Source of the DNA: Kineosporia sp. NBRC 101731
GTDB taxonomy: Bacteria; Actinomycetota; Actinomycetes; Actinomycetales; Kineosporiaceae
NCBI RefSeq assembly: GCF_030269305.1
Contig: NZ_BSTC01000004.1
Coordinates: 313,963 to 377,962, forward strand
Reading direction: 5' to 3'
Length of the DNA stretch: 64,000 bases
The notes under the pieces were generated by a model. It was not told where the DNA came from and made no database searches. It saw nothing but the letters and a program-made list of their open reading frames with translations. Made by a program: the position numbers and the translations under genes. This document shows positions 1 through 64,000 of the stretch, piece after piece (the stretch's first letter is position 1; each line of letters begins with the position of its first letter).

Positions 1-1174
1 TCACGTTGACCGCGGCGACGACCCCGACCACGCGCAGGCCGGCGGCCACGAGCACGAGGGCGAGCGCGATCCAGACGTACGCCAGGGAACCCAGCACGGC
101 GTAGACGGCGAGCCCGGACACGACGGCCGCGGAACTGATCCAGGCCGCGCGCTCGAGACCGGCCCACTCGACGAACGGCCGCACCAGCGCACCGCCAGCG
201 ATGAGCACGACCACCTGGGGCAGCAGGCCGACGGCGGCGTGGGCGGGCGACCAGCCCCACTGCAGCTGGAGTTGCAGGGTCACCAGGTAGCTCAGGCCGG
301 CGGTGGCCAGCCCGGCGGCCGCCTTGAACGCCAGGCCGCTGGAGACCAGGGGCAGGGCCACCAGTCGCAGGTCGAGCAGCGGGAAACGGGCCGAGCGTTC
401 ACGGACCACGAATCCGGCGGCGCCGGCGAGGGCCGCGACGGCGCTCGCCCACGGCCACCCGGACCCGGCGCCCTTCTCGACGAACAGGGTGGGAGCGACC
501 AGGGCGAACACGATGGCCGCGGTGGCCAGCCCTGCCCCGGCCACATCGACGGGGTCACGGTGCAGTTCGGCTTCGGTGTCGGCGGCGATGCCGGCGCGCA
601 CCCCGATGAGGGCGAGCACGGCGATGGGCACGTTGACCAGCAGCAGTGCCTGCCACGGGGCGACCGTGAGCACGAAGCCGCCGAGTGTCGGCCCGATCGC
701 GAGCCCGACCAGACCGACGGTGGAGATGAGGGTGGTGGCTCGCACGCGCAGGTCGTCGCCCGTGTACAGACGAAAGGCCAGGGCCATCGAGCCGGGCGTG
801 GTCATCGCCGCGGCGACGCCCATGACGGCCCGGACGGCGATGAGCTGCTCGGTGGTGGTGACGAAGGCTGTCGCCAGGCTCGCAAGCCCGAGCAGGGCCA
901 GGCCGATGAGCATGATGCGACGGCGGCCGAACCGGTCGGCCAGGGCACCGAAGGCGAGCATCAGGCCGCCCAGGACGACCGCGTACGAGTTGGTCACCCA
1001 CTGCAGGGAGCTGGTGGAGGCGTTCAGGTCGCGGCCGATGGTGGGGAGGGCGACGTTGAGGATCGAGTTGTCGAGCATTTCGAACAGGAACACGGCGGAC
1101 AGGCCCGCCAGCGCCATCCAGGCGCCGCGCAGGGACTGGGGGGCGGCGCCTAGAGTGGGGACTTCGGAGGTCAT
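1..1174 (-). CDS. DHA2-family MFS drug efflux transporter (3' end outside window)
   Basis: Integral membrane drug:proton antiporter of the 14-helix DHA2 (EmrB/QacA) group. The gene starts at ATG 1174 and runs off the left edge; 391 codons are visible without a stop. Family motifs are in order: LDNSILNVALP near residues 34-44 (motif D1), GALADRFGRRR near 76-86 (motif A) and GPTLGG near 161-166 (motif C, antiporter). Hydrophobic helices follow to the window edge. It is divergent from a TetR gene across 50 bp containing an operator-like palindrome, the usual layout of a pump controlled by its own repressor. The substrate cannot be read from the sequence. Confidence 0.93.
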   Translation of the reverse strand, partial: MTSEVPTLGAAPQSLRGAWMALAGLSAVFLFEMLDNSILNVALPTIGRDLNASTSSLQWVTNSYAVVLGGLMLAFGALADRFGRRRIMLIGLALLGLASLATAFVTTTEQLIAVRAVMGVAAAMTTPGSMALAFRLYTGDDLRVRATTLISTVGLVGLAIGPTLGGFVLTVAPWQALLLVNVPIAVLALIGVRAGIAADTEAELHRDPVDVAGAGLATAAIVFALVAPTLFVEKGAGSGWPWASAVAALAGAAGFVVRERSARFPLLDLRLVALPLVSSGLAFKAAAGLATAGLSYLVTLQLQLQWGWSPAHAAVGLLPQVVVLIAGGALVRPFVEWAGLERAAWISSAAVVSGLAVYAVLGSLAYVWIALALVLVAAGLRVVGVVAAVNV

Positions 1175-1187
1175 GTCACTAAGCTAA

Positions 1188-1205
1188 GTGACTAAGCTTA
1201 GTTAC
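1188..1205. promoter_or_regulatory. Putative TetR operator between efflux pump and regulator
   Basis: The perfect 12-bp palindrome ACTAAGCTTAGT (1191-1202) extends to 18 bp with one mismatched pair. A related half-site (CACTAAG/CTAAGTG, 1177-1190) sits just left, overlapping the start region of the MFS gene. It lies in the 50-bp gap between divergent genes, so one bound TetR dimer could block both promoters. Assignment to the adjacent TetR is inference. Confidence 0.6.
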
Positions 1206-1224
1206 ACAAGACGGCGGGAGACGG

Positions 1225-1839
1225 ATGCCCAGAACCAGTACGCGAGGTGGCCCCCAGACGCGGGCGAGGATCGCGCAGATCGCGGACAAGCTGTTCTACG
1301 AGCACGGGTTCGAGAACGTGACGGTGGCCCAGGTCGCGAAGGAGGCCGGGGTCTCCAGCGTGACGGTGTTCAAGCACTTCCCCCGCAAGGAAGACCTGTT
1401 CCTGGACCGCTCGGAAGACGCCGTCGAGCTCCTGCGGTCGGCCGTGCGCGACCGGGCCGCGGACACCGACGTGCTGGAGTCGCTGCGGATGATGGCACTC
1501 GGGCTCACCGCCACGAGTCACCCGCTCTCGGGCCTCGACCCCGCCTCCGACCCTTTCTTCGCCACGCTGGCCGCATCACCCGCGCTGATCGCCCGGGCCC
1601 GCGACATCGCCTCCGACCTCCAGCAGACCCTCATCGACGAGCTCCAGCAGGACGACGCCTTCGACGGCGACGCCTCACTCCTGGCCGCGTTCTTCATCGC
1701 CGGATACAGCACCGTGCTGGTGGAGACGGCGCGCCGCCGCATCGCCGGCGAGTCACCCGAAGATGCGACGGACGAGCACCGCACCCGCCTCGAGCAGATG
1801 TTCACCGCCCTGCGCGAGGGGGTCCTCACGCGTTCGTGA
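1225..1839 (+). CDS. TetR/AcrR-family regulator of the adjacent efflux pump
   Basis: Cytoplasmic one-component repressor, 204 aa, normal for the family. The N-terminal helix-turn-helix covers about residues 12-58 (TVAQVAKEAGVSSVTVFKHF). The variable C-terminal half should hold the ligand pocket. It is divergent from the DHA2 transporter with a palindrome between them, so the likely role is drug-relieved repression of the pump and of itself. The start at ATG 1225 has no strong Shine-Dalgarno sequence. No other function is suggested by the neighbours. Confidence 0.9.
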   Translation: MPRTSTRGGPQTRARIAQIADKLFYEHGFENVTVAQVAKEAGVSSVTVFKHFPRKEDLFLDRSEDAVELLRSAVRDRAADTDVLESLRMMALGLTATSHPLSGLDPASDPFFATLAASPALIARARDIASDLQQTLIDELQQDDAFDGDASLLAAFFIAGYSTVLVETARRRIAGESPEDATDEHRTRLEQMFTALREGVLTRS

Positions 1840-2074
1840 GCCTCGCTCGCCCTGTCGGGCCGCACCGTTCAGGCGGAGGGAGTCCGGAACGGCGCAGCCC
1901 AGCAGGTCCGCACACCCGACCGAGAGATCTGGGCCCTCCTAGTTTCTCGCTCCGCCACCCGGCGCCCCCATCGACAGCCTTCGATGTTCGCTTTGCGAAT
2001 CGCCCCGTCGCAGGCTGTCTGTAGTTGTACCTTGACTCTGGGTCAGATGATCAGGTGGAAGTGGTGGGGTGTCC

Positions 2075-3064
2075 ATGACAAATTCCGCAGATTTTGCCGG
2101 CGGGCCGGTGCGCTCATCGTCCGTGGCGACCGACCGCCCCGAGGTGGCCAGTCAGTTCATCGGGCGCATCTTCGCCCGCACCCGGCTGGATCTCGGTGTC
2201 ACCGCCCCCCATTTCCAGTTCCGCGCCGTGCGGGCCGAGGTCGGGGAGCTGGCCTGCGGGGTGCAGCAGTGGGGCTTCGCCGGACGTTGCGTGTCCGAGC
2301 CGGCCAGCACGTTCGCCACGGTGCTGGTCACCGACGGATCGATGTGCCAGGAACGTCCGGGCCGCCTGGACACGCCGATCGGCCCGGGAGGAGTCTGGCG
2401 CGGCGACACGGCGCAGGCCACCCGGGCGACCTGGACGCCGAGCTCGACGTTCGCCACGCTCCACCTGCCCCTGACCAGCATCGCCGAGACCGCCGGCGAG
2501 ATGATCGAGGCCCCGGGCACCGTGCAGTTCCTCGACAACACCTCGATCGACGAGGCGTCCGGGCGCTACTGGTCCGACCTGATGCGAATGACCTACCGCC
2601 AGGCCATCGCGCCCCGATCGTGCCTGGCCAATCCCCTGATCCGGGCCCACCTGGTGCGCACGATCACCACCGCCGCCCTCAGGGTGTTCCCCAACAGCAC
2701 CATGACCAGTCACTACGTCCGCGCCGGCGACCAGGTCGGCCCCTCGACCCTGCGCCGGGCCGTGACATTCATGCACGCACACAGCGACCAGCCCCTGACC
2801 ATCACCCAGATCGCCGAGGCCGCGGGCGTCAGCGCCCGCGCCCTGCAGAGGGCATTCACCCGTCATCACGGTTGCAGCCCGATGAGATATCTGCGCGACA
2901 TCCGGCTCGAACAGGCACACCGCGACCTGCAGGCCGCCGACCCGTCCTACGGCGACACCGTCACCGACATCGCCCGCCGCTGGGGCTTCGCCCATCCCGG
3001 CCGGTTCGCCAGTGCCTACCGCCGTGCCTACGACGTCCACCCCAGCACGACGCTGCTCCACTGA
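2075..3064 (+). CDS. AraC-family transcriptional regulator
   Basis: Single-gene transcription factor of about 330 aa. The first 220 residues form a ligand/dimerisation region resembling the AraC-binding-like domain. The last 90 carry the double helix-turn-helix (TITQIAEAAGVSARALQRAF, then DIARRWGFAHPGRFASAYRR), with the typical H-P/FRRAYDVHPS ending. GTG 2069 lies two codons upstream of ATG 2075 in frame and is an alternative start; the GGTGGGG stretch suits either. No co-directional partner is adjacent, so the target is unknown. The 235 bp upstream (1840-2074) shows no gene. Confidence 0.88.
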   Translation: MTNSADFAGGPVRSSSVATDRPEVASQFIGRIFARTRLDLGVTAPHFQFRAVRAEVGELACGVQQWGFAGRCVSEPASTFATVLVTDGSMCQERPGRLDTPIGPGGVWRGDTAQATRATWTPSSTFATLHLPLTSIAETAGEMIEAPGTVQFLDNTSIDEASGRYWSDLMRMTYRQAIAPRSCLANPLIRAHLVRTITTAALRVFPNSTMTSHYVRAGDQVGPSTLRRAVTFMHAHSDQPLTITQIAEAAGVSARALQRAFTRHHGCSPMRYLRDIRLEQAHRDLQAADPSYGDTVTDIARRWGFAHPGRFASAYRRAYDVHPSTTLLH

Positions 3065-3192
3065 CGCAACCATGGACGGAACCATCCGCACTGCACCGAC
3101 GAGCGGACCGCCGGGCGATTCCCGGCACACAACCCTCGACGGTGGAGGTGAGGCCGGTGTCCGATAGGGGATCACCGCGCAGCCCCCAGAAC

Positions 3193-3249
3193 GACCCGTC
3201 GCACAGGCCGGGAGTCCCCGCCGACACCACTTGACCTGTGCGACGGGTC
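3193..3249. repeat. 15-bp perfect inverted repeat in a gene-free gap
   Basis: Arms GACCCGTCGCACAGG (3193-3207) and CCTGTGCGACGGGTC (3235-3249) pair perfectly around a 27-nt loop. The gap 3065-3435 lies between the 3' ends of the AraC gene and the esterase and holds no credible gene. The loop is long for an intrinsic terminator and there is no T-tract. It could be a regulator site or a convergent-transcription hairpin. Confidence 0.5.
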
Positions 3250-3435
3250 TGCTGTGTCCCGGTGAGCTCCGTGACCGTGGAGGAGTTCCGGCCGACCTGG
3301 CGGTCAGGCGTCAACGGGTCGTCCCGCGATAGACCCCGATCATGTGCCGCCCACCGCCCCCCCGCCCGCCGAGCAGATACTCCGCCGGATCGAGGCTCTC
3401 GTGAGATCCCGCAGCACCGAACTCTGGGAATGAGG

Positions 3436-4341
3436 TCAGGCCAGGTGCTGGGCCAGGAAGCGGAACTGGTCCGGCACCAGGCTGCGCCAGTAGTTCGTCG
3501 TATGGCCCCCGTCACCGGTCGAGCCCTGCGGCTGCGGGTCGCACCGGCTGCGGTACCGCTTCGTCTCGGCGTAGAACGGATCGTCGCTGCCGCAGGAGAC
3601 GCTCAGCGGGAACGGGCCCTTGATGCCGGGATGCCGGGACAGGGCGCCCCAGCGGGTGAAGTCCTCGGCGTCGTCGAAGGAACCGGCCGAGCTCACCGCA
3701 CCGCTGGCGAACAGGGCCGGGCTCGACGCCGCCGCGGCGACCAGCTGACCGGGCGCACCGAAGCGCCCGTTCGTGGCCTCGCGCGCCAGCAGGAGAGATC
3801 CGTAGCCACCCATCGAATATCCCATGCTGGCGACCTTCTTCGTACTGAAGCCGAGCTCGGCCACCCGCGGGAGCAACTCGTCCTGCAGCATGGCCAGCGC
3901 ATTGTCGCCGGAGGCCCGCGGATGCCAGTAGGTCTCGCCGCCGTCCATGGAGATCACTCCGAACGGCGCCCCACCCTCCTGAACGTGCTGGGCCAGGTAC
4001 TGGTGCAGAGCCAGGCCGCCGAACGCCGAATGGGCACTGTCGCCCCGGCCGTGCAGCACGAGCACCACCGGCAGACCGTCGGGGTCCTGGTCGGGCGGTG
4101 TCACCCAGCCCCAGGTCACCTCCCGGCCCCGGGCGGCGGAGTCGAACGTCTCGAAGGTCGGGTCCGAGCCACCGGCGTCCGGAGCTCCGGCCACCACCTG
4201 CCCGATGCCCAGCGCGCTCCGCAACCGGGCCCGCCCGGGCAGCACGCCGTTGAGCGACCCGGCCACGGCCGCGCCGGACAGCGCGATGCCCGAGACACCG
4301 GCCAGCAGCACGCGGCGGGTGATATGCCCGGAAGAAGCCAT
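3436..4341 (-). CDS. Secreted alpha/beta-hydrolase (esterase), Tat-type signal
   Basis: Predicted exported serine hydrolase of 301 aa. The start is ATG 4341; the reading frame stays open further upstream, but that stretch is antisense to the response regulator. Residues 1-28 form a signal with twin arginine (TRRVLLAG) ending AVAG. The fold shows LVLHGRG near 94-100 (oxyanion region), nucleophile Ser176 in GYSMGGYG, and a likely catalytic His in GGHTTN near the C-terminus, as in the esterase-D/feruloyl-esterase-like group. It is divergent from the two-component regulator. The substrate is unknown. Confidence 0.82.
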   Translation of the reverse strand: MASSGHITRRVLLAGVSGIALSGAAVAGSLNGVLPGRARLRSALGIGQVVAGAPDAGGSDPTFETFDSAARGREVTWGWVTPPDQDPDGLPVVLVLHGRGDSAHSAFGGLALHQYLAQHVQEGGAPFGVISMDGGETYWHPRASGDNALAMLQDELLPRVAELGFSTKKVASMGYSMGGYGSLLLAREATNGRFGAPGQLVAAAASSPALFASGAVSSAGSFDDAEDFTRWGALSRHPGIKGPFPLSVSCGSDDPFYAETKRYRSRCDPQPQGSTGDGGHTTNYWRSLVPDQFRFLAQHLA

Positions 4342-4401
4342 GGCGGTGATTATGCCGCGACGGAGAACACCTCCCGGTGCGGGATGCCGTAGTTTCACCG
4401 T

Positions 4402-5079
4402 GTGCAGCGGGTTCTCGTGGTGGAAGACGATCTGGTGATCGCCGACGCGGTCGCGCGGCGGCTGGAGAAGGAGGGTTTCGCGGTCGACGTCGTGCACGAC
4501 GGTCGCGCGGCGGTAGAAACCTTTCGCGACGAGACCGACCTGCTGGTGCTCGACGTCATGCTCCCGGGCCTGGACGGGCTGGAGGTCTGCCGCCGGGTGC
4601 AGGCCGTGCGGCCGGTGCCGGTCCTCATGCTCACCGCCCGCGCCGACGAGGCCGACCGCATCATCGGTCTGGGAGTCGGGGCGGACGACTACCTGACCAA
4701 GCCGTTCAGCCCCCGTGAGCTGGTGGCCCGGGTCCGGGCGCTGCTGCGGCGGGTGGAGCGGGCGCAGGAGCTGGCCCTGCGGCGGGCCGGTCTGGACCTC
4801 GGCCGGGGCTTGACCGTGGATGTGGCGGCCCGCCGGGTGGATCTGGCCGGGCAGGAGATCCATCTGACCCGCACCGAGTTCGACCTGCTGCACGCCCTGG
4901 GCCGCCGGGCGGGCGAGGTGGTGCTGCGCGAGACGCTGCTCACCGAGGTCTGGTCGTGGCCGGAGGCACCCAAGACCTCCCGGGCCATGGACACCCACGT
5001 GAAGGCGCTGCGCCGCAAGCTCGGGCCCGGCCGCATCCGCACGGTGCACGGCGTCGGGTACGCCCTGGACACCCCATGA
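4402..5079 (+). CDS. OmpR-family DNA-binding response regulator
   Basis: Two-component output protein of 225 aa. The receiver domain (1-115) has the acidic pair D9/D10, phospho-acceptor D51 in LVLDVMLPG, Thr78 and Lys100 in LTKPFSP. A winged-helix domain follows (about 125-222), ending HGVGYALDTP. It starts at GTG 4402. Its stop overlaps the kinase start as ATGA (5076-5079), so the pair is translationally coupled. The DUF4173 membrane protein downstream is a plausible target or accessory. The stimulus is unknown. Confidence 0.95.
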   Translation: MQRVLVVEDDLVIADAVARRLEKEGFAVDVVHDGRAAVETFRDETDLLVLDVMLPGLDGLEVCRRVQAVRPVPVLMLTARADEADRIIGLGVGADDYLTKPFSPRELVARVRALLRRVERAQELALRRAGLDLGRGLTVDVAARRVDLAGQEIHLTRTEFDLLHALGRRAGEVVLRETLLTEVWSWPEAPKTSRAMDTHVKALRRKLGPGRIRTVHGVGYALDTP

Positions 5080-6149
5080 CGGCGATGGACCGGCTCGCGC
5101 TCTGGTGGGACCGGGTGCGCCCGCTCGACCCGGTGCCCTCGATCAAGATGAAGTTCGCCCTGCTGGTGGCGGTGAACCTGGTGCTCACCGCCGGGGTGAC
5201 CTGGTTCGCGGTGGTGGAACTGCACTGGCGCACCCGCTACGGCATGATCGTCGCCAGCCTGATCGTGCTGGCCGTCAGCCAGGTCGTGGGTCACGGCATG
5301 ACCCTGCCCCTGCGCCAGATGACCGCCGCCGTGCGGGAACTGGCGGCCGGTCGCCCGGCCCCGCCCCTGCAGACCAACAGCCGTGACGAGGTCGGTGAGC
5401 TGGCCCGGGCCTTCACGGTCATGACCGCCCAGCTCGCCGCGGTCGATCAGCAACGACGGCAATTGCTGGCGGACGTCGGTCACGAGTTGCGCACGCCCGT
5501 CGCCGCCCTGCGCGCCCAGGTGGAGAACCTGGTGGACGGGGTGCGCGCCCCGGACGAGCCGGCGCTGGGTGAGGTGCTGGCCCAGGTCGAGCGGCTCGGT
5601 GACCTGCTCACCCAGTTCCTGCACCTGGCCAGCACCGACGGCGGGGCGCAGACGCTCCAGCGCCGGCCGGTCGATCTGCAGGAGCTGATCGCGCCGGTGG
5701 TCACCGAGATCCGCACGGCCCGGCCCGGTCCGTCGATCACCGTCGACGTCTCCCCCGGGCTGGTCGCCGACGTCGACCCCGCCCGGATGAGCCAGGTGCT
5801 CACCAACCTGCTGGACAACGCGGCCCGTCACGCCGGGGACGGCGGGAAGGTGACCGTGAGCGCCCGCGCGCTCACCTCGTCCACCCGTGCGGGTCTGGCC
5901 CTCGAGGTGACCGACAACGGACCGGGCATACCGCGCGAGGACTGGCAGAGCGTTTTCGAGCGCTTCGGCTCCGGATCGCCGACGGCCCAGGTCACCTCGC
6001 GGCTGGACGGCGGCACCGGCTTGGGTCTGGCCATCGCCCGCTGGGCCGTGGTGCTGCACGGCGGACGGATCGCGGTGGTGCCCGCCGAGGGTGACGGCTG
6101 CCGGATCCGCGTGGAGATCCCGGCCTGCCCCGGGCCGGAAGAGTTCTAG
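5076..6149 (+). CDS. HAMP-containing sensor histidine kinase
   Basis: Membrane sensor kinase of 357 aa and partner of the preceding regulator. Two helices (about 26-47 and 56-76) enclose only a tiny extracytoplasmic loop, so sensing is probably intramembrane. A HAMP linker (77-125) follows, then phospho-acceptor His136 in GHELRTP, N-box TNLLDNAARH, and ATP-lid motifs DNGPGI and GGTGLGLAIA. The ATG at 5076 overlaps the upstream stop. The final codons and TAG stop sit inside a copy of the GATCATGCA-type dispersed repeat, so the 3' end may have been remodelled by that element. Confidence 0.94.
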   Translation: MTAMDRLALWWDRVRPLDPVPSIKMKFALLVAVNLVLTAGVTWFAVVELHWRTRYGMIVASLIVLAVSQVVGHGMTLPLRQMTAAVRELAAGRPAPPLQTNSRDEVGELARAFTVMTAQLAAVDQQRRQLLADVGHELRTPVAALRAQVENLVDGVRAPDEPALGEVLAQVERLGDLLTQFLHLASTDGGAQTLQRRPVDLQELIAPVVTEIRTARPGPSITVDVSPGLVADVDPARMSQVLTNLLDNAARHAGDGGKVTVSARALTSSTRAGLALEVTDNGPGIPREDWQSVFERFGSGSPTAQVTSRLDGGTGLGLAIARWAVVLHGGRIAVVPAEGDGCRIRVEIPACPGPEEF

Positions 6150-6177
6150 AACTCCGGGGAGATTTTGCATGATCACG
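6141..6177. repeat. Half-copy of the TGCATGATCACG dispersed repeat
   Basis: GAGTTCTAGAACTC (6141-6154, a perfect palindrome containing the kinase stop TAG) is followed by GGGGAGATTTTGCATGATCA and CG (6156-6177). The second part matches the right arm of the 83-bp palindrome at 13846-13928 at 21 of 22 positions. The matching left outer arm is absent here. This is the most degenerate of three copies in the window. Confidence 0.75.
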
Positions 6178-6255
6178 GAAGGGTTCGGGGGTCTTCACGG
6201 AATCTCCACAACCTGACCACAGGAAGCTCCCCGGGTCGCTCCTACCGTCGGCGGC

Positions 6256-7692
6256 ATGAACGACACTCCGGCCCTCGGTCTGTCCACGCCGTCCTGGGCC
6301 GATCCGCCGCCACCGCGACTGAGACTGCTGGCGGGGGCGCTGCTCTGCGCCGTTCCGGCCGCTTTTCTGCTGGCAGACACCGCGTTCGGGATCAACGTGC
6401 CGGTGATCGCCTACCTGATCGCGGCCACGGTGCTGATGTCCCGGCCATCACGCACCGAAGGACACACCTGGTCCGGCGTCGTCCTGACCGTGATCGCCCT
6501 ACTGCTCAGCACGGTGGCGGTGCTGCGGGCGAGCGAATGGCTGGTGGTCGGCTGCATCCTGGCCTCGGCCACGCTCGCCGCCACCGTGGCGCTCGGCACC
6601 CGGACCTGGAAGACGCTGCTGGCGACGGGTTTCCTGTTCGGCGAGGCAACGTTCCGCGCCATTCCCTGGGCCGCGGCGACCGGGCGGCGTCACCGGCCCC
6701 GGCGTCTGCCGTTGCGGGCCCCGGCCTCGGTGTTCAGCGGCCTGGTCACCGGCCTGGTCTGCGCGGCGATCGTGGGCGCGCTGCTGGCCAGCGCCGACGC
6801 CGGCTTCGCACAGGTGCTCTCGGACGTCGGGGGCTGGTTCGTGCTCGACGTGCCCAGTTCCGACGTGATCGCGGCCCGGATCATCACGTTCGGTGTGGTG
6901 ACGCTCTTCGTGCTCGGTCTGGGCTTCGCCGCCTCGTCACCACTGCGCCACGCGCCCGACGCACCGGGCGACCGGCACCCGGCCGAGTGGCTGGTGCCGC
7001 TGGTCCTGGTCACACTCACCATCGCGGCCTTCCTCGCCGTCGACGCGACCCGCCTGTTCGGCGCCGGGCCGGCGGTGCCGGACAGCACGCACGCCGAACG
7101 CGCCCGGGAGGGTTTCGGCCAGCTGATCGTGGTGACGGTGCTCGTGCTGCTGCTCATCGGCTGGGCCGGGCGTTCGGCAGCACCCCGTCACCGCCATCTG
7201 CTCGCGGCCGGCGGCGGGCCCCTGCTGGCCCTGACCCTGCTGCTGGCCTTCTCCGCCCTGCGCCGCCTGTGGCTGTACATGAGCGAGTTCGGCTGGACCG
7301 TCACCCGTTTCAACGCGGGCGCGTTCGAGCTGTGGGTGGTCGGGGTGCTGGCCCTGGTCGGTGGCACCTGGCTGGCCCGGCGCACCGACCTGCTCCCCCG
7401 TCTGACCGCGGGCTCGGCCGGCCTCGGTCTCCTGGTCGTGGCCCTGGCCGGTCCCGATGCCGTGGTCGCCGCCGCCGACGTACGCCGCTACGAACGCACC
7501 GGTGACATCGACGTCCTCTATCTGTCGCGTCTGTCCCCCGACGCGATCCCCGCCCTGTCGAAGCTGCCCGACGACGTCCTCCCCTGTGCGCTGCCCCGGC
7601 TCCCAGACGATCAACCCTGGTACTCCTGGAATCTCAGCCGTTCACGGGCTGACAGCCGGTCCGACCGGCCCGCGCAGTGTCTCCGCGACTGA
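6256..7692 (+). CDS. DUF4173/DUF4153-family polytopic membrane protein
   Basis: A 478-aa protein with about ten hydrophobic segments and a soluble tail of some 70 residues. The conserved core RRLWLYMSEFGWTVTRF followed by a hydrophobic helix is characteristic of DUF4173/DUF4153 proteins, whose biochemical role is not established. It lies 106 bp after the two-component pair on the same strand, and many homologues neighbour regulators, so it may be co-regulated. The stop codon (7690-7692) is inside the first unit of a 12-bp tandem repeat, so the last residues may be recently altered. Confidence 0.72.
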   Translation: MNDTPALGLSTPSWADPPPPRLRLLAGALLCAVPAAFLLADTAFGINVPVIAYLIAATVLMSRPSRTEGHTWSGVVLTVIALLLSTVAVLRASEWLVVGCILASATLAATVALGTRTWKTLLATGFLFGEATFRAIPWAAATGRRHRPRRLPLRAPASVFSGLVTGLVCAAIVGALLASADAGFAQVLSDVGGWFVLDVPSSDVIAARIITFGVVTLFVLGLGFAASSPLRHAPDAPGDRHPAEWLVPLVLVTLTIAAFLAVDATRLFGAGPAVPDSTHAERAREGFGQLIVVTVLVLLLIGWAGRSAAPRHRHLLAAGGGPLLALTLLLAFSALRRLWLYMSEFGWTVTRFNAGAFELWVVGVLALVGGTWLARRTDLLPRLTAGSAGLGLLVVALAGPDAVVAAADVRRYERTGDIDVLYLSRLSPDAIPALSKLPDDVLPCALPRLPDDQPWYSWNLSRSRADSRSDRPAQCLRD

Positions 7693-7724
7693 CCAAGCGA
7701 CTGACCAAGCGACTGACCAAGCGA
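7685..7724. repeat. 12-bp tandem repeat (x3) containing a stop codon
   Basis: The unit GCGACTGACCAA is repeated exactly at 7685-7696, 7697-7708 and 7709-7720, followed by partial GCGA. The TGA of the DUF4173 gene lies in unit 1 and is copied in each further unit. The rest of the gap 7693-7995 holds only the palindrome at 7790-7845. Confidence 0.9.
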
Positions 7725-7789
7725 GCCCCCTGACCAAGGCAGCGACCAGCGGACGTCCCGCCCCCGGCCGATACCCGGAGCGGCTCGCG

Positions 7790-7845
7790 ATCGTTGTGTA
7801 CACCTGGTACATCCGGTACCGGATGTACCAGGTGTACACAACGAT
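7790..7845. repeat. 56-bp perfect palindrome, copy 1 of a dispersed element
   Basis: A fully self-complementary sequence centred at 7817/7818 on GGTACC, reading TGTACACCTGGTACATCC on the left and its exact reverse complement on the right. The central 50 bp (7793-7842) are identical to 41762-41811. It sits between two converging genes and has no loop or T-tract. It contains repeated GTAC steps and nested TGTACA sites, which would suit a DNA-binding target or a mobile palindromic unit as well as a terminator. Confidence 0.95.
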
Positions 7846-7981
7846 GAGGCACCCCTGCGCACGGCGCACCATGGGTGGTCATGCCGATCGCCGGCCTTCA
7901 GAAGATCTACGGGGCCATGCAAAGGGCCCGGGGCCTGCTCGCGCGCCGACAGGGCCCTGGGCCGAAATGCACGACGCGGCC

Positions 7982-7999
7982 GTTGACTACGTTGACTAC
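7982..7999. repeat. 9-bp tandem repeat (x2) containing a stop codon
   Basis: GTTGACTAC occurs at 7982-7990 and again at 7991-7999. The TAG of the VOC gene is in the second unit, and an equivalent TAG lies in the first unit nine bases further down the transcript. Confidence 0.85.
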
Positions 8000-8385
8000 A
8001 CGGCGCTTCGCTCGGCACGGCTGCGTTCCACGCAGAACTCGTTGCCCTCCGGGTCGGCCAGCACCACCCAGCCCGTGCCGTCGGGCTTGCGGTGGTCGCC
8101 GACCTGTGTGGCCCCCACGGACAGAAGACGCTCGACCTCCTCGTCGCGGGTACCGGTCTGCGGGACCACGTCGAAGTGGATGCGGTTCTTCGCGGACTTG
8201 CCCTCGGGCACCGGGACGAACAGCAGACCCGGGCCACCGTCACCCGGCACGATCACGTACTCCGCATCGCCGGGCTCGTTCGGGTTCTGCGGGTCGTCGG
8301 TGTAACCGAGTGCCTGCTTCCAGAAGCTGCCCAGGACCCAGGCATCGGTGCAGTCGAAGGTGAGGTGACGGATCCGTGAGGTCAT
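7996..8385 (-). CDS. VOC (glyoxalase/bleomycin-resistance fold) family protein
   Basis: Small cytoplasmic protein of 129 aa, one full VOC domain. It begins SRIRHLTFDCTDA, contains NRIHFDVV in the middle strand and ends VVLADPEGNEFCVE. This is the plant-type 'glyoxalase-like' pattern common in actinobacteria. Metal ligands His7 and the terminal Glu are in place, but no specific substrate can be assigned. The TAG stop (7996-7998) is inside a 9-bp direct repeat. It converges on the DUF4173 gene. Confidence 0.87.
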   Translation of the reverse strand: MTSRIRHLTFDCTDAWVLGSFWKQALGYTDDPQNPNEPGDAEYVIVPGDGGPGLLFVPVPEGKSAKNRIHFDVVPQTGTRDEEVERLLSVGATQVGDHRKPDGTGWVVLADPEGNEFCVERSRAERSAV

Positions 8386-8429
8386 GGGTCCTGCCTACCA
8401 GGTACCGGCAGGCAGGACCACGAGGTTTC

Positions 8430-9146
8430 TCAGCCGGAGGTCGCGGCGGCCGTCGTGGCGGCGACCGTCGCCGCGGTGATCGCGGCGGCCGCGGCCTTCA
8501 CCGCGTCACTGACCACCGTGGCCCCCCAGTCGCCCTCCTGGATCTCCTTGCCCCGGCGGCGGATGTCGGACGACCACCTCAGGGGCGGTTCCATGTCGCG
8601 CAGCGAGGTCTTCAGCGCGTTGCCGGCCGAGAGCAGGGCGATCAGCGACGCGGTGCGCTGGTCGGGTGTGGCGCCGTCGGCCAGCACCGGACGCATCTTG
8701 CGCCGCAACTGCGTCTCGTACGAGGTGTTCTCGGCCGGGTGCACGATGTGCGGGATGACCCCGAGCATCTTCTTCTTCTCCTCGCGCAGGATGCCGCGCT
8801 CGACCAGGCGCTCCGGCACGGTCTTCTGCAGGCCCTTGCCGATCTTCGTCAGGGCCTGCTGAGCGCCGCGCGGTTTCTCGGCGATCGTGTCGTAGGCCGC
8901 CTGCAGCAGCGGGTCGGGCAGCGGCCCGGTGCCCGTGGCCAGCAGCTTGCGGCCGGTCAGCAGCGACTTCTTCTCCGACTGCCCGACCCGCTCGAGCAGG
9001 GCCAGCTCCACCAGCAGCCCACCACCCAGCAGGAACTGCAGCGACGGGCTCCCGGCCACCGAGCCCTTCTCGTCGTCGAGCAGGAGAAGCATCAGCTCCT
9101 CGACGATCAGCATCTGACTGCCCGGCGAGAATGCCTGTGTGGTCAT
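8430..9146 (-). CDS. GPP34-family (Golgi phosphoprotein 3-like) protein
   Basis: A 238-aa protein with the GPP34 pattern: LIVEELMLLLLDDEKG at 14-29, then a hydrophobic LQFLLGGGLLVELAL stretch, and later RLVERGILREEKKKMLG. In eukaryotes this fold binds phosphatidylinositol phosphate; the actinobacterial versions are uncharacterised and probably lie on the inner membrane face. The C-terminal 35 residues are an Ala/Thr-rich tail that may be disordered or membrane-associating. It stands alone between divergent or unrelated neighbours. Confidence 0.85.
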   Translation of the reverse strand: MTTQAFSPGSQMLIVEELMLLLLDDEKGSVAGSPSLQFLLGGGLLVELALLERVGQSEKKSLLTGRKLLATGTGPLPDPLLQAAYDTIAEKPRGAQQALTKIGKGLQKTVPERLVERGILREEKKKMLGVIPHIVHPAENTSYETQLRRKMRPVLADGATPDQRTASLIALLSAGNALKTSLRDMEPPLRWSSDIRRRGKEIQEGDWGATVVSDAVKAAAAAITAATVAATTAAATSG

Positions 9147-9188
9147 GTCCTCATCCTGATTCCCGGTGCCGTTCCTTCCGGCCTGCGA

Positions 9189-9737
9189 TCAGGCTACTGG
9201 CTCATCGCCCGCCAGCGACGCGATCCAGCCGCGGGCGGCCCGCAGCAGCGCCTCCTGCGAGACCCCGTCGAAGGCGTTCAGCTGGAGGAAGTGCTGGGTG
9301 ATCGTCAGGCCGAGGATGCCGCTGACGGTGAGCAGAGCGCGCAGCTGCGCGTCGTCGCCGTCCAGCGACCGGGTCAGGTTGTCGACACGCTCGTCGAGGT
9401 AAGCCCGCATGGACTCGGTCGCTTCGGGCACGGTGAGCATGGATCGCACGAGAGCCCTGGTCTCCGGCGGCAGTTCACCCAGCCGCACGGTGAGCACCTC
9501 CAGAAGGTGCTCGGAGGCCACCTTGTCGTCGTCGACCGGCAGCTGCACGGCCGAGTGGAACAGGGCCGCCTTGGAGCCGTAGTGCTGCATCACCAGCGAC
9601 GGGTCCACCCCGGCCACCCGCGCGATCCCCCGGATCGTGGTGCCCTCGAAGCCCTGGGCCGCGAACTCCTGCCGGGCCGCCTCGAGGATGCGCTGTGCGG
9701 TGAGCGCGCGTTTCGCGTCGCGAGAGGTCCCGGCCAT
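9189..9737 (-). CDS. TetR-family regulator, divergent from amidohydrolase
   Basis: A 182-aa repressor with helix-turn-helix at about 34-60 (TTIRGIARVAGVDPSLVMQHYG) and a tetracyclin-repressor-like C-terminal domain. Start ATG 9737 was chosen because the domain begins right after it; an upstream in-frame ATG at 9782 would place translation across the operator. The 81-bp gap to the amidohydrolase contains a 16-bp palindrome and a repeated half-site, so it probably controls that gene and itself. Confidence 0.88.
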   Translation of the reverse strand: MAGTSRDAKRALTAQRILEAARQEFAAQGFEGTTIRGIARVAGVDPSLVMQHYGSKAALFHSAVQLPVDDDKVASEHLLEVLTVRLGELPPETRALVRSMLTVPEATESMRAYLDERVDNLTRSLDGDDAQLRALLTVSGILGLTITQHFLQLNAFDGVSQEALLRAARGWIASLAGDEPVA

Positions 9738-9754
9738 GCAACTCACTCTACCGG

Positions 9755-9802
9755 TGTTGAGCGAGAGGTGTAGAGTCTTCACTCAACAGCTGTTGAGCGA
9801 GA
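9755..9802. promoter_or_regulatory. Putative TetR operator: palindrome and repeated half-site
   Basis: CTCAACAGCTGTTGAG (9782-9797) is a perfect 16-bp palindrome. Its right half and flank, TGTTGAGCGAGA (9791-9802), recur at 9755-9766, one site near each divergent start. The palindrome ends 21 bp before the GTG of the amidohydrolase gene. Confidence 0.65.
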
Positions 9803-9818
9803 TCCGAGGAGACCTGAC

Positions 9819-10805
9819 GTGGCACTGATCGCGATCGAAGAGCACTGGAACCTGCCCGAGCTGACCACCGCCGTCAAAGCCCTGCCCGTCGAGCGGGGCG
9901 ACGCGAGCATCGCGTTCGACGAGATGGGCAACAACCTCGAGCGCCTCGACGACATCGGCGACGCCCGCATCGCCGCGATGGACGCCCAGGGCGTCGACCT
10001 GCAGATCCTCTCCCTGGCCCCGCCCGGTACGCAGCCGCTGGACCCGGCGCCGGCCCGCTCGCTCGCCCGGCGCGCCAACGACCTCGCCGCCGAGGCGGTC
10101 GCCCGGCACCCCTCCCGGCTGCGAGCGTTCTCCACGCTGCCGATGGCCGACCCGCAGGCCGCCGTCCTCGAGCTCGAACGCGCCGCCGAGCTCGGGTTCG
10201 TGGGAACGATGGTCTACGGGCGCACGGGCGAGACTCCCCTGGACGACCCGCGCTACGACGACCTGTTCGCCGCGGCCGCGGCGCTGCACCAGCCGGTCTT
10301 CATCCACCCGCAGATCCCCTCGGGCCCGGTCCGCGAGGCCGCCTACAGCGGCTTCGACCCGATGACCGACCTGGCCCTGGCCACCTTCGGCTGGGGCTGG
10401 CACCTGGAGGCCGCGCTGGCCGCCCTGCGCCTGATCGCCCGCGGCACCTTCGACCGCCACCCCGAGCTCCAGCTCGTGCTGGGCCACTGGGGTGAACTGC
10501 TGCTGTTCTGGACCGACCGGGCCGACGGCCTCTCCCGCGTCGCGGGCCTGGAGCGGAAGGTGTCGGACTACCTCCGCTCCAACGTCCACATCACCAGCTC
10601 CGGGATGCTGAACCCGGCCCTGCTGCGCCACGCCCTGGAGGTCACCACGCCCGACCGGCTGCTGTTCTCCACCGACTACCCGTTCCAGCGGCCCACCCCG
10701 GCCGACATCGAGCAGTTCCTCACCGCGTTCCCCACCGACGCCGACCGCGAGCGCTTCACCGCCGGTAACGCCCGCGCCCTGTTCGGCCTCGATCAGCCGG
10801 CCTGA
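9819..10805 (+). CDS. Amidohydrolase-2 family, resorcylate-decarboxylase-like
   Basis: A TIM-barrel metal enzyme of 328 aa. The N-terminus has the Glu-x-His variant (E7, H9 in AIEEHW) rather than HxH. With His163 (FIHPQ), His223 (LGHWGE) and Asp286 (STDYPF) this reproduces the spacing of metal ligands in gamma-resorcylate and 2,3-dihydroxybenzoate decarboxylases, so a non-oxidative aromatic decarboxylase is the best guess. Other amidohydrolase-2 reactions remain possible. It starts at GTG 9819 after GATCCGAGGAGACC, a good ribosome site. It is divergent from a TetR gene with an operator between. The 3' end overlaps the convergent gene by 13 bp. Confidence 0.82.
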   Translation: MALIAIEEHWNLPELTTAVKALPVERGDASIAFDEMGNNLERLDDIGDARIAAMDAQGVDLQILSLAPPGTQPLDPAPARSLARRANDLAAEAVARHPSRLRAFSTLPMADPQAAVLELERAAELGFVGTMVYGRTGETPLDDPRYDDLFAAAAALHQPVFIHPQIPSGPVREAAYSGFDPMTDLALATFGWGWHLEAALAALRLIARGTFDRHPELQLVLGHWGELLLFWTDRADGLSRVAGLERKVSDYLRSNVHITSSGMLNPALLRHALEVTTPDRLLFSTDYPFQRPTPADIEQFLTAFPTDADRERFTAGNARALFGLDQPA

Positions 10806-11098
10806 CGCTCGCTCCCGGTGGCGAAGAAGTGCTTGAGGTACTTCTCCGGTTCCCGCTTGCTGGTGCGCATCAGTGAGAAGACCTCGGAGCCGTGCTCGGG
10901 TGTGTCGAACATGGCGAAGCACTGCGCTAGGCCGAGGTATTCGGCGCCGACGATCTCGCCGTACTCGGCGGCTTCCTCTTCCGCGAGGGTGAGGGCCTCG
11001 TCCGGTGCTGCCGCCCGCCAGAGGGTCACACGCTCCTCATAGGTGTCCACGTCGGCGAACCGGTACACGCAGCGCACCCCGAACCACTGCTCACTCAT
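10793..11098 (-). CDS. Small DUF4288-like protein
   Basis: A 101-aa soluble alpha/beta protein. It begins WFGVRCVYRFADVDTYEERV and has an acidic helix (ALTLAEEEAAEYGE), resembling DUF4288 proteins of unknown function. Its ATG (11096-11098) overlaps the stop of the upstream DUF3445 gene by 8 bp, so the two are translationally coupled. It may be a small partner of that enzyme; this rests only on linkage. Confidence 0.65.
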   Translation of the reverse strand: MSEQWFGVRCVYRFADVDTYEERVTLWRAAAPDEALTLAEEEAAEYGEIVGAEYLGLAQCFAMFDTPEHGSEVFSLMRTSKREPEKYLKHFFATGSERQAG

Positions 11099-11960
11099 CG
11101 CGGAATCTCCTCAGCAGCTCCAGCACCGCGTCGCGGTACGGCAGCACTCCCTTGTAGTCGAGATCGGCCGGTGGCATGACCTCGATGGTCGAGGCCAGGT
11201 CGGCGGCGATGCGGGGCCGGTCCGCGAGCGCCCTCAGGGGCTCGTGGGCGGTGCGGATGGTGAACAGCACGGTGCCGCAGCCCGACAGCAGGCGCAGGGT
11301 CTGGTACTCGACGCGCACGTAGAGTCGGTCGGCGGCCTCGTCGGCGGTGGTCACGGTGCCCGGGCGGCGGGCGCGGGAGTCGGCAGCCGGCTGGAACAGG
11401 CGGGCGTCGTCGGTGATGGCCCAGTTGGCGCGGGTCATGATGCGGTGCTCGCGCAGGCTGGTGAGGAATTTGTCGACGGCGGCCGAGAGCTGTTCGGCGT
11501 AGCCGGGAACGGGTACGTGGATGCCGGTCATGGGTTGCCCGAGTTTGTCGGCCAGCAGCCAGCGGTTGGGCATGGCCAGGCTGGCGCCGACCAGGCGGGG
11601 CTCACCGTCACTGATGTCGACGAGGCAGAGGTCTTCGGCGACCAGGCGACCGGCGGTGTCAAGGGGGTGGCGGCCGGTGACGGTCTGCGCCCCGAGCAGG
11701 TCCAGCAGCACCTGGCCCGCGGGTTCGGTACCGGGCAGGGCGGCGAACGCGGCCGGTCCCTGCTCGTCGAGCAGGGCCTGCCGCCAGGCGATGAGCGGCG
11801 CGTCGTGCGGGCGGGGCCTCAGCCACTCACCCGGTGGGAGTGTGCGGGCTCCGACCACGTGCCGGAACGGGTTCGGCGCGGGTTTAGGCCACCAGGAGTC
11901 GTCGGCCCGCAGCGCCTGTTGCGGCAGCTGCGCCTGGAGCTCCTGCGCCCGCGTCGTCAT
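11091..11960 (-). CDS. DUF3445 haem-dependent oxidative N-demethylase-like protein
   Basis: A 289-aa protein with DUF3445 hallmarks: NRWLLADKLGQPMTGIHVPV near 145-165, then RANWAI and RVEYQTLRLL followed by VLFTIRTAHEPL. The characterised member is the haem subunit (HodA) of a bacterial dimethylamine mono-oxygenase-like N-demethylase. The flavin and folate-binding partners of that complex are not adjacent; only a small DUF4288-like gene follows, overlapping by 8 bp. Start ATG 11960 was chosen because upstream frame extension is antisense to the acyl-CoA synthetase. Confidence 0.78.
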   Translation of the reverse strand: MTTRAQELQAQLPQQALRADDSWWPKPAPNPFRHVVGARTLPPGEWLRPRPHDAPLIAWRQALLDEQGPAAFAALPGTEPAGQVLLDLLGAQTVTGRHPLDTAGRLVAEDLCLVDISDGEPRLVGASLAMPNRWLLADKLGQPMTGIHVPVPGYAEQLSAAVDKFLTSLREHRIMTRANWAITDDARLFQPAADSRARRPGTVTTADEAADRLYVRVEYQTLRLLSGCGTVLFTIRTAHEPLRALADRPRIAADLASTIEVMPPADLDYKGVLPYRDAVLELLRRFRDE

Positions 11961-12054
11961 CACCCCAGCATGCCAGGCACCAACGGCGCCAACAGCCCCA
12001 CCACTGGCCGACCGGCGGCCGGGCACCCTCGGGTGCCCGACCGCGTCCTGCAGG

Positions 12055-13755
12055 TCAGGCCTTCTGCTGCTCGATCTCCCGCACCAGGTCGGCCACCTCG
12101 CGGCGCAGCACCTTGCCCATCTGGTTGACGGGGAGCTTCTCCACGGGCACGAAACGGCGCGGCACCTTGTAGCGAGTGAGCTCCTCGCGCAGGAACGCGG
12201 CCAGGGTCTCCTTGTGCACGCTGTGCCCCTCGGCCGGCACCACGGCGGCCACGACCTCGTCGCCGTCCTCACCGGGAAGACCCACCACCGCGGCGTCGGC
12301 GACGCTCGGGTGGCGGCGCAGCACCTCCTCCACCTCGGAGGGGTACACGTTGAAGCCGCCGACGATGACGACTTCCTTGATGCGGTCGACGACCGTGAGG
12401 AACCCGTCGGGAGCCATGGTGACGATGTCGCCGGTGCGGAACCAGCCGTCCTCGTCGAGCACCTGGGCGGTCTCCTCGGGGCGGTCGCGGTAGCCGCTGA
12501 ACACCTGCGGGCCTTTCACCACGAGTTCCCCGCGCTCGCCGAGAGGCACCTCCTGCGAGGGCTTCTCGGGGTCGACAATGCGCACCTGCACGTCGGGGAA
12601 GGGCACGCCGATGGAGCCGGGACGCCGGTTCGGGCCCATCGGGTTGCCGACGATGCACGGGGCGGTCTCGGTCAGGCCGTAGCCCTCGACCAGGAACCCG
12701 CCGGTGGCGGTCTCCCAGCGCTCGATCAGCTCGGCGGGCAGCGTCATCGCGCCGGACAGCGAGTACTTCATGCCCTGGACCGAGACACCGCGACGGTTGG
12801 CCTCGTCGAGGATGCGCTTGTAGATCGGCGGCACGCCGGGCACGAAGGTGGGGCTGCGGCGCTTGACCGCGTCGACCAGCAGCGTGGTGTCGGGCTTGGG
12901 CAGGAGCACCAGCTCACCGCCCAGGCGCAGGCCGCACAGCACACCGATGGTCAGGCCGTAGGCGTGGAACATCGGCAGCGACGAGAGCACCACCTCGTGG
13001 CCGTGGTTCAGCTCGGGGATCCAGGAGACGCCCTGCACGCAGTCGGCGATCACGTTGCGGTGCCGCAGGGGCACGCCCTTGGGGGTGCCGCTGGTGCCCG
13101 AGGTGTACAGGAGCACGGCGACGTCGTCTGCTTGCGGACGCGGGTGGTCGCCGGCCAGCGGCGGTGCGGTGGTGAGGTCGGCGAACAGGGGGACGCCCGC
13201 GGCGGTCGGGGCGGTCATCTCCTCGCGCGTCGCGCGGGCCTTGGCGATCGGCAGGCGCAGGGCCAGGCGCTTGACCAGCGGCAGGTCGAGGGTCATGTCG
13301 ACGCTGATGATCGTGCGCAGCGGCAGGTTCGGGTCGGCCCGCAGCGGCTCGACCGTGGCGATCGCCTTGTCCCAGACCAGCGCGACCTGGGCGCCGTGGT
13401 CGGCGAACGGGGCCCGCAGCTCACCGGTGGTGTAGAGCGGGTTGTGCTCGACCACGGTGGCGCCCAGGCGCAGCACGGCGTGGAAGGCGATCATGTGCTG
13501 CGGGCAGGTGGGCAGCAGGATCGCGACCTGGTCGCCGGCCTTCACCCCGAGCCGGCGCAGACCCTCCGCGACCCGGGCGACCTTCTCCCCGAACTGCGCG
13601 TAGGTGGTGCGCTGCCCCAGGAACTCCAGGGCGGGCCGGTCCGCGAACTTCGAGACGACGCCGTCGAGCTGATCGATCAGCGTCTCGTCGCCGTACTCGA
13701 GGTGGAGCCGAACGCCCGGGCCATAAGATCCCGCCCAGATCGATTCGTCGGGCAC
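12055..13755 (-). CDS. Long-chain fatty-acid-CoA ligase (AMP-forming)
   Basis: ANL-superfamily enzyme of 566 aa, activating a carboxylic acid to acyl-AMP and then acyl-CoA. P-loop VLLYTSGTSGTPKG, the A5 motif EGYGLTETAP, GWFRTGDIV and the C-terminal catalytic lysine region NQMGKVLRRE are all present. GTG 13755 is preferred because GAAGAGGAG sits seven bases upstream and the conserved N-terminus begins there; an ATG further up would extend through the dispersed palindrome. It is divergent from the ATP-grasp gene. It is probably a general fatty-acid activator. Confidence 0.9.
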   Translation of the reverse strand: MPDESIWAGSYGPGVRLHLEYGDETLIDQLDGVVSKFADRPALEFLGQRTTYAQFGEKVARVAEGLRRLGVKAGDQVAILLPTCPQHMIAFHAVLRLGATVVEHNPLYTTGELRAPFADHGAQVALVWDKAIATVEPLRADPNLPLRTIISVDMTLDLPLVKRLALRLPIAKARATREEMTAPTAAGVPLFADLTTAPPLAGDHPRPQADDVAVLLYTSGTSGTPKGVPLRHRNVIADCVQGVSWIPELNHGHEVVLSSLPMFHAYGLTIGVLCGLRLGGELVLLPKPDTTLLVDAVKRRSPTFVPGVPPIYKRILDEANRRGVSVQGMKYSLSGAMTLPAELIERWETATGGFLVEGYGLTETAPCIVGNPMGPNRRPGSIGVPFPDVQVRIVDPEKPSQEVPLGERGELVVKGPQVFSGYRDRPEETAQVLDEDGWFRTGDIVTMAPDGFLTVVDRIKEVVIVGGFNVYPSEVEEVLRRHPSVADAAVVGLPGEDGDEVVAAVVPAEGHSVHKETLAAFLREELTRYKVPRRFVPVEKLPVNQMGKVLRREVADLVREIEQQKA

Positions 13756-13845
13756 AGCGAACTCCTCTTCACGACGACAGAAACCTACGGGAACGTAGGT
13801 TACGCGGTCGGCGGTTGGGCTGTGCACGACGCCCAAAATCCTTGC

Positions 13846-13928
13846 CGTGATCATGCAAAACCTCCCCAGAGTTCTAGAACTCCTCGAGCGAGAGTTCTAG
13901 ATGGCCGGGGAGGTTTTGCATGATCACG
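13846..13928. repeat. 83-bp two-level palindrome, fullest copy of TGCATGATCACG family
   Basis: The outer arms are 22 bp and perfectly complementary (13846-13867 and 13907-13928; the right arm starts GGGGAGGTTTTGCATGATCA). Inside lies a second pair, CTAGAACTC (13874-13882) and GAGTTCTAG (13892-13900), sharing the same centre at 13887. It occupies the gap between two divergent genes and so is not an ordinary terminator. Related copies are at 6141-6177 and 14884-14931. Confidence 0.92.
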
Positions 13929-13994
13929 AGGGGTGGGGGGTGGTTTGAAACTCCCGTGACGAAGGGCCGCTGCCGCGTCGATACTGCGCGGGTG

Positions 13995-14876
13995 ATGCTT
14001 CTGCTGCCCGCTGACCCGCTGCGTCCCCGCCGTCCTGACGAGCACTACGCCGAGGAGGCCGCGCTCGCGCGGGAGCTGGGGGTCACGGTGGCGCTGGTCG
14101 ATCACGACGCGCTGCCGTCGGGCGACGCGGAGCGCGCGGTCCAGGGGGTGCCGCGCGGGGGTGGTCCGGCGCTCTACCGGGGCTGGATGCTCACGTCCGG
14201 GCAGTACGGCGCATTGGCGGACGCCCTCCAGGCCCGGTCGGTGTCTCTGGTCACGGGGGTGGAACAGTTCCGGGCCGCGCACGAGCTGCCCGGCTGGTAT
14301 CCCTCACTGCGCGAGGTCACCCCGGTCTCGCAGTGGAGCACCGATGACGGACGTGCGGGCTTCGATCGCGCCCGCCTCGCCCTGGGTGCGGGGCCGGCGG
14401 TGCTGCGCGACTGGACGAAGTCGATGAAGCACTACTGGACCGAGGCCGCGTTGATCCCCGACCTGGCCGACGCCGACGCCGCATGGAAGGTGGCGTCAAG
14501 GTTCCGCGAACTGCGCGACGACAGCTTCACCGGTGGCTACGTGCTGCGCCGCTTCGAGGAACTGGCCCCGGCCGAGGTACGCACCTGGTGGATCGGCGGC
14601 ACCTGCGTGCTGGCCGGACCCCACCCCGACTCCCCCACCGCCCTGCCGGAGACACCGTTCGACCCGAGTGCCTACGCGTCCCTTATCAGCTCCCTTGAAC
14701 TACCTTTCGTGACAGTGGATTTCGCCCTTCGCAGCGACGGGGTGTGGCGGGTGGTGGAACTGGGCGACGGCCAGGTCAGCGACTGCCCACCGGCGCTACG
14801 CCCAGCCCTGATCCAAGCCCTGGTCGGCATGTCCACAAGCCACATCACCTTCCGGCGGCCGGAACCCTGGTCTTAA
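13995..14876 (+). CDS. ATP-grasp protein, R2K/DUF4343-like
   Basis: A 293-aa protein with the R2K-clade ATP-grasp layout. An N-terminal Rossmann-like part (LYRGWMLTSGQY near 55-66) is followed by the characteristic lysine stretch RDWTKSMKHYW, then VLRRFEEL and the metal-binding ending WRVVELGDGQVSDCP. R2K proteins are predicted peptide-bond-forming ligases or modifying enzymes, often in conflict systems. None is characterised well enough to assign a substrate here. GTG 13992 directly precedes ATG 13995 and is an equal alternative start. It is flanked on both sides by copies of a dispersed palindrome. Confidence 0.77.
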   Translation: MLLLPADPLRPRRPDEHYAEEAALARELGVTVALVDHDALPSGDAERAVQGVPRGGGPALYRGWMLTSGQYGALADALQARSVSLVTGVEQFRAAHELPGWYPSLREVTPVSQWSTDDGRAGFDRARLALGAGPAVLRDWTKSMKHYWTEAALIPDLADADAAWKVASRFRELRDDSFTGGYVLRRFEELAPAEVRTWWIGGTCVLAGPHPDSPTALPETPFDPSAYASLISSLELPFVTVDFALRSDGVWRVVELGDGQVSDCPPALRPALIQALVGMSTSHITFRRPEPWS

Positions 14877-14883
14877 CCCCTTG

Positions 14884-14931
14884 GTTCGTGATCATGCAGG
14901 CTCCCCCGGGACATTGTGCATGATCACGAAC
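14884..14931. repeat. 48-bp inverted repeat, third TGCATGATCACG copy
   Basis: Arms GTTCGTGATCATGCA (14884-14898) and TGCATGATCACGAAC (14917-14931) match perfectly around an 18-nt spacer containing CCCGGG. It starts 7 bp after the ATP-grasp stop codon, so it could act as a terminator here. The rest of the gap to 15276 holds only weak open frames (for example an Arg-rich 86-codon frame on the minus strand, 14947-15207) that I do not accept as genes. Confidence 0.88.
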
Positions 14932-15276
14932 ACGAGGTGGCCACCGCTAGACCCGCTCCGGGGCCGGGAGATGGTGCCGCACCGGGCGGCGCGGGCCGGG
15001 CAGGACGTCGGCGATCTGGTCGGCGACCTGACTGTCCCGGCACACCGCCAAGAGGTGGTGGCGGTCGGTGCGCCGGCTCACCCGGTTCACCAGACGCTTG
15101 TTCTCGCAGATCCCATGTGCCTTCTCCCCGTGACCCTTTCGACGGTCATGGGTGAGCCTCAGCGCCCGGCTCACGGAGGGCGTACGACGTCGTCTCGTTC
15201 CTGTCATGAGGCGTCATAGTGGCGCACCCGGCCGCCGGCGGGAAAGTGATTTTCTCCCCCGCCGGCGAACCCTCCC

Positions 15277-17205
15277 TCAACCCAGGGCCAGCGCCGCGTC
15301 GTACCCCGAGCGCACGGCCTCGCCGACCTTCGCGGGCTGCACGCAGTCACCGACGGGATGCACCCGCAGGTCGGGTGACAGCTGCTCGAGCAGGGTGCGG
15401 GCGGGCAGCAGGCCGAAGGCGCTGATCACAGTGTCGGCGTGCAGGGTGACCCGACCGTCGGAACATTCGGCGATGGCTTCTCCCCCGGCGATCTTGGTGA
15501 TGCGGTGGCCGGTGAGCACGGTGACGCCGGCCTGCGCCAGGTCCCGCAGCAACGTCACCCGGTTGACCATCAGCATGTCGCGGGCCACCTCGTCCGCCGC
15601 CTCGACGAGTGTCACCTCGTGGCCGTCGCGGGCCAGCTCCAGGGCCGCGTCCGCACCCGAAAGACCGCCCCCGGCGACCAGAACCCGGTGCCCCACCGGC
15701 GTCCCCTGATGAAAGGCCAGCACGTCGATGACGGCCGGGTCGTCCAGTCCCTCGATCGCCCGCGGCCGCAGCGGCACCGAACCGGTGGCCACGATGATCT
15801 CGTCGGCCCCGGCCAGTTCGGGGCAGCCCGGGGTGATCGTGACCCCGGTGTGCACGGTGACGTCGAGATCGGCCAGCTGACCCTCCCACCAGGTGATCAT
15901 CGAGCGCAGTTCCCGCTTGAAGTCGGGAGTGGCGGCCGGCAGCAGCACCCCGCCCAGCTGCGCGCCCTGGTCGTACAGGTCCACCCGGTGGCCGCACAGC
16001 GCCGCGGCGCGCGCCGCCTCCATCCCGCCCGGGCCTCCGCCGATCACGACCACGTGCTTGCGCCGGAGCGACAGCACCGGGCCCAGTTCCAGCTCGTGGC
16101 CCGCTGCCGGGTTCACCGCGCACTCCAGAGCTTTTCCGAAGAAGGCATTTCCGGTGCACGAGGCGTTGCAGCGGATGCACGGGCGCACGTCCTGCGGGCG
16201 GCCGGCCCTCAGCTTGTTCACCAGATCGGGGTCGGCGATCAGGCCGCGCCCGATCGCGATGAAGTCGGCCTTCCCCTGGGCCAGCAGACGCTCGCCGTCC
16301 TGCGGGCGCAGGTTGCCGACCGCCGCGACCGGGATGGCCACCACGTCTTTCAGCACCGTCGCGGCGTCGGCCATGCAGGCGTCACCCAGGTAGTAGGGCG
16401 GGAACACGTAGTCCATCGCCTCGTACGATCCCTCGTCGGCGATGATCAGGTCGATACCGGCCTTCTCGAGTTCCCGCGCGATGTCGAGACTGTCGGCCGG
16501 GGTGCGCCCGCCCTCGAAGTGGTGGTGCACCGAGAGCCGGAAGCTGATCGGCAGGCCGGGCGCGTTCTGGCGGATGGCGGCGACGATCTCGGCGGTCAGC
16601 CGTACCCGGTTCTCGACCGAGCCGCCGTAGGCGTCGGTGCGGCGGTTCCAGACCGGGCTGAGGAACTGGTCGAGCAGGTAGCCGGTGTGCCCGTGCAGAT
16701 CGATCATGTCCACCCCCGCGGCCCGGGCCCGCACGGCGGCCTCACCGAAACGCCGCACGATGACGGCGATCTCGTCGAGGGTCAAAGGGCGGCAACGAAT
16801 GGACGCATCGGCGAACCAGGTGTTGTCCGAGGCGGACACCGGTACGGTGCCCGGCTGCACGGTGTTGATGTTGCGTCCCAGGCCCGCGGTCAGCTGCAGC
16901 GCGAACAGGCTGCCCTCCTCGTGCACCCGCTGCGCGATGCGCGCGATCCCCGGGATGTGCCCGTCGGTGTCGATCCGGGCGAGACCGGCCGTGATCGGCT
17001 CGGTGTCGGACTGCACGGCGGTGATGCCGCTCATCACGATGCCGGTGCCGCCGGCGGCCCGGGCCGCGTAGTAGGCGGCCTCCTGCTCGGTGCTCCTGCC
17101 GTCCGGGGTGCACATCTCCGTGCCCATCGGGGCGAGCAGCACCCGGTTGGGCACCTCCAGCGATCCGATCCGGCTCGGGGACAGCAGATTCTCGAAGGAG
17201 GTCAT
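15277..17205 (-). CDS. FAD/FMN/4Fe-4S old-yellow-enzyme (dienoyl-CoA-reductase type)
   Basis: A 642-aa two-part flavoenzyme, the usual length for the 2,4-dienoyl-CoA reductase/trimethylamine-dehydrogenase group. Residues 1-335 are an FMN TIM barrel (VLLAPMGTEM, DLHGHTGYLLDQFLSP). Cys343, 346, 350 and 362 form the C-x2-C-x3-C-x11-C cluster site. Residues 383 onward bind FAD/NAD(P)H (VVVIGGGPGGMEAAR). The substrate is not evident; the active-site Tyr of FadH-type enzymes is not obvious. GTG 17208 directly precedes the ATG. The gap to the flavodoxin gene (17206-17425) holds promoters only. Confidence 0.88.
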   Translation of the reverse strand: MTSFENLLSPSRIGSLEVPNRVLLAPMGTEMCTPDGRSTEQEAAYYAARAAGGTGIVMSGITAVQSDTEPITAGLARIDTDGHIPGIARIAQRVHEEGSLFALQLTAGLGRNINTVQPGTVPVSASDNTWFADASIRCRPLTLDEIAVIVRRFGEAAVRARAAGVDMIDLHGHTGYLLDQFLSPVWNRRTDAYGGSVENRVRLTAEIVAAIRQNAPGLPISFRLSVHHHFEGGRTPADSLDIARELEKAGIDLIIADEGSYEAMDYVFPPYYLGDACMADAATVLKDVVAIPVAAVGNLRPQDGERLLAQGKADFIAIGRGLIADPDLVNKLRAGRPQDVRPCIRCNASCTGNAFFGKALECAVNPAAGHELELGPVLSLRRKHVVVIGGGPGGMEAARAAALCGHRVDLYDQGAQLGGVLLPAATPDFKRELRSMITWWEGQLADLDVTVHTGVTITPGCPELAGADEIIVATGSVPLRPRAIEGLDDPAVIDVLAFHQGTPVGHRVLVAGGGLSGADAALELARDGHEVTLVEAADEVARDMLMVNRVTLLRDLAQAGVTVLTGHRITKIAGGEAIAECSDGRVTLHADTVISAFGLLPARTLLEQLSPDLRVHPVGDCVQPAKVGEAVRSGYDAALALG

Positions 17206-17425
17206 CACGTCTTCACTTCCGTTCCAGCGGTCCGTAAGACCGCCCTTCTAGCCCGTGACCCCACCCTTTCAGTGAATGGTTTTTTCTCCGGAGAGGCCAT
17301 GGTCCCGGCTTCTCGACCCGACCGGAGCATTCCCGGGGACCTCCGCCCCTGCCTGGCCAGGACCTTTCCGGATCATCCTGGAGGCAACCGGAAACCATTG
17401 CGGAGAAACGTTCAGAGGAACTGCC

Positions 17426-17929
17426 ATGAAGGCACTGCTGGTGTACGAATCCATGTTCGGCAACACCGAGTCCGTGGCCCGCGCGGTCGCGGCCGGGCTC
17501 GGCACCGTCATGCACACCGACATCCACACGGTGGCGAGCGCGCCCCTGGTCCTGCCGGACGACGTGGACCTGCTCGTGGTCGGCGCCCCTCACGGTCTGG
17601 ACTCCTGCCGGGACCTGGCCCTGACGCAGGCCCACCGCGCCGGGATTGCCGCGCGCTCCACGGGTATCGGCGTGTGCGAGTGGCTGCAGCGCCTGCAGCC
17701 CGCCGACATCGCGGCGGTCGCGTTCGGCACGTGCGTGTACACCCAGATGTCGGACGGGACCGATCCGGTCAGCCACCGTCTGCACCACCTGGGCATGCGG
17801 GTGATGCGGCACGAGTCGTTCTACACCCGGGACACGCTGGGCCCGCTGGAGGGCCACGAGCTGGAGCACGCCCGGCTGTGGGCGCAGCGCCTGGCCACCG
17901 AGGTGGCGGGCACCCTGGCCTCGGCCTGA
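17426..17929 (+). CDS. Flavodoxin-domain protein
   Basis: A 167-aa soluble protein with the FMN phosphate-binding loop SMFGNTESVARAV at 9-21 and a flavodoxin-like alternation of strands (LLVVGAPHG, AVAFGTCVY). It is longer and more divergent than electron-carrier flavodoxins and resembles the actinobacterial 'flavodoxin domain' group. It could pass electrons to the divergent Fe-S flavoenzyme, but that rests on adjacency only. It is followed by a bidirectional hairpin. Confidence 0.83.
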   Translation: MKALLVYESMFGNTESVARAVAAGLGTVMHTDIHTVASAPLVLPDDVDLLVVGAPHGLDSCRDLALTQAHRAGIAARSTGIGVCEWLQRLQPADIAAVAFGTCVYTQMSDGTDPVSHRLHHLGMRVMRHESFYTRDTLGPLEGHELEHARLWAQRLATEVAGTLASA

Positions 17930-17957
17930 GCCGTACCGGAACCGAACCGAACCAACT

Positions 17958-17986
17958 GGCCGAGGCGTTGCGTGAACGCCTCGGCC
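17958..17986. terminator. Bidirectional terminator hairpin
   Basis: GGCCGAGGCGTT (17958-17969) pairs perfectly with AACGCCTCGGCC (17975-17986) across a 5-nt loop, between the converging flavodoxin and prfC genes. A GC-rich stem without a strong T-run is typical of actinobacterial terminators. Three copies of GAACC (17939-17953) precede it. Confidence 0.85.
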
Positions 17987-18003
17987 GGATCATTGAGAGT
18001 TTC

Positions 18004-19626
18004 TCAGTTGCTCGTGACGACCAGTTCCTGGAGCTTGACCCCGGGGTTGTCGCGCTCGAAGCTGCGCACCCGCCACTCGTCGGTGAACAGGGCGAAGAAG
18101 CGACCCTCGGCGTTCGAGACCACCTCGGTGCCGCGGTGCCCCCGCACCACCTGCGCGTCGGCCGGGTCGATGATCCGGGCCGTCGAGAAGGGCAGCTCGC
18201 CGAACACCACGGCCGAGCGGTACTCGTGGGTCATGCGGTGCTGGACCACGTCGAACTGCAGCACGCCGACGGCGCTCAGGACCGGTTCCCCGTCGCCGCG
18301 TGAGTCGGAGGTCAGCACCCGCACGACCCCCTCGGCATCCAGCTCGCGCAGGCCCTGCCGGAACTGCTTGCCGAAGCTGAGGTCGGCCGGGCGCACGGTG
18401 CGGAAGTGCTCGGGGGCGAACACCGGCAGCGGCGGGTAGGCGATCTTGCCCGCCTCGGACAGGGTGTCGCCGACGTTGACGTGGCGGGCGTTGACCAGCC
18501 CGATCACGTCACCGGGCCAGGCCACGTCGACCGTGGAACGGTCGGCACCGAAGACGGTCTGCACGTGCTTGAGCACCATCGGCCGTCCGCTGCGGTTGTC
18601 GCGCACCGTCATGCCGCGGTGGAAGACACCGGTCTGGACGCGCGCGAACGCGAGCCGGTCGCGGTGGGCGGGGTTCATCCCGGTCTGGGTCTTGAACACC
18701 TGGGCACTGAAGTTGGACGTCAGGGCCTGGCTGCGCCCGGCCACGTCGAGCTGGTCGTGCGGGGCGGGCGCGACGTCGACGATGGCGTCCAGCACCTGCC
18801 CGACGCCCACGTTCGCGACGGCGGCCGTGAAGTAGACCGGCGTGGTGCGGAAGGCCAGGAACTCCTCCTCGTCGTGGTCGGCGCCGGTGGCCGAGAGCAG
18901 CTCGTGCTCCTCGACCGACTGCTGCCAGGCCACGCCCTCGACCTCGGCCGCCTGCTGCGCGTCCATCCGGTCTTCCAGTGCGCGGGTGGCACCGCCGGGG
19001 GCCTTGGTGTACTTCACGTACGCGTCGGTGCCGCGCTCGAGCAGACCGCGGAAGTCGCCCGCGATCCCGACCGGCCAGGTCATCGGGGTGGGCTTGAGAC
19101 CGGTGACCGACTCGACCTCGTCGAGCAGCTCCAGGGCCTCGCGGCCAGGACGGTCCCACTTGTTGACGACCGTGATGACGGGCAGGCCGCGCTCCTTGCA
19201 CACGGCGAAGAGCTTGCGGGTCTGCACCTCCATGCCGCGGGCCGCGTCGATCAGCATGATCACCGCGTCAACCGCGGTGAGGGCGCGGTAGGTGTCTTCG
19301 GAGAAGTCGGCGTGACCGGGGGTGTCGACCACGTTGACGACCTGGTCGCGGTGGGACAGCTGCAGCACCGCGGAGGAGATCGAGATCCCGCGCTGCTTCT
19401 CCATGTCCTGCCAGTCGGAGACGACGCCCGCGTGACCGGCCTTCCCGTGCACGTGCCCGGCCTCGCGCAGGGCGTTGGAGTGCAGCGCCAGCGCCTCGGT
19501 CAGCGTGGACTTACCGGCGTCGGGGTGACTGATGACGGCGATGGTGCGACGGCGGCCGGCCTCGGCCAGCACCTGTGCGGGGGTGACGTCGGCCGTCTGT
19601 CCCGGGGTCTGTGTATCGGCTCTCAC
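18004..19626 (-). CDS. prfC: Peptide chain release factor 3
   Basis: Translational GTPase that recycles release factors 1 and 2 from the ribosome after termination. It is 540 aa, full length. G1 is SHPDAGKST near 33-41, switch II VDTPGHADFSED near 99-110 and G4 VNKWDRPG near 152-159, followed by the EF-G-like domain II and the RF3 C-terminal domain (GVLQFDVVQHRM). The N-terminus carries a 20-residue extension before the G domain. It is a housekeeping gene, 76 bp downstream of the catabolic operon on the same strand. Confidence 0.97.
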   Translation of the reverse strand: MRADTQTPGQTADVTPAQVLAEAGRRRTIAVISHPDAGKSTLTEALALHSNALREAGHVHGKAGHAGVVSDWQDMEKQRGISISSAVLQLSHRDQVVNVVDTPGHADFSEDTYRALTAVDAVIMLIDAARGMEVQTRKLFAVCKERGLPVITVVNKWDRPGREALELLDEVESVTGLKPTPMTWPVGIAGDFRGLLERGTDAYVKYTKAPGGATRALEDRMDAQQAAEVEGVAWQQSVEEHELLSATGADHDEEEFLAFRTTPVYFTAAVANVGVGQVLDAIVDVAPAPHDQLDVAGRSQALTSNFSAQVFKTQTGMNPAHRDRLAFARVQTGVFHRGMTVRDNRSGRPMVLKHVQTVFGADRSTVDVAWPGDVIGLVNARHVNVGDTLSEAGKIAYPPLPVFAPEHFRTVRPADLSFGKQFRQGLRELDAEGVVRVLTSDSRGDGEPVLSAVGVLQFDVVQHRMTHEYRSAVVFGELPFSTARIIDPADAQVVRGHRGTEVVSNAEGRFFALFTDEWRVRSFERDNPGVKLQELVVTSN

Positions 19627-19702
19627 CCTGCCATTCTCCCTGCTCCACGACCCTGTGCCGTCCAGGGAGGCCGACAGGCCTCCCCGGACAGCCCTCAGCA
19701 GG

Positions 19703-20950
19703 TCACAGCCCCAGCCCGGCCAGCTCCTCGAAGGCCCCTTCGATGCGCGCGAGCGCCTCGTCCACGACCTCGTCGGTGTGCGCGGCGGCCAGGAACATGT
19801 TGTGCCACGGGTGCAGCAGCACCCCGCGCCGCACCGCCGCGTCGGTGAAGGCGAAGACCTTCTTCAGCTCCGGGTCGTCGGCGAAGCTCAGGTGCGGCAT
19901 CTGCACCGGCCCGGTGATCGACAGCGGCAGGCCGGCCGCGGCGCCCTGCGCCTCGATGCCCTGCTTGAACCGCTCGCCGGAGGCCTTCAGCACCGTGGGC
20001 AGGTCGAGCTCGAGCGCCCGCTTCACCGTGGCGATCCCGGCCGCCATCGGCACCGCGGAGTACCAGAAGCTGCCGGTCACGAAGATCTTCGAGGCACCCT
20101 CGCGCAGCGAGTCGTTGCCGACCACCGCGGCGATCGGGTGCCCGTTGGCGATGGCCTTGGAGTACGCCGTCAGGTCCGGTCGCACGCCGATGGACTCCCA
20201 GGCCCCGCGCAGATCCAGGCGCAGGCCGCTGCGGACCTCGTCGATGATCAGCGCGGCGCCCTGGGCCGTGGCGAGCTCGCGGGCCCGGCGGGCGAAGGCC
20301 GGGTCGACCAGCTGCTGCGGCACCAGCGAGTCGTGCTGGAACGGCGCGAGGATGATCGCGGCGATCTCCCCGTCGTGCTGGGCCACCGACGCCTCCAGCG
20401 AGGCGACGTCGTTGTAGGCGAAGTACCCGATGTTGGCCCGCTCCCCCGCCGGCACGCCGGTCGTGTTCGGGGTGAACCAGTCGTTGGCGCCGTGGTAGGC
20501 CGGGGTCGCCTTGAGGAACTTGGCCTTGCCGGTGGCCGAGCGGGCCACCCGGATCGCGGTGGACGTCGCGTCGTTGCCGTTCTTGCCGAACATCGCCCAG
20601 TCCGCGAAGGGGATGACCGAGGTGAGCAGCTCGGCGAACTCGACCATGCGGGCGCTCGGGCCGCTGATCGTGTCGCCCCGCGCCGCCTGCTCGGCGGCCG
20701 CGGCCTCGACCACCGGGTCCTGGTAACCCAGCACCATCGGACCCCAGGCACACATCAGGTCGATGTACCGGTTGCCGTCCACGTCCCAGCCGTACGGGCC
20801 CTGCGAACGCTCCCAGAACTGCGGCCACGACGGCGGCAGGGTGTGGTCGGCCTTCATGTGCCCGTACACACCGCCGGGCAGCACCTGCTGGGCGCGGGTG
20901 CGCAGCTGCTGGTCGAGGGGAAGACTCTCCGGGCGCAGGAAGCCGGTCAT
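19703..20950 (-). CDS. Class III aminotransferase, glutamate-semialdehyde-aminomutase-like
   Basis: PLP enzyme of 415 aa. The fold-type I pattern has GYGHM-type N-terminal contacts, Asp237 in LIIDEVRSG (PLP pyridine) and Lys265 in AYSKAIANG (Schiff base). It resembles GSA aminomutases but lies in a catabolic operon and not with haem genes, so it more likely transaminates an aldehyde or keto intermediate. ATG 20950 follows AAGGAGTTCCC, a strong ribosome site. It is the last gene of the operon, 36 bp after the aldolase, whose product it may use. Confidence 0.87.
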   Translation of the reverse strand: MTGFLRPESLPLDQQLRTRAQQVLPGGVYGHMKADHTLPPSWPQFWERSQGPYGWDVDGNRYIDLMCAWGPMVLGYQDPVVEAAAAEQAARGDTISGPSARMVEFAELLTSVIPFADWAMFGKNGNDATSTAIRVARSATGKAKFLKATPAYHGANDWFTPNTTGVPAGERANIGYFAYNDVASLEASVAQHDGEIAAIILAPFQHDSLVPQQLVDPAFARRARELATAQGAALIIDEVRSGLRLDLRGAWESIGVRPDLTAYSKAIANGHPIAAVVGNDSLREGASKIFVTGSFWYSAVPMAAGIATVKRALELDLPTVLKASGERFKQGIEAQGAAAGLPLSITGPVQMPHLSFADDPELKKVFAFTDAAVRRGVLLHPWHNMFLAAAHTDEVVDEALARIEGAFEELAGLGL

Positions 20951-20986
20951 GGGAACTCCTTGGGTGCGAAGGTGGTTGAACAAAGA

Positions 20987-21616
20987 TCAGTTCTGCCCGT
21001 AGGACAGGCGGCGGGCCTGGGTCAGGACGTCGTCCAGGTCGCCGGGGGTCAGCAGCGCGAGCTCACCGAACGGCCGCGCCGCCAGGTAGATCTCGCAGAG
21101 CCACTCGGTCATCTCGGCGTGCTCCACGGCCTCGTCCAGCGAGCTGCCGCAGGCCACCGATCCGTGGTTGCGCATCAGGGCCGCCCGGGCGCCGTTGCCG
21201 ACCACCTCGCCGACCGCGTCCGCCAGCTCCTGCGACCCGAAGGTGAAGTAGGCGACGGTGGGCACCCGGCCGCCCAGCCGCAGGAGGTTGTAGTGGATGA
21301 GCGGGATCTCCTGCGCGACCAGACCCACGGCCACGGCGGCCTTCCCGTGGGTGTGCACGATCGCGGTGTCACCGCAGCGCCGGTAGATGCCCAGGTGCAG
21401 ACCGGTCTCCGACGAGGGCCGCTCGCCCTCGAGCAGCTGCCCGTCGAGCCCGACCACGCAGATGTCCTCGGCCGTGGCGACCTCGAACCGCAGGCCGCCC
21501 CGGGTGATCAGGACCCGGTCGTCGAGGCGGACACTGATGTTGCCCGCGCCGCCCACGGCCACACCCCGCGCGGCCACGTCACGGCAGGTGGCCGCCAGCT
21601 TCTCCCGCGGGTCCAT
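20987..21616 (-). CDS. Class II aldolase (fuculose-phosphate-aldolase family)
   Basis: Zinc aldolase/epimerase of 209 aa. AGNISVR at 24-30 and RNHG near 148 bind substrate phosphate or metal. His88 and His90 (IVHTHGK), with the later His, make the zinc site, and Glu70 (PSSETGLH) matches the catalytic acid of FucA. Its ATG overlaps the stop of the PfkB kinase gene by one base (TGATG), so it is tightly coupled. The kinase followed by the aldolase implies cleavage of a phosphorylated sugar-like substrate into dihydroxyacetone phosphate plus an aldehyde. Confidence 0.88.
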   Translation of the reverse strand: MDPREKLAATCRDVAARGVAVGGAGNISVRLDDRVLITRGGLRFEVATAEDICVVGLDGQLLEGERPSSETGLHLGIYRRCGDTAIVHTHGKAAVAVGLVAQEIPLIHYNLLRLGGRVPTVAYFTFGSQELADAVGEVVGNGARAALMRNHGSVACGSSLDEAVEHAEMTEWLCEIYLAARPFGELALLTPGDLDDVLTQARRLSYGQN

Positions 21617-22587
21617 CAGGAGACCCGCGCGGCGATGCGGTCGGCGGCCTGCGGGTCCTGGCCGCGCACGACGTCGAGAACCCCGCCCAGATCGACGATC
21701 CCGGCGTCGGATCCGAGACCGGAAGCAACCAGGGAACCACACGCGCACCCGATCAGCGCCGCGTCCTCGGCCCGGCAGCCGTGCAGGATGCCGGTGATCA
21801 TGCCCGCGTTGAACGAATCACCGCAGCCGGTGGTGTCCAGGACCGTGGTGGCGAACGCCGGCACGGTCACGTCGGGCACGCCCGGGCGCACCAGCAGGGC
21901 GCCGTCACCGCCCATGGTGACCGCCACCCCACCCACACCCCGATCGACCAGGCAGCGGGCCGCGTCCGAAAGATTCTGGTGGCCCGTGAGATTGCGCAAC
22001 TGCTCGTCGTTGGGCATGAGCCAGTCGATCAGCGGCCAGAGGTCGGCCAGGGTCTGCAGCATGGCCGTGTCGCCGCCGTGCAGGAAGTCGACGAACACCT
22101 TCACCCCGACGGCCCGCAACGCCCGCAGCCGGTCCAGGCCGGCCGGCTCCAGCAGGGCCGGCGTGGTCTCGGGACCGCCGAAGAGCACCGCCCCGCACCG
22201 GGCGATGGCGTCCCAGTCCACGTCGTCCACCTGCAGGCTCGCGGTGGCGCCGAGCACGTGCAGGGAGGGGCGCTCGCCGTTGGGCCGGATCGGCAGGATC
22301 GTCGAGGAGGTCAGCTCGCCGGGACGGCTGATCAGACCCCGGGTGTCGACCCCGAGCAGGTCCAGCTGCGAGCGCAGGTAGACACCCAGACCGTCGGCGC
22401 CCACGGCCGCGAACGAGGAGACCTCCCACCCCAGTTTGGCCAGGTCGACCGCGGCCCCGCCACCGGTGCCGGCGACCGTCATCCGGATCTCCTCGAGCAG
22501 GACCCCGCCCTGTCCGGGAGGTATTTCGGTGACCGGGCGGCCCAGCACATCGACGATGTGAGGGCCGAGAACGGCGATGCGGGTCAT
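21616..22587 (-). CDS. PfkB-family carbohydrate kinase
   Basis: Ribokinase-fold kinase of 323 aa. It has the N-terminal GTGGGAAVDLAKLG signature at 40-53 and the C-terminal PfkB signature DTTGCGDSFNAG with catalytic base Asp257. The substrate is not identifiable. ATG 22587 is chosen because the conserved strand RIAVLGPH starts there; an in-frame ATG at 22620 is possible. A hairpin and an 11-bp tandem repeat separate it from the transporter ATPase upstream. Likely role: phosphorylate the imported compound for the aldolase. Confidence 0.88.
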   Translation of the reverse strand: MTRIAVLGPHIVDVLGRPVTEIPPGQGGVLLEEIRMTVAGTGGGAAVDLAKLGWEVSSFAAVGADGLGVYLRSQLDLLGVDTRGLISRPGELTSSTILPIRPNGERPSLHVLGATASLQVDDVDWDAIARCGAVLFGGPETTPALLEPAGLDRLRALRAVGVKVFVDFLHGGDTAMLQTLADLWPLIDWLMPNDEQLRNLTGHQNLSDAARCLVDRGVGGVAVTMGGDGALLVRPGVPDVTVPAFATTVLDTTGCGDSFNAGMITGILHGCRAEDAALIGCACGSLVASGLGSDAGIVDLGGVLDVVRGQDPQAADRIAARVS

Positions 22588-22644
22588 GTGATCGTCCCAG
22601 GAAGTTGTGCGGATGTCCGACATAAAATGAGGGCGGGTGGACGC

Positions 22645-22663
22645 GCCCCTCACCGGGAGGGGC
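22645..22663. terminator. Intercistronic hairpin in the transporter-catabolic operon
   Basis: GCCCCTC (22645-22651) pairs with GAGGGGC (22657-22663) across a 5-nt loop, between the ABC ATPase and kinase genes. It is too short and lacks a T-tract for full termination. It could set the ratio of transporter to enzyme mRNA. Confidence 0.45.
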
Positions 22664-22670
22664 ACCTCAC

Positions 22671-22703
22671 GCCTCAGTGGTGCCTCAGTGGTGCCTCAGT
22701 GGT
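22671..22703. repeat. 11-bp tandem repeat (x3) containing a stop codon
   Basis: GCCTCAGTGGT is repeated exactly at 22671, 22682 and 22693. The TGA of the ABC ATPase gene (complement of 22696-22698) is in the unit nearest the gene, so each downstream unit repeats the Cys-free HH-stop coding end. Confidence 0.92.
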
Positions 22704-24318
22704 GCCCGGTCGGGATCGCGGCCAGGAGGGTCTTGGTGTACTCGTGCTGCGGGTTCTCGAAGATCTGCTCCGGGGTGCCGCTCTCGACCACCTGACCGGA
22801 CTTCATCACGTGGATCTGGTGGCAGATCATCCGCACGACGGCCAGGTCGTGACTGATGAACAGGTAGCTCAGGCCCAGCCGGGCCTGCAGGTCGACGAGC
22901 AGTTCCAGGATCTGGGCCTGCACCAGCACGTCCAGCGCCGAGACCGCCTCGTCGAGCACGACCAGCTCCGGTTCCAGGGCCAGGGCCCGGGCGATCGCCA
23001 CGCGCTGGCGCTGACCGCCGGAGAGTTCGTGCGGGTAGCGGGAGGCGTACGAGGGGTCGAGGGCCACCTGCTCCAGCAGCAGGCTCACCCGCTCGCTGCG
23101 CTCGGCCGGGATGCCGACCTGGTGCACATCCAGCGGCTCGCGGATGGCCTCGCCGATCGTCTGCCGGGAATCCAATGCCGCGTAAGGATTCTGGAACACC
23201 GGCTGGACCCGGCGGCGGAACGACGTCAGCTTGCGGCCCGACAACCGGGTCACGTCGTCCTTCTTGAAGTAGATGTCGCCGGCGCTGGCATCCTCCAGGC
23301 GCAGGATCATCTTGGCCGTGGTCGACTTGCCCGAGCCGCTCTCCCCCACGATCCCGACCGTGCGGCCCCGCGGGATGCGGAAGCTCACCTGGTCGACCGC
23401 CCGGAAGGTACCGGCACGCCCGAGGATTCCCGAACGCGTCGCGTAGTCCCGGGTCAGGGCCGCCGCCTCGACCAGGGGGGCGCCGTCCTTCTCGGGGCCG
23501 GTCGTCACCAGGGATGTGGTGGTGAGGCTGGGGGCCGCCGCGATCAGCCGCCGGGTGTACTCGTCCTGCGGGTTCTTCAGTACCTGGGCCGCCGGCCCGG
23601 ACTCCACGATCGCGCCGCGGTTCATCACCACCACGTGATCGGCCCGCTCGGCAGCCAGCGCCAGGTCGTGCGTGACCATGATGACCGCCGTACCCATCGA
23701 GGCGGTCAGCGAGGAGAGCTCGTCGAGGATCTTCTTCTGCACGGTCACGTCGAGGGCCGAGGTGGGCTCGTCGGCGATCAGGAGTTTCGGCCGGCAGGCC
23801 AGCCCGATCGCGATCAGCACCCGCTGGCGCATGCCGCCGGAGAGCTCGTGCGGGTACTGGCCGTAGCGGCGTGCGGCGTCGGGAATGCCGACCATGTCGA
23901 GCAGTTCGATCGCCCGCCGCTTGGCCTCCTTGCGCCCGGCCACCTGGTGGATCGTGAAGACCTCGCTGATCTGGCGCCCGACGCTCAGCAGCGGGTTCAG
24001 GTTCGACATCGGGTCCTGCGGCACCAGGCCGATCTGCCGGCCGCGGATCCCGCTCATCTGCCGCTCCGACAGGGCCAGCAGGTCGGTGCCGTCGAAGGTG
24101 ACCGACCCCTGGGTGACCCGGCCGTTCCCGGCCAGCAGCCGGTTCAGCGCCGAGGTGAGCGTGGACTTGCCGGAGCCGGACTGACCGACCAGGGCGACGG
24201 TGGCCCCGGCGGCGACGCTGAGACTGGCCGAGCGCACCGCCTCCACGTCGCCCCGGGAGGTGCGGAAGACGACGCTCAGGTCGCGGATCTCGAGGAGATG
24301 CGTGCTCACGGGGGTCAC
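22696..24318 (-). CDS. Fused DppD-DppF-type ABC transporter ATPase
   Basis: A 540-aa protein with two complete ABC domains, powering a peptide/nickel-type importer. Domain 1 has GQSGSGKST, LSGGMRQRV and LLIADEPTSALD; domain 2 has GESGSGKST, LSGGQRQRV and VVLDEAVSALD. Domain 2 carries the oligopeptide-type C-terminal extension. GTG 24318 overlaps the stop of the upstream permease gene (GTGA); GTG 24309 is an alternative. The fused two-domain form is common in actinobacteria. The last codons fall in an 11-bp tandem repeat. Confidence 0.94.
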   Translation of the reverse strand: MTPVSTHLLEIRDLSVVFRTSRGDVEAVRSASLSVAAGATVALVGQSGSGKSTLTSALNRLLAGNGRVTQGSVTFDGTDLLALSERQMSGIRGRQIGLVPQDPMSNLNPLLSVGRQISEVFTIHQVAGRKEAKRRAIELLDMVGIPDAARRYGQYPHELSGGMRQRVLIAIGLACRPKLLIADEPTSALDVTVQKKILDELSSLTASMGTAVIMVTHDLALAAERADHVVVMNRGAIVESGPAAQVLKNPQDEYTRRLIAAAPSLTTTSLVTTGPEKDGAPLVEAAALTRDYATRSGILGRAGTFRAVDQVSFRIPRGRTVGIVGESGSGKSTTAKMILRLEDASAGDIYFKKDDVTRLSGRKLTSFRRRVQPVFQNPYAALDSRQTIGEAIREPLDVHQVGIPAERSERVSLLLEQVALDPSYASRYPHELSGGQRQRVAIARALALEPELVVLDEAVSALDVLVQAQILELLVDLQARLGLSYLFISHDLAVVRMICHQIHVMKSGQVVESGTPEQIFENPQHEYTKTLLAAIPTGHH

Positions 24319-25223
24319 CGGGTCCTTGTCTTCACGTCGAGCACATCACGCAGGCCGTCGCCGAGGAAGTTCACGGCCAGGACGATCGAGACCATCGCGA
24401 CGCCCGGGCCGGTGGCGATCCACCACTGGTAGAAGTTCGAGGCGCCCTCGGTGATCATGGCGCCCCACTCCGGGGAGGGCGGCAGGGCGCCCAGGCCGAG
24501 GAAACTCAGCGAGGCGATCATGATGATGATCGTGCCCAGGTCGATCGTGGCGCTGACGATGACGGGGGTCAGCGAGTGCGGGACGATGTGCTTGAACAGG
24601 GTCTTCCACGGCCCCAGCCCGATGGCCTTCGCCGCGGTGACGTGTTCGCGTTCCTTGAGGGAGAGCACCTGCCCGCGCATCAGGCGGGCGTAGATCGGCC
24701 ACCAGACGATCACGATGGCGATGAAGGCGTGCCACAGGCCGGGACCGAGCGCGGCGGTGACGGCCATGGCCAGCAGGATCGAGGGGAAGGCCATCACGAT
24801 GTCGGCCAGGCGCATGACCAGGGCGTCGAGAATGCCGCCGAAGTAGCCGGCGATCGCTCCGACCAGCGAGCCCACGACCACCGAGATGACGAGGGTCAGC
24901 ACGGCCAGCGGGATCGACTGCCGGGCCCCGTAGAGCACGCGGGAGAACACGTCCCGGCCCAGGGTGTCGGTGCCGAGCCAGTGGGCGCCCGAGGGGGCCT
25001 GCAGACGGGGGCCGGAGGCGGCCATCGGGTCGTGCGGTGCCAGGACGCCCGCGAAGACGATGATCAGGAGCCACAGCAGCACGACGACGGAGCCGCCGAT
25101 GATCTGCGGACGCAGGAACGGCTTGAGTCGGGAGGCCACGGGAGTGCCCGGCGGGGAGGGGTTCACGGGCTGCGCCGGGGCAGTTCCGTCAGCGCCGGCG
25201 GCAATGGTGAAGTCGGTGGACAT
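24315..25223 (-). CDS. DppC-type ABC transporter permease
   Basis: Inner-membrane permease of 302 aa, second permease of the importer. A cytoplasmic N-terminal tail of about 35 residues precedes helix 1. APHDP, HWLGTDTLGRDVFSRV (the OppC_N signature near 80-95) and the EAA loop REHVTAAKAIGLGPWK are present. It overlaps the ATPase gene by 4 bp and follows the DppB gene after 4 bp. Confidence 0.94.
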   Translation of the reverse strand: MSTDFTIAAGADGTAPAQPVNPSPPGTPVASRLKPFLRPQIIGGSVVVLLWLLIIVFAGVLAPHDPMAASGPRLQAPSGAHWLGTDTLGRDVFSRVLYGARQSIPLAVLTLVISVVVGSLVGAIAGYFGGILDALVMRLADIVMAFPSILLAMAVTAALGPGLWHAFIAIVIVWWPIYARLMRGQVLSLKEREHVTAAKAIGLGPWKTLFKHIVPHSLTPVIVSATIDLGTIIIMIASLSFLGLGALPPSPEWGAMITEGASNFYQWWIATGPGVAMVSIVLAVNFLGDGLRDVLDVKTRTR

Positions 25224-25227
25224 GCGC

Positions 25228-26238
25228 TCAGAGCCTCACTCGGGGGTCGATGATCGCGTAGGCGATGTCGGTCACCAGGTTCGAGACCAGGAAGATCACT
25301 CCGCCGACCAGGCAGACGCCGGTGATGGCGGGGAAGTCCAGCGACCGGGACGCCTCGACCGCGTAGGTGCCGATGCCGTTCCAGGTGAAGATCGTCTCGA
25401 CCATGACGGCGCCCATGATGAGCATGCCCACCGAGATGCCGACGACGGTGATGACGGGGGTGATCGCGTTCTTCACCACGTGCCGGTTCATCACCTGTGA
25501 GGGGGTCATGCCCTTGGCCCGGGCGGTGCGCACGAAGTCGGAGCTCTGTTCCTCCAGCACCTGGGCCCGCACCATCCGGATGATCGTGCCCAGCAACGGC
25601 AGGGCCATCACGATGGAGGGCAGGATCAGGTGGCTGAGAGCGTCGGTGAACAGCGGAAGGTTGCCCGCCAGCAGGGAGTCGAGGGTGTACATGCCGGTGA
25701 CGTACGGCGGCGGGTCGACCCGCGAGGACAGCCGTCCCGGGCCCGCCGCGATGCCGAGCCGGGCGTAGAACACGAACAGCAGGAGCAGGGCCACCCAGAA
25801 GACCGGGGTCGAGGAGCCGACCAGGGCCAGGGTCCGCAGGCCGCCGTCCAGCACCCGCCCGTTGTTGCGGGCGGCGACGACGCCGAGCACGATGCCCAGG
25901 ACGACGGCGATGATCAGGGCGAACAGCGCGAGTTCGAGCGTGGCGGGCAGCCGGCTCGACAGGTCGGAGGCCACCGGCTCCTTGGTGCGGAACGAGGTGC
26001 CCAGGTCACCGTGCAGCAGGTTCCCGATGTAGATGAGGTACTGCTGGAGCAGGCTCTTGTCCAGGCCCCAGCGCTGGGTCGCGGCCGCCACCACGTCGGC
26101 GTTGCCGAGGTTGCGGGTGCCCACGATCGAGGCGAGCGGGTTGCTGGAGATCGAGTGCGACAGGAAGAACGCGATCGTGACGATTCCCCAGAGCAGGAGC
26201 GGCATGATCGCCAGTCGCTTGAGTGTGTATCGGAGCAT
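25228..26238 (-). CDS. DppB-type ABC transporter permease
   Basis: Inner-membrane permease of 336 aa. It begins LRYTLKRLAIMPLLLWGIV and has the family's large periplasmic loop with GDLGTSFRTKEPV. The EAA loop SSDFVRTARAKGMTPSQVM and the C-terminal IDPRVRL are typical. It is separated from the solute-binding protein gene by a 15-bp hairpin and a pentamer repeat, which may allow more binding protein than permease. Confidence 0.94.
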   Translation of the reverse strand: MLRYTLKRLAIMPLLLWGIVTIAFFLSHSISSNPLASIVGTRNLGNADVVAAATQRWGLDKSLLQQYLIYIGNLLHGDLGTSFRTKEPVASDLSSRLPATLELALFALIIAVVLGIVLGVVAARNNGRVLDGGLRTLALVGSSTPVFWVALLLLFVFYARLGIAAGPGRLSSRVDPPPYVTGMYTLDSLLAGNLPLFTDALSHLILPSIVMALPLLGTIIRMVRAQVLEEQSSDFVRTARAKGMTPSQVMNRHVVKNAITPVITVVGISVGMLIMGAVMVETIFTWNGIGTYAVEASRSLDFPAITGVCLVGGVIFLVSNLVTDIAYAIIDPRVRL

Positions 26239-26285
26239 CGGTACCTGCTGTTCGGGGCGCTGTTCGAATGGGGCGATCAGGGGGG

Positions 26286-26321
26286 CCGATGAGGGACGCC
26301 GGCCACGGCGTCCCTCATCGG
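26286..26321. terminator. Strong hairpin between binding-protein and permease genes
   Basis: CCGATGAGGGACGCC (26286-26300) and GGCGTCCCTCATCGG (26307-26321) form a perfect 15-bp stem with a 6-nt loop. It has no T-tract after it on the transcribed strand, so it probably acts as a partial terminator or 3'-end stabiliser for the binding-protein mRNA, a common device in ABC operons. Confidence 0.75.
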
Positions 26322-26334
26322 TTCAGTTCTGTTC

Positions 26335-26359
26335 GGGTCGGGTCGGGTCGGGTCGGGTC
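26335..26359. repeat. Pentamer tandem repeat (GGGTC x5) at a stop codon
   Basis: Five exact GGGTC units. The TGA of the solute-binding-protein gene (complement of 26358-26360) overlaps the unit nearest the gene. Confidence 0.9.
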
Positions 26360-27992
26360 AGTCGGTGAACTTCAGCTGGCGCAGGTCGATGTTGCGGGTG
26401 ACGTGGTAGTTGTTCCCGCTCACGTTGCTGCCGCTGGCCAGGATCACCTGCGGGTTGACGACCGGCAGGATGATCGCGTCGTCGATCATGTCCTGGCCGA
26501 GTTCGGAGTAGGTGGCCGTGCGGGCGTCACCGGTCTGGGTGAGCGCTTTCGCCACGCCCTTGGTCTCCTTGGTGTTCTCGGTCATCCCCGAGTAACCCAG
26601 CCAGGAGGCGTCCTTGGCCAGTGAGAAGTACTGGAAGTACTGCACCGCGTCGGGGTGGTCGGGCGCGAAGTAGACCGCGGTGAGCGGCAGTTCGCCCGCA
26701 CCGAACTTGGTGCCCCAGGCGGTGTAGTCGAGCGGGTTGAGCGTCAGCTCGATCCCGGCCTTCTTCATGCTCTGCTGGATCGACTGGAACATGGTGCTGA
26801 AGTTGACGCCGTAGATGGTGAACGTCGGGTAGGTGGCCTCGAGCTTGAGGTTCGACACCCCGGCCTCGGCCAGCAGCGCCTTGGCGCCCTCGGGGTCGTA
26901 GTCGGGCACCTCCAGACCGTCCGAGCCCTCGAAACCGTTGGGGATGGCCGAAGCCTGCTTGGAACCCTTGCCGGCCACGGTCGCGTCGATGACGGTGTCG
27001 TAGTCGATGGCCTTGCGCAGGGCCTCACGCACGCGCTGGTCGTCCAGGGCCTTGGGCGCGTCGGCCGCGCCCGGGCTGATCCCCAGGTAGACGTAGTTGT
27101 AGGTGGGAACGACCTCGGAGGTGAGACTCTCGTCGCCCTCGACCTGGTCGAGGGTGTCGAAGCTCAGCTGCATGGCCACGTCGATGTCGCCCTGCTGGAG
27201 CTGCTGCAGCTGGGTCGAGGCGTCCGGGACATCCTTGATGACGACCTTCTTGAAGTTGGGTTTGTCGTCACCCCAGTAGTTCTCGTTCTCACTGAGGACG
27301 AGCTGGGAGCCCTCTTCGTAGGAGGTCAGCACGTACTGGCCGGCCCCGGCGGAGTTCTTCAGGAACCACTGCTCGGCCTTGTCGGTCTTGGCGGCGTCCT
27401 TATCGGCCGTGGCACCGTTCTCGATCGCCACGTCCGAGTTGATGATGCCCGTGTAGCCGGCCGTCACGACGTTGAAGAACGCCGAGTTCGGGGCCTGCGT
27501 CGTCACCACCACGGTCGCCGCGTCGGGGGCCGCGACCGTCTTCACACCGGCCATGAAGTAGCTCGGGTCACCCTTGAGGTTGGCCAGGCGCTCGAACGAC
27601 CACTTCACGTCTTTGGCCTCCACCGGCGAGCCGTCGGAGAACACGGCGGCGGGGTCGAGGTGGAAGGTGAACTCGGTGTTGTCGTCGTTCGCCTCCCACG
27701 TCTGGGCCAGCAGGGGCTGCAGGTCACCGTCGGCCGTGGTCGCTGCGAGCAGGGTGTCGTACACCGCGGCGTTGTAGATCTGGCAGGAGTCGCACAGCGA
27801 GCGCTCCGGGTCGAGTGTCGAGACGTCCATGGAGCGTCCGAGGATGATCTCCCCGGAGTCGCCGCCCGAGGAGGAGGCTGCCGGGGCCGAGCAGGCCGCG
27901 AGGGCCGCCAGCGCCAGGGCCGCCGCGGCCGCGCCCAGCGTGCGGCGCCCGCGTCGAGCGAGCGGGCGGGCTAACAGGGTCTTGTGTTGCAT
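26358..27992 (-). CDS. Peptide-type ABC transporter solute-binding lipoprotein
   Basis: Extracytoplasmic SBP_bac_5 family protein of 544 aa. The signal (RRGRRTLG, then an Ala/Leu core) ends in the lipobox LAAC with lipidated Cys34. The mature domain begins EIILGRSMDVSTLDPERS and has the typical EFTFHLDPAAVFSDG and VREALRKAIDYD stretches. The start ATG 27992 follows CCAGGAGAAGCCC; the frame stays open for another 42 codons upstream but without these marks. Family members bind peptides, nickel, opines, glutathione or sugars, so the ligand is open. It is the first gene of the operon, divergent from a TetR gene. Confidence 0.93.
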   Translation of the reverse strand: MQHKTLLARPLARRGRRTLGAAAAALALAALAACSAPAASSSGGDSGEIILGRSMDVSTLDPERSLCDSCQIYNAAVYDTLLAATTADGDLQPLLAQTWEANDDNTEFTFHLDPAAVFSDGSPVEAKDVKWSFERLANLKGDPSYFMAGVKTVAAPDAATVVVTTQAPNSAFFNVVTAGYTGIINSDVAIENGATADKDAAKTDKAEQWFLKNSAGAGQYVLTSYEEGSQLVLSENENYWGDDKPNFKKVVIKDVPDASTQLQQLQQGDIDVAMQLSFDTLDQVEGDESLTSEVVPTYNYVYLGISPGAADAPKALDDQRVREALRKAIDYDTVIDATVAGKGSKQASAIPNGFEGSDGLEVPDYDPEGAKALLAEAGVSNLKLEATYPTFTIYGVNFSTMFQSIQQSMKKAGIELTLNPLDYTAWGTKFGAGELPLTAVYFAPDHPDAVQYFQYFSLAKDASWLGYSGMTENTKETKGVAKALTQTGDARTATYSELGQDMIDDAIILPVVNPQVILASGSNVSGNNYHVTRNIDLRQLKFTD

Positions 27993-28151
27993 GGGCTTCT
28001 CCTGGTGGGGGTGGAGTGCTGCGGGACCGGCGGGCAGACCGGCCGCACGACCATGCGCGCCGCACGAGACACCGCTGTCTGCCCCCTCACCAGGGGCGGA
28101 ACGCAGGGACGCAGACATGGGTGGAGCTCCTCGATCAACCGGGGTGGACGG

Positions 28152-28171
28152 GCGCTAGTTTTTATTGCGGA
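28152..28171. promoter_or_regulatory. Candidate regulator site upstream of the ABC operon
   Basis: GCGCTAGTTTTTATTGCGGA lies in the low-GC 292-bp gap between the divergent binding-protein gene and TetR gene. A near-copy (GCACTAGTTTTTGGTTGCAG, 28992-29011) lies just after the TetR gene. The pair may be operators of that regulator or promoter sequences; the evidence is the similarity only. Confidence 0.4.
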
Positions 28172-28284
28172 TGTACGAAATAATTTCCGGGTACGTAACG
28201 CCCGTGTAAATCCCTTCTCGGCGAAAGCTGTGAGTTGGGCCTGCGTAGTACGGTTCGACTGCCGGCGCTGTGAGGAGCTCCCTG

Positions 28285-28965
28285 ATGCCCAAGATCGTCG
28301 ATCATGAAGAGCGCCGCACCGAGGTCCTGAACGCGACCTGGCGGGTCATCGGCCGTTACGGCCTCGAGGGCGCCACCGTGCGCCGGATCGCGGACGAGGC
28401 CGGATACTCCAACGGAATCCTGCAGCACTACTTCCAGAACAAGGAAGACATCCTGATCTCCGCCCACCAGCTGGCGTTCTCGCGGGCGGGTGAGCGCATC
28501 GCCCGGGTAACGGCCGACTGCACCGGCCTGGAGGCGTTGCGGCGGGCGCTGTTCGAGGCCCTCCCCCTCGACGCCGAGGGCATTCTCGAGGCGCAGGTCG
28601 ACGTCAGCTTCCTGGGGTACACGGTCGGCAACGCCCGGCTGCGCGAGATCCGGCGGGTCTCGAACGAGGGTTCACGCCGGCAGTGGGCCGGTTTCGTCGA
28701 GGCGGCGCAGGCGATCGGTGACATCGACGCGGACGACGACGGGGCCCTGATCGTCGATGATCTGATGGTCATGATCGATTCGCTGTCGGTCGCGGCGATC
28801 ATCGAGCCCGACCGGATGACCGCCGAGCGCCAGATGCTGCTGGTCGACCGCTACCTGCTCCGGATCGCCACCGGGCCGGAGGTACTGACCCGGCTGATCG
28901 CTGACCGTAAACCCTTGGGCCGTAAGATTTCAGGCCCGAAGGCCCTGGCCGGCCGCAGCAGCTGA
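28285..28965 (+). CDS. TetR-family regulator of the ABC/kinase/aldolase operon
   Basis: A 226-aa TetR repressor with helix-turn-helix at about 29-57 (ATVRRIADEAGYSNGILQHYF) and a BetI-like C-terminal domain, the kind often found beside catabolic operons for amines and other nitrogen compounds. ATG 28285 follows GAGGAGCTCCC. It is divergent from the binding-protein gene, so it is the likely local regulator of the seven-gene operon to its left. Confidence 0.87.
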   Translation: MPKIVDHEERRTEVLNATWRVIGRYGLEGATVRRIADEAGYSNGILQHYFQNKEDILISAHQLAFSRAGERIARVTADCTGLEALRRALFEALPLDAEGILEAQVDVSFLGYTVGNARLREIRRVSNEGSRRQWAGFVEAAQAIGDIDADDDGALIVDDLMVMIDSLSVAAIIEPDRMTAERQMLLVDRYLLRIATGPEVLTRLIADRKPLGRKISGPKALAGRSS

Positions 28966-28991
28966 GAGGCGGTTCACCCGTCAGTTGCAGA

Positions 28992-29012
28992 GCACTAGTT
29001 TTTGGTTGCAGA
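28992..29012. repeat. Second copy of the CTAGTTTTT site
   Basis: GCACTAGTTTTTGGTTGCAG (+A) resembles 28152-28171 on the other side of the TetR gene, differing mainly by one extra base after the T-run. GTTGCAGAG is itself repeated at 28984 and 29005. The surrounding stretch 28966-29130 is clearly poorer in GC than its neighbours. Confidence 0.4.
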
Positions 29013-29091
29013 GATGATCTGGTCTCCAGATCTTGTCTCTGGCAACGAATTGATGCTTCGTCGGCAGTTCGATGAAGCATCAGCGGCGGAT

Positions 29092-29129
29092 GGGTGGAGG
29101 TCACGTGTTCGATCCTCGTCGTCCGCTCC
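29092..29129 (+). pseudogene. Possible tRNA 3'-end fragment
   Basis: The stretch ending CGTCCGCTCC resembles the last 38 nt of a tRNA. A T-arm-like unit ACGTG-TTCGATC-CTCGT (29103-29119, four of five stem pairs) is followed by CGTCCGC as a 3' acceptor strand. No matching 5' acceptor (GCGGACG), D-arm or anticodon arm is found upstream, so it is not an intact gene. A 3' fragment like this can mark an old integration site, but no integrase is present. Confidence 0.35.
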
Positions 29130-29136
29130 GGCGTCC

Positions 29137-29166
29137 GAGAGCCCGAAGCGCAAGCTTCGGGCTCTC
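29137..29166. terminator. Strong hairpin with GCAA tetraloop
   Basis: GAGAGCCCGAAGC (29137-29149) and GCTTCGGGCTCTC (29154-29166) form a 13-bp perfect stem closed by GCAA, a GNRA tetraloop. The following AGCCTTTCCAAGGGC resembles the dispersed repeat whose translation gives 'LSLSKG' in many genomes. It could be a terminator after the tRNA-like fragment or a decayed repeat unit. Confidence 0.7.
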
Positions 29167-29210
29167 AGCCTTTCCAAGGGCCCCGGAAGTACCCGAGCAG
29201 AGCTGCTTGA

Positions 29211-29681
29211 TCAGCGGGAATGTTCTTCGTCCGGGCTGTCTTCCAGCCGGATCAGAGCCAGGTCCCACTGGCCGTTCAGGTCTTCCCACACGGCCACGAC
29301 CTCACCCAGCGCGTCCTGGCCCAGCCTGACGGGATTGTCCTGTGGCGCCCGGTCGACGTAGTAGTAGTCGTCCGCCTCCTCGATCGCCTTGGTGATCCGC
29401 AGCGCGTCCTCCTGCGTGCCGTCAGTGGCGACCCGGATGTACCGCACCCTCCAGGACCCTGGGGCGAGGACGCGGTCGATCAGTGTGCTGCCCAGCACCA
29501 GTTCGTCGTCCACCGCGAAGATCGTGTTCGGCCCGTCGACCAGCAGGGGCCCACTCCCGTCGTCCACGATCAGCAGACTGTCACTCACCACATCGCTTTC
29601 ACCACGCAGAAACTCGGGTGTGACCCATTGCGGATCGATGTTGAGATGGACCTCGGCGAAGAAATTTCCCCAGGCATACAT
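29211..29681 (-). CDS. Hypothetical protein, acidic
   Basis: A 156-aa acidic soluble protein that I do not recognise. It begins YAWGNFFAEVHLNIDPQWV, has no signal or membrane segment, and carries ADDYYYVDRAP and QWDLALIRLEDSPDEE near the end. Codon use is like that of the neighbouring genes, supporting a real gene. ATG 29681 is the only good start before the frame loses coding character. It resembles small immunity-type or 'DUF' proteins only in a general way. Confidence 0.62.
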   Translation of the reverse strand: MYAWGNFFAEVHLNIDPQWVTPEFLRGESDVVSDSLLIVDDGSGPLLVDGPNTIFAVDDELVLGSTLIDRVLAPGSWRVRYIRVATDGTQEDALRITKAIEEADDYYYVDRAPQDNPVRLGQDALGEVVAVWEDLNGQWDLALIRLEDSPDEEHSR

Positions 29682-29875
29682 GGCGGCGGACTCTAGCCCT
29701 GCCGACGCCGTCGATGTCGGCCGTCGATGTCGGCACCCGCGACCTGCAGGAGAACGCCCACCGATCCGCGGTGGCGGCAAAGGCAGCGCAGACACCCTCA
29801 TCGCCGGTGCATCGGGCGGGCCGAGCCGACCGGCTGCAACCTTTCGGAATGCCCTATGCAGAGCAGGGTGCCGGG

Positions 29876-30034
29876 CTACCCGGCGTCGAGTGCTGCCGCC
29901 AGGGCGGTCTTCTGCGCGAAACCCTCCGCGCCAACCGGATGGCCGGACGCGAGAAGCTCTGTCACCAGAAGGATATCGCCACCTGCGGCGGCGTCCACGA
30001 GGGCCTCGACCGGCGAGGCGGCCCCGGGGGTCAT
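29876..30034 (-). pseudogene. Ankyrin-repeat gene remnant
   Basis: A 52-codon frame encodes about one ankyrin-like unit (LVDAAAGGDILLVTELLASG, then FAQKTALAAALDAG) and stops abruptly at TAG 29876. Other frames downstream (29700-29870) show no continuing repeat, only a small CGACATCGACGGC duplication. It is probably the 5' end of a truncated ankyrin protein gene. The rest of the gap 29682-30106 shows nothing else. Confidence 0.35.
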
Positions 30035-30106
30035 CGAGTGAGGTGCATGCCGATCACCTGTGGTTGATCCAGGGGGGTTATGTCCGAAGAAGAAGGTCAG
30101 CACAGG

Positions 30107-30877
30107 CTACGCCGACCAGTCCCACGTGGTGACCTGGTCGACGATCTTCCGGTCGCCGTCGATCGCCAGGGACTCGATCGGGATCCGGCCGAACAGGAAC
30201 AGCACCAGGTCACTCGCCGTGCCCCGGATCCGGACCCCGGCCGTGCTCTCGGTGCCGTCGTTCCGCGTGATCCTGGACCCCTCGGCGGACAGGTGCTGGC
30301 GCCAGGAACCGCCCTCGGTGGCTTCGTAGTCGATGGTGGCCGGCTCGTGCGGCCAGGCGATCATCGTCGTCGAGCAGCAGGTGAGCAGGAACTCCTCGAC
30401 CCCGTCGAGCGCGATCGGTGTCGGCAGCGGCTGCGTGCTACCGACCGCGACCTGCGCGTCGTAGGTGTGCATCGAGATCTCGTGGAGCTGGTGCCGGGCC
30501 ACGGCCCCGGTGGTCAGCGGTGACTGCGAATCGCCCCACCACGTCCAGCATCCGCGGTCCGGGCCGGCCTGCGCCAGCGCGCCCAGCAGTTCCTGGCAGG
30601 AGTCGGCCAGCCAGTCCACCAGGGCCTCGCGTTCGCGCGGGGCGGCCGGGACACCGCTGAAGGGAATCCGGCCCGTGCCCGAGGGCCCGGCGGCGACAGT
30701 GGCAGCCCAGGAACGACGCCCCTGCCCGATGTGCACGGCCAGATCGAACACCGTCCACCCCGGACAAGTCGGCACCGGCGCATCGAGGTCGGGCGCCGAC
30801 GCGACGACCGACCGGAAGGCCACGTATCGCTCGTCGAGCAGCCGCAGCAGGTCGGTGAAGTTCAAGGGGGTGGGCAC
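30107..30877 (-). CDS. Mycothiol-dependent maleylpyruvate isomerase-family protein
   Basis: A 256-aa protein of the MDMPI/DinB-like superfamily. The N-terminal four-helix bundle carries the metal-binding pattern TCPGWTVFDLAVHIGQ (His near 50) and a later ARHQLHEISMHTYDAQ (His pair near 128-135); a C-terminal MDMPI_C-like domain follows. Characterised members use mycothiol as cofactor, but most paralogues in actinobacteria are unassigned. It stands alone, with no aromatic-degradation genes beside it. Confidence 0.86.
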   Translation of the reverse strand: MPTPLNFTDLLRLLDERYVAFRSVVASAPDLDAPVPTCPGWTVFDLAVHIGQGRRSWAATVAAGPSGTGRIPFSGVPAAPREREALVDWLADSCQELLGALAQAGPDRGCWTWWGDSQSPLTTGAVARHQLHEISMHTYDAQVAVGSTQPLPTPIALDGVEEFLLTCCSTTMIAWPHEPATIDYEATEGGSWRQHLSAEGSRITRNDGTESTAGVRIRGTASDLVLFLFGRIPIESLAIDGDRKIVDQVTTWDWSA

Positions 30878-31064
30878 CCCGGAGGTCTACCACCAGGTAC
30901 CGGCCACCCGACACTCATTTTCCGGGCACCTCCCGGCCTAAGGCTGGAGGATTGCCTGATCACGAAGGAGGAGGTGTTCCTGGAATGCCGTGCAGGGCAT
31001 CCCGGTTAGGGGTGGCGTGCGCGTCCACGAACGCTCACCTCAGAAGATGGGCGAAGGGGACAAA

Positions 31065-31733
31065 GTGAGCCTGATCCACTGGCTGTTCGACGCGCAGCTG
31101 GTCATCGGCAGTCAGAGCATTCTCTGGCGGGAGATCCTCGGCAACGTCTTCGGGCTGCTGAGCGCCCTGGGCGGGATGCGCCGCAAGGTCTGGGCCTGGC
31201 CGGTCGGCATCGTGGGCAACGCCCTCCTGCTCACCGTCTTCCTCGGCGTCGCGTTCGGTACGCCCAACCCGGTCAACCTGCTCGGCCAGGCCGGGCGCCA
31301 GATCATGTTCATCCTGGTCTCCGCCTACGGCTGGTGGGCCTGGACCCGCCGCCCCGACGAGGCCGGCACCGTGATCGAGCCGACCTGGGCCTCCTGGCGC
31401 ACCCGGGCCCTGCTGGTGGCCGGAATGGCCGGCGGCACCCTGGCACTCACCCCGGTCTTCCGGGCCCTGGGTTCCTACGAGCCGGTCTGGAGCGACGCCT
31501 GGATCTTCGTCGGCTCCGTCCTCGCGACCTACGGCATGGCCAAGGGCTGGGTGGAGTTCTGGCTCATCTGGGTCGCCGTCGACATCGTCGGTGTGCCCCT
31601 GCTCTTCTCCGCCGGCTACTACGCCTCGGGCCTGATGTACGCGTTCTACGGCGTGTTCACGCTGACCGGCTTCTTCATCTGGAAGCGCCGCAACGCGGTG
31701 CTGCGGCCGAATGTCGAAACCGTCGGGGCCTGA
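31065..31733 (+). CDS. pnuC: PnuC-family nicotinamide riboside/vitamin transporter
   Basis: Inner-membrane facilitator of 222 aa with seven or eight helices. It has the PnuC pattern ILGNVFGLLSALGGMRRKVW near the start and W-rich helices (YGWWAWTRR, WVEFWLIWVAVDI). GTG 31065 is preferred because GAAGGGGA lies just upstream; ATG 31047 is also in frame. Homologues take up nicotinamide riboside, thiamine or riboflavin. No NAD, TPP or FMN riboswitch is recognisable in the 187-bp leader, so the substrate rests on family resemblance. Confidence 0.88.
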   Translation: MSLIHWLFDAQLVIGSQSILWREILGNVFGLLSALGGMRRKVWAWPVGIVGNALLLTVFLGVAFGTPNPVNLLGQAGRQIMFILVSAYGWWAWTRRPDEAGTVIEPTWASWRTRALLVAGMAGGTLALTPVFRALGSYEPVWSDAWIFVGSVLATYGMAKGWVEFWLIWVAVDIVGVPLLFSAGYYASGLMYAFYGVFTLTGFFIWKRRNAVLRPNVETVGA

Positions 31734-31939
31734 GCCCTTCACGAGCAACGGGGCGGGGATGGTCCCGGTTTGAAGCCGGCGCAGTGAGGGATCTTCGGGG
31801 CGAAGCACCAGATTGGTCAAGCCACCCCTGAACACCTGCTTGCCCTCACGTTACTGGGTGTCAACTGCGTAGCCCATTCGGGTTTTGCCGGGACTGACAA
31901 TTTCACCTATCCACCGGCGGTGTGTCAGCGTTCGGCGGC

Positions 31940-32485
31940 ATGTGGGGTCGGAGACAAGCGCTGCCGCGGACGATCCCGGGCACCGGCACGAGCTCAGTAG
32001 GGAGATTCGCAGCGCTTGCGGCCGCGAGCGCTGCGATTGCCTTGACGGGTGCCTGCAGTGAGGATGCGCCCGGGGGCGCCCCGGCACGGTCCGGAACAGG
32101 CGGTGGGGGCGTCGAGTTGGATCGCCCGTACGTCGACGCGGTGTATGCGGACAGCCCGGGCCTGCGTCTGCCCTTACCCGTGACGTTGCCGGACGGCTAC
32201 CGATTCCTGGGATTTCACGGAGCAACGAGCCGGGATTCCGCCGGTGGGACCGAGATCATTGCTCGCGACGCCTCGTTCGCCGGTCCTTCGGACACGGTCA
32301 CGATCTGCGCGGAGATCCTCGGTACCGGCAACCAGTCATGTCCTGAGACGAATGTTCATGTCATGAGCGAGCAGCAAGGTGTGCGCCGCACCGTCTTCAT
32401 TGAACCGGCAGAGGTCGACGCGCGGAATTTTTGGGCAGACGTCCAGTATTCGGATACCCCGGACGACTGGACCTGGCTTCCGTGA
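31940..32485 (+). CDS. Hypothetical lipoprotein
   Basis: A 181-aa secreted lipoprotein of unknown function. A long n-region is followed by a hydrophobic core (RFAALAAASAAIALTG) and the lipobox LTGAC with Cys39. A Gly-rich linker (GTGGGGV) leads into a beta-rich domain (RLPLPVTLPDGYRFLGFHG) ending DDWTWLP. GTG 31922 is an alternative start; neither has a good ribosome site. It converges on the diguanylate cyclase gene with 18 bp between. The gap 31734-31939 shows no gene. Confidence 0.68.
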   Translation: MWGRRQALPRTIPGTGTSSVGRFAALAAASAAIALTGACSEDAPGGAPARSGTGGGGVELDRPYVDAVYADSPGLRLPLPVTLPDGYRFLGFHGATSRDSAGGTEIIARDASFAGPSDTVTICAEILGTGNQSCPETNVHVMSEQQGVRRTVFIEPAEVDARNFWADVQYSDTPDDWTWLP

Positions 32486-32503
32486 CGTGGCTGTCCGCCT
32501 GGG

Positions 32504-34117
32504 TCAGCCGTCGCTGCTGATCCGGTTACGGCCCTGCGACTTGGCCGTGTAGAGCTGCTGGTCGGCGCGGGACAGCAGGGTGTTGTACAGGTCGCCGGGC
32601 ACCCGGGTCGTGACGCCGGCGCTGAAGGTGATCCCCCGCCCGGGCGTGATGCCGCTCCAGTCGTGGTTCTGCACCGCCAGGCGGGCCTGCTCGACGATCC
32701 GTACCGCCTGCGCGCGGTCGGCGGTGACCAGGACGAGCAGCAGTTCCTCACCGCCCAGCCGGGCGACGAACGATCCGCTGTCCCCGCCGGGCACGGTCTC
32801 CTCCAGCAGCAGGCCGATGGTTTGCAGCACGCGGTCACCGGCCTCGTGCGAGAACTCGTCGTTGACCGACTTGAAGTGGTCCAGGTCTACCAGCGCGACG
32901 CTCAGCTCACCCCGAAGACCGGGCTCCTCCAGCAGTTCGCCCAGCCGCTCGTGCACGTAGAGCCGGTTGCGCAGGCCGGTCAGCGGGTCGCGCCGGGCCT
33001 CCTCGCGGTAGCGGGCGGCCTCCTCCCGCGCGGTCAGGGTCTCGAAGATCGCCTGCCGGATCCGGGCCTGGGCCTCGCGCCGCCGGGACAGCAGGTCCGC
33101 GTCGGCGACCACGAAGTCCCTGAGCATCTCGTAGGCCGCTCGGTGATCGCCGAGTTCGGCCCGGACGTCGGCCTGTTCCCGCAGGATCTGGTTCTTGCAC
33201 CGGTCGTAACCCTCTTCCGAGCAGGCCTGCCGGGCCCGCGCCAGCGTGGTCCAGGCGGCCGGCAGATCGCCGAGGGCTCGCTGCACCACGGCCAGGGTGA
33301 GCAGGTAGTACGGCCCGGCGTCCGCGGTCTGGAAGTCGACCTGGCCGGAGGCGTCCACCGCCTGCTGCGCGATCACGGCGGCCAGCACCGGGTCACCGGC
33401 CAACAGGTGGATCCGGGCGATGGTGTCCAGACCGGCGGCCCCCAGGGGATGCCCGTACCGCTCGCTGAGCGACCACAACTGCCGGGCCCCGGCCAGGGCG
33501 TCCTCGATCCGTCCGTCTTCCAGGGCGGAGTAGGCCCGGTTGTTGGCGACCAGCAGATGCATCTTCGGGTCGCCGTTGGCCAGTTCCTCGGCCCGACCGT
33601 AGTACCGCACCGAGTCTTCCTGGTCGCCCAGGTCGTGCAGGAGGTCGGCGGTCTTGGTCAGCACCCGCACCCGCAGCGGGACGGACACCTCCGGGGTGAA
33701 GGCCGCATTCGCGTCCATCGTGCGTTGCAGGGCGGTCGGCTCGTCGCCGAGATCGTTGTAGACGAACGACTTGAGCAGGTAGGCGCGCACCTGGTTGTCG
33801 GCGGACAGCGGGGCCCACAGGTCACAGGCCTGGTTGATGAGGGTCACCGCGGCGGCCAGCTCACCGCTGCGCTGGTGCCCCTCGGCCTGGCACAACAGCG
33901 CCCCCGCCACGGCCTCCCGCAGGCCCAGGGCCTCGGCGCGCTGTTGCAGGTCCTGGGCCCGACCGATCGCCACGTCCGGCTCGGAAGTAACGAGTCGCTG
34001 CAGGTCAGACAGTTCGGCCAGGATCGCGGACGACACATCTTCGACCTGCGCCCGGCGCATCCGGATCATGAAGGTGGCCGGGTCGTGATCGGTGCGCGAG
34101 CGCTGCACCTGACCCAT
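32504..34117 (-). CDS. TPR-GGDEF diguanylate cyclase
   Basis: A 537-aa cytoplasmic protein. Residues 30-340 are tetratricopeptide-like helical repeats, then a short helix (about 345-375) leads to a GGDEF domain (DPLTGLRNRLYV to RNRIS). The active-site loop is GGEEL (455-459), a competent variant. The substrate helix VDLDHFKSVNDEFSHEAGD is intact. There is no RxxD inhibitory site just before GGEEL, so product inhibition through the I-site is not expected. It probably makes cyclic di-GMP in response to a protein partner bound by the TPRs. No phosphodiesterase lies near. Confidence 0.9.
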   Translation of the reverse strand: MGQVQRSRTDHDPATFMIRMRRAQVEDVSSAILAELSDLQRLVTSEPDVAIGRAQDLQQRAEALGLREAVAGALLCQAEGHQRSGELAAAVTLINQACDLWAPLSADNQVRAYLLKSFVYNDLGDEPTALQRTMDANAAFTPEVSVPLRVRVLTKTADLLHDLGDQEDSVRYYGRAEELANGDPKMHLLVANNRAYSALEDGRIEDALAGARQLWSLSERYGHPLGAAGLDTIARIHLLAGDPVLAAVIAQQAVDASGQVDFQTADAGPYYLLTLAVVQRALGDLPAAWTTLARARQACSEEGYDRCKNQILREQADVRAELGDHRAAYEMLRDFVVADADLLSRRREAQARIRQAIFETLTAREEAARYREEARRDPLTGLRNRLYVHERLGELLEEPGLRGELSVALVDLDHFKSVNDEFSHEAGDRVLQTIGLLLEETVPGGDSGSFVARLGGEELLLVLVTADRAQAVRIVEQARLAVQNHDWSGITPGRGITFSAGVTTRVPGDLYNTLLSRADQQLYTAKSQGRNRISSDG

Positions 34118-34160
34118 GACCTCGTGCCTCCGACGACCGACATCTCTGCATACGAATCTT

Positions 34161-34185
34161 CTGCAACGTTTGCATAGTGTTGCAG
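34161..34185. promoter_or_regulatory. Inverted repeat upstream of the diguanylate cyclase
   Basis: CTGCAAC (34161-34167) and GTTGCAG (34179-34185) flank GTTTGCATAGT in the low-GC gap before the cyclase start at 34117. TTGCAT-type steps occur three times. It may be a promoter plus regulator site. Confidence 0.45.
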
Positions 34186-34222
34186 CCTCGCGCCTGCCCT
34201 GGAACCCGTCCGGGCTAGCTGG

Positions 34223-34984
34223 TTAGCCGCCCTCCCCCGGGAGCTGGGCGAGCAGCATGAAGGTGTTCGGCAGACGTCCCTGCCAGGCCGCCGCCGGGGT
34301 CTCTTCCGGGCGCCAGAACGGTTCCGGGTGCTCGGACAGATGCACGAGGCGGAGACCGGCGGAGACGACGGCGGTGACGATCTCGCCGAGCGTCCACTGC
34401 CATTCCACCGCCCCGTCGGCCGGGAAGCTGTCGTTGACGAAGGAGCGGGCGAAGTAGCTGCGGTCGGCGCGGACACGGGGCTCGTCGGGGTCCCAGCTCC
34501 ACAACGGCACCGCGGGATGCGACTCGTAGACGAACAGATGGCCACCCGGGCGCAGCAGACGGGCGGCATCGCGGGCCCAGACTTCGATGTCCCGCATCCA
34601 GATCAGGGCGCCCTTGCCGGTGTAGACGAGGTCTGCGCACCCGTCGGCCAGGGGAACGCCGGGCACCTCGGCCACCAGATACCGGCAGGCCAAGCGTAAC
34701 TCGTCGGCCCGGCGCTGCGCGGCTCCGGTCGCCACCCGGCTGAAGTCGACCCCCACCACCGAGCCGGCCCCGGCCCGGAGCAGACCCACGTCTTCCAGGC
34801 CGTGGCCGCTCTGCAGGTGCACCACGGCCGGGCCCGGCCGCAGCACCTCCGTCAGCAGGTCCCGCTCCCGGCCGAACAGCGAACCGCCCTGCCGGGCCTG
34901 CCGCAGCAGATCGTCGTACTCACGAACGTGCTTGTGCGAGGCCCGTTCCCACACCGCCCGGTTGCGCTGCACCTGAAGGTCCAT
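34223..34984 (-). CDS. Class I SAM-dependent methyltransferase
   Basis: A 253-aa Rossmann methyltransferase. Motif I reads VVHLQSGHGLEDVGLL (variant of the E/DxGxGxG loop) followed by VVGVDFS, with acidic VYTGKGAL as motif II and LLRPGGHLFVYESHP as motif III. It resembles actinobacterial small-molecule methyltransferases of unknown target. GTG 34987 directly precedes ATG 34984. It is followed after 105 bp by the cyclase, and the Nudix gene lies 19 bp upstream on the same strand. Confidence 0.85.
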   Translation of the reverse strand: MDLQVQRNRAVWERASHKHVREYDDLLRQARQGGSLFGRERDLLTEVLRPGPAVVHLQSGHGLEDVGLLRAGAGSVVGVDFSRVATGAAQRRADELRLACRYLVAEVPGVPLADGCADLVYTGKGALIWMRDIEVWARDAARLLRPGGHLFVYESHPAVPLWSWDPDEPRVRADRSYFARSFVNDSFPADGAVEWQWTLGEIVTAVVSAGLRLVHLSEHPEPFWRPEETPAAAWQGRLPNTFMLLAQLPGEGG

Positions 34985-35003
34985 CACCGGATTGTGCAGT
35001 GGG

Positions 35004-35444
35004 TCAGATCAGGTCGGCCAGTGATTCGGGATAAATGGTCTCCGCGGTGCTGCGCAGCTCCGCCGCCGACCACCAGCGCGCATCGGTCAGGGTGTCGCGC
35101 TCCACGGCGGTCCAGCCGGAACGGTCGAGGTCGGCCGGAGCCTGCTCCAGCCGCACCCGGTAGAACACCTCGTGCTGCCGGTACGGCTTGCCCATGAACC
35201 GGAAGTCCGCCGTGCGCTCGTGCACGATCGGCCCCAGCTCACCGACGACGAACCCGGTCTCCTCCCGCAGTTCCCGCGCGGCCGCCGCCTGCGTACTCTC
35301 CCCCGGATCCACCCCGCCGCCGGGCGTCATCCACCACAGCCCGGCCTCCGGATCGCCGGGGTCACCGCCCTGGAACAACAGCACCCGCCCGTCCGGCCCG
35401 ACGAGAATGACCCGGGCCCCTTCTCGGTTGATCACGTCGTCCAT
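35004..35444 (-). CDS. Nudix hydrolase
   Basis: A 146-aa pyrophosphohydrolase acting on a nucleoside diphosphate derivative. The Nudix box is complete: GGGVDPGESTQAAAARELRE followed by ETGF (GX5EX7REUXEEXGU). WWMTPGGG before it and WWSAAELRST after it are typical. The substrate is not predictable. It probably forms a loose operon with the methyltransferase, 19 bp away. Confidence 0.92.
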   Translation of the reverse strand: MDDVINREGARVILVGPDGRVLLFQGGDPGDPEAGLWWMTPGGGVDPGESTQAAAARELREETGFVVGELGPIVHERTADFRFMGKPYRQHEVFYRVRLEQAPADLDRSGWTAVERDTLTDARWWSAAELRSTAETIYPESLADLI

Positions 35445-35463
35445 CGGGCCATGGTCGCACCGC

Positions 35464-35943
35464 TCAGGCGGTCACCGCGTAGAGGAAACACTGGGGTTTG
35501 AGCGTGCGCACGTGCACGGTGGCCACGTCGGGTTCCGCGAGCAGCCGCCCGATCACCGGTTCCAGGTCGGCCTGGTCGAGGATCACGGTGTTGTGCTCGT
35601 AGTTCATCGTGTCGTCGGCCCGGTAGGTGCGCAGCACCCCCGGGCCCGTCGACAACTGCACGGGCAACCGGTCGTCCACCGGATATCCCCCGCACCGCTC
35701 GGCATGGACGTAGATCGGCCCGACCTCGGTCCACACCGATGCATGGTCGAAGGGCGCATAGGACATCAAGATGATCGGCTCACCCGCCTCGGCGTACCGC
35801 AGGCAGCAGCGCAGCGGTTTGCCCTCCCCCTCGGCGGCGAAGACCTCGAGCCGGTTTCCGTGCCCGTCCGTCCCGGCGGCGCGCACGGCGTCCAGACGCG
35901 AGGGGTCGACGGCAGCTACGCGCAGGGTTTCTGTGGTGTTCAT
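35464..35943 (-). CDS. DUF1203 protein
   Basis: A 159-aa soluble protein with DUF1203 features: the dicysteine KPLRCCLRYAEAGEPIILMSY at about 50-70, AEVGPIYVHAE-like TEVGPIYVHAERC and a C-terminal HVRTLKPQCF. The function is unknown. ATG 35943 gives the conserved N-terminus. It sits 19 bp upstream of the Nudix gene on the same strand. Confidence 0.82.
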   Translation of the reverse strand: MNTTETLRVAAVDPSRLDAVRAAGTDGHGNRLEVFAAEGEGKPLRCCLRYAEAGEPIILMSYAPFDHASVWTEVGPIYVHAERCGGYPVDDRLPVQLSTGPGVLRTYRADDTMNYEHNTVILDQADLEPVIGRLLAEPDVATVHVRTLKPQCFLYAVTA

Positions 35944-36048
35944 TCCGGCATCGTCACACTGCGCCGGCACCCCGCGCTGGCAGCAATCCGACGTCGCGTT
36001 CGAGCACGGGAGAATGCCCGCAACCCGAGGGAAAGGTCACCCGATCAC

Positions 36049-36333
36049 ATGACGACACAGGTCATCGTCCTCAACGGAGGATCCAGCTCGGGGAAGACGG
36101 GGATCACCCGCTGCCTCCAGGCCGTTCTCCCGCAGCCCTGGATCCGTCTGGGGGTGGACGACCTCATCAAGGCCCTGCCCGCGCGGCTCCTGCAGTCGGA
36201 CGCGGGCATCGAGATGGGCCAGGACGGTCAGGTCGAGAAGGTCCACGAGGGCGTTGTTTACGATGTCGAGGTGGACACCGGCCGCACCGAGTCCCTGATC
36301 TGCGCACGGATTATCGCCGATCACGTGGGGTGA
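36049..36333 (+). pseudogene. CPT-like kinase with internal deletion
   Basis: A 94-codon frame with the two ends of a chloramphenicol-phosphotransferase-like protein but not the middle. Residues 4-40 give the Walker A region (LNGGSSSGKTG) and LGVDDLIKALP. Residues 68-94 give the C-terminal VYDVEVDTGRTES motif. Full-length relatives have about 180-200 residues, with the lid and nucleotide-binding helices between these parts. An in-frame deletion of roughly 90 codons is the simplest reading, so the product is probably inactive. Confidence 0.72.
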
Positions 36334-36464
36334 CACGAAACCTCACGGCAATCCCGGCGGGTTAGCCTCGACGGCGCCCGAGTTCAACGGACAGCAAGAC
36401 CCCCACGGGTCGGGAAAGCGGACACCTCCGGGCACCGATGTCACCGCGCCCGAAGGAGATTTCC

Positions 36465-37505
36465 GTGAGCACGTTCCAGGTCCCCACCGTCGACATCACC
36501 CCCTACGTCGCCGGCGGCACCCCGCACGACCGGGCGGCCGTCGCCCAGCAGATCGATACCGCTTGCCGAGAGATCGGTTTCATCCAGATCACCGGTCACG
36601 GCGTCTCCCCCACCGTCGCCGACGGCCTGGCGGGCGCGATCGACGACCTGTTCGGGTTGCCGCTGGAGACCAAGAGGCAGTGGGTGCGCCCGCCGGCCGA
36701 GAACCGGGGCTACACGCCGCCGAAGTCCGAGTCGCTCGCCCTGAGCGCGGGGGTGCAGTCCTCGACCCGGATGAAGGATTTCTTCGAGGCCTACAACGTC
36801 GGGTCGAGCGTGTCCGACCACCCCGGTGACCACCTGCTCGAGGGCCACTACGCCGAGAACACGTGGCCCGACGTCCACCATTTCCAGCAGCGGGTGGACG
36901 CGTGGCGCGCCGAGGCGGGCCGGGTGGCCCGCACGATGACCACGATCTTTGAGGACGCGCTCGGGCTCGCCCCGGGTTTCTTCGAAGGGCTGACCCGGCA
37001 TCCGATCGAGGTGCTGCGGATGAACAACTACGCGCTGCCCGACGGGATGACGGTGCAGGTCGACGACGACCTGATCGGGATGGGTGAACACACCGACTAC
37101 GGCATCGTGACGATCCTGTGGGCCGATCGTTCCCCGGGCCTACAGGTTCTGCACGGCGGCCAGTGGCACGACGTCAGCCCGGCCGAGGGTGCGCTCCTGA
37201 TCAACCTCGGTGACCTGACCACCCGCCTGACCAACGAGCAGTGGCTCTCGACGCTGCACCGGGTCAAGCCCCCGATCGTCGAGGGCACGATCCGCCGGCG
37301 CCGCTCGGCCGCCTACTTCTTCGACGGTGACGCCGAGACCGCGATCGGCCCCCTGCCCGCCTTCGTCGACGACCAGCACCCGGCGCTGTACACGCAGGTC
37401 ACGGTGGACGAGCACATCCAGGCCAAGCTGGCCGGCTCCCGGGCCGGGATCCTCAACCCGGGCGCGGTGCGCGAGGCCGGCCGGGTGCTGCAGTCACAGG
37501 AGTAG
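36465..37505 (+). CDS. Isopenicillin-N-synthase-like 2OG-Fe(II) oxygenase
   Basis: A 346-aa non-haem iron dioxygenase. DIOX_N begins at residue 8 (VDITPYVAG) and has REIGFIQITGHGV. The facial triad is His209-x-Asp211 and His265, and Arg279-x-Ser281 binds 2-oxoglutarate or an equivalent carboxylate. GTG 36465 follows GAAGGAGATTTCC; ATG 36438 upstream lacks a ribosome site. Relatives hydroxylate or cyclise small metabolites. No biosynthetic neighbours point to a substrate. Confidence 0.9.
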   Translation: MSTFQVPTVDITPYVAGGTPHDRAAVAQQIDTACREIGFIQITGHGVSPTVADGLAGAIDDLFGLPLETKRQWVRPPAENRGYTPPKSESLALSAGVQSSTRMKDFFEAYNVGSSVSDHPGDHLLEGHYAENTWPDVHHFQQRVDAWRAEAGRVARTMTTIFEDALGLAPGFFEGLTRHPIEVLRMNNYALPDGMTVQVDDDLIGMGEHTDYGIVTILWADRSPGLQVLHGGQWHDVSPAEGALLINLGDLTTRLTNEQWLSTLHRVKPPIVEGTIRRRRSAAYFFDGDAETAIGPLPAFVDDQHPALYTQVTVDEHIQAKLAGSRAGILNPGAVREAGRVLQSQE

Positions 37506-37713
37506 CCCTCTCTCACGCGATGGCCCGGAACGTTCGCCTCCTTCATGCGTGTTCAGGTAATCCCTCAGGCTTCGGCTACAACAACTGGCCGATCTGCGCC
37601 GCCACGCGCCATCGGTCCCGGTGAGCGACTTCGTAGAGGTCGCGCCTGACGCCCTTGACCTGAACGCAAGTTGAGGTACGAGGATGTCACGAGATCAACG
37701 GAGGGAGACGGGG

Positions 37714-38607
37714 ATGAGCAAGGTGAGGGGCGGCACCCTCATGAACACCCTCGCGGTCGGCGTGGTTCTGCCCTCGTTGACGACCCAGCGGGATCAGGGC
37801 CTCAACCTGTACTCCGCCGCGCGGCACGCGGAATCGGTCGGGTTGGCGAGTGTGTGGCACGGCGACCACCTCGCCATCGGCTCGCCTGTCCTCGACATCA
37901 CCGTCGGGTTGGCCACTGCCGCAGCAGCCACCCAGACCATCGCTATCGGCGCCGGCGTGTTCATTCCCGCGCTGCGCCCCCTCGCCCGGGCCGCCCAGCA
38001 GATCGCCAGCCTGCAACTCGTCAGCGACGGGCGCCTCATCCTCGGGGTCGGGTCTGGTGGCGGCCCGGCGCAGTGGGCAGCAGCCGGCATCCCGTACGCC
38101 GAACGCGGGCCGCGCACCGACCGGGCCGTTGATCTGCTGCCCGGTCTGCTGGCCGGGGAGCACATGTGGCTCGACGGGCATCGCATTGCCCTGTCACCCG
38201 CGGTGCCGAAGCCCCCGATCTGGATCGGCAACGCCTCGGACGTCGCACTTCGCCGTGCCGCCCGCGCTGGCGACGGGTGGTTCCCGTCGCTGGTCACACC
38301 CGCCGCGGTGGCCGCCGGGGTAACACGGCTCCGTGAACTGGCCGATGGACCACGGGTAGTCGCCATCGGTGCCACCGGGGCCATCGGGAAAGGGGTTCGC
38401 TCGCAGCAGGAGATCGAGAGGTCCATCAACGCGACCTACGGCTTTTCCGCAGCCGGCGTGCCCATCTCCGGCAGCCCAGCCGAGGTCGCCACCAGACTCG
38501 CCGAGTTCCACCAGGCAGGCGCCCACCACCTGGTCCTGGGCTTCAGTGACGGCGACTGGCGCCAGCAATGCGATCTCCTAGCCGCATCACACGCTTTGCT
38601 GACCTGA
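37714..38607 (+). CDS. LLM-class flavin-dependent oxidoreductase
   Basis: Luciferase-like F420- or FMN-dependent oxidoreductase of 297 aa. It begins VGVVLPSLTT and shows SVWHGDHL, LGVGSGGGPAQW and PIWIGNASDVALRRAAR, typical of the TIM-barrel family. ATG 37714 follows GGAGGGAGACGGGG; a second ATG at 37741 is possible. The substrate is unknown. The stop codon lies in a CTGAC doublet (38599-38608). The upstream gap 37506-37713 holds no gene. Confidence 0.88.
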   Translation: MSKVRGGTLMNTLAVGVVLPSLTTQRDQGLNLYSAARHAESVGLASVWHGDHLAIGSPVLDITVGLATAAAATQTIAIGAGVFIPALRPLARAAQQIASLQLVSDGRLILGVGSGGGPAQWAAAGIPYAERGPRTDRAVDLLPGLLAGEHMWLDGHRIALSPAVPKPPIWIGNASDVALRRAARAGDGWFPSLVTPAAVAAGVTRLRELADGPRVVAIGATGAIGKGVRSQQEIERSINATYGFSAAGVPISGSPAEVATRLAEFHQAGAHHLVLGFSDGDWRQQCDLLAASHALLT

Positions 38608-38696
38608 CCTAACGTGAACGGCCATTCGTGAAGATTTGCAACCGCGTCGAGAGTCCGGCCGCGGTGACACGGATCGCCATCGGTCGCCCAGCAACA

Positions 38697-39500
38697 TCAG
38701 ACCCGGTCCGCCCGCCGCACCAGGGTCTCGGCGTGGCGCAGCAGGGGCGCGTCGATCATGCGGCCCTCGAAGGTGAACACCCCGCCCTCGTCCCGCGCGG
38801 CCTCCAGTAGGCGGCGGGCCCGGTCCAGGTCGGCCGCCGGCGGCTGATAGCCCTTACGCACGACCGGGATCTGACTGGGGTGGATGCAGACAGTGCCGTC
38901 GAACCCGACCGCGGCGGCCTCGACCACCTCGGTGCGTAGCCCGGCCAGGTCTTTGATGTCCAGGTGCACCGCGTCGAGCTTGAACCGCCCGAAGGCCGCG
39001 GCGGCGATCAGCACGGCCGAGCGGGCGGCGATCGCGACGTCGCGGTAGCTGCCGTCGGTGCGCCGGCTGCTGGTTCCGCCCAGGGCCGCCACCAGGTCTT
39101 CCGCGCCCCACATCAGGCCCACGGTGTTCCCCGCCGCCGCGATGGCCGCCACCTCCACGACTCCACGAGGGGTCTCGATCAGGGCCACCACGTCCAGCAG
39201 GGCCAGGGCGGTGACCTCGTCGGCGGACGAGGTCTTGGCCAGCATCACCGTGGTGTAGCGGGTGTGCCCCAGGGCCGCCAGGTCGAGGGCGTGCTCCGGG
39301 GAGGACGCCGGGTTCAGCCGCACCACCGTGGTCGCCGGGTCGAGCGGATGGTCGATGAGCGCCTGCCGGGCGAAGACCTTCTCGGCCGGCGCCACCGCGT
39401 CTTCCAGGTCCAGCACCACCACGTCGGCCGCCGCGGCCGCCTTCTCGTACCGCTCCGGCCGGTCGGCCGGACAGAACAACCACGCCGGACCGTAACTCAC
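38697..39500 (-). CDS. CoA ester lyase (HpcH/HpaI/CitE-like)
   Basis: TIM-barrel Mg-dependent lyase of 267 aa. VVLDLEDAVAP near 28-38 and MWGAEDLVAALGG hold the metal and CoA contacts; it ends with the usual C-terminal lid. It matches the small CitE-like proteins encoded with MaoC, FadE19 and AccD1 in mycobacteria, which act on branched beta-hydroxyacyl- or methylmalyl/citramalyl-type CoA esters. Its GTG overlaps the MaoC stop (GTGA), so it is the last gene of this operon. Confidence 0.88.
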   Translation of the reverse strand: MSYGPAWLFCPADRPERYEKAAAAADVVVLDLEDAVAPAEKVFARQALIDHPLDPATTVVRLNPASSPEHALDLAALGHTRYTTVMLAKTSSADEVTALALLDVVALIETPRGVVEVAAIAAAGNTVGLMWGAEDLVAALGGTSSRRTDGSYRDVAIAARSAVLIAAAAFGRFKLDAVHLDIKDLAGLRTEVVEAAAVGFDGTVCIHPSQIPVVRKGYQPPAADLDRARRLLEAARDEGGVFTFEGRMIDAPLLRHAETLVRRADRV

Positions 39501-39967
39501 AGCTGCCTCCGCACCAGGGTCGCCCGGGTGGCCTTCGCGACCACCACGTCGTGCTGATTGCGCCCCACGTGCTGCAGGCTCACGATACCGTCCCCCGGCC
39601 GGGAGACCGAAGCCCGTTTGGAGAGCACGATGGTGGACGCGTAGAGCGTGTCACCGATGAACATCGGCTCGGGAAAAGAAATCTCGCTGAACCCCAGGTT
39701 GGCCACGAGCGTGCCCTCGGTCAGCTGGGCCACCGACAGACCCACGATCGTCGACAGCGTGAACATCGAGTTGACCAGCCGCTGCCGGTACGGCTCCTGC
39801 GTCGCGGCGAAAGCGGCGTCCAGGTGCAGCGACTGGGTATTCATGGTCAGGGTTGTGAACAGCACATTGTCGGCCTCGGTGATGGTGCGGCCGGGCCGGT
39901 GCCGGTATCGGGTGCCGACCTCGAACTCCTCGAAGTACAGCCCCCGCTGCTCGATCTCACGCGTCAC
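39497..39967 (-). CDS. MaoC-family dehydratase
   Basis: Hot-dog-fold enoyl-CoA hydratase of 156 aa. RGLYFEEFEVGTRYRHRPGR is the family start. The motif TEADNVLFTTLTMNTQSLHLD holds the catalytic Asp/Asn-His region. GTG 39967 is preferred because the family begins there and because the epsilon-subunit frame occupies the DNA upstream; an in-frame ATG at 40030 would give a long overlap. It belongs to the mesaconyl/itaconyl-hydratase-like set paired with CitE-like lyases. Confidence 0.87.
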   Translation of the reverse strand: MTREIEQRGLYFEEFEVGTRYRHRPGRTITEADNVLFTTLTMNTQSLHLDAAFAATQEPYRQRLVNSMFTLSTIVGLSVAQLTEGTLVANLGFSEISFPEPMFIGDTLYASTIVLSKRASVSRPGDGIVSLQHVGRNQHDVVVAKATRATLVRRQL

Positions 39968-40118
39968 GGCGCATTCCCAGGGCTCGTTGGCGCCCTCGGC
40001 GCCAGGTGCGGAGGTGGTCGGGTGGGTCATGGGGGACGTTGTTGAGCCTAGGCACAAGAGCCGTCACCAGGGCGGCGATCTCGGTGGGCGAGGCCGTTCC
40101 CCGCACTTCGAGCGTCAT
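39957..40118 (-). CDS. Acyl-CoA carboxylase epsilon-like subunit
   Basis: A very short gene of 53 codons: TLEVRGTASPTEIAALVTAL followed by an Arg/Trp-rich tail (RTWRRGRQRALG). The helix 'GxPTxEExAALVAVL' plus a C-terminal basic segment is the pattern of actinobacterial acyl-CoA carboxylase epsilon subunits. Its ATG overlaps the stop of the carboxyltransferase gene (ATGA, 40115-40118) and its end overlaps the MaoC start by 11 bp. It probably stabilises the alpha-beta complex. Confidence 0.75.
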   Translation of the reverse strand: MTLEVRGTASPTEIAALVTALVPRLNNVPHDPPDHLRTWRRGRQRALGMRRDA

Positions 40119-41656
40119 ACCGGCCTCACCCCGTGGTGCTTCTCCACCCGGCGCCGTACCTTGCCCGCGAGCATGCCCAGGCGCCGGGCCAGCTCCGAAC
40201 GCAGGACGCCCGGCTCGACGACGGCGTCGATGACCAGCTCCGAGGCCAGGCGCAGCAGGTCGACGTCGGCCTCGTACTCCTGTTTGCGGGCGGCGACGAA
40301 CGCGGCCCGCTCGTCCTCGTCGTCGATCTCGGCGATCCGGTGGGCGTAGACCGCCTGCACCGCCGGGTCGGGGCCCATCACGGCGATCCGCGCCGTGGGC
40401 AGGGCCAGGCAGGCATCGGGCTCGAAGCCCGGCCCGTTCATCGCGTAGAGCCCGGCGCCGTAAGCCTTGCGCACGATCACCGAGATCTGCGGCACGGTCG
40501 CCTCGGCCACCGCCGTGATCATCTTCGCGCCGTGCCGGATGATGCCCTGCCGCTCGACCTCCTTGCCGATCATGAACCCGGGCACGTCGGCCAGGTACAC
40601 CAGCGGCAGGTTGAACGCGTCGCACAGCTCGATGAAACGCGCGCTCTTGTCAGCCGAGTCCACGAACAGCACCCCGCCGCGCACGGCCGAGTTGCTGGCC
40701 ACCACCCCGATCGGCATGCCCTCGATCCGGCCGAACCCGGTGACGATCTCGGCCGCGAACGACGGCTTGATCTCGAAGAAGCTCCCGTCGTCGACGATGC
40801 CGTCGATCACGGTGTGGATATCGAAGGGCACCTGCTCGGCCGCGGGCACCGTCGTGTCGTCGAGCTCCCGGGCCGGGGCCACGGGCTCGGTCTCCGGTGC
40901 GGGCTCGCGCCAGCAGGTGGGCAGGTAGGAGAAGAAGTCCCGGGCCTGCTCGATGGCGTCCGCGTCGTCACCGGCCAGAAGATCACCGCAGCCGGAGATC
41001 TCGGTGTGCATGCGGGCACCGCCCATCTCCTCCAGCGTGACGCTCTCGCCGACGGTCACCTCGGCCATCCGGGGCGAGCCCAGGTACATGCTGGCGTTGC
41101 CGTCGACCATGACAACCACGTCGCAGAACGCGGGGATATAGGCCCCGCCCGCAGCCGACGGGCCGAACAGGCAGCAGATCTGCGGCACCTTGCCCGAGAG
41201 CTTCACCTGATTGTGGAAGATCCGCCCGGCCCCCCGGCGTCCGGGGAAAAGCGCCACCTGGTCGGTGATCCGGGCACCGGCCGAGTCGACCAGCCAGAAG
41301 ATCGGCAGCTCCTCGACCAGAGCCCGCTCGGTGATCCGCACGATCTTCTCCACCGTGCGCGCACCCCACGACCCCGCCTTCACCCCGGTGTCGTTGGCCA
41401 CCACCAAGGCCGGGCGTCCGTCCACCAGACAGGCGCCGGTGACCACCCCGTCCGCCGGCAGACCCGACGCCAGCGCGTTCGCGAGCTGACCGTCCTCGAC
41501 GAACGTATCCGCATCCGCCAGCAGGGCAATGCGTTCGCGGACATAGAGTTTCCCCGACCGGGCGAGCTTGGCCGCCCCCGCCGGGGTGGGTGCGAGGGTG
41601 GCGGAGCGGGCATCCTTCAACGAGGTGTGTGCTTGCCCGGTGAAGTCATCAGCCAT
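40115..41656 (-). CDS. accD1: Acyl-CoA carboxylase carboxyltransferase (beta) subunit, AccD1-like
   Basis: A 513-aa crotonase-fold carboxyltransferase, N- and C-domains complete. KLYVRERIALL, FGPSAAGGAYIPA (carboxybiotin/acyl oxyanion holes) and VRKAYGAGLYAMNGPGF are present. Gene context (CitE, MaoC and FadE19 homologues) fits methylcrotonyl-CoA carboxylase of leucine breakdown. The biotinylated alpha subunit that should partner it is not in the window. ATG 41656 is used; an ATG 39 bp upstream is also in frame. Confidence 0.9.
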   Translation of the reverse strand: MADDFTGQAHTSLKDARSATLAPTPAGAAKLARSGKLYVRERIALLADADTFVEDGQLANALASGLPADGVVTGACLVDGRPALVVANDTGVKAGSWGARTVEKIVRITERALVEELPIFWLVDSAGARITDQVALFPGRRGAGRIFHNQVKLSGKVPQICCLFGPSAAGGAYIPAFCDVVVMVDGNASMYLGSPRMAEVTVGESVTLEEMGGARMHTEISGCGDLLAGDDADAIEQARDFFSYLPTCWREPAPETEPVAPARELDDTTVPAAEQVPFDIHTVIDGIVDDGSFFEIKPSFAAEIVTGFGRIEGMPIGVVASNSAVRGGVLFVDSADKSARFIELCDAFNLPLVYLADVPGFMIGKEVERQGIIRHGAKMITAVAEATVPQISVIVRKAYGAGLYAMNGPGFEPDACLALPTARIAVMGPDPAVQAVYAHRIAEIDDEDERAAFVAARKQEYEADVDLLRLASELVIDAVVEPGVLRSELARRLGMLAGKVRRRVEKHHGVRPV

Positions 41657-41761
41657 CGGTGCCCCTCTTCTGTGCCTCTTCTGGGCCGGTGTCACCTGGT
41701 GCGATGGACGCGAAGTCCGGCCGGCTCCCGGAGGGACCGGCGCCCGGAGCGGAAGGCCGCT

Positions 41762-41811
41762 GTTGTGTACACCTGGTACATCCGGTACCGGATGTACCAG
41801 GTGTACACAAC
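41762..41811. repeat. 50-bp perfect palindrome, copy 2 of a dispersed element
   Basis: Identical to 7793-7842 base for base, centred at 41786/41787 on GGTACC. It lies in the 246-bp gap between the acyl-CoA dehydrogenase and carboxyltransferase genes, which are transcribed in the same direction, so a simple end-of-operon terminator role is less likely here. Nothing else is recognisable in 41657-41902. Confidence 0.95.
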
Positions 41812-41902
41812 GCTCGAGGGTCTCTGCCGCAAAAGCTCTCTGGGAAGGGGCGCAAACCGGCAGTGAACGTCACCGCATCGCTGAACCCGGGCGGCCTTGG
41901 CA

Positions 41903-43072
41903 CTACTCGACGTTCAGTCCGAGCCCACGGCTGATCACCAGCCGCTGCACCTCCGACGTGCCCTCCCCGATCTCGAGAATCTTCGCGTCGCGGTAGAAGC
42001 GCGCGACCGGGTACTCCTCCATGAAGCCGTACCCGCCGAAAACCTGGGTGGCCGCGCGGGTCGCGTCGACAGCGGCCTCACTGCTGAACAGCTTTGCCAT
42101 CGCCGCGGCCTGTTTCACCACCTTGGCCGGGGCTTCCTCGTCCTTCAGCGACGCGGCCCGGTAGGTCAGCAGCCGGGCGGCCTCGATCGAGGTGGCCAGA
42201 TCGGCCAGGCTGAACGCGACCGCCTGACGGCTGCCGATGGGCCGACCGAAGGTCTCGCGTTCACCGGCGTACTTCAGCGCGGCCTCCAGACAGGCCCGGG
42301 CCAGCCCGAGGGCCAGGGCCGCGATGGCGATGCGGCCGTCGTCGAGAATGGCCAGGAACTGGTGAAAGCCACGCCCCTGCACACCGAGCAGGTTATCCGC
42401 GGGCACGCGCACCCCGTCGAGAGTGAGGGGGTGGGTGTCCGAGATCCGCCAGCCGAGCTTGTCATAGGCCGGGCCGGCCTCGAAACCCGCTGTGCCGGAG
42501 GGCACCAGAAAGGTCGAGATGGAGCCGTCCTCGTGCCGCGCGGTCACCGAGACCACCGACGTGATCGAACTGCCCGAGTTGGTGATGAACTGTTTGGACC
42601 CGTTGATCACCCACTCGTCCCCGTCGCGGCGCACCCGGGTGCGGGTGCCGCCGGCGTCGGAACCCGCCCCCGGTTCGGTCAGCCCGAATGCCGCCAGCGA
42701 CCGGCCGGCCACCAGATCAGGTAGCCAGCGTTCCTTCTGGGCATCGTCACCGAAGGTCAGCAGGGGGTTGATACCCAATCCGACGCCCGCCGAAAGAGTG
42801 ATTCCCACCGACTGATCGACGCGTCCCAACTCTTCGATGGCGACGCACAGACTGGTGAAGTCACCCCCCGCGCCGCCGTACTTCTCCGGGGCGACCAGCC
42901 CGAAGAGCCCCAGATCGCCCATCTTGTGCACCAGGTCGACCGGGAAGTGATGGGTGCGATCCCATTCGGCGACGTGAGGGGCGACCTCCCGTTCGGCGAA
43001 CGCCCGCACACTACGACGGAAGTTCTCGTGATCGGCCGAGAGCTCGAAGCGGCCAGCTCGTTCTGGGTCCAC
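41903..43072 (-). CDS. Acyl-CoA dehydrogenase (FadE19/isovaleryl-type)
   Basis: FAD flavoenzyme of 389 aa oxidising acyl-CoA to 2-enoyl-CoA. FGLTEPGAGSDAGG binds FAD, RETFGRPIGSRQA and QVFGGYGFMEEYPVARFYRD are signature 2, and IGEGTSEVQR ends the active site. The partners (AccD1, epsilon, MaoC, CitE-like) point to isovaleryl- or 2-methylbutyryl-CoA. It starts at GTG 43072. It is divergent from bkdA across 144 bp holding a 36-bp inverted repeat. Confidence 0.92.
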   Translation of the reverse strand: MDPERAGRFELSADHENFRRSVRAFAEREVAPHVAEWDRTHHFPVDLVHKMGDLGLFGLVAPEKYGGAGGDFTSLCVAIEELGRVDQSVGITLSAGVGLGINPLLTFGDDAQKERWLPDLVAGRSLAAFGLTEPGAGSDAGGTRTRVRRDGDEWVINGSKQFITNSGSSITSVVSVTARHEDGSISTFLVPSGTAGFEAGPAYDKLGWRISDTHPLTLDGVRVPADNLLGVQGRGFHQFLAILDDGRIAIAALALGLARACLEAALKYAGERETFGRPIGSRQAVAFSLADLATSIEAARLLTYRAASLKDEEAPAKVVKQAAAMAKLFSSEAAVDATRAATQVFGGYGFMEEYPVARFYRDAKILEIGEGTSEVQRLVISRGLGLNVE

Positions 43073-43112
43073 GAAGTCAAGGTACCCAGATCACGTTGCC
43101 GCGGGCTACATT

Positions 43113-43148
43113 GTCCGTGATCCACCTCACCCACGGTGGATCACGGAC
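43113..43148. promoter_or_regulatory. 36-bp inverted repeat between fadE19-like and bkdA genes
   Basis: GTCCGTGATCCACC (43113-43126) and GGTGGATCACGGAC (43135-43148) are a perfect 14-bp inverted repeat with an 8-nt spacer, midway between two divergent catabolic operons. It is an obvious candidate operator for joint control of branched-chain acyl-CoA degradation. The regulator is not in the immediate neighbourhood. Confidence 0.7.
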
Positions 43149-43216
43149 TCATCCGCGGGTCTCGAGGCGGCCACCCATCGTCCCGGGAACCAGCACCTGA
43201 CCTGGTGGAGGATGCA

Positions 43217-44332
43217 ATGGAGCATCACGAGCACATCGGCGACCCGTCGGGAACCGGGGAGCCCATCAGTCTTCTGGCGCCGGACGGCACCCTGCAGACG
43301 TCCCCCGAGGCGTCCTGGGATGCGTCCGGTGAGGTCACGGCCGAACTGGTCCGCGACCTGTACCGCTGGATGCGCCTGACCCGCCGCCTCGACTCCGAGG
43401 CCTTCTCCCTGCAGCGCCACGGCGAGCTCGGCCTCTGGGCCCCGAGCCTGGGCCAGGAGGCCGCGCAGGTCGGGTCGATCATGGCGCTGAGAGCCACCGA
43501 CTACGTCTTCCCAAGCTACCGCGAGCACGCCACCGCCCTGGTCCGCGGGGTCACACCGGCGCAGATGCTCGAGCAGTGGCGCGGCATTTCCGGCTGCGGC
43601 TGGGACCCGGCCGCCCTTCACCTGCACGCCTACACCGTGGTGCTGGCCGCCCATCTGCCGCACGCCACCGGGTACGCCATGGGCGTGCAGCGCGACGGGA
43701 CCGACGAGGTCGTCACCGCCTATCTCGGCGACGGCGCCACCAGCCAGGGCGACGCGAACGAGGCGTTCAACTGGGCAGCCGCCTGCCACGCGCCGGTGTT
43801 GTTCTTCGTGCAGAACAACCAGTACGCGATCTCCACCCCCACCCGGCTACAGATGCGTACCCCGATTCACCAGCGGGCCCGGGGTTTCGGCCTGGATGCG
43901 TATTTCGTCGACGGCAACGACGTGCTGGCCGTGCACGCCGCCACGCGCCGGGCGGTCGCGCAGATCCGGGCCGGCGGCGGGCCCGCGCTGATCGAGGCGG
44001 TGACCTACCGGGCCGGCCCGCACACCAGTTCCGACGACCCCACGCGCTACCGGGATCAGGCCGAGGCCGACGTGTGGGCCTCGCGCGATCCGCTGGCCCG
44101 GGTGGAGAAGCTTCTGGACGCGCGGGACTGGTGGACGCCGCAGTGGCGCCTCGGCCTGGATGCCGAGTGCGATCGGCTGGGTGCCGATCTGCGCTCGGCG
44201 GTGCAGAGTTTCGGCCCGGTCGAGCTGGACGGGTTGTTCGACACGGTGCTCGGTGCGCGCTCCGCGCTGCTGTCAGAGCAGAAAGCCGGCTACGCCGACT
44301 ACGTCGCGGCGTACGAGGAGGTGCCGTCATGA
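43217..44332 (+). CDS. bkdA: Branched-chain 2-oxoacid dehydrogenase E1 alpha subunit
   Basis: ThDP-dependent decarboxylase alpha subunit of 371 aa. The ThDP motif runs from GDG (171-173, YLGDGATSQGDANEAFNWAA) to NN (200-201). RDTDYVFPSYREH-type TDYVFPSYREHATAL is near 94-107, and the phosphorylation-loop region TYRAGPHTSSDDPTRYR is conserved. ATG 43217 has GGTGGAGGATGC upstream. It is coupled to E1 beta by ATGA. The set makes branched acyl-CoA from leucine, isoleucine and valine keto acids. Confidence 0.95.
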   Translation: MEHHEHIGDPSGTGEPISLLAPDGTLQTSPEASWDASGEVTAELVRDLYRWMRLTRRLDSEAFSLQRHGELGLWAPSLGQEAAQVGSIMALRATDYVFPSYREHATALVRGVTPAQMLEQWRGISGCGWDPAALHLHAYTVVLAAHLPHATGYAMGVQRDGTDEVVTAYLGDGATSQGDANEAFNWAAACHAPVLFFVQNNQYAISTPTRLQMRTPIHQRARGFGLDAYFVDGNDVLAVHAATRRAVAQIRAGGGPALIEAVTYRAGPHTSSDDPTRYRDQAEADVWASRDPLARVEKLLDARDWWTPQWRLGLDAECDRLGADLRSAVQSFGPVELDGLFDTVLGARSALLSEQKAGYADYVAAYEEVPS

Positions 44333-45306
44333 CGCGCCTGAGTCTGTCCGCGGCGCTGAACTCCGGGCTGCGACACGTGCTGGAAGAAGATCCGAAGGCG
44401 ATCGTGATGGGCGAGGACGTCGGCCCGCTGGGTGGCGTCTTCCGGGTGACCGACGGCCTGAGCAAGGATTTCGGTTCCGAGCGGGTCATCGACACGCCCC
44501 TGGCCGAGTCGTCGATCGTCGGCACGGCCATCGGTCTGGCCATGCGCGGCTACCACCCGATCTGTGAGATCCAGTTCGACGGGTTCGTCTACCCGGCGTT
44601 CAACCAGATCGTGTCGCAGCTGGCCAAGATGCGCGCCCGCACGGCCGGTCACGTGCCGATGCCGGTCGTGGTGCGGATCCCGTGCGGTGGTGGCATCGGC
44701 GCGGTCGAGCACCACAGCGAGAGCAACGAGGCGTACTTCGCCCACACCTCCGGGCTGCGCGTGATGATCTGCTCCGACCCGCAGAGCGGGCACTTCATGC
44801 TGCGGCAGGCGATGGCCTGCGGTGACCCGGTGATCTTCTACGAACCCAAGCGCCGGTACTGGGAGAAGGGCGAGGTGTCCGACGACCTCACCCTGGCCCC
44901 CGCCTTCGACCGGGCCGTGATCGCGCGGGAGGGTTCCGACGCCACGGTGGTCTGTTACGGCGGCATGGTCGCGACCTGTCTCGAGGCGGCCGGCTACGCG
45001 CAGGAAGAGGGCCGCTCGCTCGAGGTGATCGACCTGAGGTCGCTGTCGCCGCTGGACCTGGACACGGTGTGCGCCTCGGTGCGCAAGACCGGGCGCTGCC
45101 TGGTGGTGCACGAGGCCCCGGGCTTCGCCGGGCTCGGCGCGGAGGTGGTCAGCGGGGTCACCGAACGCTGTTTCTACCACCTGGAGGCGCCGGTGCTGCG
45201 GGTCACCGGTTTCGACCTGCCCTACCCGCCGGCGAAGTACGAGAACCAGTACCTGCCCGATGCCGACCGGGTGCTGGCCGCGATCGACAAACTCCTGGAG
45301 TTCTGA
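44329..45306 (+). CDS. bkdB: Branched-chain 2-oxoacid dehydrogenase E1 beta subunit
   Basis: Transketolase-like beta subunit of 325 aa completing the E1 heterotetramer. VMGEDVGPLGGVFRVTDGL and DTPLAESSIVGTAIGLA form ThDP contacts; IGAVEHHSESNEAYFAHTSG is the K+/substrate loop; it ends PYPPAKYENQYLPD. Overlaps of 4 bp upstream and 1 bp downstream with the E1 alpha and E2 genes indicate a compact three-gene operon. Confidence 0.95.
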   Translation: MTRLSLSAALNSGLRHVLEEDPKAIVMGEDVGPLGGVFRVTDGLSKDFGSERVIDTPLAESSIVGTAIGLAMRGYHPICEIQFDGFVYPAFNQIVSQLAKMRARTAGHVPMPVVVRIPCGGGIGAVEHHSESNEAYFAHTSGLRVMICSDPQSGHFMLRQAMACGDPVIFYEPKRRYWEKGEVSDDLTLAPAFDRAVIAREGSDATVVCYGGMVATCLEAAGYAQEEGRSLEVIDLRSLSPLDLDTVCASVRKTGRCLVVHEAPGFAGLGAEVVSGVTERCFYHLEAPVLRVTGFDLPYPPAKYENQYLPDADRVLAAIDKLLEF

Positions 45307-46616
45307 TGGGATCGGTTGCTGCCCAGCGGTTCCGGTTGCCCGACGTGGGCGAGGGCCTGACCGAGGCCGAGATCGTCACCTGGCGGGTGGCCGTGGGTGA
45401 CCAGGTGGCCGTCAACGATCCCCTGGTCGAGATCGAGACCGCCAAGTCCCTGGTCGAGCTGCCGTCCCCGTACGCCGGGGTGGTCGGTGAGCTGCTCGTG
45501 GCGGCCGGTGAGCTGGTCCCCGTCGGAACGCCGATCATCACGATCACCGAGGATGGGCCGATGGACGAACCCATCGGCGTGCCCGACGACGAGAAACCCC
45601 CGTCCACGCTGGTCGGGTACGGCCCCAGCCACAGCCGGGGGCGAGCCCGCCGGCGTCCACCCTTGAACGGACGCAACCCGGCGCGACCGACCGAGGACAC
45701 CACCCCGACACCCGCACCGACAGAAGCGGCCGACCCGACCGCCGGCGTCCCCCCGCGTCCTCTGGCGAAGCCACCCGTGCGCAAACTGGCCAAGGACCTC
45801 GGCATCGATCTCGCGTCGGTCGCGGGCACCGGTCGCGACGGTGTAGTGACGCGTGAGGACGTGGTGGCAGCGTCGGTGCCCCCGGCACCCACCATCGCGG
45901 CGGCTCAGACAACAGTGGTGGACGGGGACGAGCACATCCCGGTGCGCGGGGTGCGCGCGGCCACGGCCGCCGCGATGACCGCCAGTGCGTTCACCGCTCC
46001 GCACGTGACGGTGTTCCACACGGTGGACGTCACGAAGTCGGTGAAACTGGTCGGGAAACTCCGGGCGGACAAGGCTTTCGAGGGTGTGCGGGTCACCGTG
46101 ATGCTGCTCGCGGCGCGGGCCCTGTGCCTGACCGCGCGCGAGTTCCCGGATCTGAACGCGACGTTCGGCGATCAGGAGATCCTGCGGCACCCGCGCATTC
46201 ATCTGGGGGTGGCGACGGCCGCCGCCCGGGGCCTGCTGGTGCCGACCATCGAGGACGCGGGTGGTCTCGGGCTGCCCGCCCTGGCCCGGGAGGTCACCCG
46301 GATGACGGAGCTGGCCCGTTCCGGCGCGGCGAGTCCGGCCCAGTTGTCGGGCAGCACGATCACGCTGACGAACATCGGTGTGTTCGGCGTCGATTCGGGC
46401 ACCCCGATCCTGAATCCGGGCCAGAGCGCGATCCTGTGCCTGGGCTCGGTGCGGCAGACACCGGCCGAGCACCGGGGCCGGATCGCGTTGCGGTGGACGA
46501 CGCAGCTGGCGATGTCGTTCGATCACCGGATCATCGACGGTCAGCAGGGTGCGCAGGCACTGGCCCGGATCGGGGCGATCCTGCGGAACCCGAAGCGGGA
46601 GTTGCTGCTGGTGTAG
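45306..46616 (+). CDS. bkdC: Branched-chain 2-oxoacid dehydrogenase E2 (lipoyl acyltransferase)
   Basis: A 436-aa E2 with one lipoyl domain (Lys47 in ETAKSLVELPSP), a Pro/Thr linker, the peripheral subunit-binding domain (PPVRKLAKDLGIDLASVAGT near 156-180) and the catalytic domain with His407 and Asp411 in SFDHRIIDG. The E3 gene is not local, so a shared lipoamide dehydrogenase is implied. The stop at 46614-46616 abuts the broken end of an opposing NTF2-like gene. Confidence 0.95.
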   Translation: MGSVAAQRFRLPDVGEGLTEAEIVTWRVAVGDQVAVNDPLVEIETAKSLVELPSPYAGVVGELLVAAGELVPVGTPIITITEDGPMDEPIGVPDDEKPPSTLVGYGPSHSRGRARRRPPLNGRNPARPTEDTTPTPAPTEAADPTAGVPPRPLAKPPVRKLAKDLGIDLASVAGTGRDGVVTREDVVAASVPPAPTIAAAQTTVVDGDEHIPVRGVRAATAAAMTASAFTAPHVTVFHTVDVTKSVKLVGKLRADKAFEGVRVTVMLLAARALCLTAREFPDLNATFGDQEILRHPRIHLGVATAAARGLLVPTIEDAGGLGLPALAREVTRMTELARSGAASPAQLSGSTITLTNIGVFGVDSGTPILNPGQSAILCLGSVRQTPAEHRGRIALRWTTQLAMSFDHRIIDGQQGAQALARIGAILRNPKRELLLV

Positions 46617-46910
46617 CAGGTAGGCCCGGGCCGCAGCGGTGTCGGGGCCTTCCCTGCTCACGACGATGTTGTTCAGGTAGTGCCGGCGCCGGTCGGTCTG
46701 CGTGGTCCACGACTCACGCACGAAGCCGAGGACCGCCTCACGCCCGCTGACCGGGCCGAGGTCGCCCTGGCCGGCCAGGGTGAAGGTCCAGGTGACGTCG
46801 TCGGTGAGAACACTTTCCAGCGCTGCCAGGTCGTGATCGTCCAGCGCGAGGGCGTAGCGGGCTAGCGTCTCCTGAACGTCCAGGCGCTGGGACGCTTCCA
46901 GGGCACTCAT
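46617..46910 (-). pseudogene. NTF2/SnoaL-like gene truncated at its 3' end
   Basis: From ATG 46910 about 98 codons read as a SnoaL-like domain: DVQETLARYALALDDHDLAA, then DDVTWTF and RRHYLNNIVV, ending at RAYLL. Related proteins continue for another 30-40 residues. Here the homology stops at the end of bkdC, and the frame runs on for hundreds of codons antisense to bkdC, which cannot be native. The ATG overlaps the stop of the MDR gene (ATGA), so it was once its operon partner. Confidence 0.68.
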
Positions 46911-47905
46911 GCGACCGTCAGCACGATCTTGCCCCGAATGTGTCCCTGGGCCGCCCGTTCATGGGCCGCGGCCGCATCTTCCAGGGCGTAGGTGCTGTCG
47001 ATACCGACGCGCAGCACGCCCTTCTCGAGCAGGTCGGCGAGCTGTGCCATCTGCTCGCCGCTCGAGCGCACCTGGGTGCTCGAGACCGAGACGCCCAGCC
47101 GGGCGGTCTCTTCGGGATCGACCTGGGCGAAGAACACCGGGAACAGCGCTCCGCCCCGGCGGAGAAGAGGCAGGAACCGGCTGCTCGCCGGGCCACCGAC
47201 CGTGTCGAGCACGAGATCGACGTCGTGGACGACGTCCTCCATCTGGGTCTTGGTGTAGTCGACGAACTCGTCGGCACCCAGGTCGCGCAGGAACTGCTCG
47301 TGCGCGCCCGAGGCGACCGCGATGGCGCGGGCGCCCTTCCACTTGGCCAGCTGCAGACCGAAGTGCCCCACTCCCCCGGCAGCACCGTTGACCAGCACGG
47401 TCGAGCCCGGGCCGAAGGGCACCGGGCGGTGCGGCTGCGGCTGGAACGGTGAGGGGGCATCGTGCCCGAGCTCGATCAGGAACTGCCAGGCGGTGAGCGC
47501 CGCCATCGGGGCACCCGCGGCGTGCACGTGATCGATACCGGCCGGCTTGATCGCCAGGTCGGAGGCCGGGGCGGCAACGTACTCGGCGTAGGCGCGGCCG
47601 TCGATGCCGGGGAAGCGCAGCATGCCGAAGACCTCGTCGCCGACGGAGAAGCCCTCCACGTCCGGGCCGACCGCCTCGATCACGCCCGAGACGTCGGTTC
47701 CCGGGATCACCGGCAGGTCGAACTTCGGCATGATCTCCGGGGGTAGTTCGGCGGCCATGCCCGTGCGCAGGTACCAGTCCGGCGGATTGACGCCGACGGC
47801 GTGGACGCGTACGAGCACCTCACCCGATTGCGGGGTGGGCACCGGGACCTCCTCGTACCGCAAGACCTCGGGGCCACCGTACTCGTGCAGGCGAATCGCC
47901 TTCAT
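46907..47905 (-). CDS. Zinc-independent MDR-family NADP oxidoreductase (quinone reductase-like)
   Basis: A 332-aa medium-chain dehydrogenase. The GroES-like N-domain begins MKAIRLHEYGGPEVL and has VIPGTDVSGVIEAVG; the Rossmann part has VLVNGAAGGVGHFGLQLAKW. The catalytic zinc ligands of alcohol dehydrogenases are missing, as in quinone/zeta-crystallin enzymes. ATG 47905 is chosen over an upstream frame extension. It is divergent from a LysR gene, which probably regulates it. Confidence 0.9.
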   Translation of the reverse strand: MKAIRLHEYGGPEVLRYEEVPVPTPQSGEVLVRVHAVGVNPPDWYLRTGMAAELPPEIMPKFDLPVIPGTDVSGVIEAVGPDVEGFSVGDEVFGMLRFPGIDGRAYAEYVAAPASDLAIKPAGIDHVHAAGAPMAALTAWQFLIELGHDAPSPFQPQPHRPVPFGPGSTVLVNGAAGGVGHFGLQLAKWKGARAIAVASGAHEQFLRDLGADEFVDYTKTQMEDVVHDVDLVLDTVGGPASSRFLPLLRRGGALFPVFFAQVDPEETARLGVSVSSTQVRSSGEQMAQLADLLEKGVLRVGIDSTYALEDAAAAHERAAQGHIRGKIVLTVA

Positions 47906-48024
47906 TGCCTTCTTCTTTCCTCGTCGCAACCGGTGCCACGAGTGAAACCCCCGGGCCACCGGCCCGTCCAAGACCTGTCCGGCACCCCGCCATACCGAAA
48001 GCGCATGGGCGTACCGTGGGCCGG

Positions 48025-48903
48025 GTGAACGATCTGGGCGAGGACCTCGAGCTGCGGCTGGTGCGCTACTTCACGGTGGTGGCCGAGCACCTGAACTTCG
48101 GCCGGGCGGCCGCGCAGCTGCACCTGGCCCAGCCGTCCCTGAGCCGCCAGATCCAGCGCCTGGAAGATCGCCTCGGGGTGCGGCTGCTGGAACGCACGCC
48201 GCAGGGCAATCTACTCACCGAAGCGGGCAAAGCCTTCCTGCCCGAGGCCCAGGCCCTGCTGCAGGCGTCCCGGCAGGCGATCCGCACCGCCCGCGCCTAC
48301 GCCCCGGGCGAGCGGATCACCATCGGCTACGCCGAAGACCTGGTGATCACCCCGGCCGTGCGGGAGTTGCGCCGTCTGCACCCGCAGGCCGAGATCGTCA
48401 CCCGTCACCTGGACTGCCAGAAGCTGCAGGCCTTCCCCGAGGGCACGGTCGACGTCCTGGTCGCCCGCATCCCCCTGCCGTTCCCAGCCGACGACCTGCG
48501 CACCACCCCGCTCTACGAAGAACCCCGGATGCTCGTCGTGCCCGAGGGCCACCGGCTGGCCGGGCGCACGTCGGTGACGCCCGACGACCTGGCCGGCGAG
48601 CGCCCGTTCCCCTGCCCCGTCACCACCTCGATGTGGAGCGCGTACCGACTGCTGGGCGATCCGCCCCCTGGCCCTCCGGTCGAAAGTTACGAGGACAAGC
48701 TGGAACTGGTGGCCAGCGGGCAGGCGATCGGGGTGCTGCCGGTCGGCGACCGGCGCAGCACGCTGCGCCCCGGCCTGGTCACGGTGCCGCTCGAGGGCGC
48801 CCCCACCAGCAAGGTCGTGCTGGTCAGCCGAGTCGGCGAGCCGAACGCCCTGGTCCGGGAGTTCCAGTCGGTGGCCCGGTCCCATCTGGTCGGAAGTTCC
48901 TAG
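48025..48903 (+). CDS. LysR-family regulator, divergent from MDR oxidoreductase
   Basis: A 292-aa LysR regulator. Residues 9-70 form the winged helix (NFGRAAAQLHLAQPSLSRQI), and the rest is a periplasmic-binding-like effector domain (ITIGYAEDLVITPAV). GTG 48025 suits the domain boundary. The divergent layout with the MDR gene is the standard LysR arrangement and suggests effector-dependent activation of that oxidoreductase. Its TAG overlaps the thiolase stop on the other strand. Confidence 0.9.
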   Translation: MNDLGEDLELRLVRYFTVVAEHLNFGRAAAQLHLAQPSLSRQIQRLEDRLGVRLLERTPQGNLLTEAGKAFLPEAQALLQASRQAIRTARAYAPGERITIGYAEDLVITPAVRELRRLHPQAEIVTRHLDCQKLQAFPEGTVDVLVARIPLPFPADDLRTTPLYEEPRMLVVPEGHRLAGRTSVTPDDLAGERPFPCPVTTSMWSAYRLLGDPPPGPPVESYEDKLELVASGQAIGVLPVGDRRSTLRPGLVTVPLEGAPTSKVVLVSRVGEPNALVREFQSVARSHLVGSS

Positions 48904-50033
48904 AGCAGTTCCAGGATGGTGGCGTTCGCGGTGCCACCGCCTTCGCACATGGTCTGCAGGCCGTAGCGGATGCCGCCCTCGCGCATATGGTGGACGAGCG
49001 TGGTCAGCAGGCGGGCACCGGAGGCACCCAGCGGGTGGCCCAGGGCGATGGCGCCGCCGTTGGGGTTGAGAAGTTTCGGGTCGGCGCCGAACTCGGCCAG
49101 CCAGGCCAGGGGCACCGGGGCGAAGGCTTCGTTGACCTCGTAGGCGCCGATCTCGTCCAGGCGCAGGCCTGAGCGCTGCAGGACCTTCTGGGTGGCGGGG
49201 ATGGGGGCCGTCAGCATGATCACCGGGTCGGCCCCGGCGAGTGCGGTGGTGTGGACGCGGGCCACGGGGGTCAGTCCCAGCTCGCGGGCCTTGTCGGTGG
49301 TGGTCATGAGCAGTGCGGCCGCGCCGTCGGAGATCTGCGAGGCGTTGCCGGCGGAGATCACTCCGTCGGGGCGGAACGGGGTCTTGAGCCCGGCCAGGGA
49401 CTCCAGGGTGCCGCCGCGGCGGATGCCCTCGTCGGCGCTGACGTCGCCGACCGGGGTGATCTGGGCCTCGAACAGGCCGGCGTCGTGCGCGGCCGCAGCG
49501 CGCTCGTGCGAGGTCAGCGCGAACTCGTCGAGCTGGGTGCGGCCCAGGTGCCAGCGTTCGGCAATCATCTCGGCGCCGATGCCCTGGTTCGGGCCGCCCT
49601 CGCCGTAGCGCTGGTGGTAGCGCGGGCCCAGGGGGTCGTGGCCGGCGGCGGAGGAGAACATCGGCACGCGGCTCATCGATTCCACGCCGCCGGCCACGAC
49701 CACGTCGTAGTGGCCGGCGATCAGCCCGGCAGCCGCGAAATGCAGGCTCTGCTGGGATGATCCGCACTGCCGGTCGACGGTGGTGGCGGGTACCGTCTCG
49801 GGCCAGCCGGCGGCCAGGACGCCGGTGCGGGCGATGTTGCCGGTCTGCTCCCCGGACTGGGAGACACAGCCCCAGATGACGTCGTCGACGACGGCCGGGT
49901 CGAGCCCGGTGCGGTCGGCGAGCGCGGTGAGGACGTGGGCGGTCAGGTCGGCGGGGTGCACACCGGCCAGTCCCCCGCCGCGCTTGCCGACCGGTGTGCG
50001 CACGGCCTCGACGATGACGGCGTCTCGCGACAC
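48900..50033 (-). CDS. Acetyl-CoA acetyltransferase (thiolase)
   Basis: Thiolase II-type enzyme of 377 aa. The acyl-accepting Cys90 lies in DRQCGSSQQSLHFAA, NEAFAPVPLAWL and GHPLGASGARL give the His base, and Cys near 363 (MCEGGGTANA) completes the triad. GTG 50033 follows ACGGGAGGCAACC; the in-frame extension upstream is antisense to the LysR promoter. It could finish degradation of 2-methylacetoacetyl-CoA or fatty acids. It is divergent from another LysR gene. Confidence 0.92.
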   Translation of the reverse strand: MSRDAVIVEAVRTPVGKRGGGLAGVHPADLTAHVLTALADRTGLDPAVVDDVIWGCVSQSGEQTGNIARTGVLAAGWPETVPATTVDRQCGSSQQSLHFAAAGLIAGHYDVVVAGGVESMSRVPMFSSAAGHDPLGPRYHQRYGEGGPNQGIGAEMIAERWHLGRTQLDEFALTSHERAAAAHDAGLFEAQITPVGDVSADEGIRRGGTLESLAGLKTPFRPDGVISAGNASQISDGAAALLMTTTDKARELGLTPVARVHTTALAGADPVIMLTAPIPATQKVLQRSGLRLDEIGAYEVNEAFAPVPLAWLAEFGADPKLLNPNGGAIALGHPLGASGARLLTTLVHHMREGGIRYGLQTMCEGGGTANATILELL

Positions 50034-50130
50034 GGTTGCCTCCCGTTTCCCCGGTGAATCAGATGGCGTTTCGTCCTGCTCGCACCGGCATCCCGGGCGC
50101 GCTGCCCATCCAGGATATGTTCTCCTCCTC

Positions 50131-51072
50131 ATGTCCAGGCCGTTCACGCTCTTGCAGCTGCGCTACTTCGTGACTACCGCGCGCCTGGGCAACATGACGG
50201 TCGCGGCCCGCGAGCTGCACATGACCCAGTCGGCGCTGTCGTCGGCGATGAGCCAGCTCGAGAGTTCCATGGGTTCTGCCCTGTTCCGGCGCATCCCGCG
50301 GCGCGGCCTGGAGCTGACCGACGCCGGGCTGCGTCTGCTGGACCAGTGTCTGCCGCTGATCGAGGAGGTCGACCAGCTGCCCGCGGCGGTGCGTGGCGAC
50401 GAGGCCAGCATGACCGGCAGCCTGGTGGTCGGGGTGTATGAACCGCTTGCCTCGCAAGACCTTCCGCGACTGTTGCGGGATTTCTCGCAACGTCATCCGG
50501 CGGTCGACGTGCACCTGCTGGAGGGCGATCAGGAGTCGACCCGGCTGGCCCTGGTGGAGGGTCTGTGCGAGCTGGCCCTGATGTACGACATGTCGATCGG
50601 CGGTGATCTCACCTACGAGACGCTGGAGACCCTGCCCGCGCACGTCATCGTGGCCTCGGACCATCCGCTGGCCACGCGCGGCGTGCGGCGTGTCAGTCTG
50701 CACGAGGTGGCCGACGAGCCGCTGATCCTGCTCGATCTGCCGTCCACCCGCGACTACATCCAGGACGTGTTCGCCGCGGCCGGTGTCAGCCCGAAGGTTC
50801 GCCATCGGTTCCGCGGCTACGAGACCGTCCGGGCCTTCGTCGGTGACGGTCACGGCTACGCCGTGCTGAACCGGAGGCTGGCCCACGGCTACACGCACAA
50901 CGGCAGCTCGGTGACCACGCTGGACATCGTCGAGACCGTACCCGCCGTGCAGGTGGTGCTGGCCTCCCGTACCGGCTCCCGCCTCACCCAGCGGGCACGG
51001 GAGTTCCGGGCCCTGTGTTACGAATACTTCGCCGAGCACCCGGCCGGAACGACTGCCGGAACAGCTGAATAG
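50131..51072 (+). CDS. LysR-family regulator, divergent from thiolase
   Basis: A 313-aa LysR protein. The helix-turn-helix is at about 18-40 (NMTVAARELHMTQSALSSAM) and the substrate-binding domain follows (GSLVVGVYEPLASQDLP). It is probably the regulator of the thiolase across a 97-bp divergent gap. The C-terminal residues (GTTAGTAE) and the stop lie in the first, degenerate copy of a 15-bp tandem repeat in which GAG has become TAG, so the present end of the protein may be recent. Confidence 0.88.
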   Translation: MSRPFTLLQLRYFVTTARLGNMTVAARELHMTQSALSSAMSQLESSMGSALFRRIPRRGLELTDAGLRLLDQCLPLIEEVDQLPAAVRGDEASMTGSLVVGVYEPLASQDLPRLLRDFSQRHPAVDVHLLEGDQESTRLALVEGLCELALMYDMSIGGDLTYETLETLPAHVIVASDHPLATRGVRRVSLHEVADEPLILLDLPSTRDYIQDVFAAAGVSPKVRHRFRGYETVRAFVGDGHGYAVLNRRLAHGYTHNGSSVTTLDIVETVPAVQVVLASRTGSRLTQRAREFRALCYEYFAEHPAGTTAGTAE

Positions 51073-51106
51073 GCCCCAGCTGAAGAGGCCTCAGCTGAAG
51101 AGGCCT
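51062..51106. repeat. 15-bp tandem repeat (x3) containing a stop codon
   Basis: CAGCTGAAGAGGCCT occurs exactly at 51077-51091 and 51092-51106. A 13/15 version (CAGCTGAATAGGCCC) at 51062-51076 contains the LysR stop TAG. The third copy also touches the stop end of the converging TetR gene (51106). Confidence 0.9.
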
Positions 51107-51729
51107 CAGCCGCGGCTTCTGAGCCCCAGCAACCGGCGGGCCGCGACCAGCATCTGCTGCCGCAGCTCCTCGTCCTCCACCGCCGCGAGCTTGGGGTTCT
51201 TGCCCGTCATCATCAGGGCCGACCCGAGCATGGCCACGCTGATCAGCCGGCCCGGCTCCGGGTCGGGGCCGAGCAGCAGCTGCCCGATGCGTTCCGACAG
51301 CACGCCGCTGTCCGACTGCGAGGCGTGCAGGGCCTGCACCGCCGGATCGGCCTGCATCAGCGCACTGACCTCGCGGTGCCGCACCGCCAGGTCGATGACC
51401 CCGGTGAGCACCGACTCGACCTGGGCGGTGCGGGTGCGCTCGCGCTCGGCCCGCTCGACCACGTCCCGCATGTCGTTCACGAGCGGCTCGAGCAGGGCCA
51501 GGAGAATCGCGTCCTTGCTGCGGAACTGGTGGTAGACGGCGGCCTTCGTCACCCCGAGCCGGTCGGCGATCATCTGTAGCGACGTGCCGTTGACCCCGTG
51601 CCGGGAGTACAGCGCCAGAGCGGCCGCCAGCAGTCTCGACCGTGGGGTGTCACCGGGTGAGGTAGCCCGCACTGTGGCATCCACGCGCCCACCACTCCCC
51701 GGCCTCAACGGCCTCAACTCGGTCCCCAT
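51106..51729 (-). CDS. TetR-family regulator, divergent from isochorismatase-like gene
   Basis: A 207-aa TetR protein; helix-turn-helix near 48-75 (NGTSLQMIADRLGVTKAAVYHQF). GTG 51684 (192 aa) is an alternative start closer to the conserved domain. Two CCGATCGG palindromes lie in the gap to the divergent hydrolase gene, so it most likely represses that gene and itself. The ligand is unknown. Confidence 0.87.
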   Translation of the reverse strand: MGTELRPLRPGSGGRVDATVRATSPGDTPRSRLLAAALALYSRHGVNGTSLQMIADRLGVTKAAVYHQFRSKDAILLALLEPLVNDMRDVVERAERERTRTAQVESVLTGVIDLAVRHREVSALMQADPAVQALHASQSDSGVLSERIGQLLLGPDPEPGRLISVAMLGSALMMTGKNPKLAAVEDEELRQQMLVAARRLLGLRSRG

Positions 51730-51762
51730 GATGTCCAGGCGAGTATTCTACCCAGACGAAAC

Positions 51763-51800
51763 CTAGCCGATCGGCTAGCCTGCAGATAGCCGATCGGATA
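51763..51800. promoter_or_regulatory. Twin TetR operator with CCGATCGG cores
   Basis: CTAGCCGATCGGCTAG (51763-51778) is a perfect 16-bp palindrome. ATAGCCGATCGGATAG (51786-51801 region) is a second, near-perfect site; the two CCGATCGG centres are 23 bp apart, two helical turns. They lie between the divergent TetR and isochorismatase-like genes. Confidence 0.72.
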
Positions 51801-51884
51801 GGTTGCTCGAGCCGACACGCTTCCCCGGACCCGTCCGCCCGCACCGCATCGGGCAGCGCCGGACCGGGCCTCAGAAAGGGCATC

Positions 51885-52439
51885 ATGACCGTCACCGCCA
51901 TCCGCGAGCACGCCGCCCTGATCGTCGTGGACCTGCAGCAGGGCACCCTGGCGCAGAACCTCACCACGCCCGCCGAGCAGATCCTCACCCACGCCGCCAC
52001 GCTCGTCGACGCCTTCCGTGCCGGGGGCCGGCCCGTCGTCCTGGTGACCGCGCACTCGATGCCCGCAGGCCTCAACGAGTACGGCGGAGGCCCGCGCCAG
52101 ATGCCCGAGGGCTGGGACACCCCGGCTCCGCAGATCGCGCAGCAGCCGGGCGACATCGTCATCAGCAAGAGCGCGTGGAGCGCCTTCACCGGCACCGATC
52201 TACACCGCCGGCTGACCGATCTCGGCGTCACCCAGACCGTGATCATCGGCCTGGCCACCAGTTTCGGCGTCGAGTCGACGGCCCGCACGGCCTACGACCT
52301 GGGCTACGACGTGGTCATCGCATCCGACGCGGTAGCCGACCTCTCCCAGGAGGCACACCACTCCAGCCTCACCCGCGTCTTCCCCGTCCTGGCCCAGATC
52401 GGCACCACCCGTGAGATCACCGGCCTGATCCAGGCCTGA
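51885..52439 (+). CDS. Isochorismatase-like hydrolase lacking the catalytic cysteine
   Basis: A 184-aa isochorismatase-fold protein. Asp16 (LIVVDLQQG) and Lys95 (VISKSAWSAF) of the triad are present, but the usual Cys in the ATSxCVESTARxA motif is Gly128 (ATSFGVESTARTA). Nicotinamidase-type members need that Cys. True isochorismatases such as PhzD work with Asp and Lys and carry Gly there, so vinyl-ether hydrolysis is possible; no siderophore or phenazine genes lie near. The stop is within an 11-bp tandem repeat. Confidence 0.85.
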   Translation: MTVTAIREHAALIVVDLQQGTLAQNLTTPAEQILTHAATLVDAFRAGGRPVVLVTAHSMPAGLNEYGGGPRQMPEGWDTPAPQIAQQPGDIVISKSAWSAFTGTDLHRRLTDLGVTQTVIIGLATSFGVESTARTAYDLGYDVVIASDAVADLSQEAHHSSLTRVFPVLAQIGTTREITGLIQA

Positions 52440-52458
52440 ATCAGGCCTGCATCAGGCC
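52431..52458. repeat. 11-bp tandem repeat containing a stop codon
   Basis: CAGGCCTGAAT (52431-52441), CAGGCCTGCAT (52442-52452) and partial CAGGCC (52453-52458). The TGA of the isochorismatase-like gene is in unit 1. Confidence 0.8.
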
Positions 52459-52489
52459 GATCCGACCCTCGACCCGTGGGTAGGCGCCG

Positions 52490-53101
52490 TCAGTTCTGAC
52501 TCGAGCGCCTCGGCACGACGAAGACCACGTACACCGCAGCACCGACCGCCAGCACACCCAGCACCACCAGCAGGATCACCAGCGGAGCGGACGAGCCACC
52601 GGAGTCCTCGGCGGTCGCGGCACCGGCCTGGGTGACAGCGGTGGCGGAGGCCGTGGGAGACGGCGCAGCAGCCGAGGACGTCACCGGCGCCGTCGTCGTC
52701 TCCACCGCCGCAGGCTCATTGCCCTGCTGGGCGGTGAAGGCGAACTTCCCCGAGATCGGATGCCCGTCGGACGACGTCACCCGCCAGGTCACCGTGTAGT
52801 CACCCGCCGGCGAGCCGGGTGCGACAGCCTGGGACAGCGTGTTGCCCTTCAACGTGGCCTTGCCCTCGGTGACATCACCCTCCGGGCTGTCCACCCGCAC
52901 CCGCGCACCCAGTTCCAGGATGTCGGCCGAGAACTCGAGCTTCACGACGTCGGGCAGCGTCTTCACGCTCGACCCGTCGGCCGGATTGCTGCTGCCCAGT
53001 TCGTCATGCGCCAGGGCGGGACCGGCCCCCAGAACCACAACGGCGCCGGCCAGCGCCAGAACAGCCCCGAGTCGGCGAGACAGCCGGTACGACAACGACA
53101 T
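52490..53101 (-). CDS. CopC-domain copper-binding protein, membrane-anchored
   Basis: Exported 203-aa protein. Signal residues 1-31 end GPALA, so the mature protein begins with His (HDELGSSNPADG), the amino-terminal Cu(II) ligand typical of CopC. A second His lies in SSDGHPISGKF. The beta-sandwich ends near 125; a Thr/Ala/Ser-rich linker and one C-terminal helix (LVILLVVLGVLAVG) anchor it. The CopD partner is absent locally. Together with the adjacent metal sensor and ATPase it makes a small metal-handling region. Confidence 0.9.
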   Translation of the reverse strand: MSLSYRLSRRLGAVLALAGAVVVLGAGPALAHDELGSSNPADGSSVKTLPDVVKLEFSADILELGARVRVDSPEGDVTEGKATLKGNTLSQAVAPGSPAGDYTVTWRVTSSDGHPISGKFAFTAQQGNEPAAVETTTAPVTSSAAAPSPTASATAVTQAGAATAEDSGGSSAPLVILLVVLGVLAVGAAVYVVFVVPRRSSQN

Positions 53102-53230
53102 GATGTGCTCTCGTCTTTCAGTTCAGATGACGGACGAAGGGGTGGCCCGCCCGGCGGGCGGCGCCTCCGGAGCGTGCACCACCACCGCGACGACCCCGTG
53201 GGCCGGTTTCACGTCGGCAACCCTAGCGGC

Positions 53231-53263
53231 ATTCCAATATTCCAATGAGTGTTAGTTTATTGA
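53231..53263. promoter_or_regulatory. Putative metal-sensor operator/promoter
   Basis: An AT-rich island in very GC-rich DNA: ATTCCAAT is repeated back to back (53231-53246) and is followed by GAGTGTTAGTTTATTGAG up to the GTG of the ArsR-family gene. The position fits an ArsR/SmtB-type autoregulatory operator; the GTG start may be nearly leaderless. Confidence 0.55.
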
Positions 53264-53264
53264 G

Positions 53265-53651
53265 GTGAGCCACGACGCCTGCGATCTTCTCTGTCTCGAC
53301 CTCCCCCACGCCGAGACCGTGCGCAGGTCCCTGCCTCCCCTGGACGCCGCCCAGCTCGCCGCCGACCGGGCCAAGGCCCTGGCCGACCCCAACCGGCTGC
53401 GTGTCGCGGCGGCCCTGGCCACCGGCGACGAACTCTGTGTCTGTGACCTGGCCTGGGTCTGCGGGCTGGCCCAGAACCTCGTCTCCCACCACGTCCGCAA
53501 CCTGCGTCAGGCCGGCGTCGCCGCCTCCCGGCGCGACGGGCGCATGGTGATGTACCGCCTCACCCCGGCCGGCCGCTCACTGCTGGAGGCCCTCCTGCCC
53601 GGCACGCCGCTCGCTGTCATCCCCGCTGCCACGGGCAACAGCGCTTCCTGA
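53265..53651 (+). CDS. ArsR/SmtB-family metal sensor, CadC/CmtR-type
   Basis: A 128-aa winged-helix repressor. Cys6 and Cys10 in the N-terminal arm and Cys58 and Cys60 in ELCVCDLAW match the four-thiolate cadmium/lead site (alpha-3N) of staphylococcal CadC almost by number. The recognition helix is QNLVSHHVRNLRQAG. The gene pair with the P-type ATPase resembles cmtR-ctpG of M. tuberculosis. It should derepress the ATPase when soft metals bind. It starts at GTG 53265, 18 bp before which an AT-rich operator lies. Confidence 0.92.
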   Translation: MSHDACDLLCLDLPHAETVRRSLPPLDAAQLAADRAKALADPNRLRVAAALATGDELCVCDLAWVCGLAQNLVSHHVRNLRQAGVAASRRDGRMVMYRLTPAGRSLLEALLPGTPLAVIPAATGNSAS

Positions 53652-53669
53652 CCGAGAAGGAACACGATC

Positions 53670-55964
53670 ATGGACGCATGCTGCGGTCCGGCCGCGCCGA
53701 AACCGTCCGGGCGCCGGCGTGCCGTCGCGCCGGTGCCCGCGCCGGGTCGTTCGTGCGGTGACGCCGGCGACGGCTGTGCCCCCTCCGAGCGCCCCACCGC
53801 TACCGACACCACCGGCCCCGGTGCGGCTGCCGCCCACCGGGCCGCCTCGTCCATCATCGGTCGTGGGCCCCTGACCCTCACCTCGCGCCCACCCGGCGCC
53901 CAGCTCCTGATCACCCCCACCCAGACCGGGCCAACCGGGCCAACCGGGCAGTCCAGGCAGTGCGGTTGTGGTGGGGCCGCTGGCTGCACCTGCCCGCCCG
54001 GGCCCGGCGACCTCGCCGCGCACCCGATCGGCCGTTCGGGGAAAGTGCCGCAGCCGGCACTGGACGACTGCTGCAGCTTCGACGGCGAGTTCGACACCGA
54101 TGCCGAACCCGAACGCCTGCGCGACATCCCGGCCGTCCGGTTCGCCCTGGCATCGGGTCTGCTGCTGGCCTGCGGGCTGGTCGTGAGCCGCTGGGTGCAC
54201 GGGCCCACGGGTACCGCTCTGGAGGTCGGTGCGCTGCTGGCCGGTGGCTGGACGTTCGTCCCCGACACCCTGCACGGCCTGATCCGCAAGCGCCTGGGGG
54301 TCGGCACCCTCATGACCATCGCCGCGGTCGGGGCGGTGGCCCTGGGCGAGATCGGCGAGGCCGCGGCCCTGGCGTTCCTGTTCTCGATCGCCGAGGGTCT
54401 CGAGGGCTACGCGATCACCCGAACCCGCCGCGGCCTGCGGGCGCTGCTCGACCTGGTACCCGAGGAGGCCCTGGTGCTGCGGGGCGGGGAAACCGTTTCC
54501 GTCGCACCCGAGACCCTGCGCACCGGAGACCGCCTGGTGGTCCGCCCCGGCGCCCGCATCGCCACGGACGGTGTGGTGAGCTCGGGCCGGTCGGCCGTCG
54601 ACACCTCGGCCGTCACCGGCGAGTCGATCCCGGTGGAGACCGGGCCCGGCGACGACGTCTTCGCCGGCACCATCAACGGCACCGGGGTCCTCGAGGTGCA
54701 GGTCACGGCCACCACGGCCGACAACTCCCTGGCCCGGGTCGTGCACATCGTCGAACAGGCCCAGGAACGCAAGGGCACCGCCCAGCGTCTGGCCGACCGC
54801 ACGGCCCGGCCGCTGGTACCCGGAGTGATTGTCCTGGCCACCGGCATTGCCTTTCTGGGAAGTCTTTTCGGGGATCCATCGACCTGGCTGGAACGCGCAC
54901 TGGTGGTGCTGGTCGCGGCCGCTCCGTGCGCCCTGGCCATCTCCGTGCCGGTGGCCGTCGTCACCGCGATCGGCTCGGCCGCCCGCTTCGGGGTGCTGAT
55001 CAAGGGCGGCGCCGCACTCGAGGCCATGGGCCGCGTCCGCGTCGTCGCCCTGGACAAGACCGGCACCCTCACCCGGGGCCGGCCGGTCGTGATCGACGTC
55101 GTCACGGCCGGCGGCAGCTCCCGCGAGCAGGTGCTCGGGGTAGCCGCCACACTGGAGAAACACAGCGAACACCCTCTGGCCCGAGCCATTCTCGAATCCG
55201 TCGGGCCTGCCGGGCCTGCCGAACAGGCCGTGGACGTCCGGGCGATCGCCGGGTCCGGCCTGGAGGGAACCATCGACGGACGACCCGCGCGCCTCGGGCG
55301 TCCCGGTGACGTCGAGGCCGGCCTCCTGGAGGACGACGTCCGTCGCCTCCAGGAGGCCGGCGCCACGGCGGTGGTGGTGGAGCACGACGAACAGGTCCTG
55401 GGCATCATCGGGGTGCGCGACGAACTGCGCCCCGAGGCCCGCGAGACCGTGTCCGAGCTGCGACGCCTCGGCCTGCGGGTGATCATGCTGACCGGCGACA
55501 ATGAGCGTACGGCCAAAGCGCTCGCGGCCCAGGCCGGTATCGACGAGGTGCACGCCGGCCTCCGTCCGCAGGACAAGGCCCGGATCGTCGCCGAACTGCC
55601 CGGCAGCGTGGCCATGGCCGGCGACGGCATCAACGACGCCCCGGCCCTGGCCACCGCCGACGTCGGTATCGCGATGGGCGCCATGGGTGCCGACGTGGCC
55701 ATCGAGACGGCCGACGTGGCCCTCATGGGCGAAGATCTGCGTCATCTGCCGCAGGCCCTGGCCCACGCCCGCCGGGCCCGGCGGGTCATGCTGCAGAGCC
55801 TCGTGCTGTCCATGCTCATTCTCCTCGTGCTGGTGCCGCTCTCGGCCCTCGGCGTACTCGGGCTCGCGGTCGTGGTGGCCACCCACGAACTGGCCGAGGT
55901 GCTGGTGATCGGCAACGGCGTGCGGGCAGCACGCCGCCGCCCGACCGCAGTGACTCGTCGGTGA
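53670..55964 (+). CDS. P1B-type heavy-metal ATPase (CtpG/CadA-like) with Cys-rich N-terminus
   Basis: Metal-exporting ATPase of 764 aa, 18 bp downstream of its sensor gene. The core is complete: TGES in the actuator domain, APCALAIS as the membrane metal motif (in place of CPC), DKTGTLT phosphorylation site, SEHPLARAI and GDGINDAP. Instead of an HMA domain there is a 150-residue low-complexity N-terminus with cysteine clusters (DACCGP, CGDAGDGC, CGCGGAAGCTC, DDCC). Cadmium, lead or zinc is the likely cargo, from the sensor type. Confidence 0.93.
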   Translation: MDACCGPAAPKPSGRRRAVAPVPAPGRSCGDAGDGCAPSERPTATDTTGPGAAAAHRAASSIIGRGPLTLTSRPPGAQLLITPTQTGPTGPTGQSRQCGCGGAAGCTCPPGPGDLAAHPIGRSGKVPQPALDDCCSFDGEFDTDAEPERLRDIPAVRFALASGLLLACGLVVSRWVHGPTGTALEVGALLAGGWTFVPDTLHGLIRKRLGVGTLMTIAAVGAVALGEIGEAAALAFLFSIAEGLEGYAITRTRRGLRALLDLVPEEALVLRGGETVSVAPETLRTGDRLVVRPGARIATDGVVSSGRSAVDTSAVTGESIPVETGPGDDVFAGTINGTGVLEVQVTATTADNSLARVVHIVEQAQERKGTAQRLADRTARPLVPGVIVLATGIAFLGSLFGDPSTWLERALVVLVAAAPCALAISVPVAVVTAIGSAARFGVLIKGGAALEAMGRVRVVALDKTGTLTRGRPVVIDVVTAGGSSREQVLGVAATLEKHSEHPLARAILESVGPAGPAEQAVDVRAIAGSGLEGTIDGRPARLGRPGDVEAGLLEDDVRRLQEAGATAVVVEHDEQVLGIIGVRDELRPEARETVSELRRLGLRVIMLTGDNERTAKALAAQAGIDEVHAGLRPQDKARIVAELPGSVAMAGDGINDAPALATADVGIAMGAMGADVAIETADVALMGEDLRHLPQALAHARRARRVMLQSLVLSMLILLVLVPLSALGVLGLAVVVATHELAEVLVIGNGVRAARRRPTAVTRR

Positions 55965-56174
55965 GTGTCAGCATCACCGTGGGTCGCTGTGCGGCACCCC
56001 GCCCTCGCCATGGACAAGCCATCTCGCTGATGCCCCCGATCACAGAAGCGGGACACTGGACGGTGAAGTACTGTCGGCTCCCTACAGGTGTCCACGACGC
56101 AGATGCCGATTCCCGGACAGGACGACGTCTCCCGGGAACGAACGGGTGCGGCGCCGGGCGACGAGGCCGGGTTC

Positions 56175-56196
56175 ACCGGGGAGGGGACACCCCGGT
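56175..56196. terminator. Possible terminator hairpin after the metal ATPase
   Basis: ACCGGGG (56175-56181) pairs with CCCCGGT (56190-56196) over an 8-nt loop, between the converging ATPase and metallo-hydrolase genes. The gap 55965-56229 holds nothing else I can support. Confidence 0.5.
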
Positions 56197-56229
56197 CTGA
56201 CCAACTACCGGGACGATCTCACGGACTGA

Positions 56230-57336
56230 CTATTTCTGGAGCCGGATGACGTCAAGGTCGTTCCCGACCACGACCTCTCCGGAAAATCCCTTCTGAGCCT
56301 TGGACTTCCAAGCGCTGTCGGGTAGGGCCTTGCTTCCGGGGGCGAGATGGGACAGCACGAGCGTCTTGACGTTCGCCGGCTGAGCCACCTCACCGCCGAT
56401 ACGGGTCACATCGGAGTGACTGTTCTCGTGGTGCTGGATCTGCTCGGGCGTCAGATTGCCCGCATCCTCGACGGCCTGCATGTCGATGGCCTCGTGCACC
56501 AGGATGTCCGCGTCCTGGGCAATCGTCACGGTGTTATCGGTGATCGTCGTGTCCCCACTGAAGGCGACCGACCCATAAGCGGTGTCGAACCGGAACGCGA
56601 AGGACGGGAAAACCGGCGGATGCTGGACGAGAATCGCGGTCACCGTGACCCGATCGTCCGAGAAGACCGTGAACGGCTTCATGGCCGGCGCCATTTCGCC
56701 GGTGGGACTGGCCCCGACCTCAGGAACGGTGATTTCCTCGACCTGGACCAGGGCGCGCGGATCGGGCCAGCCCTCGTCCCGCATCCGGATGTTGATGTCG
56801 TAGGCCGTGGCGGTGATCGAGGACGTGATGAAGTCGTTCAGCCCCGGAGCCGGGTTCTCGGGTGAGACCGTAGCCACGGCCTCACCCGACGCGGACGCCG
56901 GCAGTGCACCGGCCGGTCCCGGTCCGTGCATGGTCACCTTGTGGGTCAGCGGGTTGATCCCACCGAACCGCAGCCACAGCAGGTTGTAGAGATCGGCCAG
57001 GTGGTCGGAGTGCAGGTGGGTGACGAAGACGTGGTCGAGATCGGCGATGTCGAGACCGGACAGCTCGAACTGGTCGAAGGTGCCGTGCCCCATGTCGATC
57101 AGGTAGATCCGCCCGTCCACCACGAGGGCGCTGGAGATTCCCTTCCGTCCTCGCATCGGGACGGGTCCGGCGGCGGTACCCAGGAGCACGACCGCAGCGC
57201 CCTTGGTGGGAATGGCTGTGGTGGTGGTCGGGGTCGGGGTCGGTGATGCGAACGCTGACTTGGCCCCCAGGGTTCCGGCGGCGGCGACCGCGGTCGCCGT
57301 GGCCGCCTTGATGACCTGTCGTCGGTTGGTGTTCAT
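56230..57336 (-). CDS. Tat-exported metallo-beta-lactamase-fold hydrolase
   Basis: A 368-aa secreted MBL-fold enzyme. NRRQVIK at 4-10 plus an Ala-rich core is a Tat signal, followed by a Pro/Thr linker. The dinuclear site has His107, His109, Asp111 and His112 (THLHSDH), later Asp in SGDTTITDN and a C-terminal His (LSHLAPG). It resembles RNase Z/arylsulfatase- and lactonase-like members; the substrate is unknown. It is the last gene of an operon with an alpha/beta hydrolase and an MMPL exporter. Confidence 0.87.
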   Translation of the reverse strand: MNTNRRQVIKAATATAVAAAGTLGAKSAFASPTPTPTTTTAIPTKGAAVVLLGTAAGPVPMRGRKGISSALVVDGRIYLIDMGHGTFDQFELSGLDIADLDHVFVTHLHSDHLADLYNLLWLRFGGINPLTHKVTMHGPGPAGALPASASGEAVATVSPENPAPGLNDFITSSITATAYDINIRMRDEGWPDPRALVQVEEITVPEVGASPTGEMAPAMKPFTVFSDDRVTVTAILVQHPPVFPSFAFRFDTAYGSVAFSGDTTITDNTVTIAQDADILVHEAIDMQAVEDAGNLTPEQIQHHENSHSDVTRIGGEVAQPANVKTLVLSHLAPGSKALPDSAWKSKAQKGFSGEVVVGNDLDVIRLQK

Positions 57337-57369
57337 ACCGTGTACCTACTTTTCGGATCAGATGAGCGG

Positions 57370-58248
57370 TCAGGAATTTTCCGTGACGGCGACCAGGAGG
57401 TCACCGACGATGTCGCCGAACCGGGACCACAGCGACAGATGCCCGTCCTGCGATTCGACGTGCAGCGCGGCGCCCGGGACGTTGTCCGCGAGCCAAAGAG
57501 CGTGTGCGAGGGGAACCATCCGGTCCTGGACTCCCTGCCACACACTCACCGGCACGCGGATGTCCTCCAGCGCGAATCCCCAGTCGTTGGCGAAGGCCAG
57601 ATCGTCTTCCCGCCAGCCGGCGATCCCGGAGGAGACGGCGTAGTGCATCGTCTCGACCATGTGCTCAAGGGCGTCACCGGTCAGGGCGGCCTGGTCGGCC
57701 GGCCCCACCAGGCCGCCGAGCGCCGCGACGACGTCCTCGGGCCGGACGGTAGCCAGGCCCTGCGCCTCGGCCGACAGGTAGGCGTCCAGTTCGCTGGTTC
57801 CCTTGACAGCAGCGCCGAACTCAGCCAGATTCTCCGGAGCCATGCCCTCGAGGAAGTCCAGGCCCGGCGCGGCGAAGGGCCCGACTCCGGCGACGATCGC
57901 AGCGCCGAGACACCGCTGCGGCAGGAGCGCGGCGCAGGCCAGCGCGTGCGGGCCGCCGCCCGAATGACCCATGGTGAGGAACTTTTCCGTGCCGAGGGCA
58001 TCCAACAGCTCGGTCACATCCGCGGCTACGTCGGCGATGCTACGACCAGGGTGAGGAGTGGAGGTGCCGTAACCGGGGCGGCTGAAAGTGATCAGTCGGA
58101 GCCCGTGCTTGTAGGCGGCTTCGGTCAGGGGTCTGAGCCGGACCGCGCCGCCGGGTGATCCGTGATGGAACACCAGGGGCAGCGCGTCGGAGGATCCGAT
58201 GCTGTCGTAGGCAAGACTGCGTCCGTCGGGAAGATTCACGTGTTGCAC
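57370..58248 (-). CDS. Alpha/beta-fold hydrolase
   Basis: A 292-aa cytoplasmic hydrolase. HHGSPGG near 28-34 is the oxyanion loop, the nucleophile Ser lies in MGHSGGGPHAL near 94-104, the acid in VWQGVQDRMVP and the His in SQDGHLSL. It belongs to the epoxide-hydrolase/esterase-like group. It lies 24 bp from the MMPL gene and 33 bp from the MBL gene, so it is probably cotranscribed. Confidence 0.9.
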   Translation of the reverse strand: MQHVNLPDGRSLAYDSIGSSDALPLVFHHGSPGGAVRLRPLTEAAYKHGLRLITFSRPGYGTSTPHPGRSIADVAADVTELLDALGTEKFLTMGHSGGGPHALACAALLPQRCLGAAIVAGVGPFAAPGLDFLEGMAPENLAEFGAAVKGTSELDAYLSAEAQGLATVRPEDVVAALGGLVGPADQAALTGDALEHMVETMHYAVSSGIAGWREDDLAFANDWGFALEDIRVPVSVWQGVQDRMVPLAHALWLADNVPGAALHVESQDGHLSLWSRFGDIVGDLLVAVTENS

Positions 58249-58272
58249 GGCAGGAGGCCTTTCCCTGATGGA

Positions 58273-60420
58273 TCAAGGAGCTGGTGTGGTGTGAGCTTCG
58301 AGGTGCGGCAGGATCCGGTCGACCCAGCGGGGGATCCACCAGTTGCCGCCGCCCAGAAGGAACATGGTGGCCGGGACGACGATCAAGCGGATGATCGTGG
58401 CGTCGATCAGCACGCTGGCCGCCAGTCCGAGGGCGAGCATCTTGACCACGATCACGTCGGACAGCACGAATGCTGCGAAGACGCTGGTCATGATCAGCGC
58501 CGCGCAGCTGATCACCCGCGCCGTCACCGACAGCCCTTCGCCCACGCTCAACCGGTTGTCGTGCGTGCGCAGCCAGGCGTCGCGGACCCGCGAGAGCAGG
58601 AACACCTCGTAGTCCATGGACAGCCCGAACACGATCGCGAACATCATCATGGGTACGTAGGACTCGATGGGCACGGTCTCCCTGACCCCGAAGAGTGATG
58701 CGCCCCAGCCCCATTGGAACACCGCCACCACCACGCCGTAGGCCGCGGCGATGGACAGCAGGTTCAGCACCGCCGCCTTGATGGCCACCAGCACGCTGCG
58801 GAAGGTGATCAGGAGCAACAGCATCGCCGCCGCAAGCACCACAGCGATGATCACCGGCAGCCGGGAGACGATCTTGTCGCGGAAGTCGAGCTGGAAGGCG
58901 GTCGCCCCGGTCACGTATCCGTGGGCGTCATGGGCCTCCACTATCTTGGGCAGGGTGTCGTCGCGCAAGGTGCGCAGCACCTCCTCGGTCGAGGAGTCCT
59001 GCGGTCCGGTCGTCGGGATCACCGTGGCCACGAGCACGTCCCCGTCCTTGGTGGCCTGCACCTTCGAGACCGAGGCCACGCCTCGGACGCCCTGCAGAGC
59101 CTTCTGCAGATCGGCTGACACGTCCGTGTCGGCGTGCGAGACGTCCACCACGATGGTCAGCGGTCCGTTGGCACCGGGGCCGAACGCGTCGGAGATCGCG
59201 TCGTAGGCCTGCCGACTGGTGAAGTCGGCCGGATCGGAACCGGCGTCCACGTGTCCCAGCTGCATCGACAACGTCGGCAGGGCGATCACGGCCAGCAGCG
59301 CCACCCCGCCGGCCAGATACAGCCAGGGACGGCGTCCGATCCGGGCCGCGTGCCGGTGCCACACGTCGCTCTCGCCGCTACCGGCCTCGGCGACGGCCGA
59401 GCGGACGCGCAGCCGGTCGATCCGCTTGCCGGCCAGGCCGAGCAGCGACGGCACCAGCGTGACGGCGGCCGCCGCGGCGACCGCGACGGTCAGCGCCGCC
59501 GCCAGACCGAGCTTGCCGATGAAGGAGACCCCGGACGCATAGAGCCCCAGCATCGCGATGACCACGGTCATTGCGGCGATCAGGACCGATCGCCCGCTGC
59601 CTTCCACGGTCCGCCCGGCCGCCTCGGCCGGTTCGCCGCCCTCCATCAGGTCTTGGCGGAAGCGGGTGGCCAGGAAGAGCGCGTAGTCGATACCGACGCC
59701 GAGTCCCATCATGATCGCCAGCGTGGGCGAGACCGTGGCGAACGTGGTGGCGGCGGCCAGCATGCCGAGCAGCCCCATCCCGGCCAGCACCCCGATCGCT
59801 GCGGAGAGGATCGGTAGGCCGGCCGCGGCGACGCTGCCGAAACCCAGGAGCAGCACTACGACCGCGGTGCCGATGCCGATCAGTTCCGAGACCGCGTCGC
59901 CGGTCTTCGGCCGGGCAGCCTGACCGAGCTCACCGCCGTACTCCACGTTGACGCCCGCCCGACGGGCCGACTCGGTGGCATCGTCGATCTGGGTGACGAA
60001 GGCGTCACCCAGCGCGCTCGGATTCTTGTCGAAACCGGCAGTGACGTAGGCGGTCCGGCCGTCCTGAGAGTCTATGGGGTCGGTTACGGACTGCACATGG
60101 CCAAGACGGCGGATGGCGTCGACCGAACTGTCGATCGCCGCCTTCTGTTGAGCCAGCGTTCCCTCGCGCACGGTGAAGACGACCTGACCGCTCTGCGCAC
60201 CGCTACTGGACTGATGCATCTGCAGGAGATCAGCACCCCGCTGAGCAGGGGCATTGGGCAGCTCAAAGTCGTCGGAGTACTGCCCGCCCAGGGCTTGGTG
60301 GCCGAGCGTGACGCCGACGAGCAGGACCAGCCAGAGCAGGACGACCGGCCCGGGGTGGCGGGCGCAGAAACGTCCCAGCCGGTAGAGGCCACCGGGCCGC
60401 GCACTCAAAAAATCTGTCAC
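58273..60420 (-). CDS. MMPL-family RND transporter
   Basis: A 715-aa membrane exporter with two MMPL repeats. It has one helix then a large external loop, a five-helix bundle with LGVGIDYALFLATRFRQDL, a second external loop from about 360 and a second bundle with FGLSMDYEVFLLSRVRDAW. The paired GxxxDY motifs are the proton-relay signature. GTG 60420 opens the gene within the operator region. It is the first gene of the operon; in actinobacteria such pumps export lipids or toxic hydrophobics. Confidence 0.93.
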   Translation of the reverse strand: MTDFLSARPGGLYRLGRFCARHPGPVVLLWLVLLVGVTLGHQALGGQYSDDFELPNAPAQRGADLLQMHQSSSGAQSGQVVFTVREGTLAQQKAAIDSSVDAIRRLGHVQSVTDPIDSQDGRTAYVTAGFDKNPSALGDAFVTQIDDATESARRAGVNVEYGGELGQAARPKTGDAVSELIGIGTAVVVLLLGFGSVAAAGLPILSAAIGVLAGMGLLGMLAAATTFATVSPTLAIMMGLGVGIDYALFLATRFRQDLMEGGEPAEAAGRTVEGSGRSVLIAAMTVVIAMLGLYASGVSFIGKLGLAAALTVAVAAAAAVTLVPSLLGLAGKRIDRLRVRSAVAEAGSGESDVWHRHAARIGRRPWLYLAGGVALLAVIALPTLSMQLGHVDAGSDPADFTSRQAYDAISDAFGPGANGPLTIVVDVSHADTDVSADLQKALQGVRGVASVSKVQATKDGDVLVATVIPTTGPQDSSTEEVLRTLRDDTLPKIVEAHDAHGYVTGATAFQLDFRDKIVSRLPVIIAVVLAAAMLLLLITFRSVLVAIKAAVLNLLSIAAAYGVVVAVFQWGWGASLFGVRETVPIESYVPMMMFAIVFGLSMDYEVFLLSRVRDAWLRTHDNRLSVGEGLSVTARVISCAALIMTSVFAAFVLSDVIVVKMLALGLAASVLIDATIIRLIVVPATMFLLGGGNWWIPRWVDRILPHLEAHTTPAP

Positions 60421-60456
60421 GACTGACAGTTTTAGGCAAAAGTGTCAGGGCTGACA
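60414..60456. promoter_or_regulatory. Two operator-like repeats between MMPL and TetR genes
   Basis: CTGTCACGACTGACAG (60414-60429, 6-bp arms) and TGTCAGGGCTGACA (60443-60456, 6-bp arms) share the TGTCAG/CTGACA half-site. The first overlaps the MMPL start codon. Spacing of about 28 bp suits two TetR dimers. Confidence 0.68.
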
Positions 60457-60522
60457 AGTTTGCCCAGACAATGCGACGAGTGACTTTAGGTAGTCGGGGG
60501 CTGATCGTGAAATGCTTTGCCT

Positions 60523-61155
60523 GTGACGTCTACCGGTGGAAAGCGCGAGGCCAACAAACTGGCCACCCGCACGGCCTTGCAGGCCGCCGCCGACCGGCTG
60601 TTCGAGCAGCAGGGCTTTGAGAACACCACCGTCCGGGACATCGCCGATGCCGCTGGCGTCACCGAACGCACCTTCTTCCGGTACTTCGCCGCGAAGGAGG
60701 AACTGATCCTGGACGACGCCCTGTCCTGGCTTCCGGACCTGACCGAGGCCATCCGGACCCGGCCGGCCGCGGAGGGACCGCTGACAGCCGTCCAGATGGG
60801 CCTGGCCACCGTGGCGTGGAAGATCGCCCAGGGAAACCGGCCCTCACCCCTGTGGATGTTCCACGAGGGCCCGCCCGGCCCGAAGCTCCGCCGCGCCCCG
60901 AACGCGGTCGGTTTCCGGGTGGAGGAGGCGATAGCGATCCCCCTGCGCGCGCGCCTGATCGCGGCCTCAACCCCCAATTCCGATGATCCGGAGCCGCAAT
61001 TCGTGGCCGATATCCTCGCCCGGGCCTCGCTCGCCGCCCTGCGCAGCGGCCTGATCCGGGACTGGGAGTTGCGCGACCGCGACGCCGAAAACCGGCCTCC
61101 TCTGTCCCAGCTGATCCAGCAGGCCTTCGCCACGATCATCGCCGTGCACGACTGA
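60523..61155 (+). CDS. TetR-family regulator of the MMPL operon
   Basis: A 210-aa TetR protein; helix-turn-helix near 31-58 (ENTTVRDIADAAGVTERTFFRYF), MftR-like C-terminal domain. GTG 60523 is chosen; an in-frame TTG six bases earlier is less likely. It is divergent from the MMPL exporter with two repeated sites between, so it is the probable repressor of the three-gene export/hydrolase operon. Confidence 0.88.
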   Translation: MTSTGGKREANKLATRTALQAAADRLFEQQGFENTTVRDIADAAGVTERTFFRYFAAKEELILDDALSWLPDLTEAIRTRPAAEGPLTAVQMGLATVAWKIAQGNRPSPLWMFHEGPPGPKLRRAPNAVGFRVEEAIAIPLRARLIAASTPNSDDPEPQFVADILARASLAALRSGLIRDWELRDRDAENRPPLSQLIQQAFATIIAVHD

Positions 61156-61317
61156 TCGCACCGCACATGCGAAACAACTTGCTCTTGAATTATTTCCGGA
61201 AGAAGCGACTCACCGTCACCGGTCGCTGCCTGGAGCGGACATTCCGCGACTGCTTGCCGAACTGGCGATGACCGGTCGCCGAACACCGCCCTTTCCCGGG
61301 ATGATCACGGTCGATAG

Positions 61318-61645
61318 TCACGAGGTGTTCGCCGACCAACGACGCCCAAGAATTCTCGATCCGTTCCGGCCCAGGTGCAGGACGTCGGTGCGGGCGATCG
61401 AGGCGATGTCGTTCCGGTCGCCAGCCGCGGGTAACCGGCCGTGCCGCTGCACCGCAGCGCCGAACACCTCCAGCAGCTCCAGCTCGCGCGCGGCTTGCCA
61501 GAACCTTCTCCCACAACTGGATGACGTCCACCCTAGCCGCCAGCACGACGTCCGAAGAGTCGGTGAGATTGCCCTGACGGGAACGGGAATCGCAGCAGAG
61601 ATACAGGCGGGCCCGGATCAGGGCCGGGTGCGGGGATCGGGGCAT
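61318..61645 (-). pseudogene. thiE: Frameshifted and truncated thiE (thiamine-phosphate synthase)
   Basis: From ATG 61645 the minus strand reads ARLYLCCDSRSRQGNL and VDVIQLWEKVL, the N-terminus of ThiE. Near 61500 the similarity moves to the next frame: ARELELLEVFGAAVQRHGRL, then DIASIARTDVLHLGRNGS and ILGRRWS, ending at TGA 61318. The C-terminal half (the diphosphate-binding PTxTK region) is not found. It sits divergent from thiOSG, where a working thiE is usual in actinobacteria. Thiamine phosphate synthase must be supplied elsewhere, or thiamine is salvaged. The rest of 61156-61684 shows no other gene. Confidence 0.85.
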
Positions 61646-61683
61646 GCGCCGAAGTGTCGCATTGGGCGGGGTATGGTGATGCC

Positions 61684-61768
61684 AGCACGGGAGCCCACCG
61701 AGGGCTGAGAGGGCGAACATCTCGCCGACCGTTGAACCTGCTCCGGGTCATGCCGGCGAAGGGAGCTC
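61684..61768 (+). ncRNA. TPP riboswitch (THI element)
   Basis: Conserved aptamer parts are in order: GGGAGCCC, then GGGCTGAGAGGG (61703-61713), CCGACCGTTGAACCTG (61725-61740) and CCGGGTCATGCCGGCGAAGGGA (61743-61764). The final GAAGGGAG is both the closing strand and the Shine-Dalgarno sequence of thiO (ATG 61773), so thiamine pyrophosphate should block translation start directly. Confidence 0.93.
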
Positions 61769-61772
61769 GAAC

Positions 61773-62957
61773 ATGGTAATTGGCACGCCTGTTCCGGCCA
61801 CCGATGTGGTCGTCCTGGGCGGCGGTGTCGTCGGCACGGCCTGTGCCTGGCGGCTGGCCCAGCGCGGGCTGCAGGTGATCCTCGTCGACCCTGCGCCCGG
61901 ATCGGGGGCCTCCGGCGTGGCGGCCGGGATGCTCGCCCCCGTCAGCGAGGTGCAGCCCGGCGAAGAACCGTTGCTGCGTCTGGGGTGTCACGCGGCGCAG
62001 GGATACCCGGACTTCGTCCGCGAACTCGAGCTGGTCAGCGGCCTGGTCACCGGGTACCGCCGGTGCGGCACCCTGGCCGTGGCCCTGACCGCCGACGACC
62101 GAGCCCGCCTGGCCGAGACCCGGCGCCTGCAGGCCGGTCTCGGGTTGACGGTCGAGGCCCTCACCGGTCGGCGCTGCCGCGCACTGGAACCGACGCTGGA
62201 TCCGGGGGTCAGCGCGGGCACACTGATCCCCGACGACCACCAGATCGACCCGCGCCGGCTGCTGGAGGCTCTGCGGATCGCGGCCACGACCGCCGGGGTG
62301 GTCACCGTTCAGGATTCAGGCACCCCCGAACGGGTGGACGAGGTGCTCGCCGGCGTCCGTCTGGCCTCCGGGGCACTGGTGCGGGCCCTCCGGGTGGTGC
62401 TGGCCACCGGCGCGTGGGCCCGGTCGGTCGTGCCGTCGGTACGGCCGGTCAAGGGGCAGATCCTGCGGCTGCGGATGCCCGCGGGTGATCACATCCTGCG
62501 GCGCACCGTCCGCGCGGTGGTGCACGGCCGGGACGTGTACCTGGTGCCGCGCGAGAACGGTGAACTGGTGGTCGGGGCGACCAGCGAGGACGTCGGCCTG
62601 GACCAGCGGGTCACCGCCGGCGCCGTGCACGATCTCCTGCAGGACGCCCGGGCCCTGGTGCCCGGGGTATCGGAACTGGAGTTCACCGAAACCGCGGCGC
62701 GATGCCGTCCGGGCACTCCCGACAACCTGCCCCTGATCGGGCCTTCCGCGGTCCCGGGCCTGATCCTGGCGACCGGCCACCACCGCAACGGTGTGCTGCT
62801 GTGCGGGGTCACTGCCGACGCTGTGACTGCTGCCCTGGCCGACGGGGACGTGCCCGCCGGCCCGGTGCGGGTGTGCGATCCCCGGCGGCTCGAACAGCCC
62901 GGTACATCGACGACAGGCCGTGACACCACCACGGTGGCCACGGCCGGACGGAGGTAG
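61773..62957 (+). CDS. thiO: Glycine oxidase ThiO
   Basis: FAD enzyme of 394 aa that oxidises glycine to dehydroglycine for the thiazole ring of thiamine. The FAD site is VVVLGGGVVGTACAWRL at 12-28, with GASGVAAGMLAP near 45-56 and GLILATGHHRNGVLL near the C-terminus. It is directly behind the TPP riboswitch and 6 bp before thiS, first gene of the thiO-thiS-thiG operon. Confidence 0.94.
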   Translation: MVIGTPVPATDVVVLGGGVVGTACAWRLAQRGLQVILVDPAPGSGASGVAAGMLAPVSEVQPGEEPLLRLGCHAAQGYPDFVRELELVSGLVTGYRRCGTLAVALTADDRARLAETRRLQAGLGLTVEALTGRRCRALEPTLDPGVSAGTLIPDDHQIDPRRLLEALRIAATTAGVVTVQDSGTPERVDEVLAGVRLASGALVRALRVVLATGAWARSVVPSVRPVKGQILRLRMPAGDHILRRTVRAVVHGRDVYLVPRENGELVVGATSEDVGLDQRVTAGAVHDLLQDARALVPGVSELEFTETAARCRPGTPDNLPLIGPSAVPGLILATGHHRNGVLLCGVTADAVTAALADGDVPAGPVRVCDPRRLEQPGTSTTGRDTTTVATAGRR

Positions 62958-62963
62958 AACACG

Positions 62964-64000
<1,037 letters not shown>

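Follow-up and report, generated by a model that had tools for sequence, protein, structure and literature searches.

The described systems closest to this locus are the HMP-auxotroph variant of thiamine synthesis, the thiM-thiE-thiD salvage operon, and the actinobacterial type of ThiE represented by PDB 3o63. The first is listed as 'Ah' in Table 1 of PMC6593275, where it accounts for 199 of 2,228 genomes, and PMC11452348, in a marine context, describes HMP auxotrophy as the commonest form that B1 auxotrophy takes. We compared these systems with a thiE remnant in the genome of Kineosporia sp. NBRC 101731 (G000), found in a window of 64,000 nucleotides, which is the whole stretch of DNA analysed (Table 1). 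Our reading, to which we give a probability of about 0.93, is that the thiE copy beside thiO (thiE1) was redundant and decayed, and that an intact second copy (thiE2) remains elsewhere in the genome. The genus comparison used six genomes, G000 and its congeners G001, G002, G003, G004, and G005. G002 is taken as the closest congener because its ThiD-TenA shared 93% identity with the G000 protein, against 74–76% for the remaining four congeners.

Table 1. Features of the window and the evidence for each.
Feature	Position	Strand	Evidence or remark
Window, Kineosporia sp. NBRC 101731 genome (G000)	G000:C4:313963-377962	forward	
Segment of ~8.9 kb: CopC, P-type ATPase, MBL-fold, alpha/beta hydrolase, MMPL, TetR (TetR_N)	52440..61369		domain matches
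Breakpoint, end of homology to G002 thiE and flank; thiE 3' half absent	61360..61369		alignments to G002
thiE1 pseudogene, 5' half (~92 codons), divergent from thiO	61369..61645	-	ATG start 61645; two-frame homology to G002 ThiE
Net one-base insertion at ~61497, frame-shifting relative to G002	61496..61498	-	alignments to G002
TPP riboswitch aptamer (RF00059) of the thiOSGF operon	61677..61781	+	64.8 bits (gathering score 54.3)
thiO, glycine oxidase	61773..62957	+	PF01266; TIGR02352 349.7 bits (cut-off 250.8)
thiS, sulfur carrier	62964..63194	+	PF02597, 3.5e-13
thiG, thiazole synthase	63191..64000	+	PF05690, 1.6e-100; intact, completed in L085

At the same place as the remnant, G002 carried an intact thiE of 244 amino acids, counted from the first ATG (PF02581, 1.3e-45). 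In a tblastn comparison this protein (L032) matched the window at 61747-61499 (83 amino acids, 87% identity) and, in a different frame, at 61497-61366 (44 amino acids, 82%; E 7e-54). The ThiE proteins of G001 and G005 matched about the same two stretches with 39–62% identity. A sequence-only reading of the window had placed the N-terminal half of ThiE on the minus strand with a change of frame near 61500, and the two-frame match with its gap at about 61497 agrees with this. The upper limit of that reading, the ATG, was correct, but its lower limit of 61318 lay about 50 bases past the detectable G002 homology; the G005 ThiE alignment reached down to 61321. At the DNA level, window 61370-61900 was 91% identical to G002 with a single gap at about 61497 (blastn). 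Under one gap penalty two close opposite gaps also appeared near 61557-61553. Three substitutions fitted these positions equally well, and we therefore claim a single net frameshift.

Pfam gave no match to either half of the remnant in the correct thiE frames at E values up to 10; an earlier scan had covered the first half in the thiE frame and the second half in a non-thiE frame. As Pfam recognised neither half, the remnant was identified through its congeneric orthologues. Two conserved motifs were altered, QLREK to QLWEK and AANDRAD to AAGDRND. In the B. subtilis enzyme, the arginine and asparagine of the QLREK and ND motifs bind the substrate. The frameshift near 61497 and the absence of the 3' half rule out a full-length product.

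The C-terminal half of ThiE had been described as gone, and the alignments bore this out. Homology stopped at about 61369. When the sequence below this point (61372-61150) was aligned locally to the remainder of G002 thiE plus its 3' flanking sequence, the best score was 21, which is chance level against 300 shuffles (mean 19.4, 95th percentile 24, maximum 31). A search of the whole G000 assembly with PF02581 found no C-terminal thiE fragment elsewhere at E ≤ 0.001. The breakpoint of the ~8.9-kb segment falls inside thiE. The G002 counterpart of this segment is about 3.1 kb long and includes the 3' half of thiE, and on the far side of the segment the match between G002 and the window resumes at 52436. 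Relatives of the segment's CopC and ATPase genes lay together on one G001 contig (C45); G005 had the ATPase relative on C17, and its best match to CopC came from a different contig.

The remnant differed from G002 at 31 of 275 compared bases, with 9, 10, and 12 differences at codon positions 1, 2, and 3 (92, 92, and 91 sites, respectively). Control genes from the same pair of species gave 22/24/72 for thiO, 20/13/60 for thiG, and 9/8/60 for thiM. The share of position-3 differences in the remnant departed from the pooled controls (Fisher p 0.003) and from each control singly (thiO 0.041, thiG 0.020, thiM 0.0002). As the remnant is short, the test leans on only 31 differences, and its outcome is that expected of codon positions under relaxed constraint.

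The thiazole genes and their TPP riboswitch had been read as intact, and the profile matches to thiO, thiS, and thiG and the score of the aptamer support this. The aptamer showed zero differences from G002 over 61670-61775. thiG ends at about 64042, past the end of the window, and is followed by a thiF-rhodanese gene (L085). The thiO riboswitches of G001 (L030 8970-9078) and G005 (L036 8868-8977) scored 52.9 and 52.7 bits, which falls slightly short of the Rfam gathering score of 54.3, and scans at that threshold therefore miss them.

The sequence-only reading had supposed that thiamine-phosphate synthase must come from a second gene, either unlinked or fused as ThiED, and had suggested a genome search for it. 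The search returned one intact gene, G000:C3:504299-504868, which was the sole PF02581 match in G000 at E ≤ 0.001 (E 1.2e-44, full-length TMP-TENI domain, without internal stop) and scored 155.4 bits against the curated TIGR00693 thiE cut-off of 145.1 (NCBIfam). The assembly is a draft of 8.26 Mb in 88 contigs (completeness 99.11, contamination 2.65), so that a missed gene is possible. The unlinked option thus held. ThiE2 is a separate open reading frame of 216 amino acids, so the ThiED fusion was rejected; its neighbours are thiM on one side and a thiD-tenA fusion on the other, with stop and start codons that overlap. This thiM-thiE-thiD/tenA operon is led by a TPP riboswitch scoring 68.7 bits. 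ThiE2 is the predicted thiamine-phosphate synthase of the strain.

Across the genus, thiE1 was divergent from thiO and intact in G001, G002, and G005, and a pseudogene in G000. In G003 it was not found within 17 kb around thiO, where a riboswitch-led thiO-thiG cluster was present with no detectable thiE nearby. thiE2 was present in G000–G004 and absent from the corresponding operon of G005. There, the ThiD-TenA reading frame (L092 6527-8017, G005:C34) follows a TPP riboswitch and its first residues are those of the leader peptide of ThiM in the congeners, which suggests that thiM and thiE2 have been deleted. G004 kept thiE2, and no thiE1 was seen in it; it also lacked a full-length ThiG. Loss of thiE in the genus is reciprocal: G000 and G003 hold only the salvage-operon copy, and G005 only the thiO-linked one. 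Because G002 keeps both copies, thiE1 was lost in G000 after the split from G002. Weak second PF02581 matches were also noted in the congeners, at 27.4 bits on G005:C12, just over the cut-off of 27, and under it in G004 (26.0 bits), G003 (25.8 bits), and G001 (21.8 bits). Those of G005, G004, and G003 lie over reading frames of 330–440 amino acids, presumably nitronate-monooxygenase-type proteins, and were not counted as ThiE.

thiE1 and thiE2 were 35–37% identical and formed two groups in the tree, each with genes from other families and divided by a branch with support 100/97. Low identity and separate grouping indicate old paralogues or xenologues and not a recent duplication. The tree had 37 rows and took in 17 of the named loci, 37 of which had a hit. 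No row was dropped for length, and rows G006a and G006b are one gene picked twice. For the named genomes, five aligned ThiO proteins of the genus served as the query and gave at least 53 loci, many clipped by contig ends and some belonging to distant oxidases. Among the 53 matches listed, the script found no thiE at 16, a same-strand upstream thiE at 13, a divergent thiE within 1.5 kb at 1, and other arrangements at 23. Read by eye, these 23 listed matches comprised an opposite-strand upstream thiE in 18 cases (best hit thiE1 type in 16 and thiE2 type in 2) and a downstream thiE in 5. An opposite-strand upstream thiE with its best hit to the thiE1 type was thus present at 17 of the 53 loci among the matches listed, mostly 1.7–2.8 kb away, and at most of these listed loci a thiE1-type neighbour was not seen.

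None of the six genus genomes matched ThiC (PF01964). The search covered 28 genomes, with G000 among them, and 5 matched; its control matched in 13 of 14 genomes. ThiD and ThiL (225.1 bits, cut-off 184.15) were present in G000. A third TPP riboswitch of G000 preceded a PF09819 domain, two ABC_tran stretches, and CbiQ, which is the YkoE-YkoD-YkoC layout, with PF09819 taken as the YkoE family. The number of TPP riboswitches in G000 is at least three, since the search took only 94 of its 437 initial candidates to scoring. From this gene content G000 is predicted to be an HMP auxotroph that makes thiazole and not a thiamine prototroph; as a ThiC match is absent, growth is expected with HMP or thiamine. 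This corrects the predicted phenotype of the strain. Full-length ThiG was found in five of the six genus genomes (G000, G001, G002, G003, and G005; not G004), and HMP auxotrophy is predicted to be a trait of the genus. Five genomes of the same family (G007, G008, G009, G011, and G012) gave no PF02581 match at E ≤ 0.001, no ThiC match, and only a short and weak match to the ThiG profile, and apparently lack thiamine synthesis of this kind.

The history of the locus would then run as follows. Two ThiE enzymes were probably present in the ancestor of the genus, with thiE1 divergent from a riboswitch-led thiOSGF operon and thiE2 in a riboswitch-led thiM-thiE-thiD/tenA operon. Once the G000 lineage had separated from G002, its thiE1 would have lost the 3' half to a rearrangement whose breakpoint lay inside the gene, and it would also have acquired the frameshift and the motif changes. 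Imported HMP could be phosphorylated by ThiD to HMP-PP, which ThiE2 from C3 would join to the thiazole phosphate that ThiOSGF would supply, and ThiL may then make TPP. We infer these enzyme activities, the order of the lesions, that redundancy permitted the loss, that HMP is the vitamer imported, and, from six genomes, that the direction of change was loss in G000 and not gain in the congeners.

An artefact would produce a similar picture if the real strain had an intact thiE and the window contained a mis-join together with a spurious frameshift. Single-base shifts are common sequencing errors, and the assembly, in 88 contigs with a contamination of 2.65, is a draft. However, the lesions are several and independent, namely the frameshift, the motif substitutions, and the even spread over codon positions, and the missing C-terminal fragment did not turn up elsewhere in the assembly at E ≤ 0.001. 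The sequence-only reading had itself raised a sequencing error combined with an unrecognised C-terminal part that would restore the frame; no C-terminal half was detectable, and an unrelated segment of about 9 kb flanks the site. We consider an artefact very improbable. Scarcely more probable, in our view, is that the remnant was retained for another job, as promoter sequence of the divergent thiO operon, which would keep it from eroding further, or as the source of a short product such as that of the 49-amino-acid reading frame at 61318-61467. Its place directly upstream of the thiO riboswitch, itself unchanged from G002, would suit such a role, and short reading frames are mechanically present. 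The even codon-position spread and the lack of a Pfam match speak against a retained protein, and the G003 cluster, with its riboswitch and without detectable thiE nearby, argues that thiE sequence is not needed near thiO.

The decay of a redundant thiE1 is thus the preferred reading, and it is an ordinary and unsurprising loss of a spare gene. The thiOSGF operon of the window should not be annotated as a broken pathway, because the missing step is encoded elsewhere behind a riboswitch of the same kind. Beyond the sequence-only reading, the comparison adds that ThiC is missing, that each of the two operons has a riboswitch, and that the pattern across the genus is reciprocal. The genus is a compact case in which redundancy preceded reciprocal loss of genes. 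A wider idea, which we hold only tentatively and think doubtful, is that the thiazole-linked and salvage-linked ThiE types were lost reciprocally with at least one kept per species, and that the surviving ThiE tracks the precursors met. If so, under a shared pyrimidine requirement the ThiE survivor would reflect the thiamine precursors each species meets, and the window would have caught a loss in mid-decay.

Among solved structures, the intact congeneric orthologue matched PDB 3o63 best (E 7.3e-66), which we take to be the M. tuberculosis ThiE; the window copy, in contrast, is truncated and frameshifted and has altered conserved motifs. The only intact ThiE of G000 sits in a TPP-riboswitch-led operon of the thiM-thiE-thiD salvage type, but here thiD is fused to tenA and ThiE is separate. 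Compared with variant Ah of PMC6593275, G000 has the same ThiF, ThiS, ThiO, ThiG, ThiD, ThiE, and ThiL without a ThiC match, and its YkoEDC-like importer fits the transporter assignment made there. It differs from that description in that its ThiE is supplied by the salvage operon, the thiO-linked copy having decayed.
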